Origin: Beroe forskalii
Taxonomy: Eukaryota; Ctenophora; Nuda; Beroida; Beroidae
Direction of reading: 5' to 3'
Assembly: GCA_011033025.1 (NCBI GenBank)
Contig: WFMF01000003.1
Coordinates: 1,891,483 to 1,955,482 of the forward strand
Length of the DNA stretch: 64,000 bases
Under the pieces are notes generated by a model. That model had not been told where the DNA came from, ran no database searches, and saw only the letters and a program-made list of their open reading frames with translations. The translations under genes and the position numbers were made by a program. Each line of letters begins with the position of its first letter. Position 1 is the stretch's first letter. Of this stretch, positions 1-64,000 are shown in pieces.

Positions 1-37
1 TGCTGGATGTCGTGTTCATTTGTAGGACATTCATCAC

Positions 38-1102
38 CTCCCCACCGTTATCTGAAGTGAAGATAAGCACAGTGTCCTCTTCTAGTCCTGAGTCCCTGAT
101 AGCAGCAGTGATGTTCCCAATCCCCTCGTCCATAGCACTGACCATGCCAGCGAACACCTGTTCGTCTTTGTATCGGAAGTGGGAGGCGTATCTGTCAATG
201 TAGTGCTGGGGAACTTGATTAGGGATGTGGGCGGCTTGGTAGGGAAGGTAGATAAAGAATGGCTCGTCACGTGACTTGTCGTGACTCCTGATGATGTCAA
301 CTACACGCTGGGAATAGAACTCAGTGCTGTATATTCCATCTAAATCCCATCTCAGCTCCTCCACAAAGTCTCCATTCTCATTTAACCAATCAGATCTCAA
401 GTCAAAGCCATTCGCAGAATAGTGAGTGTAGTAGTCTCCGAACCCATGAAACATACCGAGGAAATCATCGAAGCCCCGATACACAGGGGTGTATGCCCAC
501 TTGTGGGAGCCGAGGTGCCACTTGCCCACCATGTGGGTGGAGTAGTTGTACTCCTTTAGGATCTGAGGCAGGGTTGTCTCATCTAGAGGGAGTCCCCATG
601 GTGCTCCTGGCTTGATGACGTAATGCTGGAGGCCTGTGTGAATTGGGTATCTGCCAGTTAGCATGGCTCCTCTGGCTGGGGTGCAGACATGTTGAGTGTA
701 GTGCTGTCTGAGGATTACGCCTGCAGGGATGGACAAGGTTGAGGGGAAATGGTGGGTCCCGAATTTTGATCTGAGTAAGTTTTGATATATTCCTCTTAAA
801 TGCGAACTCGTTTAGTGAATCAAGGGATTTTCAATGATCGACATCATCTTCAGTTCTCAAATTTTATTGGTCCCCAATCAGTTGAGCAATAATCCATTAT
901 CCAATAAAGAACCTTCTCTAGCTAGTTCGTCCAGATTGGGTGTTTTGACAGCTGACCCAACTCCAGTAAACCCAACGTCTGCATTTCCCACATCGTCAGC
1001 AAGAATGAAGATTATGTTGGGTTGTTTGTTTGAATGTTCGTTCCCATCCACAGTCAACCAAATATTTGTAAAATCAAAAAATATAATGACAAATAAATGC
1101 AT
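38..1102 (-). CDS. arylsulfatase (ARSB/I/J-like), 5' partial
   Basis: Partial gene read as two exons, 1102-913 and 720-38. The phase-1 junction GAAG/gttctt ... ctgcag/GC restores the family sequence around the active site. The ATG at 1102 is preferred over an in-frame one at 1147 because it begins a hydrophobic signal peptide (MHLFVIIFF). Next come [10 protein letters not shown], the N-terminal metal-binding aspartates, then C-T-P-A-R, the C-x-P-x-R motif whose cysteine is converted to formylglycine in active sulfatases, then [19 protein letters not shown] and the metal-binding S-D-N-G-G. Known family role: hydrolysis of sulfate esters, typically on glycosaminoglycans, in lysosome or extracellular space. 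Exon 2 stays open to base 1, but GAG/gtgatg at 38/37 is a good donor, so the rest lies beyond the edge. No stop or frameshift is seen, and the catalytic residues that should lie in this part are present. Subtype B, I or J cannot be decided. Confidence 0.9.
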
Positions 1103-1885
1103 GTTACTACAAAATAGATCATAAAAACGGTGATAGTAAGAAAGCAAAGAAATCTTGTATCATTTCTCAAAAATTTACTCATTTTTCGATAAATCCTTCT
1201 TGACCGCAATTTTTTAAAAATTGTATAATTATACTGTATTTACATTCTTTTCAATGACTGTGAATGTAAATAAGAAAACAGGATCTAGCGCATGGAATGA
1301 AATGTAAGTCACTTACTAGAAGTGAGAGACTACTTTCTACTTTTCTAGTGCCTCACTAGGTAGAGACTCACTAGCTCACTAGGTAATGGCTCACTAGTTA
1401 GTGTCTCAACTGGTAAATTTAAATAAAATTAATAAACTTAGTTTTCGTCGATTTCATTCTAATTGGAGATTGCTTTTGAAGGAGCGGGGCTGGCAAGTTA
1501 TGGGCGCCCATGTATCCGTTTGAGATACACAGGCTAAAAACTCAAAGCTTCAATATTGAGATGCTTATATTGCCAGAGCCTGTAGCCTCCGTGATATAGA
1601 TTTTCCTCCAATCATAACCATTAAATGCAGTATGATGGAGCTTACACCTTGGGATAATCTAATATTCGAAGGATCCTGAGTAAATGAGGTCTCAAGTTTT
1701 TGTTTTTTCTGCTGCAAAACTTTGGCAAATGAAAAAGTGGTTTATCTTTCAAGTCATTGCACTGCTATCCACCCCCAAGTACAGTGCAATGTATGGGACT
1801 TGTTTTCTGGTTTCACGGATCGAGATTCGAGACGTTGAATAACTTGAATAAGAGTCGCATGATCCAGATTGCGATTAATGAGCAC

Positions 1886-1963
1886 TTTATTTACTTTCAT
1901 TTGACTCAATGGTACACGTACAAATGGAAACGTGTACCATTGAGTCAAAAGAGAATAAATAAG
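1886..1963. repeat. imperfect inverted repeat
   Basis: The sequence TTGACTCAATGGTACACG is followed about 12 bases later by its reverse complement, and weaker pairing of TTTATTTA-like sequence extends both arms outward. It could be a small foldback-element remnant; no target duplication was identified. Confidence 0.55.
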
Positions 1964-2079
1964 GTACTCATTAATTAATTTTTCTACTAGTCAACTCGTG
2001 AAAATTTGCATGCCGGTACATAGCAGTTTGATCCAAATACTGCTTTCAGAATTTAAAAAAGTGGCCGATTTCAAGATAT

Positions 2080-2127
2080 TTGGCCATCGGAGCAAGAATC
2101 CCCGGGGATTTTTGCTCCGATGGCCAT
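2080..2127. repeat. 24-bp-arm hairpin with no loop
   Basis: Arms 2080-2103 and 2104-2127 are reverse complements with two mismatches and meet at CCCCGGGG. Such a palindrome could be a transposon end junction or a structured RNA; nothing around it decides. Confidence 0.7.
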
Positions 2128-2847
2128 AAATTTCATTTTGGAGTCAAAACTCAAAATTTCGCACAGTAACATAAGTGCGAAATTTAGTTTCAAAGCGATT
2201 CTGAATCTTCATGCAGAAACATTGAAACATCAAAATCGCAAACTGAGACAAGCGATTTACTGGATTTTGAAGGTTTTCATGGGCTAAAATGGCCAAGTAA
2301 GGTCCAATTCACTTATAAATTGGTTTGTCCATCAATTTTGACCTTAACGATGGCCAAAACAAGTTTGAAGCTCATATATCCAAAAATGTGGCATAATGGC
2401 CATATTTAGGCCCAAAATAGGCCAACATGCGTTCTTTGCATGTCCATCACTTCGCAATTTTTCATTAAATTTTGACAAACAAATGCACTGAAATGATTAG
2501 CTCATTGAGACGAATCGAATGCAATCGCAAGCTAAGCTCTATCTCCTTCTGGTAAATTTCGATTTTTGACACCATCTTTGCTCCGAGGCCTTCCATGGGC
2601 AATTTCGGACCTATGGCCTGGGCAACTCATATCTGAAGTTCGTGTTTTCCAATATATGAGGGTGAACCATACCCCCCCCCCCTTGAGCAGACATTTTCAA
2701 CCGTCACTTTGGACAAAACCTTCAACCTACGGACTACGTGGCATAAACTATCTTCTAAGTATCTAGGTGGGGATATCACGGTTAGGGCCGGTGATAAGGC
2801 CCATAATAAAGACATAAGGTATCTAATTGCTGTCATCTCCTCCACAG

Positions 2848-4389
2848 ACGAGTCCATGTGGTGCTGGGTGAACTGCAGTCAGAAGCACGTGTACAACTTC
2901 TCTGGTTACTACGACGAAGTGCTCTCCCCCAGGACAGACTCCTACCAGGTTATAGGAACATTAATTAGACCAGGTCAACTGAACTCACTTTCGGAGTGAG
3001 TTTTGGCGAATACTGTTTTGCCTTTTAAGACGCAAGGGTCTTCAAAGCCTGGCAAGAAAGGTGTCCTGTTGCATTTGTCCCGCTTAGCGTTTGAGCCGTT
3101 GGCCGGCGCCATGGTCCTATGTTTATGAGCATGGACTGCTGCCGAGGGGCGGTCAGAGGACTGCTACCTTGTACTGGTTTTCTACCCCAATATGTTAGGT
3201 AGGTATGTCTCTAGTCGGCAATGTTATTACCTTACATGGAAAGTTAGAATCTAGCCGAAAATAGCAGAATGCGAACAATTTTTCCCGCTTCAAATGCATC
3301 CATACTCATACCCAAATAATAGGCGGACGAGAGGGACTATAAGATGCATAGATATTTAGATAAGAGTCATTCCATGGTTGGTGAAGCTACCCTGCCACTC
3401 GTCACATCGAATTTTATAGTCAGCAATGCGATGTGACCGGGCACAAATCTATTTCAGGTTTATTTGGACAGAAAGGAGGACCCAGTAACGAAGCCAGCGT
3501 TCTGTACCTACTACAATTGTACACGAGTATGTACATCATCCACATCATATTGTTTACTTTGATGTAAAATGTATATTAATGGACTAACAATGACTCTATT
3601 CAATGAATAATGATTCTAAGGAATAATGGTCGGCTTATTATGAGCATATTCACATATTCCATACCATTGTTCGGTAATTTAGTAATTTGTAATGCCTATT
3701 TCAAACAGATCATACAGTCTACCTTACTTCAGTTAAATTAGAAATTTGAATAATGGTGGATAGGGGACCTGTGATTATCATGAAAAGTGATAAAAGTGAT
3801 TTTTTGCTCGGAAAAAACTCACTCAGAAAATCTGTATTCAGGACTTTGAGAACTATCCCTCGTGTCTCCTTGTCAACTTCACGGCGTACAATGAAACTTC
3901 GGGCAGAGATGAGGAGTTGCTCGACCTCAGCTGTGTCAACCGAACTTACAACCGTGAGTACACATACCTTTGAAACTTATTACGGTAATTATGGTAATTG
4001 ATCAACGATCTCAACTATATGAAATTTTCCAGGTCAAACTTTTCTATTTCTGATACTTTCTTCAGTTGATGAAATGCCAAATTATACTCATCTATAACAT
4101 GTCTCCAGTTGATAAGGTTATCAAGAGAGCTACCGAGCACTGGGCCTCGCAGAACATGACGAACCTCAGACGGAACTTCCACAACCAGCAGGTCCCGGAC
4201 GATCCCCTGGGGGTGGGGATCGTGGACGGGATCTACCAGTGCCTGCAGAGGGACTACTGCCACGACCTCCGTCCTTTCCAGCTCTTCAACTTCGAGGGCT
4301 CAGCACATGTACTGACCTGTGACTTGTACCTCCTGATGCTCTGTATGGCCGGGTGGGTGGTGCAGCAGTGGGTCCGGGATTGGGAATGA
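2848..4389 (+). CDS. cysteine-rich glycoprotein, 3' four exons, family unknown
   Basis: Four exons fit by phase: 2848-2948, 3458-3526, 3842-3953 and 4109-4389 (TGA stop). Acceptors are tccacag, atttcag, tattcag and tctccag; donors are CAG/gttata, CGA/gtatgt and ACC/gtgagt. They give about 187 residues, incomplete at the N-terminus because the first exon enters mid-codon and no start exon was found. There are at least ten cysteines, many in short C-x(n)-C pairs (WCWVNC, FCTYYNC), and seven N-glycosylation sequons (NCS, NFS, NCT, NFT, NET, NRT, NMT), which points to an extracellular or luminal domain. The end (LYLLMLCMAGWVV followed by QQWVRDWE) looks like a short hydrophobic anchor; the charged tail argues against a standard GPI signal. 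I do not recognise the family. It is divergent from the sulfatase. Stop-proximal sequence is cut 105 bp downstream by a transposable element. Confidence 0.7.
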
Positions 4390-4493
4390 AACCCACTCAG
4401 ATAGGGGTGGGTGTCAGAGATTAGCATGCCACTACAACAGCTGCCTGGAGCATGCAAGACAAGGAAACTGCTGGTAGTTCTATCTGGAATGAA

Positions 4494-7306
4494 TAGTCAG
4501 GTCAGTTATGCACATCCGGCTGCATTTATAGGTGCAAGTTTGAGACTCGGTTTGTAGGCTCTCCATATGTAACTCTTTCGAAATGTACCGTGACGCAATG
4601 ATAAAAAGTGGTGGAACACGCCCAAATGACCACGCCCATTTTTACCATGGGAAAATTTTGAAATTTCAATTTTCAGCCAATTTTCACATGCTTGGCATCA
4701 AAGTAGCATGTTTTTGACCCGCTGAGTCGAATCCCGGCATCAGTTTTACATTTCAACCTTCCCCTGACCCTATAGGCCCGACCACGCCCTTTTTCGGTGA
4801 CGTATCAGTTCAAAATGATCCAAAAGCATTAATTTCCTCTGGAGGACATATTATACATCAAACTAGTATTAATTTGGACCCCTGAATCGATTGCTGATGT
4901 TATTTTTCTGATTTGACCTTGTCCCGACCCTTTTGGAACGACCGCACCCTTTTTTGTTTGTATCCCATGAGGCCAAAACTTCATGAATCATTCTAATCAG
5001 TTAGTACCTATGGGGAGCACAAACTAAAACACTTCGATAATTATAAATAATAACGACTCATATCTAGCACTGAATACTGGTATGGGGAGCCAAGTAATTA
5101 TTGTTAAGTCAGGTACAATATATAGCCCAAGGTAAGGGTGATACCAATATACCATGCTACGTGGTGAGTCCAAAACGTTGATGAAGCCCAGGATTAGGTT
5201 GTGCCAGGTACTTTGTAGCCCGAGGTAAGGACAAGCCTGGTTCAGGTGATCCCACCATACGAGCTGGGACTGCCCAAATGGCACGGGGAGCCCAAATGGT
5301 ATGGGGCAGCTAAGATGGCATGTGGCCGGGATGGTATGGGGAGCCGAGCCATAATAAGTATGGATGAGCCCTAGTTATAAAGGGAAGCCCAAGTCATAAT
5401 ATACAATCTTTGTGATCCCAAGTCACTTCTTCGTATTGGTATGGTCTGTCTAGCTTTGCAATGAGCCGGGGCAATTGAGTAAAGGGCAGACCCAAGATTA
5501 GCATAAGGTAGCCCAAGTTACCTTGGAAAAGCCCCAGGTTTGTACGGGGGACCCAAGTAAGTATGAGGGACCTCGGCCACAGTTCATATAGATTATAGAA
5601 GGGCGTAAACTAGGGAGCCAAAATAATAAGGTGAAGCCCAAGTGGGGTCAGATACAGTATAGCCCAAGGATTAATGATTAGGGAAAGCATGGTCTCATGT
5701 TACACTCACAGTGTAAGGCCAGGATGTCCGTGAAGACATGATGAGGTTCCGTCAGACGTACACTGTACCCCAAGGTAATGGTGACCCTGGAATGGGTGAT
5801 CCCATGTTATGATGTAAGGCCAGAATGTCAGTGAAGAACAGGATAACATGATGAGGTTCCGTCAGACGTACACTGTACCTCAAGGTAATGGTGACCCTGG
5901 AATGGGTGATCCCATGTTATGATGTAAGGCCAGAATGTCAGTGAAGAACAGGATAACATGATGAGGTTCCGTCAGACGTACACTGTACCCCAACTCCCAA
6001 GGTAACGGTGAGCCTGGAATGGGTGATCCCATGTTATGATGTAAGGCCAGAATGTCAGTGAAGAACAGGATAACATGTTTAGATTCCGTCACACGTACAC
6101 TGTACCCCAACTCCCAAGGCAACGGTGACCCTGGAATGGGTGATCCCATATTACAGTGTAAGCCTAGAGCATCGGGTATTCGGGTTAGGTGCTGTGTGGT
6201 ACAATTTAGTGCAAGGTATTAGGTATGGGAAGCCTGGTAGCCCGGGCAATACCAAGATTCGGGGTAATAGGGTTATACAATATACAATGGCGGAAGTGAA
6301 ACCCAGCAATGAAGCGAGTCTGGTTTGGGTGATCTTGTGCGGTGTGCATAGTGGGGAACTGGTGAAGCACGAATTCATGAGGGGAGCTTCCCAAAAGATT
6401 TTGACATAAGGGCATGGTGACATCTGGTATATGTGAATTGTGGACCCGAACGAAAAGGAAGCCATTCTGGCAAAACGATATCCCAGATGGGCTCTATGCG
6501 GTCCAAAACAAAATGGGTGTGGTAGGTCCTGCCAGATGGTGCATATGGACCAGGGAAAGGTTAAAACAGAAAAGTAGCAACAGCAATTGATTCAGGGAGC
6601 CAAAAACACTAACTTAATGCCCCATATTCATATGATAATATTTCATGATGATTCGGCCCTTTGCAGTCTAATCAAAAAGGGAGTGGTCGAGCCTACAGGG
6701 TTAGGGGAGGTCCAAACATAAAAATAACATCGGCAATCGATTCAGAGGTCCAAAAAAAACACTAGTTCGATGCCCTACATTGATATCATAATGATTAGAA
6801 TGATTCATGAAGTTTTGGCCTCATGGGATCCAAACCAAAAAGGGTGCGGTCGTTCCAAAAGGGTCGGGACAAGGTCAAATCAGAAAAATAACATCAGCAA
6901 TCGATTCAGGGGTCCAAACTAATACTAGTTTGATGTATAATATGTCCTCCAGAGAAAATTAATGCTTTTGGATCATTTTGAACTGATACGTCACCGAAAA
7001 AGGGCGTGGTCGGGCCTATAGGGTCAGGGGAAGGTTGAAATGTAAAACTGATGCCGGGATTCGACTCAGCGGGTCAAAAACATGCTACTTTGATGCCAAG
7101 CATGTGAAAATTGGCTGAAAATTGAAATTTCAAAATTTTCCCATGGTAAAAATGGGCGTGGTCATTTGGGCGTGTTCCACCTCTTTTTATCATTGCGTCA
7201 CGGTACATTTCGAAAGAGTTACATATGGAGAGCCTACAAACCGAGTCTCAAATTGCACCTATAAATGCAGAGAGTCAGCAATTTTCGTGCATAACTGACC
7301 AGACTA
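4494..7306. mobile_element. non-autonomous element with ~510-bp terminal inverted repeats
   Basis: The left arm (about 4494-5002) is repeated as reverse complement at about 6795-7306. Ends are TAGTCAGGTCAGTTATGCAC on the left and GTGCATAACTGACCAGACTA on the right. The arms contain degenerate ~180-bp subunits marked by GACCACGCCC and TCGATTGCTGATG; an extra subunit lies at about 6600-6790. GAA occurs just outside both ends as a possible 3-bp target duplication, which is weak evidence. The interior has no transposase-like ORF, only AT-balanced sequence rich in ATGGGGAGCC-like motifs and a ~110-bp minisatellite. It is a foldback-like element of unassigned superfamily, inserted 105 bp after the stop codon of the upstream gene. 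Confidence 0.75.
5695..6150. repeat. 110-117-bp minisatellite inside the TIR element
   Basis: About four copies of a unit containing GATGTAAGGCCAGAATGTCA start near 5701, 5811, 5921 and 6038. The step grows from 110 to 117 bp through a CCAACTC insertion in the later copies. The array lies wholly inside the 4494-7306 element, so its expansion probably followed or accompanied element formation. Confidence 0.8.
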
Positions 7307-9304
7307 GAAGGCCCGATTGGCTAACTGATTGAGGGTTTAGGACTTGGACAGGGCATCATATGGTCCTTGAGTGTGCCTGTCTGGTGTCAATGAGTACCTA
7401 CAGCTGATTCCCTAATTTGACCCTGCAATCTTCATTCAACCCACTAACCCTCATGGCCCAGAGTATCAAGATGAAATACCAGGCATATGTCTAAAAACAT
7501 AAGGTTACTGATCGATTTCGGATATTGACCCAAATAAGAGAATGATAGAAGCGAGATCTGCAAATCTCTAAAATTTCAGAAATGCGTTTCGTTAATAATC
7601 ACGGCACGAGAAATGGGACACATTCTCTGCCTCTTGAAATCTCGGGAATGCTGATTTTACTCTTACAGTATCTTATTTATATTAACTGCTGTAATGACTC
7701 ATACAAAGATATAAAATCTAAAAGTTCACAAATCCACCCATGCATTCAAAAACTCCGGTGTGCCTTATAATGCCTATTTGTGTTTATAATCATATTGTGT
7801 TCATAGTGTGTTTATTATGATATTTTGAGCAATTCAGCGGAAGGAGGAATTCATATTAACTTAAGTTAGAAGTGGGTTGTTAACAGATAAGATAAAAATG
7901 CGGAAAATTTTGATTTCAATGATTTATTTACTCTTATTTGTCCTCAGTCCTCGACGTAAATTTGGAATCCTGAAAGTTGCTCTATTTTTTCACTCGTTTT
8001 CAAAGACTCTGTCGATATTTCGTAAGTGTGTTTATAAGTTGCACCCCTACGCCCAGTAACAAAAAATTGTATCAATGACTTACTTAGTGTTCCAAACCTT
8101 GAAAAACGCATTTGATCTTTTGATCATTATATTTCATTTTCATGCGTTGCACAAAAATTGTTTGTTTTGTCATCAATTTCTATGAGTTAATATTTTTGAA
8201 ATTTGCGTAGTGATCCATGAATTTAAACAATACGGCAAAGTTTATTAACTTAAGGTTCCATATTATTTTCAACTTCTCATAAAATTTCAAAAATTGTGTC
8301 GAAAATTGGGTATTTTCATTACGTAATTAACCACCAAAAAATTTGTTTCCATAGAAGCGATGCCTCTTGTCTTCTTGTCTCCCTTTTGCCTTCGTTTCTC
8401 TTGATAACTTCTTGGCAAGCTCAAATTCATTAAACTGTGCGCCCGCACAAACAGACATTATACGCGTGCCATCTCCAAATTATAATTGAGTTCGCAAATA
8501 GTTTATGTTTGTTTATTTTTTGGTACCATTGTTTCCGTTTAAAATTCAATTTCAATTCTCATGAGTTCATAAAGGAGTGGTTTTATTATCCTTGTGTTTA
8601 TAACAGCTGATAAAGGAAACTACCTAGGTATGCCATCGGTTGAGGTTTTGAAGGCTGGTTTGGGCCAAAGGATCGATTCATTTATTTTTTTTCAAACCAT
8701 CATACGGGAGACTGCAGCCTCCTGAAATCACTTTTCAGCGGTTAATTTTCTAAGCGCAGTTTGTCCTCATTCCAATCATGTGGTGTGAGATACTGATAAC
8801 TCGTTCAACACCCACCCGGTGTATTGTTAAGTTATAAGTGACGGTATGATATTAGCAGCTTACTGTGTTGGTTTGAAGTTTACCAGAGAATTTCACCAAT
8901 CAGCGGCAGGGCCGGAGGAACACTGCCCGCTGATAAGTCGATCACAAGGCCGCTGTGGGTAAGCTGCATCACAGCGCGCCTATTCCAGCCCCAGGTACCT
9001 ACCATCACGTCAATTAGAACATGTTCTATAACATATTATGTTGGGTTGCCATGGCAACACAGCAAGGATCCAGGAGAAAAGAGCTTGTTTCCTGGCTTTA
9101 GAGCGTGCCATTATCTCATTATCTGAGTCGTACTCGAAGCCCAGCAAGCAGAAAGAGGAGCCGTAATCAACTCACCACTTTGAGCGGTGGTAATGACAAC
9201 TGTTGTCGAGCTATGAAGGTCCTATCTCTTCTCTATTCTGTGAGTGGCTGTGCAATGACCTGAGCCAGCTTGCCTCTCATACATCACCGGAGGAGTATTT
9301 AGCG
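7307..9304. other. intergenic, no gene recognised
   Basis: This stretch is AT-rich with only short chance ORFs. The one clear motif is a perfect palindromic X-box at 9045-9058, listed separately. A CCAAT motif (ACCAATCAGCGG) lies at about 8888. Confidence 0.35.
9045..9058. promoter_or_regulatory. perfect palindromic X-box (RFX site)
   Basis: GTTGCCATGGCAAC is the ideal two-half-site RFX motif (GTNRCC, two-base spacer, RGYAAC) and a perfect 14-bp palindrome. RFX proteins are known regulators of ciliary genes in animals. It is 3.2 kb upstream of the SH3-gene ATG, so its target is uncertain. Confidence 0.55.
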
Positions 9305-10305
9305 TACGTAGCTGCTGCCTCACTCTCTTGTTAACCCTTTCATCCCAGCTTCAATCGTGTGACTGCTGCCTCACTCTCTTGTTAACCCTTTCATCCCAGC
9401 TTCAATCATGTAGCTGCTGCCTCACTCTCTTGTTAACCCTTTCATCCCAGCTTCAATCATGTAGCTGCTGCCTCACTCTCTTGTAAACCCTTTCATCCCA
9501 GCTTCAATCTTGTAGCTGCTGCCTCACTCTCTTGTTAACCCTTTCATTCCAGCTTCAATCTCGTAGCTGCTGCCTCACACTCTTGTTAACCCTTTCATCC
9601 CAGCTTCAATCATGTAGATGCTGACTCACTCTCTTTTAACTTTTTAACCCTTTCATCCCAGCTTCAATCGTGTGACTGCCTCACTCTCTTGTTAACCCTT
9701 TCATCCCAGCTTCAATCATGTAACTGCTGCTTCACTCTCTTGTTAAACCTTTCATCCCAGCTTAAAGTTAAATCATGTAGCTGCTGCCTCACTCTCTTTT
9801 AACTTTTCAACCCTTTCATCCCAGCTTCAATCGTGTAGCTGCTGCCTCACTCTCTTGTTAACCCTTTCATCCCAGCTTCAATCGTGTGACTGCCTCACTC
9901 TCTTGTTAACCCTTTTATCCCAGCTTCAATCTTGTAGCTGCTGCTTCACTATCTTGTTAACCCTTTCATTCCAGCTTCAATCTCGTAGCAGCGTAGCTGC
10001 TGCCTCACACTCTTGTTAACCCTTTCATCCCAGCTTCAATCATGTAGCTGCTGCCTCACTCTCTTGTTAACCCTTTCATCCCATCTTCAATCTTGTAGCT
10101 GCTGCCTCACTCTCTTGTTAACCCTTTCATCCCAGCTTCAATCATGTAGCTGCTACCTCACTCTCTTGTTAACCCTTTCATCCCATCTTCAATCATGTAG
10201 CTGCTGCCTCACTCTCTTGTTAACCCTTTCATCCCAGCTTCAATCATGTAGATGCTGCCTCACTGTCTTGTTAACTCTTTCATCTCGGCTTCAATCATGT
10301 CGAGC
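9305..10305. repeat. 51-bp minisatellite
   Basis: Roughly 20 copies of a unit built on TAGCTGCTGCCTCACTCTCT, TTGTTAACCCTTTCATCCCA and GCTTCAATCATG. Because 51 is a multiple of 3, one plus-strand frame stays open over many units as a 17-residue repeat. Indels elsewhere break that frame, so it is treated as noncoding. Copies differ by point changes and short indels, for example TTTTAACTTTT variants near 9630 and 9795. Confidence 0.9.
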
Positions 10306-10994
10306 CTTCGGCTTTGTTATTGAGAATGGGGTTTGGGTCCCAGGGCTACCGGAGATATGTGTTCGACCAATTGTACATAGTTTTCTTACATTTTTTCTAT
10401 CCTTGTATCCTTCAAACTTTGAGATGGCTTACTTTATCAAATTAAGTACCTCGACAATACGCATTTTTTTTTCTAATTCAGTAATTGAAAGGGGTTGGAA
10501 AAGACATTCCGATCATTTCAAAAGTTCAAGTTCGCCAGGATTAAGAAATCTTCATCAATCCATTCTGACCCACTAGCGAGTGCTTTGCTGATTGTCATTG
10601 AAAGTAGCAAAGCTCCAGGCCCCCACTAGATGCCCCCTGCTGAGCTATACTGCATTTGATATGGTAATCAGATGGAGATAACTACACATGCTTACACACA
10701 CCATGCCACCATTATACTTCTATAGTGAGCAGTCACCGACCCACCATTCTAGCCCATGATAATGCCGTCACTCGCAACCACACTTACATTCCTCCAGTAT
10801 TAATACGTTCACAGGGCATGGCAGGCTGTGCAGGGGTGTATTTCCTGATATTAAGGTAATTTTTCAGCCTCAGCCATTAAAAATCAGGGCGTCAATCGTA
10901 CCTGGGAGATCCAGAACACCCTGAGACAACAGACAGAGGTCATCCAGTATACCGTTATGATCATTTAAATTATTTGTGTTTTCTTTTCCCCGGC

Positions 10995-11008
10995 GTTGCT
11001 ATAACAAC
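10995..11008. promoter_or_regulatory. X-box-like motif, imperfect
   Basis: GTTGCTATAACAAC departs from the GTNRCC-N2-RGYAAC consensus at the last C of the left half and at two positions of the right half. It is the weakest of the upstream group and listed because of the clustering. Confidence 0.25.
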
Positions 11009-11047
11009 AGAACTCTTTGTAACTCTATATCATGCTGTTTAATATGC

Positions 11048-11061
11048 GTTACTATGGTAAC
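11048..11061. promoter_or_regulatory. X-box-like motif
   Basis: GTTACTATGGTAAC has one mismatch in the left half-site (T for C) and a perfect right half-site. It is followed within 10 bp by a CACGTG E-box and lies 1.2 kb upstream of the SH3-gene ATG. Confidence 0.45.
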
Positions 11062-11922
11062 TGGGTCACGTGGTACCCACTTGGGAGCACCCCTGCTACG
11101 TTGAAGCGTTAGCAATTAGACGGTTGACCAATGACAGGGCCGGGTGTAGGGTCACGTGACTCAGTAGGATGAGCAGGAGTATAAGAGAAGAGCTTTCTAA
11201 TGATAATCCACCATTAGAGGGTAGTAGTACACACACCGGTATCAGGAGCAACTCCCTCCTCCTCCGGGCGCTGTATTCCTTGGATCATCACCTCGTCTAT
11301 TGTAGGGGAGCCGTGGTTTTTTAATCGCCCTCCACACACGTCACATTGTATAGAAAGCTGACTTCACTTGTCACTGGGCTTTTTATTGAGCATATTGTTA
11401 TTTGTTTCTTATTTGACGCAAAACCGTTTAGCATCCGATATTTCGTTATTTCTCTTATAATTGCATTTTTTCTCCACTGAAGACAACCTCTCTGTAACAT
11501 TGGCATCCTTTTTACTTTTTTAAAGTAGATCATCTTAGTTTCATGACATGATCATGTTGCGAAGTACCTACTCGCTGTCCTATTTTGTTCTTTTAGGTTC
11601 GCAGTTCAAAGGTTACTTCTGAAATATAGGGGTTTTTAGCTTTGGCAATTCTTTGACTTCAAAGAAGTTCCACAAAGCAACACTTCGTGATAAATCGGCC
11701 TTGTTAAAGAGACCTCGGAGGTACTTTCTTCAGCGCCTTTGCTGCCACCTGCATGGTATAGTTGTAGCCTGAATAGGAAACTCCACTACCCCAGCTCCCC
11801 ATTGCAAACTGTGCTAATGACGTCACTCCGAGCAGGGGTTATCAGGAAATATCAGTGAGTGTAGAACAATACTGCCACCCCATAAACTCTTAATTCATTC
11901 TTCTTTCAACACGTATTGAACC

Positions 11923-11936
11923 GTTTCCGTAGCAAC
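11923..11936. promoter_or_regulatory. X-box-like motif, proximal
   Basis: GTTTCCGTAGCAAC has one departure in the left half and a perfect right half (AGCAAC). It is 350 bp upstream of the SH3-gene ATG, within the distance where functional X-boxes of ciliary genes usually lie. Confidence 0.5.
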
Positions 11937-12284
11937 CACGTCCGTTTACAAGACTAGATCAGCAGCTCACTGCAGTACCGCCCTCAGTAAGCAGTTTGAT
12001 CCGACAATTGACTTCATAATCTTTACGGTTTCTTATTCTCATATTGAATTATACAACTGCTAACAGCTTGACAGTTGTACGTTTGTCGTCTTGAATCTGT
12101 CATTTCGCTAAAGCAAGAGCTGTGAGACGTGAGTGTTACCATTCCCACATTGTGAGGATGGGGAGAAATCATATTGTACTTGTTGATTCACTCAAGTAAA
12201 CGCAACATTGACCCCTCTACCAGTAGGCACCTATGTAGAAACTGCAGGAAATGTAGCACTGTGGAGTGACCCTGTGACTATGGC

Positions 12285-15200
12285 ATGGGCGGGGGACAGA
12301 GCGTGCTGACCACTGATGCTGCCACTCAGACCACCCCAGAAGAGTTCATGAGGTCCTTTGCTGACGTCATGAAGAAGCCCTCAGGAGCGGCGGCTGCCGT
12401 GGCAGCGGCGGTAAGAGTGGGAGGGATGGCCAGAGTCAAGGAGGAGGAGCCCAGCCCCTACCAGATAGTCCAGAACTTCTCTCCAGGTGAGCCTACCAGA
12501 TAGTCCAGAATTTCTCTCCAGGTGAGCCTACCAGATAGTCCAGAATTTATTTTTTGATATTTTTTGATATTTTTTTGAAATTTTTTTGATATTTTTTTGA
12601 TATTTTTTTGATATTTTTTTTGAATTGTTTTGAAATTTTTTTGGATTTTTTTACTCTAATCTTGATAGCAAGTAACCTGATCACCACCAAGTAACCCCTG
12701 ATATCCCTGGCAGATCAGATCAGAGAGATGCTGTCACTGTACAAAGACAAGCAGGAGGCAATAGACAGGTCGTCCATCAAGGCTACAGTGCAAGCTAAGC
12801 GAGACCTCTACAACTCCCTGTCCATCTCCAAGGAACCTTCTAAACCTCGTCTAGACCACGCAGTCCTACACCGACAAAGTTAGTAGTCAATTGTGAGAAC
12901 TTAATCAGTTGTGAGCACCTAGTCAGTAGTGAGTACCTATTCAGTAGTGAGCACCTAGTCAGTAGTGAGTACCTAGTCAGTAGTGAGTACTGAGTACCTA
13001 GTCAGTTGTTAGTACATAGTCAGTAGTTACTACCTAGTCAGTAGTGAGTACCTAGTCAGTAGTGAGTACCTAGTCAGTAGTGAGTACCTAGTCAGTAGTA
13101 AGTACCTAGTCAGTAGTGAGTACCTAGTCAGTAGTGAGTACCTAGTCAGTAGTGAGTACCTAGTCAGTAGTGAGTACCTAGTCAGTAGTGAGTACCTCGT
13201 CAGTAGCAAGTACCTAGTCAGTAGTGGGTACCTAGTAGTGAGTAAGTATAGGAGTACCTAGTCAGTAGTGAGTACCTAGTCAGTAGTGAGTACCTAGTCA
13301 GTAGTGAGTACCTAGTCAGTAGTGAGTACCTAGTCAGTAGTGAGTACCTAGTCAGTAGTGAGTACCTAGTCAGTAGTGAGTACCTCAGTAGTGAGTACCT
13401 AGTCAGTAGTGAGTACCTAGTCAGTAGTGAGTACCTAGTCAGTAGTACCTAGTCAGTAGTGAGTACCTAGTCAGTAGTGAGTACCTAGTCAGTAGTGAGT
13501 ACCTAGTCAGTAGTGAGTACCTAGTCAAGTCAGTGAGTACCTAGTCAGTAGTAGTCAGTAGTGAGTACCTAGTCAGTAGTGAGTACCTAGTCAGTGAGTA
13601 CCCAGTAGTGAGTACCTAGTCAGTAGTGAGTACCTAGTCAGTAGTGAGTACCTAGTCAGTAGTGAGTTGCTAGTCAGTAGTGAGTAGCTAGCCAGAAGTG
13701 AGTACCTAGTCATTAGTGAGTACCTAGTCAGTAGTGAGTACCTAGTCAGTAGTGAGTACCTAGTCAGTAGTGACTAGTGAGTACCTAGTCAGTAGTGAGT
13801 ACCTAGTCATTAGTGAGTACCTAGTCAGTAGTGAGTACCTAGTCAGTAGTGAGTACCTAGTCAGTAGTGAGTACCTAGTCAGTAGTGAGTACCTAGTCAG
13901 TAGTGAGTACCTAGTCAGTGAGTAGTCAGTAGTGAGTACCTAGTCAGTAGTGAGTACCTAGTCAGTAGTGAGTACCTAGTCAGTAGTGAGTACCTAGTCA
14001 GTAGTGAGTACCTAGTCAGTAGTGAGTACCTAGTCAGTAGTGAGTACCTAGTCAGTAGTGAGTACCTAGTCAGTAGTGAGTACCTAGTCAGTAGTGAGTA
14101 CCTAGTCAGTAGTGGGTACCTAGTCAGTAGTGAGCACCTAGTCAGTAGTGAGTACCTAGTCAGTAGTGAGTACCTAGTCAGTAGTGAGTACCTAGTCAGT
14201 AGTGAGTACCTAGTCAGTAGTGAGTACCTAGTCAGTAGTGAGTACCTAGTCAGTAGTGAGTACCTAGTCAGTAGTGAGTACCTAGTCAGTAGTGAGTACC
14301 TAGTCAGTAGTGAGTACCTAGTCAGTAGTGAGTACCTAGTCAGTAGTGAGTACCTAGTCAGTAGTGAGTACCTAGTCAGTAGTGAGTACCTAGTCAGTAG
14401 TGAGTACCTAGTCAGTAGTGAGTACCTAGTCAGTAGTGAGTACCTAGTCAGTAGTAAGTGAGTACCTAGTCAGTAGTGAGTACCTAGTCAGTGGTGAGTA
14501 CCTAGTCAATAGTGAAAGTGCCTAGTCTAGTGAGTCCTCAGTAGTGAGTAGTGAGTACCTAGTCAGTAGTGAGTACCTAGTCAGTAGTGAGTACCTATAG
14601 TCAGTAGTGAGTACCTAGTCAGTAGTGGGAGTACCTAGTCAGTAGTGAGTACCTAGTCAGTAGTAGTGAGTACCTAGTCAGTAGTGAGTGCCTAGTGAGT
14701 ACCTAGTCAGTAGTGGGTACCTAGTCAGTGAGTGAGTAGTGAGTACCTGGTCAGTAGTGAGTGCCTAGTCAGTAGTGAGTACCTAGTCAGTAGTGTCAGA
14801 GTACCTAGTCAGTAGTGAGTACCTAGTGTCAGTAGTGAGTACCTAGTCAGTAGTGAGTCAGTGGTGGTGCCTAGTCAGTGGTGAGTACCTAGTCAGTAGT
14901 GAGTACCTAGTCAGTAGTGAGTACCTAGTCAGTAGTGAGTACCTAGTCAGTAGTGAGTACCTAGTCAGTAGTGAGTACCTAGTCAGTAGTGAGTACCTAG
15001 TCAGTAGTGAGTACCTAGTCAGTAGTGAGTACCTAGTCAGTAGTGAGTCAGTAGTAGTGAGTACCTAGTCAGTAGTGAGTACCTAGTCAGTAGTGAGTAC
15101 CTAGTCAGTAGTGAGTACCTAGTCAGTAGTGAGTACCTAGTCAGTAGTGAGTACCTAGTCAGTAGTAGTGAGTACCTAGTCAGTAGTGAGTACCTAGTCA

Positions 15201-18200
15201 GTAGTGAGTACCTAGTCAGTAGTGAGTACCTAGTCAGTAGTGAGTACCTAGTCAGTAGTGAGTACTCAGTAGTCAGTCAGTGAGTACCTAGTCAGTAGTG
15301 AGTACCTAGTCAGTAGTGAGTACCTAGTCAGTAGTGAGTACCTAGTGAGTACCTAGTCAGTAGTGAGTACCTAGTCATTAGTGAGTACCTAGTCAGTAGT
15401 GAGTACCTAGTCGGTGAGTACCTAGTCAGTAGTAGTGAGTACCTAGTCAGTAGTGAGTACCTAGTCAGCAGTGAGTACCTAGTCAGTAGTGAGTACCTAG
15501 TCAGTAGTGAGTACCTAGTCAGTAGTGAGTACCTAGTCAGTAGTGAGTACCTAGTAGTCAGTAGTGAGTACCTAGTCAGTAGTGAGTACCTAGTCCTAGT
15601 CAGTAGTGAGTAGTGAGTACCTAGTCAGTAGTGAGTACCTAGTCAGTAGTGAGTACCTAGTCAGTGAGTACCTAGTCAGTAGTGTGCACTAGTCAGTAGT
15701 GAGTACCTAGTCAGTAGTAGGTACCTAGTCAGTAGTGAGTACCTAGTCAGTAGTGGAGTACCTAGTCAGTAGTGAGTACCTAGTCAGTAGTAGGCACCTA
15801 GTCTAGTCAGTAGTGTGAGTACCTACCTAGTCAGTAGTGAGTACCTAGTCAGTAGTGAGTACCTAGTCAGTAGTGAGTACCTAGTCAGTAGTGAGTACCT
15901 AGTCAGTAGTGAGAACCTAGTCAGTAGTGAGTACCTAGTCAGTAGTGAGTACCTAGTCAGTAGTGAGTACCTAGTCAGTAGTGAGTACCTCGTCAGTAGT
16001 AAGTACCTAGTCAGTAGTGAGTACCTAGTCAGTAGTGAGTACCTAGTCAGTAGTGAGTACCTAGTCAGTAGTGAGTACCTAGTCAGTAGTGAGTACCTAG
16101 TCAGTAGTAAGTACCTAGTCAGTAGTGGGTACCTAGTCAGTAGTGGGTACCTAGTCAGTAGTGAGTACCTAGTCAGTAGTCAGTACCTAGTCAGTAGTCA
16201 GTACCTAGTCAGTAGTGAGTACCTAGTCAGTAGTGAGTACCTAGTCAGTAGTGTGTACCTAGTCAGTAGTGAGTACCTAGTTAGTAGTGAGTACCTTGTC
16301 AGTAGTGAGTACCTAGTCAGTAGTGAGTACCTAGTCAGTAGTGAGTACCTAGTCAGTAGTGAGTACCTAGTCAGTAGTGAGTACCTAGTCAGTAGTGAGT
16401 ATAATAATGACAAGTTTATACTTATTATGAGTGAGAAGTGACAAGATATTCCCCGATAGAAATAGACAAAGAAGTCATTGATGATGCCTCATTAAACCGG
16501 ACTTTGATAGAGTGAATAGCTGTTAATATAATTGTTAAACTGACTAGGTAGTAGTAGTAGAATAGCTGTCAAACTGTTTGGCGCGAGAGGGCACTAGACA
16601 GTGAGATGTCATCAATAGATCTAATGAATTATTGTATTACTGTTGATGCCGTATCGGTATAGGAGGCAAAAAGGTGCAAAGAGGTCACTACTCGAGTCTA
16701 TAGGATATCATTCCGGTACATGTCGACTGTCGAGAGTTATGCATTCCGCCTCCTGAAACATAATAAGCGTTTAAAATGAGAGAAAACATTTTAAAATAAA
16801 ATTTACTTAACCAGTTGAAACTTTCTGGCTCTGGTCTTTGAACAGAGCTGTTCAGTGCTTAGGACGAGCTGCATGAGAATGGAACTGCAATCACGGCAAT
16901 GCGTGGATTGTGAATTAGCTTTGAGAAATCAAGAAATCATGTCGCTGTCAAGCTATCATGTTCAGTGTCTCACAATATTTACAGCGCTTGAATTCACTAA
17001 CTTAGAAGATCGCCGATATGATACTAAATCCTTTGGCTTTCTCCCTTCTTTATTTCGAGGATTAGGATACTGTAAGCGTTTCCCGGAAAATATCAATAAT
17101 GCAGCCGATGAGTGATAAAATTTTGCATGCTATTTTTAGTGATTTGAATTAATCAAAATTGACTGCATTTAGACACTTTAGGCAAACTTTACTCCCTTTG
17201 TTGATTTGTGTCTGAACTGTCTGAGGTTTAATTGGCCTTCAGTCACCCATCTAATCCAGCCCTTACCTAAGTTTCAAGACAAATTAAATCAGGCCGGATT
17301 AAATCTACTTTTTAGCAGAGATAAATTTTAAACCAACCCACAAATCCACAAAGTTTTACCGGTTGTTCAGCTTCTTTTAGTTAATTTTGAGCACTCTGAC
17401 AACGCTGATTCAGATCGGATAAATCAGGTATGTATCGGACTATCGGCAGATTCCAGTACTTGATTTACGTTGGCGAGGAGCAAAATGAGTAGTCGTCTAT
17501 TTCAATTATCACGGCCGCAGAGTAGGTATGCCTACAGTAGCACCTCCAAAACTCAGATAATTGCGAATTCTCGCTATAAAACTTGCATACTCAGTGTGAA
17601 AGGCTTAAGCAGCCTGGTGTTACAAACCAGGCTCAATTCCCGGACAACACTTGCCTCAGACAGAATGCTTATAACAATACCAAGCAACAATAAAGCGATA
17701 AGCATTAAACCGTTTAGAATCACTTCAAGTTTGAATTAGACCCCAGCCTAGCGCACTGCCCCAGGTCCCTATTCTACGCTTTTTGGTCTCCTAGGAAACC
17801 ATAGAGTACACATATTTAAATAATAAATGATTTAAAGTAACAAAATTCGCTAATTTGCCCATAAACTGGCACCCCTCTGTGGAAGGGGTTTCAATCAATC
17901 GAAATCATGTACTGGCGAAAGTTTCTTCTATTTTTGATCACTCCAAAGAGGTTTATAGCGATAATCTATAACACAGTCTTTATTCCAGATCATCCAAAGG
18001 GCTATTTAACGAAAATAACAACTGATTACGAAGCAAAGCACGATGAAGAGATAACGGTTCATAAGGGCACAATGGTCAAGGTAAGAAAATAATGGAAGAA
18101 GATAAAATCAGTTCAAGATATCATCAATAGAATCGAGCGATTAATCGTAAATTGCAAACCATACGAAAATTGTAAATATATCGAATTCCCCCCCCCCCTC

Positions 18201-20351
18201 CCTTAATATTGCAAGAAATAAGATTCTCAACAGACGTGCATTGATAGCAGCCAGAATGTAAGGAATTTGTGACATTGGCTTATTTATACATCATTTTTTC
18301 AAAAGGTTATAATGCCAATCTTTTCACATAAAAGTTAGTTTGGACATCTGTGGTGACCAAAAAACTTTTTTGAACATGATATTACCTTATTTGTGGCAAC
18401 TGTGAGGTTAAATATGAGGCTGATTTGAGCAAAAATGCCTTATTTCACAGCTTTTGGCCATTTAATGCATCAAAGAAGTGTTTTAGTCCTCCAAAAGTAT
18501 TTTTTTCTTGATCTGGAGGTCAAAATCCACCTTTTAGGTCAAAAGTTAGGAATTTGTGACCTTGCGTTGTCGATTTGAGGCTAACACAAAATCCAATTTT
18601 TTGATAAAAACATGGGAAGGAAGACACTTATCCTCACCTGAGATCTGCCAACAAATCCTTATGAGTAAAATTTTGATTTGAGGTGATCTTAGACAGTTTC
18701 AGCTTCATTTTGGTATCAAGAATATGTCTTTACTTGCTTTTGTTGCTGTTTTGAGGCTAAATTTTGTCATGACATCTCAAAACCTGGATTTTACTGTTTT
18801 TAGCCACTTCAAACATCAAAGAAGTGTTTGAGTCCTCCCAAAGTCATCAGTCTCCATCAAAAGGTCAAAATATACTTCCTTGGTCAAATTTGGGAGTTTT
18901 TGACCTTGCGTTGTCCATTTGAGGCTAAAAAATGACCTGAATTTTTGATAAAATCCCCAGGAGGAAGTCACTTAACCTCTCCTGAGAGCCACCAATCCAT
19001 CCCATTGTGAAAAATTTGGGTTTGAGGTGATCCTGGACAGTTTCAGCTTCATTTTGCCATCAAGAATCTGTTTTCATTGGCTATTGTTGCTGTCTTGAGG
19101 CTAAAACTGTGTCGCGACATCTGAAAACCTGGATTTTACAGTTTTTAGCCATTTTTAACCTCATGGGGGTGCTTCAGTCCTCCTAAAGAAATGTAATCTT
19201 AATCAAGAGGTCAGAATATACTTCCTTGGTTCAAATTTGGGAGTTTTTGACCTTGCGTTGTTCATTTGAGGCAAAAACAAGGCCAAATTTTAAGATGAAA
19301 TTCCCGGGAGGACATCGCTTAACCTCACCTGAGAGCCACAAATTCATCCCATTGTGCAAAATTTTGGTTTGAGGTGATCCTTGACAGTTTCAGCTTCATC
19401 TTGGTAACAAAATTATGTTTTCATTGGCTTCTGTTGTGGTCTTGAGGCTAAATTTGTGTTGTGACATCTGAAAACCCGGTTTTCGGAAAACGGGCCTAAG
19501 ATTAACCCCTGAGGGACAACATAAAGAGGTGGGACCAGTTTAATGCCACCAACTTGTAGCCACCATGGGTACTACAAGTTGGTAAGACAACTTCAGGTCA
19601 GGCCCCTCTCCCTCTGGGAATAATAGGTCGTCTACATAGCGCTGACACCGCCTCTTTGACCAGACCACGGAAAAGTAAAGCAGGTAGCCAGGATCTATCC
19701 ATGTCAACTTGTAGCAGCCATGGGTACTACAGTTTGGTGTAGGATTGGTTTCTCTTCTGTGTTGGATATTGAGGTTAAGAAGGCCGTCTACAAGGCCGCA
19801 TGGGTTGCATCCCACCGCCCCGATAACCTCAACCGGGCCACGAAGGACTTGGCCTTTCCAGTGAAGACTCTTCTTATGTAGGAGGGTCTTCTCGAATTTT
19901 TGAGATAGATCCCAAGGCTGTATCTCTTTTAGTTTTTGAGTTATGAGCTCTTTTGTGAGGGAAATCGAGTCGCATGTCACAAATCGAAAGCGACTTTTTA
20001 GGTGGTTTTAACCTCATAAAATCTCAACATAAGGTCGGATTTTTGATAATTTTGTTGCAAATGATAGATATCAATGAGTTCTTTCATATAAGACTGTTTC
20101 CAGCCATCTGGGGTGCCTATTTCACTGCACAGAAGCCTTTAAGTGTCAAAAATGGCCAACTTGCATTCTGGCTGCTATCGATGCGTGTTATTTAGAAGTT
20201 TAACACTCGTCCATTGACCTAAAACTTTTACAATTCCAAGGTCCTAAGAAACCACAAAGACGGAAGATACGAGGTTTACACGGCTGGAGGGTTTGGACTC
20301 GTGCCTGGAAAAGTGCTGGCCTACATCCAATACGAACCTGACTTCACATGA
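12285..20351 (+). CDS. N-myristoylation-signal protein with C-terminal atypical SH3 domain
   Basis: Exons 12285-12486, 12714-12878, 17989-18080 and 20241-20351 join in phases 1, 1 and 0 to give exactly 190 codons including stop (189 residues). The start MGGGQS fits the N-myristoylation pattern (Gly2, Ser6). Residues 1-67 include an alanine run; 68-122 are charged and probably helical (QIREMLSLYKDKQEA). Residues about 130-184 form an SH3 domain: TTDYEA, then DEEITVHKG, then VKVL, then GFGLVPG. The conserved specificity-pocket Trp is replaced (DGRY) and the P-x-x-Y tyrosine is missing (PGKVL), so ordinary PxxP binding is doubtful. Likely a small membrane-tethered adaptor; no named family recognised. 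The exon 2 donor (AAA/gttagt) sits at the very edge of the 18-bp satellite. A 5'-overlapping ATG at 12280 in strong context encodes nine codons only. The long introns 2 and 3 are full of repeats. Confidence 0.75.
12487..12556 (+). repeat. 35-bp duplication of an exon end and its splice donor
   Basis: The last bases of exon 1 with its donor (CTCTCCAG/gtgagcc) are copied in tandem with a 35-bp step, so a second identical donor lies at 12522. A third, partial copy ends at about 12548 and runs into T-rich repeats. Use of the second donor would shift the frame, and the first frame meets TAG just after the junction. Confidence 0.8.
12546..12650. repeat. T-rich (TTTTTTTGATA)n simple repeat in intron 1
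   Basis: About eight imperfect units of a run of T followed by GATA or GAAA, inside the 227-bp first intron of the SH3 gene. Confidence 0.85.
12879..16400. repeat. 18-bp satellite array, ~190 copies, in intron 2 of the SH3 gene
   Basis: The unit GTCAGTAGTGAGTACCTA repeats almost without break for 3.5 kb. The first few units are decayed (GTTAGTAGTCAATTGTGAG and so on), then it becomes highly homogeneous around 13.9-14.4 kb, with scattered indels and short truncated units elsewhere. Every unit carries GTGAGTA, a strong 5' splice-site sequence on the sense strand, and CTAGTCAG two bases before it. One frame per strand is open (VSSEYL on plus, RYSLLT on minus) because 18 is a multiple of 3; these are not taken as proteins. 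The array starts at the exon 2 donor itself. Confidence 0.95.
16401..17988. other. remainder of SH3-gene intron 2
   Basis: AT-rich intronic sequence with no recognised exon. ORFs here are short and lack splice support. The intron ends in TTTATTCCAG. Confidence 0.5.
18310..19490. repeat. three tandem ~350-bp units in SH3-gene intron 3
   Basis: Diverged copies share GACCTTGCGTTGTC, GAGGTGATC..GACAGTTTCAGCTTCAT and AAGTGTTT(G/T)AGTCCTCC. Repeats of the last motif fall near 18475, 18822 and 19168, so the step is about 346 bp. No ORF is conserved between units. Confidence 0.75.
19497..20240. other. end of SH3-gene intron 3, with unassigned minus-strand ORF
   Basis: A 146-codon minus-strand ORF (19980-19540) includes a twice-repeated stretch around CCAACTTGTAG..CTACAAGTTGG (19548-19583 and near 19703-19736). 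It has no recognisable domain or splice context and may be a worn transposon segment. The intron ends in an unusual AAG acceptor (CAATTCCAAG/GT). Confidence 0.3.
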
Positions 20352-20745
20352 GGTTGCTAAGCAACATCCTAGCAACATAACGCGCGCTACCCTGTCTACG
20401 GGCTTGAAAGACGACGGTTGGGACTTGGGGTCAATGGCGAAAACAGCGGGTATCACGAATCATTTGACGGTATAATCTGCTCGGAAATATTCAAATATAG
20501 GGCGCTGGCCGCTGTGGTCTGTCTAGGCAGTTGTCACCTGCTAAGATAGTAAGATATGAGTTGTTTCTTTTAACAGTAAACTGCTACAACTTCTTTTTGA
20601 TAAATAACGTAAGATAATGGGAAAACAGCAAGAAATCATTGATGTTAGACGGTTATAACCTAATATCGTTGATAATTGCTTGCATCTCACGAATATAATG
20701 CATTATGCAAATTTATGGTTATTGGAATGAAGTTTTTTAAATTCC

Positions 20746-20751
20746 AATAAA
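20746..20751 (+). terminator. AATAAA polyadenylation signal for the SH3 gene
   Basis: First canonical AATAAA after the TGA at 20349-20351, about 400 bp into the presumed 3' UTR. Confidence 0.5.
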
Positions 20752-21934
20752 GTTTCCTTGGATAAACATCGATAGCAAAACCCTTGATAAACATGTTGAT
20801 TTTAAATAAGTTCTTTGATTCCCATGTCCGATTTTATGTATGCGATATTACGGATGAGATGACTGTTCTTCTGACTGATAACTGACAATAACTACTAAGA
20901 TAAAGCTGTTCCGTATTCCCAGAATTATGAATTATCATACCAATAAGCCGGCAGCGGTTTATCACCTCTTTTCAATTTGAAGACACATTTCATCGACTTT
21001 ATAATCACGCTGCTTGCACTCTTTTTGTGCTTTAATAAAGATAATATAAAGATAATATAACGGTTCATTTATTAGACGTATCCTGAGATATGAGAATTAA
21101 GTTGATGTGCTGACAGAGCTCTAACCTAGGATTCTAATATATCAGCCTCATAAACCTTTGCTTTATTTCTTTCTTTGTTGCTTGAGCGCCTGCAGCAGTC
21201 TCCCGGCTGCAGCAACCGTTCAATTTGTGAATATTTGTAAATACAATTCTGTACATAGCCGAAAAACTCGTAAAACATTGAAAATCCAAAAGTTTGAGTG
21301 TTTCATTTATATTCTCACAGAAGACAATTAACTGATTAAATACTAAAGTACTGAAGTAGTGATGAATAACTAATACGTGCATTTGATCTAATTCTGAACT
21401 CGGAATAGAATAATATATTTTTGATTAAATTGTGAGCTCAGATTTTGAGCACTTCCTAAGTATAAATTAAAACATTGAAGTTCACTTATGTAGAGGTAAG
21501 ACAATGTGGCATATGTCTCCAATCCATCAATGGACCAATGGGCCAATGGTCATCAATTCTGAGTTCTATTATTTGATGGCTGAATAATCTGATTTTCTGT
21601 ACTTTTATAAAAGTGTACTGGTGCTAAGTGATTTCCACATAGCCAAAGAATGCCTTCCAAAACAAAACTGAAATAATGACTATCGCAACTTGTAATATGA
21701 ACCACTGCGGTATTTGTTGCCGCTCGGCAAGGTTTTAGTTTACTGTTACAGGTCTTGATCTATGCTCCAAGTGCAAATCATTATGACATGCGCTTAGTAC
21801 TACGGATAGTTTAACGGACAACGCAGAGAAACGGACGTTGGACATGTCCTCAAGAGTTTAAACGATATAACTGATGCGAGATAGTTGTAATCAGAAGCTT
21901 TCGAAAATCTTGTGATTATCGTCATTCGTCATCA

Positions 21935-22190
21935 GCCTTTTTGTCTGTTTTTATCAGGACAAAAGGGACAAAACGAGCATAGGTTTTTTTGCCCGCTTTG
22001 TCAGTTTAGTCCGATTTTTTCCTACAGAAAAGCGGACGAAACGTACATTTCTGTTTTGAGAAAGTTGACAAAACGGTAAAACGGACATGTCCGGACTAAA
22101 CGGACAAATTTTCATATCCGTTTTGTCCTATAACTTGTCCGCTTTGCTTGTCTGTTTTAATTTTCCTGATTTCAGGACAGAACGGACGGT
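21935..22190. repeat. degenerate GGACAAAACGG repeats on both strands
   Basis: Variants of GACAAAACGGACA and its complement TGTCCGTTTTGTCC recur about ten times in 250 bp, so the segment could fold on itself. It looks like simple-sequence decay. Confidence 0.5.
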
Positions 22191-22977
22191 GACAAAAAGT
22201 TTAGAGGATATAATATCGAAATCTGTTCTAATATCAAGACAAGAAACAGGGAAAATAGATTATACAGACTAGCGCAGCTTCGAGGCATTTGAAATAGGAA
22301 ATGAGTAGAAGGTGTAATAATGCAATCTTGTTAGATTCCTGAATATCTTAATGCTTTAATGCAGATAGTCATTGAAGTAAAATCATTCAAGGATATCGAA
22401 TAAGTTGGTCGAATAAATTGGCAACTTTAAAGAATTATAAATGATAAAGATATTGTACTTTTAAAGCTTTATGAAGCTATGATAACAGTAGTGAAGCAAT
22501 CAAAACTTGGCGAACATCATGATCGATCCACATTCGTGAATCTAGTTATGCATGTTATTAGGGCCCTTTGGAATTTAGTAAACTTAACGACAATGAAAAC
22601 TTTGGCGACAAACTATTAATATCGAGAGTTGAAAAATTAGGATTAGCCAAGAAATCCTCACATTTAAGAGGGACCTCCTCCGTAGATTTGGCCATGGGGA
22701 TTTAGCCCGATAATCAATTTGAGAATAGCAATTTATCAATTTATTTAAGGTTGACAGACCACTCGAAAGCGATTGATTATCTATCAAGTAGTAAGTATAA
22801 TTACGAGAATACACAATTATGCAGAATTTTATAATAGTTAGCAACTTCTCAAATCTTCATTTAAGAAAAGGATGACGTGGCAGGGGAACGGACATTTTGC
22901 CACAAGTGGAAACATTTTACCTCACGAAACTTTGCCACATGATTTTTCAACTATTGGCAAAGGTTTTAGAGTCTGGA

Positions 22978-23045
22978 TTTTGGCTAGGGATAGGGCTAGA
23001 GTCAAGGGTTTGGGTTAGGTTAGGGTTATGGTTAGGGTCATGGGA
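22978..23045. repeat. degenerate interstitial telomere-like (TTAGGG) repeat
   Basis: GGTTAGGTTAGGGTTATGGTTAGGG and flanking GGGATAGGGCTAGAG variants give a short, worn run of TTAGGG-like units on the plus strand. TTAGGG is the common animal telomere repeat. Confidence 0.5.
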
Positions 23046-23339
23046 GATAGATAAAGTGCACTGAGGTAAAATGTCTGAGGTTATAAGTCGGGCTCCTGAT
23101 ACGGAATCCATGCATAGGTACCTAAAACTCAAAAACAAAGGAAAATGGAGGAAGTGAAATAAGGAAATAGTCGCATGTACCTACCTAGACGTATTGGGAA
23201 TTGGTAAACACATTGTATGGATGTACCTACAATGTATCTACAATGTAGGACGAAGCAATCAGACACAAAAGCACAAAATATCAAATAAGATTTGTGGTGT
23301 AGGTAAGAGTATCGAACGTGTGAGGAGGAAATGTGTTGT

Positions 23340-23500
23340 GTACCAGAGTACACGATCTCTCACGCTACGCGGGGCCACAGGCTGGCGTGACGGCCCCTCA
23401 TTGGCTGTGACTGCTGTCACGTGACAAGAATACTGCGTGCTGATTGGACGCGCGAGGTTCAGTGTACTGGGGTGACTGCGACACTGGTTACGCGTGTGAA
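23340..23500. promoter_or_regulatory. GC-rich patch with CCAAT and CACGTG motifs, possible orphan promoter
   Basis: Against AT-rich surroundings this segment has ATTGGCTG and GATTGGACG (two inverted CCAAT boxes), GTCACGTGAC, CGCGGGGCC and ACGCGCG. A donor-like GAAG/gtatcg lies at about 23502. It could be a promoter and noncoding first exon of a gene such as the one at 30.2 kb; nothing confirms this. Confidence 0.3.
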
Positions 23501-24551
23501 GGTATCGTTCATTGCTCCGTGTACTTTTCACACGATGTGTTTCATTTCGAATCCTGAATGTAAGTTGTATAGCAGTTATTCATGTTCATGCCGGTATCAA
23601 AATACCATACCTACCTATTATTTTCAAAATAATACCTTAACTTTTTGGCTTTTTTGCTGTTGGCGTCGTGCCATTCGGATGTCAGATTGCTCATGTTCTG
23701 CTTTTATGGTAGGTGTTACGACGTAAAAAGTCCCATTTCCCATGTTTGATCTTTCGATGAATGGTCTCCGGTCTGACTCATGACTGAATAGTTTTAAATT
23801 GGGGCTGGAAGCCTGGAATCCTTGAATTAGGCACTTGTCGGTTTTCTGACTTGATGTAGAGAGCGCTATACATGATTGTTGTTCGTTTAGTGCAAAGCAG
23901 TGTGATCTATTGCAGTGCCCAATCGTTCAGTGTTCATCTACACTGCCATTATTCGTCTTCTCACCGTGACAGTACCAATGGTACTGGCTGCCTCCAACAC
24001 CTTTGCAAACACTGGAAACTGTAGTCAGGAGGACATACAACTTCCTAACTTTCTACTGTCCATGCTTACGGTATCGTAATTTCTTTGATCCCTGCACTCT
24101 CATGAGTTGCATGCAACTTACGTCTGGACTATCATCGTTTTTTGACTTTCAGAGGTCCGGACCTTGCCCAATTCCCATATCCATCATCATGCTATCGACT
24201 ATTCCATCGTCTTGAGGTCTTCCAGCATAGCGCATTCCGAAATCCAGATAGGCAGTCTTCAGTCTTGAAAGTTGAGCAATCCACCGCCAGCTATGCGACC
24301 AGCTGGGTAGTTAGGTGGCTGGCTAGCCAGATAGTTTGCTAGTCAGCTGGTTGGATAGCTGGCTGGGCGGCAGATAACCGAACTGACCTTCACATTCTAC
24401 CTTACTGCTTTGTGATGTAGGACTTTACATATCGGACAAAGCAGCACGTCAAAAGGGGGGTTGTCGGACACCGCTTGGTCCCCCGCAACGGTGTGTGACT
24501 TTAAGTTCGGTTGAATTGTGGGCAAACAGAGAAAGTGTTAAATTGCTGACT

Positions 24552-24688
24552 AGGCGCCTATAGAATCAGGCGCCTATAGAATCAGGCGCCTATAAAAAGG
24601 AGTCTACCCGGCGCCTATAGAAGCAGGCGCATTTAGGCTTATAGGTACCAATAAGCGCCTAGAACTCTAGGAGGCGCTTATAGGCGGT
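24552..24688. repeat. cluster of TATAGGCGCCTATA palindromes
   Basis: The motif AGGCGCCTATAGAATC repeats three times from about 24553, followed by CCGGCGCCTATAGAAGC and three or four more worn GCGCCTA/TAGGCGC half-sites to about 24685. Confidence 0.75.
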
Positions 24689-26515
24689 GTCACTCAGATA
24701 GTTTCAACGTTGAGAATATGATCCAAGAAAACGCGCTTTACATTAGACAGTTCCTGAGCTTTTCTCCTCTTAACTTCCTAATCACCATGATTTTCCCTAC
24801 CAGTATCCCGATACATATTTCTCCCACAATTAAGTAATTATCTTCATGTTTAGTCCCAGATTCCTAATTCCTAGCATTCCGATTGCCAACAATGCTGCTG
24901 CAAGTTTTGACAGCTTTGCTTTCAAGCTTCACAATTCGCATTTAGGTACTCATATAAAGTTGATAGAGGTATGAAAATATCTTCCTTGACCATTTTATTT
25001 ATGCAGCATACTGCTGTCAATAATAGATTGTAATGCGCATGTCTCCAGGTCTCGATAACGTGTTACTATATCATAAAAGAAATATGTAGATACTATTTGA
25101 GTATTTGGACTGTCATCCTGTGCGTTAATCGAATTACTGCGTAATACTGATCTAATATTCTATTTACTGTTTCAGTGATCTCTCAAATCTCAGTTACCTC
25201 TAGAATCGTTTTCTTTTGTTTCTTTGCGATGTATTGGATTTATTAAATACATCATAATTTGTTTGCCTTTTGTAACAAAGAGATATGGACGGATCGAACT
25301 ACAGCACTTCTGTACTGTAGTTTGTAGATTAAAATACATTTCATGTATAACATGTTTGCTGCTCAATGCTAGAATATTGTAGGTGATCTTGCTCGGGATA
25401 CAGGGAACTTGTCCTACGTTGCATTTTGAAGGAATTCAGAGAATTTTACCCGAGTTCCTTGGAATATAACTTAGATTGCGAAATCATCATTTCTTGATGA
25501 TTCTGTGTCTAGTCTTCACTGTCGGGTTCTCATCATAGATCACACATGTTTATTTATTTGACCCTGCATTTCTTTTTGATTACATCTGTTATACAGAAAT
25601 TTCTATATTTGGCTGAAACATGGATATAAATTACAGAATTTCACCTTTCACCCGTCCTTCATGAATTCTGTAAAACATTTCAAAATTAACACAAAAGCTC
25701 GCTGCATTTGTTGGAGAATCGAGACGTAGTGATTTTTCTATTGAATTTAATATGGTACAATGCAGACTGCCTGGCTTCGTGGAGAATGAAATCGTCTTAT
25801 ATCTTTTCATGAAAGCATAAGCCATTATCACAACAGATGCAATATTCCTGCATTAATATGAATTATAATTGTGACGTGGTAGGTTCGCAGTAGGCTCGGT
25901 CAGGAGATTTTATAGTGATCTGTTTGAAAACATACAACAATGGTGAATTAGCTCTCATTATTCAGGAATTATTACGGTCTCGGGTCTGTTGTATGCACAA
26001 AGCTGCTACTTATGATTTGATTGGATGTTACAAAATGTCTTTATTATTTGTGCCGTATTGTAATAATTTCAAAGTGTAATTTGTTCTATGAATATATTCA
26101 AACTGTCATGTTTTCGCTCATGTAAATGAAAGGGAGATAGGCACTAGGTAGAAGGTCATTTGAATGGTTTCATAGCATAATCGTAGATAATATGGTGAAT
26201 GGTGATATAGATTATATATGAAGCGAAATTTTAAATAATTCATCTGAGGAATAAAAGAATAGAATACTTTAATATGTTTTGTAAAATGAAAGATCCTAAT
26301 TTCGGTATTTAATTTACTAGCGTGTCATTTAATCCAACTCCGTAAAGTTTAAAGCTAGGCTCGGCTGCGCTCCCTGCATTCTTATCGTTTATTTAACATG
26401 ATAGCCGACCACAGGATGCCCAGATGGTATGCTTACAAGACCGGCTAGGTACATAGGACATCCTTTGAAATTATTGGGGACGACCAATTAAGTATGATAT
26501 CGATCTGGGGCAGAA

Positions 26516-26575
26516 AGTAAAGTAAGGTTGGTAGAAAATCTGGCCGGCTGAGAAGCAGCAGAAGGAAGAGCAAGG
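26516..26575. repeat. isolated copy of the 48-bp minisatellite unit
   Basis: GTAAGGTTGGTAGAAAATCT followed by CTGAGAAGCAGCAGAAGG matches the array units at 27.2-28.7 kb, 600 bp away from the main array. Confidence 0.65.
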
Positions 26576-26696
26576 TTTATATGTCAAATTCATACCTTTC
26601 AACATTTCGAGCACTTGAGCAGTGCTGATAGTGTTGAGACAGTCGCACTGCTTGATACCAGTTGGTATGAAATGTGACTGGCTGACATAAGTAACA

Positions 26697-26722
26697 GAAT
26701 TCAATTCAATTCAATTCAATTG
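26697..26722. repeat. (AATTC)n microsatellite
   Basis: About five uninterrupted copies of the pentamer TCAAT. Confidence 0.9.
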
Positions 26723-27189
26723 TATATTTTTAATAAAAACAAGTAATTTTAATCAAACAAGTAATTTATATTTTATAGCCATTACACCATGATTGAACAT
26801 ATATTAGTATTATCTCATTTTCAATTATGATTTGCAGATGTTTGAATTAAAAAGAAATCTTTCTTCAAGACATCAATCTGCAAGATTTTTCTCCAACTCC
26901 GTACTTGAACACCAACATGATTCCTTTAGGTAATGCAATGTGGAGAGCAGTAGGATTTGCAGATTAATTGCTCAATTACAATGGGCAACATTAACATAAC
27001 AAAACAACTTAATAAATTATAAAAACTTAAAAGTCAGGATATCCTAACAATCTGAAATAATTAATTATTGTAAAAATTAAAACAGTAGATTTGCAATAAG
27101 CTATAAGCTTTACTTTTTGCAGTGTGAAGACATACTAATAACATGTCTTTATGCCACACAAACTTACACTGCACAAAAACTGCAATTAC

Positions 27190-28690
27190 AACTGCCACTG
27201 TAAGGTTGGTAGGAAATCTATCAGGGCTGAAAAGCAACAGAAGTTATAATAAGGTTTGTAAAAATCATCCAGGCTGAAAAGCAGCAAAAGGTAGAGTAAG
27301 GTTGGTAGAAAATCTGGCATGCTGAGAAGCAGCAGAAGGTAGAGTAAGGTTGATTAAAAATCTGGCTCCTGCCAGGCTGACAACAAGCAGCAGAAGGTAG
27401 AGTATTGTTGGTAGGAAATATGACAGGCTGACAAGCAGCAGAAGGTAGAGTAAGATTGGTATGAAATCTGGCTGGCTGACAAGCAGCAGAAGGTACCATA
27501 AGGTTTGTAAGAAATCTGACAGTCTGACAAGCAGCAGAAAGTAGAGCAGCAGAAGTAAGGTTCATAAAAGAAAAATCTGGCAGGTACCAGGCTGACAACC
27601 AGCAGGAAGTAGAGTATCATTGGTAGGAAATCTGACAAGCTGACAAGCAGTAGAAGGTAGAGTAAGATTGGTATGAAATCAGGCAGGCTGAGTTGCAGCA
27701 GAAGGTAGGGGTGTCACTGTCCCAATTGTCACAAACTCAAGAAAAAGTGAATGTGGACTGGGACATTTTGGACAATTGAGACAAATGGGACAGAGAAAAT
27801 GGAACAAATAGGACTCAAAAAAATTAATGCTGACTGGGACAAATGGAACATTTGAGACAAATGGGACATTGGGGACAATTGGGACATAAGTGGCAGAGAC
27901 AACTGTGTTTTTGAGCAGCAGTTTATCGTTTTTGCCTCACAGCCTGTTTCATCATGGGTTTTCCTATGATGGGTTTTGGGATATATTAGGGACTTAGGGA
28001 AGTGGGAACACTTATTAACCACTACAAACAAATGCAACAAAATCTTGTAATTAGTATAGTAGTATGAATATAGCTTTCATTTCAATAATAGAAAAACTTT
28101 GATCAATGTAAAAACTGATGAATGACTGATTTTTTCAACTTTTTGTTTGTCCCAAATGTCCCAGTTGTCCAATTGTCCCAAAAACCATTCCCAAACTCAA
28201 AAAAGTAAATTGGGACATGGACAATTGGGACAGTGACACTCCCCCCGGTAGGGTAAGATTGGTAGGAAATCTGGCAGGCTGACAAGCAACAAAAGGTAGG
28301 GTAAGATTGGTAGGAAATCAGGCTGGCTGACAAGCAGCAGACGGAAGTGTAAGGTTAATAGGAAATCTAGCAGGCTGACAAGCAGCAGAAGGTACCATAA
28401 GGTTGATAAGAAATCTGGCAGGCACCAGGCTGACAAGCAGCAGAAGGTGGATCAAGGTTGTAATGAAATCTGACAGGCTAACAAGTAGCAGAAGGTAGAG
28501 CAAGGTTGGTAGTAAATCTGGCAAGCAGAGAAGCAACAGAAGATAGATTAAGGTTATTAGAAGATCTGACAGGCTGACTAGCAGCAGACAATAGAGTAAG
28601 GTTGGCAGTCTGAGTGGCAGCGGAATGTAGATTAAGGTTGGTATGAAATCTGACATGCTGACAAGCTCGGGGTGGATGTCAACCCTCAAC
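27190..28690. repeat. ~48-bp minisatellite interrupted by a TIR element
   Basis: Units read roughly TAAGGTTGGTAGGAAATCTG then CAGGCTGACAAGCAGCAGAAGGTAGAG. About ten copies lie at 27200-27707 and about ten more at 28247-28680, diverged by 10-20 percent with indels. Translated minus-strand ORFs across it are by-products of the repeat. The TIR element at 27708-28246 split one array into two. Confidence 0.85.
27708..28246. mobile_element. short TIR element (MITE), copy 1
   Basis: Left end GGGGTGTCACTGTCCCAATT and right end AATTGGGACAGTGACACTCC are inverted repeats of over 20 bp. The interior is rich in GGGACAAATGGGACA units and has no transposase. GGTAGGG flanks both sides, a possible target duplication although it is also part of the host minisatellite. 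It shares its ends with 29505-29953. Confidence 0.8.
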
Positions 28691-28692
28691 TT

Positions 28693-28914
28693 TCAATATA
28701 GATTCTGTATTCCACCAAGGCCAGGTATTGCTTTGTTCTTGAATGCATTCGCTATGTTAGTGGCTTGATCTTGTATCTTGGTAGATATTTGCATACCACT
28801 AGCCTTCTGGTCATTTGTCATGGTACATGGTCCTATACTGTCATGGGGTTGGGATAATTGCTTTAAAATTTGGGGAGAGGGTGTTGGTGAATAATCATCA
28901 TTCACCAACACCCT
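28693..28914 (-). pseudogene. unassigned 72-codon ORF ending in TGA
   Basis: The minus-strand frame ends KNKAIPGLGGIQNLY and has a protein-like composition, but no family is recognised and its 5' end falls in the 28873-28919 hairpin. It may be a terminal exon or a piece of the broken coding sequence at 29050-29470 on the same strand. Confidence 0.2.
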
Positions 28915-28919
28915 CTCCC
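28873..28919. repeat. perfect 20-bp inverted repeat with 7-base loop
   Basis: GGGAGAGGGTGTTGGTGAAT (28873-28892) and its exact reverse complement (28900-28919) are separated by seven bases. Confidence 0.9.
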
Positions 28920-29049
28920 TAAACCCTTAAATTTAAGTACTTTGTAGGACTTTGTAGGACCAGGAAAGGTTGTGAGCTGGATTGAACAGGATATTTTGAG
29001 GTGTTCCACATCTATTTAATCAAAGGGGTGTTATTAATGTAAGTGGGGG

Positions 29050-29470
29050 CTAACTAATAACTTACAAATTTCCCAATCAGAACAATCCTGATTTGGTCAA
29101 AGTCTCTCTTTTCAGTGCTAACATTGATTCTGCGAATATCGTCTTCCTCTTTTGTCTGATAGCGTTTGCCAGTGGTGTAAATTCCCTTCTCAGAGATCGT
29201 CCATTTTCGTCATCTTTCTATTTGACTGGGTCGAATATTCATGGCACTGATGAAGTTATCAAACTCAGTCTTGGAGAATAGAACACTTCACTTAGAACAG
29301 GCTCATCTAATGTTAGTTTAGCTGAGGCTTGGTCATGGTGTTGATAATTGGTCAGTATATTAATTATGTTGCCTTTGCTCACCCATTCATGAAACATCAT
29401 TCTGGGAGTGAAGACATCATTCTCAAATGATGCTTTGCATTAAGTATAGCAAAACACCACCCTGAGTGTG
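29050..29470 (-). pseudogene. broken coding remnant, family uncertain
   Basis: Reading the minus strand gives protein-like runs (MMFHEWVSKGNIINIL; then TEFDNFISAMNIRPSQIE; then KWTISEKGIYTTGKRYQ; then FDQIRIVLIGKF) joined only if one frameshift near 29282 and one in-frame TGA near 29206 are passed over. It closes on a good donor, TTT/gtaagt, after RIVLIGK, which faintly resembles the start of a P-loop GTPase, but the loop itself is not visible. Probably a decayed gene or transposon fragment. Confidence 0.3.
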
Positions 29471-29504
29471 ATGTCATCTCAAGAGAAACAGGATCCTATA
29501 TAGG

Positions 29505-29953
29505 GGGGGGGGTGTCACTGTCCCAATTGTCCCAAACTCAAGAAAAAGTGAATTGGGACAGGGACAATTGGGACAAATGGGACAGATAAAATGGAAGAAA
29601 TGGGACTCAAAGAAGTGGATGCAGGCTGGGACAATTGGGACATTTGGGACAATTGGGACAAAAGTGACAGAGACAACTGGGGCTCAAATGATTTTGTTTC
29701 GCAAACAAACACAACCAAAATATGTACTAACTTTCAATTTCAATTTCAGTAGTAGGAATATAACTTTCATTTCAATACTTCAATGATAGAAAAACTTAGA
29801 TCAATGTCGAAAATGATAAATGGCTGATTTTTTCAACTTTTTGTTTGTCCCAATTGTCCCAAATGTTCCAGTAGTCCCAATTGTCCCAAAAACCAGTCCC
29901 AAACTCAAATAAAGTAAATTGGGACAGGGACAATTGGGACAGTGACACTCCCC
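29505..29953. mobile_element. short TIR element (MITE), copy 2, with target duplication
   Basis: Ends GGGGGTGTCACTGTCCCAAT and ATTGGGACAGTGACACTCCC are inverted. CCTATATAGG occurs directly on both sides (29495-29504 and 29954-29963), an 8-10-bp target duplication made ambiguous by its own palindromy. A length near 8 bp would fit the hAT superfamily, but no transposase is present. It is 449 bp long against 539 bp for copy 1. Confidence 0.85.
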
Positions 29954-30196
29954 CCTATATAGGCAAAATAGATGTCACCGATTAATAGATGTTGTTGAGG
30001 TTTGTTGAAATTTGAGATAAGTGATCATGTACTGAATGTGTTCTACCACTAGAATTGAAATAATAGATACCTATTAGATACATTGATTAGTAACTATTAC
30101 TTTTTATTAATTAAACTAATAGTTTAATAAACATTTAACCCATTTACCAAGATGCTTCTCTCTCACCAATTAACTAATTGAGCACCCAGTCAATGT

Positions 30197-33100
30197 ATGG
30201 CATCGCCACCTCCCTCTAATTTTGATCAAGCAAATGAAGAGGATGGTGAAACTATGTCCGGGGATCCAGTAAAAGAGACGACAAACGATGATGAAATTGT
30301 GGGTAGTGAGGAAGTTGAAGGGGCGTCAAGGGAAGTTGAAACTCTTCCTGAAGAGGCTGTAAAAAAGGAGTCAGACAGTGATAGAACTACAATTGCTGCT
30401 CCTCCTGATGATACGACTGTAGAGGATTGTTCTGATACTGATAGCTTACAAGAGGGTGGTGATCTAGTTGTTTGTGATGATACTGAGAATGCTGCCAGCA
30501 CTGCCCAACCAGTTGATGATAATATTGCTGCTGGTAAAGATGGCTCAGAGGATGTCATGCCTGAAGGTGGGCCTGCCATCAAAAACCTGAAGAATACAAT
30601 AAACGAAGTCTTCTGGTGCAAAATCAACAGTAAGCTTTGTATTTCTGTATTATTATCCTATTTTGCTTTGCTTGTGGAGTGCCCTTTAGAGGGATTTATT
30701 TATATTAATTATTTTCATCTCAAACCCCTTAGAAATGCAACTGATGCATAATACCTCACTTTGAGTTACAGTTTCTGATTAGTCATTAATCATTAATCAA
30801 ACATGATTTTCATCGATCCACCAGTCTCAACTTCGTTGTATATCTTGGTACTGAATGGTTTAGTTTAACTCTTCTTTCAGATCATGTTGAAGATTTACTG
30901 AATAGTATGGATACCGAAGGGCAACCAAGTGATCCTAAAGATGCTAATGCTAGCGAGAAAGGTGAGTAATCAGGTTTAAATGCTCTTAATATTTGGGGCA
31001 ATCCAGAAAGGACGTCCGCAAAATTTAGACTATTTTAGACCCCTCCCTACCCCTTGTCCACAAACGTCTGCAACCTGAAATACGTCCCTCCCGGACGTCC
31101 GCATTTTCATTGCACATCTTTTGTGATCTCATTTTTATGCTTGTTTTCTCAAATATATGGTGACAACTTTTGATTTGACTCTGTCGAAAATCTAAGCCAA
31201 ACAACCCTCTCCCCTACGTCCGCAAACTTCTGCATTGACCAGACTCCCCCTCTTTACAGACGTCCTCCATTGATATACAAAAAATAATGGTTTGCTCCAT
31301 TTCTTATATGAATGGGGGCGCCACTTTCCCAATTGTAAATAACTCAAGAAAAAGTGGATTGGGACAGAGGCAAATGAGACCGAGGAAATGGGACAAATGT
31401 CACTCAATAAGGGAGTTGGGTTTGGGACAATATAAATGGGACAACTCAGATAGAAATGGGACAAATGGGACTGAGAAAATGGGACAAATGTCACTCAAAA
31501 AAGGGAGTTGGGATTGTGATAGTAAAAATGGGACGACTAAGATCTAAGAAAAAAATGGGACTCAAAAATTGAATTTGAACAGGGACAAATGAGACATATT
31601 CGGGACAAATGGGAAATTTGGAACACAAATGGTATGAATGTAAAAGTTGTAGTGTAGTGGCTGCTTCTTAGCTTCATCGTTGAGGTTTTCCTACTTCTTC
31701 TTAAGTTCGTCAGTAGTCCGTGCAACGGGGGATTGAATGCACCCAGCCTTATGAACTTCGCCGTCACATCTTTCCAAGCAAGTGCTTTCCTCTTCATGTC
31801 CTTTACGTCCCTGCTTGTGACTTTGGACTCCAGAATGTTCCGAGATTCATTAACCAATTTAAACATATTAGCGCGTCTTTCTTGCTCTTACTTCGGATGA
31901 GTTCACATTCATTTGGCATTATAATTGTGCAAAATAGCTTCAAATGAAATTTGATTTTATAAAGGAGCACTCAAAAATATACTTAAGCGGCTAGATGAGG
32001 GTCATGCATCAGACCCGAGTTGAAAGAATTACCGTTTTTTGACTGGATTATGTATCTTGGTCGGGGTATAATGCAGTTCCATGATCTCAGCTGTGATCGC
32101 ATACTTTCGAATATGATTGAACTGGGCACACCTCGTCAATTAATTCCACCTTATAAAACAAACATTGGCGAACCAGGTCTTTGAGTCACACAGGCACACT
32201 ACTCTTGAGTTGAGCCACCATGTCATCCAGAAGAGAGTCTTTGACTAGTGTTAGAACTCGAAGAGACTTCGGATGATAGTAAGTCTAAAGTATTCTTCAA
32301 TAGTGTAGTTCTAGCTTACCTCCATTCTGGTGTTATGAAATGGAGTCACGACCGGCTTAGGCGGAGTTAAACGTCGTTTTATGGGCGCCCAATGATCCTC
32401 CTCCCAATTCCAACTTACTAAGTCTCGATCATGTGAGTTGCGGTACACGGTTACCACTTCGACATGTAAACGCTTATTAACTTGCTGTGGAAGAAAAAGA
32501 AACCAATTCTTAAATATCCCCAGATTGTGTGCCTCAGACTGTGATGGGGTAATAAAGATGACATTCTTTGTACTGTTTTCTATTTGGTTGCGATTTTGTA
32601 GCTCTCTTATCAGCTAGTGCTTATCTACTGTGTACTGCTGCCATACCTGCATTGTGTTCATTCTACCGTGTATATACAAGACAATATGGCATCGAATCGT
32701 CACCAAAATGACAGTGAAAACGTGAAAGTCGTCATTGGAAAACTCCTAGAAAAGGCTGCGTCGTCTGTCAGACCAGTCATTTCCAATTTTGACTATTTTC
32801 AATCACGAGCAGTCAACATTCAGCGTTTTAATCAGTTCAATGTCGCGTTACTCGAAAATTGTGCTGAGTTCTTGGAGATTGCTCTTGCGGATAAAGACGG
32901 GTACAAGATCTACACTAAGTCTACCCTTGTTGGCCGCATCTATCTTGCGTTCATGGCTCTGATGCCGACCAAGTGTGGTGAGTGTGGGGACGACTATTTG
33001 ATCGATCATGAGCCGGAAGCTCAACCGTTTTTCACCTGTTTCAAGTGCTTTCAAGGATCTCACGACTGCGACAGAAACAGATTACTGCACCAGACTCTAG

Positions 33101-36100
33101 ACGCAATGAATACTCCGACTGGTTTTGTTTGGCTCTGTGACACTTGTCACAAATCTCTTGACCCAATTGCCCCTAGGAAACAGAGATCCCGCCACAATTC
33201 CGGAACGCTATCGTCTCACGAAAACCAGTCACTGGACGGTACATCTGACAGTTTAGGACTTCCCATACCGAATACTTTGCCATCATCTCAGACAAGTAGT
33301 TTTGTAAACATTTCGTCTGAGGCGTCAGCTGACTCAGCAGCTGCTCCTTCGCAGGATGCCGCCACCGACCTATCTCCTGCTGCAATCTGCCAGAGATTCC
33401 TGAACTGGAACTGCCCCCATGGAATCAGTGGTAAGAAGGAGGTTGGCGGAAGCCGATGCCCTTATACTCACCCTAGGATCTGCAATCAGTTCAGAGAAGC
33501 TGGTGCTACCGGGAGCAAAGGATGCAAGAAGGGCAAAGACTGCAGCTTCTATCACCCCGAGATCTGCGAAACTGTGGTAGGGAGTGGTTCATGTTCCAAG
33601 AAAGGCTGTTCGAAGTTCCATCCTCGTTCTGGCAAGAGGAAACCTCCTCGAACTTCCAAGGAGAAAGCTACTAAAGGGAAAGGAGCCAGCAACAACAACA
33701 GCAGCAACTCGGAATCAAAAGATTTTTTAGAGTTGCAGAACTTGGTCGTAGGAATGGCGGCCAAGTTGGAGGCGCTGGAGAAGAAGTTGGACCAAGGTGC
33801 AGCCACGTGTCAACCAGTCACGTACCCAGCTTCAGCTCCACACACCCAAATACCGATGTACTACCCAGCTCCTACACCCCCACCAGGAATGGTCAGGCTA
33901 TCCAACCATCACATCCCGAGCTTCCCTCATCCCTCCTACTTCTAAATGCGAGGAGTCTCAACCCATCTGCAAACAGTGCTGGCAGATGGAAGCTCAACGA
34001 GCTGACTGGTCATGTTGAGGAGAGACGTCAGTCTGGTCAGCTTTTCCCTTTTATCGCGGTGACGGAGTCCTGGTTAAAGTCCTACATCAGTGATGCTCAG
34101 CTCCAGATACCAGGATACTCCCTCTCACGGTGTGACCGCGACAAGAGGAATGGGGGAGGAGTCATGCTCTACTCCTTCTCATCTCTCCCCATCTCAGTTT
34201 CCGAAAGTTTCGATGACGGTATGTGTCAGGGGCTCTACAACATCTACCCATCTGCTAAGCTGTTAGTGGCAGTCATCTACAGGCCCCCTGATGCTACTCT
34301 TTCCAGTTTTTCGAATCTTCTCGACCATCTGAGGTATGCTATTGAAAACCTTCCAGGCACAGATTATGACATCTTCATTACAGGTGACTTTAATCTGCCT
34401 CAGATTGAGTGGGAGTCTCTCCAGGTTCAGAGTGGCGGAACTTCAGAGTCCAATCTCTCAGCTCAGCGCCTATTGAACTTCATGGCTACTCATTTGCTCA
34501 GTCAGATGGTCACTGTTCCCACCAGAGAATCAAACATTCTCGACCTTGTTCTCTGCAGCAATGACAGACTGGTACTGGATGTCAAAGCTGAACCAACGGA
34601 GATATCGGATCACCACATGGTGAGTGCCTTGTTATCTTTTGTTCCAGGTGCCATCGGGGATGCTCAGGCTACATATCTTGATGAGATGAACTTCAGGGCC
34701 TTAGACTTTTCTCAGGCCGATTTTTTAACGCTCGACAAGATTTTCGACACTGTACAGTGGAAAGAACTGAGAGATGCTAGCACTTTTGAAGAGTTTCCAG
34801 CAATATTCACTAAAACAGTGTTAGACGTGTGTCTGGCTAACATTCCCAAGAAACGACCTCCTACTGGCAAGCCTAAGGTGTACAACTCTCTCAGGAGGAG
34901 GAAGTCCAGACTCAAGACTCGTCTTACTGCGGCAAAGTGTGCTGGGGACCACGCACGAGTTAAGCTACTTGAAGATGAAATTGGGTTAGTGTGCTATGAA
35001 ATCAAGGAGGCTATCATGCACCATCTTGACAAAGGTGAAAGCAGGGCAGTGGAAAGAATCAAGACTAATCCTAAGTTCTTTTACTCATATGCTAAATCAT
35101 TCTCCAAGGTTCAGCATAGCATTTCAGCCCTCCTGAACAAAGACGAGGAGCTAGTTACTGAACGCAAAGAGCTTGCTAACATCTTGCAGCAGCAGTTCTG
35201 TTCTGTATTCAGTGACCCAAACTGTCCCAACAAATCAGATCCTGCTTTCACCGTACCACCGCTGATCAGTAACGATACAGAGCTTGTGGTTACACTAGAC
35301 AATATAGTGGAAGCTATATCCGAGATAAAGCTCGACTCTGCTCCAGGGCCTGATGGGATACCTGCCGTTCTACTTAAGAAGTGTGCTTCTAGTTTGAGTG
35401 TCCCTATCCACCTTCTATGGTCAGAATCCATGTCCACTGGTAAAGTACCGAGCTTCTACAAGAAAGGGCTGGTTACACCACTCTTTAAGAAAGGTAGTAG
35501 ATGTGAAGCTGCCAACTACAGGCCTGTAACTCTGACGTCACATGTGGTGAAAGTGTATGAGAGAGTGGTCAGAAAACACATGGTACACCATCTTGAATCT
35601 AACAATCTGTTAACTGAGAAGCAACACGGTTTTAGATCAAACAGAAGCTGTCTCACTCAAATGCTTGACCATTTCGATGGTATATTCGAAGGGCTAACAA
35701 ATGGTAAAGACACAGATTCCATCTACCTGGACTATGCAAAAGCGTTTGATAAGGTTGACTTGGAACTTCTTATCTCTAAGCTTAAGAGATATGGGTTTCA
35801 CAACAAGCTTATAGAATGGATCCAGTCGTTCCTCACTGATCGAGATCAAGTGGTGGTTCTGAATGGTGTTCACTCAGACCTCGCTAAGGTTTTGAGCGGT
35901 GTTCCTCAAGGAAGCGTGCTAGGGCCACTCCTGTTCATATTGTTCATTAATGACTTAGAACAAGTGGTGGCTTCATCTAAGGTCAGCTTCTTTGCCGACG
36001 ATACTAGAGTTTCTAAACAGATTGGCTGCCTTGAAGACTGCTTGCTGCTTCAAGATGATCTGTACAGAATTCTTCAATGGTCACAGGGAAACAACATGGA

Positions 36101-39100
36101 GCTCCATGAACAAAAGTTCGAGCTATTGAATCACCTACACTCCAGTAAAAGCTCAAACTTCGAACTCCCTTTTGTTGCTGAAACTTTGTGCTACAAAGTT
36201 TCTGATGAGGTACTACTCAGTCCAGTTGAGCACGTCAGAGATCTCGGAGTTCGCGTATCAAGTGATCTCAGCTGGTCTAGGCACATTGGGAATATAGTGT
36301 CAAAAGCCAGAAGCTCTTTGTCTTGGGTTTTCAGTGTTTTTAAAACTCGTGACAGAACTGTCATGTTGACTCTCTACAAGTCGCTAGTTAGGAGCACTCT
36401 GGAGTACTGTTGCCCACTGTGGGACCCACGCAAAGTTACTGAAATCCAGCTCTTAGAGGGGGTACAAAGAACATTCACTAGTCGAATTGGTGGTCTACAG
36501 CATCTCAACTATTGGGAAAGGCTTGCTGAACTGAAGCTCATGTCACTGCAGCGCAGACGGGAACGCTATGTCATCTTGATGATGTGGAAGATCCTCCACA
36601 ACGTTGTCCCAAACTGTTGCGGCATCACATTCAAAATGACTCCAAGACATGGTTCTGTAGCTATCATTCCTCCACTGTCAAAGTCAAGCTCGTCAGGAAA
36701 TCAGACGCTGTATGACAGGTTCTTCTCAGTTCAAGGACCGAAACTGTGGAACAAGGTGCCGGCTGATGTTAAAGCTACAAAATCGTTTGAATCGTTCAAA
36801 ATCGCACTGTCGAAATTCGTTGCTTTGATACCAGACCACCCTCCGGTCTCTGGTTACAGCTGCAGCTGGTCGAACTCATTGGTAGACTACACACCATCGA
36901 CCTCGAGGTGGTCGGACATCTGATGGCCCTTCTGACTGACGGATAAACTTCACCAAGTTAGTTAGTTAGTTACATAAAGTTTTTTGATCCACCCTTTCTC
37001 TTCCAGCACGAATTCATAAAATCCACCAAAATAATCCCCTTCATGGTTGAAGAATGGGAGATATGGCGTGTTAATCTGGAATTACTTCCGGAATTGCATC
37101 ATAGGGAATTCAAGACGGATTGATTACGTCAGCGAATGGGTACATGGAATGTACACACGTACAAAAAGCAGTAGACTGTCCGGTTGCCGCACAATCGATA
37201 TCGCGCGTTAAATCAAATGCTTACAACGATTGGCTTTGTGAGAAACTCTGGCGTTTTGTGTAAAAAGCAAAATAAAGTACGTCTTAAAATGCGCGCGCAT
37301 TCCGCGCGGCACGGCCAGCGAAACAGTACGCACTTTCCGTAGCCAGTGAAACAATTTAATGCACGATTGACTGTCTTTGGCGTCCGATATTCTGCTGTTG
37401 AATGTCAACAAAATCACTTGAAACATGTTTCAGAGTCACCGGAAGAGACCCCAGCATGTTACCTGAAAAGATCGAAGGTTGCCCCTAAGAATGCCAAGGA
37501 ATACACTGCGTTAATGAAAGCTGCGCAGAAAGGAAGTCACAGACGGAGCATGCTGGAGATCTCATCCCCCGATATTGAAGATAATCTGATATCTGTCTTC
37601 CGAAGAGGCATGCACTGTACAGATGCGTGCATCATTCGAGTCCGGGATATTTCTGGGGTTTCTAGGTACGAACGTTACTGATTTAACGAACGTTACTGAT
37701 CACATTTGTCATGCATTTCCTATGTTCTTTACTTTCAACTCAGGTCATCAACTTTCATCATTCATGAAACTGCATTCCACAAATTATTTCAGTCTATATC
37801 CCTACCAATATCTGACCCAAGACTCTCCCCAGGCAATCGCACATCAACCGTACCATTCCCATGGTGTGTATCGACAGAACCATGCTCCAAGAAAACATCG
37901 AACGCCTGCCCTCGGATTCGTTCTTGAGGATTGTGAGGATGCAAAACGATGGTTCTATCAATGTCTTCAAGATGTGCGATGTGTTTGCGAAACGTTCGGT
38001 GATCAAGGGAGGCGACATTCTCCGGACTCTAGCTGTCTCAGAAATGAGGGAAAAGTTCGACTTCGAGGTACACTTTAACTGATAACTGTTCATACTTTTT
38101 TTTACCAGATATTATATATAGCAATCGCTTGTAGGTATTAGTCAAACGATTTCTTGACTTTCCAGTCATTGCTTTGGATTGGGGAGGGGGGATTTAGAAA
38201 CAAGCCAATCCTGAATATTACAACTTGGGTGATATCTCTTTTTTGCGGTTTTAGTTGAGATAATGGAGATTCACATATTATGATCTTTCACTAGACTATA
38301 AGTTTATAACTCATTTACAATTACATCACTATGGCATCAACAACCATCAAGTTATCAGATTAAACGGCTCACACCAATGCATCTACATGTTTCTCACCCA
38401 AAAGCCAAAATGAAGGACAGCATTGGGGACTTCACAACAGCACCCTATCCACATTGACAGCCGATGTTCAGGAGCAGTCGATGGACAAGGAAACCAGGAA
38501 GGTGATGTACAACAAATTCACAAACATGCAACGCTTAGACCGGGGCATTGGCTCCCGACTCAAGTGGCAGTTCATGGAGCGACATGGTATCGAGGAGACC
38601 GACACCATCTCCACCCTCGAGGAAAAGGCGTCCGTTAGTTTCTCCATATTCGGATCGGACGGTTTCCTGACCTACGAGAGCAAGAAGTACCGAGCAAAGC
38701 ACGTTTCCATGATCAGGGATTCTGCAGGACTCTACTACTTCATACCCCGCAAAATGCTCGGTGCCTTCGGGAGTCAGTGGAACCGCCGATATCGGTACAA
38801 CTCGTACCGGCTCAACAACAAGAAGAAGTCAAGCGACGCCTCCTCTGAGTCTCCCTCGGAAATGGCTGAGCCGTCTGCTCCTCCCGCGAAGAAAGGTCCT
38901 GCTAAGGAGAAACAGCCGGAGAAGGTGGTGGAAGCCGTGAAGAGTAAAGCTCGTCCCAATTCATGCATAGAATTTCCGGTATGTGAGGACATCAGTTCCT
39001 CGACATCGACGAAAGTTCAGAAGACTCCCCCGCCCAAGGTGGTCCTGATGTCCGATTCTGAGATCGCAGAATTCAAAAACAGGGCTAATTTGATTAAAGA

Positions 39101-39887
39101 GACCATGAATTTTCCCAGCAACAGCAAAAACTCCGATCATGAAGACAATGGGAGTCCTGAAAAACGACCACCCGAAGGAACCAATCCCCCCATCTGTAAC
39201 GGATTTACTAAATTATCCTGCGGATACCCCTCGAGAGGGAATAAATACGATGTTCCCAAATGCAGTAATCCGTATAAGGTGGTTCTTCCTCGCCGTATGA
39301 TTTGCAAGGTTCAGGACCAAGCGAAAGCCCCTAAACCTCCCACTACAACTACTTCCCTGAGCTGGGAGGAGGACGGGAAAGTGTGGTCCGCCATGCGACA
39401 GAGCATCAACAGAACCACAACCTCCCCCAGAGTCGTGGAAAGGAAGAAAATCAAGGTGCAGTCCCTCGATAAACTCCTGGAGACCCGTGATGTTGATACC
39501 AGTACCGCCCCTGAAAACGTTCCGATGGCTCCCAAGCTACGGTCAGCTAAGATCTTGAAACAGGAGCCCGTCCTTTCGGAGCCGGTTATCGACATATCGT
39601 ACGGAACAATCGCTGCCGTGTCGCGTCACAGTATTCCTACCGTGAGACTTATTCCCGTGGGCGGTGCTAAAAACAACAACAATTGTAAGTCTCCGAGGAA
39701 GCGCCCATCACCTTGTTCCGAGGGAAGCCCGAGTAAGCAAATTAAGAGCATTCAGAGTGTCATTTCGAAGAATAGAATCCTGACGAAGGGAGAAGTTTTA
39801 CTGACAACGAAGGACCATATCATATTCAGAATACCGAGGAGCACTGGACCGTCAGATAGCTTATCAGATAAGAAGGACAACACGTAG
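30197..39887 (+). CDS. uncharacterised acidic/basic nuclear-type protein, 5 exons
   Basis: Exons 30197-30629, 30881-30961, 37434-37665, 37833-38067 and 38421-39887 join in phases 1, 1, 2 and 0 to 816 codons. Residues 1-170 are strongly acidic and low-complexity (EEDGETMSGD, VEDCSDTDSLQEGGD). Residues about 175-460 look like a folded region: LMKAAQKGSHRRS, then NRTIPMVCIDRTMLQENIER, GSRLKWQFMERHG, FGSDGFLTYESKKYRAKH. The rest is serine/proline/lysine-rich with a likely nuclear signal SPRKRPS at about 751-757. I do not recognise the family; a nuclear role is inferred from composition only. Intron 2 (6.5 kb) holds a LINE. Exon 5 uses a weak acceptor (AAGGACAG/CATTGG) chosen because it alone keeps phase 0. 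An alternative is a separate gene starting at the in-frame ATG 37346 behind a GC-rich patch at 37280-37330. Confidence 0.6.
31310..31640. mobile_element. degenerate relative of the short TIR elements, copy 3
   Basis: It starts GGGGGCGCCACTTTCCCAAT then AACTCAAGAAAAAGTG as in copies 1 and 2 and continues with GGGACAAATG units. The right end is not intact. It lies in intron 2 of the 30.2-39.9 kb gene. Confidence 0.6.
31650..31870 (-). pseudogene. Myb/SANT-like DNA-binding domain fragment, broken
   Basis: The minus strand reads ILESKVTSRDVKDMKRKA then AWKDVTAKF, then in another frame RTTDELKKK, a TAG where the family has Trp, and ENLNDEAKK. This order and wording match the Myb/SANT-like (MADF-related) domain of NAIF1 and PIF/Harbinger accessory proteins. 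At least one frameshift and one stop show it is not functional. Probably a remnant of a Harbinger-type element. Confidence 0.55.
32686..33945 (+). CDS. LINE ORF1: PHD-like plus CCCH zinc-knuckle nucleic-acid-binding protein
   Basis: A 419-residue frame from the ATG of MASNRHQND; the 23 codons open upstream are probably leader. Residues about 97-154 carry a cysteine/histidine cluster (CGEC ... CFKC ... CDTCH), resembling the PHD-like finger of CR1-clade ORF1 proteins. Residues about 235-312 hold three CCCH-type fingers (CQRFLNWNC, CNQF..C..C..YH, CETV..C..C..FH). A basic linker (KRKPPRTSKEKATKGKG) and a short leucine-rich helix (LQNLVVGMAAKLEALEKKL), likely a coiled coil, follow. Known role of such proteins: RNA binding and ribonucleoprotein assembly during retrotransposition. 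The last 139 bases overlap ORF2 in another frame. Confidence 0.85.
   Translation: MASNRHQNDSENVKVVIGKLLEKAASSVRPVISNFDYFQSRAVNIQRFNQFNVALLENCAEFLEIALADKDGYKIYTKSTLVGRIYLAFMALMPTKCGECGDDYLIDHEPEAQPFFTCFKCFQGSHDCDRNRLLHQTLDAMNTPTGFVWLCDTCHKSLDPIAPRKQRSRHNSGTLSSHENQSLDGTSDSLGLPIPNTLPSSQTSSFVNISSEASADSAAAPSQDAATDLSPAAICQRFLNWNCPHGISGKKEVGGSRCPYTHPRICNQFREAGATGSKGCKKGKDCSFYHPEICETVVGSGSCSKKGCSKFHPRSGKRKPPRTSKEKATKGKGASNNNSSNSESKDFLELQNLVVGMAAKLEALEKKLDQGAATCQPVTYPASAPHTQIPMYYPAPTPPPGMVRLSNHHIPSFPHPSYF
33807..36923 (+). CDS. LINE ORF2: endonuclease/reverse transcriptase
   Basis: A 1038-residue uninterrupted polyprotein. The apurinic-type endonuclease domain begins at LLLNARSL (about residue 44) and shows VTESWL, GDFN (193-196) and SDH (267-269). 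The reverse transcriptase domain shows APGPDGIP, NYRPVTLTS, KQHGFRSNRS, YLDYAKAFD (catalytic Asp 642), GVPQGSVLGP and FADD (729-732). A conserved C-terminal part follows (YKSLVRSTLEYCCPLWDP). All catalytic signatures seen are intact. Known role: nicks target DNA and primes reverse transcription on it. The first ATG may not be the real start, because ORF2 of such LINEs can begin by reinitiation; about 44 residues precede the endonuclease core. Confidence 0.95.
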   Translation: MSTSHVPSFSSTHPNTDVLPSSYTPTRNGQAIQPSHPELPSSLLLLNARSLNPSANSAGRWKLNELTGHVEERRQSGQLFPFIAVTESWLKSYISDAQLQIPGYSLSRCDRDKRNGGGVMLYSFSSLPISVSESFDDGMCQGLYNIYPSAKLLVAVIYRPPDATLSSFSNLLDHLRYAIENLPGTDYDIFITGDFNLPQIEWESLQVQSGGTSESNLSAQRLLNFMATHLLSQMVTVPTRESNILDLVLCSNDRLVLDVKAEPTEISDHHMVSALLSFVPGAIGDAQATYLDEMNFRALDFSQADFLTLDKIFDTVQWKELRDASTFEEFPAIFTKTVLDVCLANIPKKRPPTGKPKVYNSLRRRKSRLKTRLTAAKCAGDHARVKLLEDEIGLVCYEIKEAIMHHLDKGESRAVERIKTNPKFFYSYAKSFSKVQHSISALLNKDEELVTERKELANILQQQFCSVFSDPNCPNKSDPAFTVPPLISNDTELVVTLDNIVEAISEIKLDSAPGPDGIPAVLLKKCASSLSVPIHLLWSESMSTGKVPSFYKKGLVTPLFKKGSRCEAANYRPVTLTSHVVKVYERVVRKHMVHHLESNNLLTEKQHGFRSNRSCLTQMLDHFDGIFEGLTNGKDTDSIYLDYAKAFDKVDLELLISKLKRYGFHNKLIEWIQSFLTDRDQVVVLNGVHSDLAKVLSGVPQGSVLGPLLFILFINDLEQVVASSKVSFFADDTRVSKQIGCLEDCLLLQDDLYRILQWSQGNNMELHEQKFELLNHLHSSKSSNFELPFVAETLCYKVSDEVLLSPVEHVRDLGVRVSSDLSWSRHIGNIVSKARSSLSWVFSVFKTRDRTVMLTLYKSLVRSTLEYCCPLWDPRKVTEIQLLEGVQRTFTSRIGGLQHLNYWERLAELKLMSLQRRRERYVILMMWKILHNVVPNCCGITFKMTPRHGSVAIIPPLSKSSSSGNQTLYDRFFSVQGPKLWNKVPADVKATKSFESFKIALSKFVALIPDHPPVSGYSCSWSNSLVDYTPSTSRWSDI
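36957..36973. repeat. (GTTA)n 3' tail of the LINE
   Basis: AGTTAGTTAGTTAGTTA lies 33 bp after the ORF2 stop codon and marks the probable 3' terminus. Confidence 0.7.
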
Positions 39888-39990
39888 TTATACATGATAT
39901 GTTTGAGAAAATTATTTCAAATTTCAGTCTGGTAATATACAATTATCGTAGGATAGTTTTGTTTATTGTTCCGTTTTATCTGGCAAAACA

Positions 39991-39996
39991 AATAAA
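39991..39996 (+). terminator. AATAAA polyadenylation signal
   Basis: About 104 bp downstream of the TAG at 39885-39887, a normal spacing for the five-exon gene. Confidence 0.6.
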
Positions 39997-41569
39997 TGAT
40001 CGCTCTTAAATAGATCAAACAAGTTTGGTTTGTTTTGTGTGTTTTAAGTGGATTTTAAGTTGATTTTCTTTTTATCATTCAAGTGGCCTATCATTCATTG
40101 CTCTAGTAGGCTTCAGTCATGTAATTCTGTCGTAACTTTGAACTTTTTTCTTCACCTGAAAACGTTTAGGGACTTATGGCCACATTCCTAAAGTCTCATT
40201 CGACTTTCGTGTTTCATTTGATGATATGCCACTTGATTTAATACCCTCTCAAAGAATGGTTTGTCAGACTTTTAAATCTTATTGAAGCTGCTAACAAAAT
40301 ATGCTCTATTGCAACCGCTAAATTTCAATGTGAAATACAGTTGTAAAAACTGATTTTATTTATGTTTTTGTTCTATCCTTGAACAATTATGCCCACATCT
40401 TCTAACAATCAATAATTGCCTGATTTCATACTTTCATACAATTTATACGTTTGTCTCTTATACTTATGACATGCAGAGCTGTCAATGTGTAACTTTTTAC
40501 GGTTTACTTACTTACTGTTTGAAATTAATCGCATATTATGATTGAACGCCCTCAACGCGATCTGATACGAATTTTCTATGCCGAATTAGCTCGATGATAA
40601 TGTATTTACCCAAGTAAATGATGTTTTACCCCTCTGCCATTTTACTACATTTTTTATTTAGCTTTTTCGGGATACAGGAGAATGGAGATTAAACATTATT
40701 ACTGTGGTGACTGGTGATGGATGAAGTGGCAGGGGGTAAGATACCCATGTGCATCCTGCATGTTTGCTACTTTGCTACTAGAACTACTTTCATAATATCA
40801 TGTCCAATTCTTATATTATTATCTATTATCTGTGGCGTTAGAGTTTTCTAGTGGAAATTAGTACTTAAGCTTGGAACAGATAATATTTTAAATAATTTAT
40901 AACAAAATATGAAAAGCTGTTAACGTGGTTTGCTATCCGTTGTTGAGATGATTGAGAATTGATTTTCATTGGAGTTTTTTACTCTTTTAGTGGCATTAAT
41001 TTATTGCTTTTACGCTCCTACAAATCTATGATTGTTTTATTCGTGCTGAACTAAGCTATATGATTATGAACTAAGCAGAACTGTGAATTCTTTCCTTGAT
41101 CTGTGAAGATGAAGAGTATCATAAAACCTTGAAACTGTAGAATATGGCTTATATATTAAAAGAGTAGAATATGGAACTGAAATGGAAGAATATCACGAGG
41201 GGAGGATAGAACTAGGACTGATACTGTGATGATAATTGGGGTTCAGTTAATGTAGAATCCTTGATTGGGTAGACGTGGTGCGTTCTAAGGTTACGGTTGG
41301 ACACGAAATCTTACTTTTCTGGCTCTTGTATAACATTTTAATTTACCCATGATGTCCACCAGTAGCTATTCAGTAGATTGAGGGATAAATCTTTGATAAC
41401 TTTTCAAGAAAGGGCATGATTTTCAGAGACTGAAATCGGATATTTTCTCGGCCGTGAATTATCAACAATTTTGTTTTAACCGCTCGTTATTCTGAAGTCT
41501 TCACCGCTTGGTATTTCCAACTTGCTATCCTATGAGTTCCTTACGCTCCACTTCTTTTTACCCCTCGAC
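39997..41569. other. intergenic, nothing recognised
   Basis: AT-rich sequence without supported exons or clear repeats. It is the convergent gap between the plus-strand gene ending at 39.9 kb and the minus-strand glass-like gene. Confidence 0.4.
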
Positions 41570-42040
41570 ATTCCTAACTGTGAACAACATAGATCAGTTT
41601 CAGACCGAAATTGCTGCGCGCAAATTTTAACCACTTCATTGATAACCATCTGTGAATGTCCAATCGATACCAAAATTTGCACGAATACAGTTTATGGCAT
41701 ATTGGCATAAGACAGCGTCTTAGAAAATTTTAAGCATTATCATCCGAAAATGACGAAGATATTGCAAAATGAAGTCAGTTTCGAACCGAAATTGTCAGTT
41801 TCGGCCCGAAACTGATTTAATTCTGCTATATGAACAAGTGAACCGCACTATTCATATCTTCGTCATTTTTGGATGAAAATGCATTAAATTCTTACAGACG
41901 CTCTCTTATGCCATAAACTGTATCCATGCAAAGTTTGGTATCGATTGGACATTCACAGACGGTTTTATCAGTGAAAATGTCAAAATTTGCGCGCAGCACT
42001 TTCGATCCGAAACTTATCTTTGTTGTGCACAGTAACACTT
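41570..42040. mobile_element. foldback element with ~200-bp arms
   Basis: About 41570-41770 (CTGCGCGCAAATTTT, GTGAATGTCCAATCGATACC, AATGACGAAGATAT) recurs in reverse complement at about 41845-42040 with roughly 75-80 percent identity around a short centre rich in GTTTCGGxCCGAAAC. Outside it, TCACCGCTTGGTATTTCCAA (near 41501) and TCACCCCTTGGTATTCCCAA (near 42101) form a direct repeat that may mark a larger unit. Confidence 0.65.
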
Positions 42041-42264
42041 TACCCTTTGACATCGTATCTTTTCACCCCGGTTGGGCCTTGACATGTCCAACTTGCATTG
42101 TCACCCCTTGGTATTCCCAACTTTTCACTACTAACATTCTTAACTTTTCACTACTAACATTCTTAACTTTTCACTTCTCGCATAGGATGACTGTTGCTGC
42201 TGGCAGGGGTCACAGTTCTCACTCTTACCGTGTGCCTTTTTTCATTTTCATTTTGTATCTTATA

Positions 42265-42675
42265 GGGATCGTTCACATATAACGTAATCATCTATGGGGT
42301 TGTTTTCAAATGATTACGTTTGATTACGGGGAGGGGGTTTCAGTGGTTGATAACATAATCAAAATATCCAATTTCCGACACAATTTTAAAAATTGGAAAA
42401 CTTCAGAAAACTGACTCAAAAGCAACATTTTTCAGCAACATTTTCAAAACTTTCCTCAATATTTTCATATCAAAGTTTTCCAAAGTTGAAGCAAAATCAA
42501 TATTCAAGTATTTGTGTATTTACAGTCCATTTTCTTCATTGCCTACTCAAGTAGTTGTGGGGGGAGGGTCCGGGTTTACCATGATTACGTAATATTCTCT
42601 TCAATGGGGGGGGGGGGGTTTCTTGTGGGCTTTGAAAGTGGCAAAGAATTGATGACGTAATATGTGAACAATCCC
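42265..42675. mobile_element. 411-bp TIR element (MITE)
   Basis: Left end GGGATCGTTCACATATAACG and right end ACGTAATATGTGAACAATCCC match as inverted repeats with about 3 mismatches in 26 bp. ATA flanks both sides, compatible with a 3-bp target duplication. The interior has GATTACGT motifs in both orientations and a G-rich run (about 42606-42619). No coding capacity. Confidence 0.75.
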
Positions 42676-43434
42676 ATATCAAAAGATTTCATTCGTGTTC
42701 ACAATCAATTTATCATACTCATAGTTTAGTTAAGTGTGCAGAACCAACCTGCAATATTTTTCCATGGCACACATGCCAGTCTTTTTCACTGTAAGATACC
42801 CCCTTTTCACCCATTTCACAGATTTCATTTTCAGTATTTCTGATAGATACCCCATTTAAGACCAATTGAAACACTTTTTGGCGTCAATTATATAATATTA
42901 TCCGAATTCAGAAACAAAACTTCGAATTTATAATTAACTAATAGCTATAATTAATCATAAAATACAATAAAAACAAATATATAATTAAACTACAAAGTTT
43001 ATTAATTAATATACAATAATAAGTCGAAAGTGTTCGTCCGCTCGTACAGTCCCGGGTGCGATTATCAAAATAACGCCACCCCATATAATAATGCTCTGCT
43101 CAAAAGGGCAAATGCTATGTGATATTAAAACCGGTTTATAAACGGGATCCTAAATTTAAAAAATGTTTTAACCTAGTTTAACATACTATTTTCACGCATA
43201 TTTAGTTAGATTTAACGTTTCTTGTATTTAACATTATATATCACGTGTGTTAGTATTATAAAGTTCAATGGTTTTATCAACTCAGTTGATATCAGACACG
43301 AATCTCAATCTGCCTTATCTCAACTAGGATCTTATCTCGAATATCTTATCGCTAGTCAGTTTATCCTCTACTATGTTCTACACACATGTACATTGTACAA
43401 TACACTCCACGTGTACTTGTCAGTGTGTGCTCCT

Positions 43435-59623
<16,189 letters not shown>

Positions 59624-60535
59624 CTGAAAAGTGTGATAAATTAGCAATGAGGATCACCGTCAGTTGTTACACTTGTGCGTGCTTCTGGCGGAAGTGTTAA
59701 ACGGATTAAGAGGGAGGGAGAATGAGAGAGGAGACGTGGATTGCTGTCGGCAAACCATCATAGGAACACACATATTTATTACTACTCAAAATGCAATGGA
59801 ATTATTACACGAGGTGGAATATATATGAGCAGGGGAAAGGATGGAGAAATCCTACAAATCTCCGTATTTGATTAAAAGAAACCTTTCAGTCCATTTATCA
59901 GGTATTTGTTTATATAACTTCATGATGCTTTGTAATCAAGCTGCAGGGAAGAGAATGAAACAGATCATTTCGAGTTTTGTCGCTATTAAGACTGAATTTG
60001 GTCTACGCACGTTCCTTCAAGTCTGAAACTACGATTTCTGTCACGGAGGAGGTTTAGGTTAAGCCATTGTCATGCGAAGCTGTACAAATAACCACATATT
60101 TCTGTATAAACGCAAGGCAGCGTGAAGAGGGTTAATGTTTTATATACAGGACATACTAATGGGTATCATTGTAAAATAAGGCTTCTTTTAGCCATGTTTA
60201 TTTAATTATTTACTTGCTTGATACCAAATGGAACCCTGGAATTACTGTTAAATGTCGTTGCTTGAAACTTCTGTTAGGGTTTATGGGATGTGATTACTCA
60301 ACGATACTTTTTAGGCTTTTCTTGCATTTTTGAATGGACTTGTTTAGGCTTCATTAATATATGGAAATGTGATATGGACTGATAAGCTTTAAACTTGTTT
60401 ACTTCGGTGGCTTCAAGGCGTAATTTGACCAATTTAGCCTATTAACAGGATCCACGTTCATCTCACAGATCATGGCTTATTCTAAACTTTTTCCAGACAC
60501 ACGTCTAACTCTGGCAGTTATATTTGGAGGGTTGC
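59624..60535. other. upstream intron of glass-like gene, nothing recognised
   Basis: AT-rich; no ATG exon with a matching phase-0 donor was found, so the start of the gene is probably beyond the window. Confidence 0.4.
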
Positions 60536-60538
60536 TTA

Positions 60539-63500
60539 CACCCTTGTTCCATATGCATATTTTTAGTCGAATTTTTAGTCGAATATCCGCGAGAGGAAAT
60601 TCGAGTAAAAATTCGAGTCCAATTTCTGGGATATTCGGGCAAATATCCGCGCAAAATATCTGTCAACGTGTTTACAGATTTTCTGCTGTACTCGAATATT
60701 TGCGATAATTGATACCTTGATTAGATCAGGCACCAATGCTAATTAGTCGGATATTTGGGTGAGATATTTGCTCTTGGTTCCATATGCATATTTTCAGTGA
60801 GATTTTCTCATGACGAACTTAATGAGATAATTAATATACCTACACACAAACTATTACACGGCTGTGTTCTGCGTACAGTGTGTAGCTACACACTTTTGAA
60901 TTTGACCCACTCAAGATCCGAGGGTCCTTCAATGGTCGTCCTTGGTTCACCAGAGGCCGGATGACCAAGGGCCAGGTCCCACCTGAGATGCAAGTTACAT
61001 CGCATCTCAGGGAGTCAGGCAAGATAAGAGTCAGGGTGAAGGCTTCATGAGGAGGTCAGATTAGTGTCACCAGAGGGTCAGAGAAGTGTTGCAGGGAGTC
61101 AACTGGGAGTCACAAGGGGCAAGAAAGGACCAAAAACGGCACCAGGTGACGGTCGCCAGATGGAGGTCGGCCAGTTGAGAGCAATTTAGCATTCTTGCTT
61201 CAAACAATTATGATTGACAAAGGTCAGCCAGCCAATGATCGCCAGAAGACCATTTGTAGACACTTAGTCACCAAGCAATAATAAAGGCTTTATCAGTCAG
61301 CAAGGCTTGATTATTGATGCTCAGCATATCGTTCACGAGCTGTCAAAAAGTCATCTGTGTGGCAAAGGGACAGGCAAGTGTGCCACCAGTTTCTTGCGAG
61401 AGTCCTGTAAAGTCATAATTGAGTAATTAACACTGGGAGAAGTGAGTCTGAAAAGGATGCCGCCAAGGGTCTAGTCAGACTCTGGTTCATAAGAGGGGTA
61501 TTCGGCCAGAAGATCACGTCAGAATCACCAGTGGGTTACTTGAACAGCTAAGAGTCAGCAGTGGATACGTCAGGTAGATAGCAGACACCAGTAGGTAAGG
61601 TAGGGATCAGAAGATGCCATTAGGTCAGGTCGGATCACGATACTCAGGTAGATCAGAGACGCCAGCTGTAGGTCAGGAGACGCAAATAGGTCAGGTAGGA
61701 TCAGGAGGCACCAGTAGGTCAGGTAGGATCAGGAGATGCTAGACGCTAGTAATGTCAGGCAGGATCAGGAGACACCAGTTCAGTAGTATCGTCCAGATGC
61801 TGTGGAGACGCCAGTTATAGGTCAGGTAGGATCAGGAGACGCCAGTTATAGGTCAGGTAGTATCAGGAGACGCCAGTTATGGGTCAGGTAGGATCAGAGA
61901 AGCCAGAAGATCAGGGATCAGGAGATCCCAGTGTAGGATCAGGAAAAGCTAGTAAGTCAAGTAGGATCAGAGACGCCAGTTATGGGTCAGGTAGGATCAG
62001 GAGAAGCCAGAAGATCAGGTAGACCGAGATGCCAGTAGGATCAGGATAAGCTAGTAGGTCAAGTAGTCAGAAGACGTTAGTAGGTCATTTAGGATCAAGA
62101 GACGCCAATGGCTAAAACAGTTACCTATTTGAGCTTTTAATTTAAGTGTCACTAATGGGTCAGGCAAGGAGTACCAGCTGGGTCAACAGTGGTTTAGCCA
62201 GAAGACGCCAGTAGGTCAGGTAGGTTAGGAGACTCAGGATCAGGAGACGCCAGTCTCCCCATGGGTCAGGTAGGATCAGTCCAGATGCCAGTAGGTCAGG
62301 TAGGATCAGGAGGCGCCAGTAGGTCAGGTACGATCAGGAGATGCCAGTATAATAGGTCAGGTAGGGTCAGGAGACACCAGTACACACTTAGTAAGTCAGG
62401 TAGGATCAGGAGATGCCATTAGGTCAGGTAGGATCACGATGCTCAGGTAGGATCGGGAGACACCAGCTATAGGTCAGGTAGGATCAGGAGACGCCACTTA
62501 TAGGTCAGGTAGGAACCGGAGACGCCAGTAGATCAGGTAAGAAAAGGAGCGATTCCAGTAGGTCAGGTAGGATCAGGAGAAGCTAGTAGGTCAGGTAGGA
62601 TCAGAAGACGTTAGTAGGTCAGGTAGGATCGAGAGACACCAATGGCTAAAACAGTTGCCTATTTGAGCTTTTAATTTGAGTGTCACTAGTGGGTCAGGCA
62701 AGAAGTACCAGCTGGGTCAACAGGTAAGTGTCTGCTGTCACCTATGGTCAGGCAATGGCCGAAAGTAGGTCAGGTTAGATCCGCAAGTAGGTCAGAGAAG
62801 ATCTGTCACAGATAAGAAGCGTCACTAGGCCAGGTAAGAGTCGCCAGTAGGTCAGATGAGATTCCACCGTAGGCCAGGTGAGAGACGCTAGTAGGTCAGA
62901 GATCAGGTAAGAGATCAGGTACTGGTAAGGGTTACCTGTGGTTCGATGGGCAGTCAGTGAGGCATTCAGGCAAAGGTCTAATTTGGTCACAATTTGGGCC
63001 ACACTTTATAATTTGGTCAGGCAAGAATCGCTACCTGGAACGGGTACCTAAAGGTCACCAGTAAGCCAATGGGTCAGGCAAAAATCTATTCAGTCTGGCT
63101 AGAGAGAAAGAGGCCCTAGTTGGTCAGGTCAGAGTCACCAGTGAATTAGGCAAGAGTTGCAAAGCTGGGCAGCACTCAGCGTGTCAACCAGGAGTCCCAG
63201 CCGCTCAGGTTTGAGGTCCCATTGATCAGGTCATAGTCACCAGTGAATTATGAAAGAGCAACAAGCTGGGTCTGGTATGGGTCACCAGTCACTGAGGCAA
63301 GAGTCACCAGTAGGTCAGCAAGAGACACCACTTAGTCAGGCAATATTGCATCATACTGATAGGTGATAGGTACCTAAGCCCTTCAAGCTCTGTGTGAAAA
63401 TAACCGCTTCTATTCATCAAATAAACTTAAGAGCCTCTGACTGTGAAAACAACAGATTTTTAAGTTAAAATTCATTGGAAAAAGCGCCAGAAATGACCAA

Positions 63501-63977
63501 AATGTAACCCAATAAAACAAAAAAAACAAAAAAAAGCCTAGCCCAAGAATCGGAAAATAGGGTAGGTTTGGTTTTTGGGCTTCAATCCCCCAAATAAGGA
63601 ATGCTGGTACTCCTTCAGCCTATACATCATCAAGGACCCCAAGAAAAATAATAATTTCAATCGCATTCATTCCTTTTCGCACTGATCTTTCCAGTATCGG
63701 ATCAGAAGTTGAACGCCATCAACCATATTGCGTATGATGCAAGTGTGTACATATATAAGTCATTATACTATTACTCTATTACCCCATTACAATACACTGA
63801 GGTGATTATGATGTGCCTGCCGTGTCGTCTTTCAAAATTGAATTACGATTCACCCTGCGTGCCAAAAGTTTGACTGGAAAATATGCATATGGAGCCCAGA
63901 GCGTCTCTGGGATTTTTTCAAGGTCGAATATTCGACTCGAATATTCTAGTCGAATATATCAATATGGAACAAGGGTG
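60539..63977. mobile_element. non-autonomous PIF/Harbinger-type element, 3.4 kb
   Basis: Left end CACCCTTGTTCCATATGCAT and right end ATATGGAACAAGGGTG are inverted, and TTA flanks both (60536-60538 and 63978-63980). The TTA/TWA target duplication is the hallmark of PIF/Harbinger transposons. Subterminal regions on both sides carry GTCGAATATTCGA-like motifs, and an internal repeat of the left end lies at about 60775. No transposase is encoded; the interior is mostly a minisatellite. Confidence 0.8.
61500..63340. repeat. ~30-bp minisatellite inside the Harbinger-type element
   Basis: Dozens of variants of GGTCAGGTAGGATCAGGAGA followed by CGCCAGT, some extended by TATA. Toward 63 kb they grade into longer GTCACCAGT-type units. 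A longer duplication, GGCTAAAACAGTT..CCTATTTGAGC, occurs at about 62108 and 62645, showing a higher-order copy of about 537 bp. Confidence 0.9.
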
Positions 63978-64000
63978 TTACGGGGGAACTGAGATCATTC

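Follow-up and report, generated by a model that had tools for sequence, protein, structure and literature searches.

Does a minisatellite that begins at the very start of an intron, and whose units repeat a word resembling a 5′ splice site, affect the splicing of its host gene, or is it only carried along by it? The array considered here lies in the window, by which we mean the whole 64,000-nucleotide stretch of Beroe forskalii DNA that was analysed. A sequence-only reading had proposed that a transcript would present U1 with nearly two hundred binding sites directly after the real donor, with titration of U1, telescripting or mis-splicing as possible outcomes. We consider it probable that the array is an ordinary minisatellite private to its locus and largely inert, the decoy donors close to the exon being used at a low level.

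The array and its host gene

The array was delimited by TRF at positions 12884-16401, with a period of 18, 196.9 copies (about 195-197), 89% matches and the consensus unit TAGTCAGTAGTGAGTACC, which confirms its existence at close to the span first given for it (12879..16400). The initial figure of ~190 copies fits this unit count, but the assertion that every unit carries the donor-like motif does not stand, as the motif is found in 162-169 of the 196.9 units (about 82-86%). The plus strand of 12879-16402 contains 162 copies of GTGAGTA, 169 of GTGAGT, 174 of GTRAGT and 124 perfect TAGTCAGTAGTGAGTACC units, and no GTRAGT is present on the minus strand of the same interval; elsewhere in the window, GTGAGT occurs 16 times in the 60,476 bases that remain without the array. 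A 25-base unit pattern, allowing at most 3 mismatches, was matched 161 times in the window and not once in 100 dinucleotide shuffles, and the total across the whole 216-Mb assembly was also 161, all of them (161/161) at the array locus. Since the assembly total equals that of the window, the repeat family is private to this locus; it is a minisatellite in having a head-to-tail unit within about 10-100 bp, and not a satellite DNA family with its unit at many loci. A dispersed satellite was ruled out on the same count.

The features of the locus, in the predicted gene model, are as follows.

12285..12486, plus strand: predicted first exon of the SH3 gene, with an ATG start, an open frame and the donor CAG/GTGAGC
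12714..12878, plus strand: predicted exon 2, ending at the donor AAA/GTTAGT in phase 1
12879..17988, plus strand: predicted intron 2 of 5110 nt, 69% of it filled by the array
12879..12919, plus strand: left end of the array, with degenerate units that overlap the authentic donor, and with GTGAGA (+14), GTGAGC (+32) and no GTGAGT
12884..16401, plus strand: 18-bp minisatellite TAGTCAGTAGTGAGTACC, ~197 copies, 162 GTGAGTA
17989..18080, plus strand: predicted exon 3, encoding the first half of the SH3 domain and preceded by TTCCAG
20241..20351, plus strand: predicted exon 4, encoding the remaining half of the SH3 domain up to the stop

The four predicted exons lie on the same strand as the array, their phases agree, and the resulting 189 aa protein carries a C-terminal SH3 domain (SH3_2, PF07653, E=2.6e-6, above the cut-off); on this gene model the claim that GTGAGTA lies on the sense strand of an SH3-gene intron holds. 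A search of the assembly with the predicted protein gave matches at its own locus only, four in number and corresponding to the exons, and the DNA of exons 1 and 2 was found as one full-length copy, with one haplotype represented, while a PDB search with joined exons 1-3 as query returned no match. The donor of exon 2, AAA/GTTAGT, is the only GT in 12714-12879 to score above 1 with a matrix of donor base frequencies. This predicted donor is at 12879 and the TRF array runs from 12884, with degenerate units in the bases before it, so the repeat directly abuts the donor; the array GTGAGT nearest to exon 2 lies 50 bases into intron 2. An array start at most 5 bases from a donor is a position that random placement within a 5.1-kb intron would rarely yield, and this speaks against an inert array. 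In the predicted gene model, read-through to an array donor meets an in-frame stop directly past exon 2 (LHRQS-stop; HRQS-stop-stop).

Strength of the array sites

The capacity of the array units to act as donors was assessed with U1 duplexes, for which the 5′ end of U1 was the genome's own, AUACUUACCUG being found in five of the six loci fetched from 10 above-cut-off U1 matches. The duplex of the array unit, GTA/GTGAGT, was calculated at -7.1 kcal/mol, as compared to -14.0 for the consensus, -11.1 for the exon 1 donor, -9.5 for the exon 3 donor and just -3.3 kcal/mol for the predicted authentic donor of exon 2. The weakness of the unit duplex is ascribed to an absence of exon-side pairing, as positions -3 to -1 of the unit are GTA and none of the three agrees with CAG. 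The proposed strong match to the donor consensus is therefore correct for the hexamer and fails at -3 to -1 and in duplex energy. It is fair to call the units decoys that directly follow the real donor, given that the unit surpasses the predicted exon 2 donor in duplex energy and, with the two about equal, in matrix score (5.88 versus 5.18). Sites that reach the matrix score of the authentic donor number 169 in the array, with a further 67 over 12.9 kb and 243 over 47.6 kb outside it.

Folding of nine units of array RNA predicted a long hairpin (z=-4.89). After the cost of opening predicted local structure was taken into account, the net U1 energy for 41 of the 162 array sites averaged about -0.8 with a best value of -7.8, while the donors of exons 1, 2 and 3 netted -3.3, about +0.1 and -9.2 kcal/mol, respectively. 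On these predictions the decoys are numerous and mostly weak, and the authentic exon 2 donor is weak too. Array sites nevertheless exceed that donor on both strength measures and the best sampled site nets -7.8, an observation that runs counter to an inert array, and because of which the use of decoys could be more than minor. The report of negligible depletion among human intronic decoys (PMC8964760) exempts the most competitive of them, which points the same way.

The near-zero net energy of the exon 2 donor, taken with the finding that engineered U1 directed downstream of a donor rescues exons (PMC4822034), is what favours a scheme in which array-bound U1 would aid exon 2 definition at the weak donor, in the manner of exon-specific U1 particles; in the same paper it is suggested that normal U1 may be of help to splicing when bound at intronic pseudo-sites. 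We judge this scheme very improbable, as it is opposed by the low mean net energy of the sampled sites and by the lack of conservation across the motif columns as a whole (33 of 67 substitutions, see below).

The U1 sponge and the telescripting shield put forward in the sequence-only reading have in their favour an about ninefold density of donor-like sites, and a distribution of poly(A) hexamers in which the array holds none and seven lie further downstream in intron 2, the 1.6 kb past the array containing three AATAAA and four ATTAAA. The absence of AATAAA from the unit is trivial, however, and the unit sites are weak in duplex (-7.1 kcal/mol) as well as in mean net energy; moreover, one intron of a single-copy gene would be an implausible titrator of U1. 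Taken as a pair these roles are extremely unlikely: titration of U1 is unsupported, given the single-copy gene and a unit site at -7.1 versus -14.0 kcal/mol with a mean net of about -0.8, and telescripting is not supported, as no finding here points to it.

Origin of the motif

The unit is composed of repeated AGT steps (tAGT, cAGT, AGT and gAGT, then acc), and the hexamer is thus explicable without selection. In an alignment of the units to their consensus, 33 of 67 substitutions fell in the six columns, of 18, that make up GTGAGT, as against an expected share of 22 (binomial p=0.009, counts that are non-independent as copies share descent). Changes within the motif fell mostly at +3, +4 and +6, with 0 and 1 of the 67 in its GT columns, and some columns outside the GT were equally clean. 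These counts offer weak evidence either way on the GT and weak evidence against conservation of the hexamer. The near-invariance of the GT is a pattern that donor constraint would also give, and to that extent it tells against the inert reading.

Descent of the unit from the donor was considered and rejected, as the authentic GTTAGT aligns, by eye, with the TAGT of the unit and not with its GTGAGT; owing to this mismatch of register, and to edge units that carry GTGAGA and GTGAGC, we do not derive the motif from the donor. A coding repeat (the YLVSSE frame) was also ruled out, the frame being broken by indels (17 of 73 indel runs in the array are multiples of 3) and by many stops, of which the three sense frames through the array contain 164, 288 and 109.

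Tandem repeats and donor words in the genome

Tandem arrays were sampled from 15 sources totalling 162,966 bases, namely the window, six U1 loci and eight stretches of 10 kb chosen arbitrarily, and 79 arrays were recovered that cover about 26,922 of these bases (about 16.5%), 13 of them at least 500 bp long. Without the window, which had been picked by the sequence-only reading, the arrays cover about 18,187 of 98,966 bases and 10 reach at least 500 bp. Of 20,000 random 18-bp units drawn from the window, 1.6% carry GTRAGT on one of their strands, so chance would be expected to produce donor-bearing arrays many times over; roughly extrapolated to 216 Mb, this would amount to a few hundred large arrays that carry a GTRAGT-type motif.

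Genome-wide counts of donor words gave a mixed outcome. Tandem triples of GTGAGT (11,770) are no commoner than those of the mirror word TGAGTG (15,042), whereas genome totals for tandem GTAAGT (6,662 versus 4,836) and AGGTAAG (1,241 versus 556) exceed their mirrors; single GTAAGT is rarer in the sample than its mirror (82 versus 123). GTGAGTA pairs at a spacing of 18 number 142 genome-wide, 112 of them at the array, with 97 for the mirror. Clusters were counted by eye among the matches listed, taking the first 100 places per word and merging places within 5 kb: GTGAGT formed 5 clusters as against 13 for its mirror (C1 to 1.41 Mb), GTAAGT 11 as against 2 (C1), and AGGTAAG 16 through C181 with 13 for its mirror through C176.

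Within the sample, deduplication left 41 of 74 units, of which 6 had strong donor scores at a threshold of 8 compared with 1.3 expected from random segments, three of the six coming from the window, itself chosen for its donor array. A value of 6 was reached in none of 300 random-segment sets and in one of 300 shuffles, and the mirror gave 0. At thresholds of 5.88, 7 and 9, the deduplicated units gave 9, 7 and 3 such scores versus 4.7, 2.7 and 0.7 expected, and the 79 non-deduplicated units gave 13 at threshold 8 (mirror 1, shuffle mean 4.9). An earlier tally, with GTRAGT in 7 of 43 arrays and its mirror in 2, included loci fetched for the motif and was set aside. The results are mixed, with the sample tests leaning to donors, and a genome-wide donor bias of tandem arrays is not claimed here. 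A donor bias of tandem units is possible (6 of 41 versus 1.3 expected), and if real it would weigh against the inert reading.

A broader proposal would be that, in a genome as rich in minisatellites as the sample shows this one to be, tandem arrays have a preference for arising at 5′ intron ends and so give many genes ladders of sense decoy donors, the present one, stronger per site than the weak authentic donor, serving as a length-tunable splicing rheostat or as a U1 landing pad for exon 2; we hold this to be very improbable.

Discussion

The preferred reading, that of a mostly inert minisatellite, may be set out as follows. The array would have grown from the start of intron 2, presumably by replication slippage and/or unequal exchange, with GTGAGT arising as a by-product of the AGT-step unit and being spread by homogenisation, and the degenerate units nearest the exon (GTGAGA and GTGAGC) would represent older states or decay. 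Each unit would offer U1 a weak site, in part masked by the predicted long hairpin, and intron 2 would mostly be spliced from the authentic AAA/GTTAGT, while a small fraction of transcripts may be spliced from a nearby array donor. Such transcripts would keep intron sequence and stop right after exon 2, to be degraded or to yield a product that ends short of the SH3 domain. Among the outcomes first suggested for the array, mis-splicing is plausible owing to the human precedents of ABCA7 and IFI6 and to the immediate in-frame stop.

Were array donors to be used, the proportion of non-functional transcripts would be set by copy number, and the locus would constitute a natural test of splicing beside about 170 decoys and a weak donor; if they are unused, it would be a clean example of the GTGAGT hexamer alone being insufficient for a donor. 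The locus also serves as a caution that it is arrays, and not copies, that should be counted before a repeated motif is interpreted.

Comparison with known systems

Among the open-access sources drawn on, the closest described cases are ABCA7 and, by citation, IFI6. The VNTR in intron 18 of human ABCA7 has a 25-bp unit, of which long alleles hold as many as about 427; the canonical donor is the first GT in the repeat, and the GT of the next unit serves as a cryptic donor, with single-unit retention of 2 +/- 1% that is independent of length, while skipping of exon 19 and expression follow VNTR length (PMC5954066). The low, length-independent retention accords with the inert reading of the present array. 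Both this VNTR and the present array are intronic tandem repeats that start at the donor of an exon; the array described here differs in its 18-bp unit and in a predicted authentic donor, GTTAGT, that lies within a degenerate edge.

The shared anatomy, with a repeat that starts at the donor GT and a length that in ABCA7 tracks exon 19 skipping, lends some substance to the idea that the array is a length-dependent modulator, a longer array lowering correct splicing or output of the SH3 gene through competition with the weak donor or through altered exon definition. The weakness of the authentic exon 2 donor (-3.3 kcal/mol; matrix 5.18) and the immediate stop on read-through of an array donor would both accord with it. 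We nonetheless view such modulation as rather unlikely, as intronic decoy donors in humans are reported to be negligibly depleted except for the most competitive (PMC8964760), and predicted structure masks part of the average array site. About 7% of unannotated decoy donors in human introns were seen to be used in that report (PMC8964760).

The minisatellite of human IFI6 (6-16) is a source of several splice donors (Turri, Cuin and Porter 1995), and two downstream units are used as donors according to a citing paper; the likeness lies in minisatellite units that offer several donors, in our case ~197 copies with putative donors. Evidence for a splicing effect of an intronic VNTR is also available for VNTR6-1 in TERT intron 6, which has a 38-bp G-rich unit and is proposed to act through G-quadruplexes about 3.5 kb upstream of an exon (PMC11830802), whereas the array described here has an 18-bp unit without a G run and is located at the donor. 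In our assessment the array is a large further example of the donor-associated minisatellites already described in ABCA7 and IFI6.

Duplication of the exon 1 donor

The predicted SH3 gene carries its exon 1 donor, CAG|GTGAGC, in two identical copies (at 12487 and 12522, 35 bases apart), as a 35 bp tandem duplication at 12457-12548 takes in both the 3' end of predicted exon 1 and its donor. Splicing from the second copy (12522), if used, would cause a frame shift in the predicted gene.

Arrays at other loci of the assembly

L019, a locus outside the window, was chosen for its splice-donor-like motif. At L019:1-2419 lies a 39-bp array, the consensus unit of which contains, in reverse complement, GTGAGT resembling a splice donor as well as CCTCAG resembling an acceptor, and near it an 18-bp array with antisense GTGAGTAG occupies L019:3603-4384. 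At L029, also outside the window, one 20-bp unit forms two kb-scale arrays, back to back and in opposite orientation:

L029:4087-6286, first 20-bp array, 110 copies
L029:6339-9977, second 20-bp array, orientation opposite to the first, 183 copies

Other features of the window

An N-terminal piece of a sulfatase-like gene is present at 881-1159 (- strand); its match to PF00884 (E=6e-5) was below the cut-off, and it matches sulfatases in the PDB with E down to 4e-9. A short interstitial, telomere-like TTAGGG run is located at 22985-23043. At 32602-36923 a 447-aa open frame is overlapped by a 1082-aa open frame, the latter presumably endonuclease/reverse transcriptase-like, and we take the two frames to resemble a non-LTR retrotransposon.
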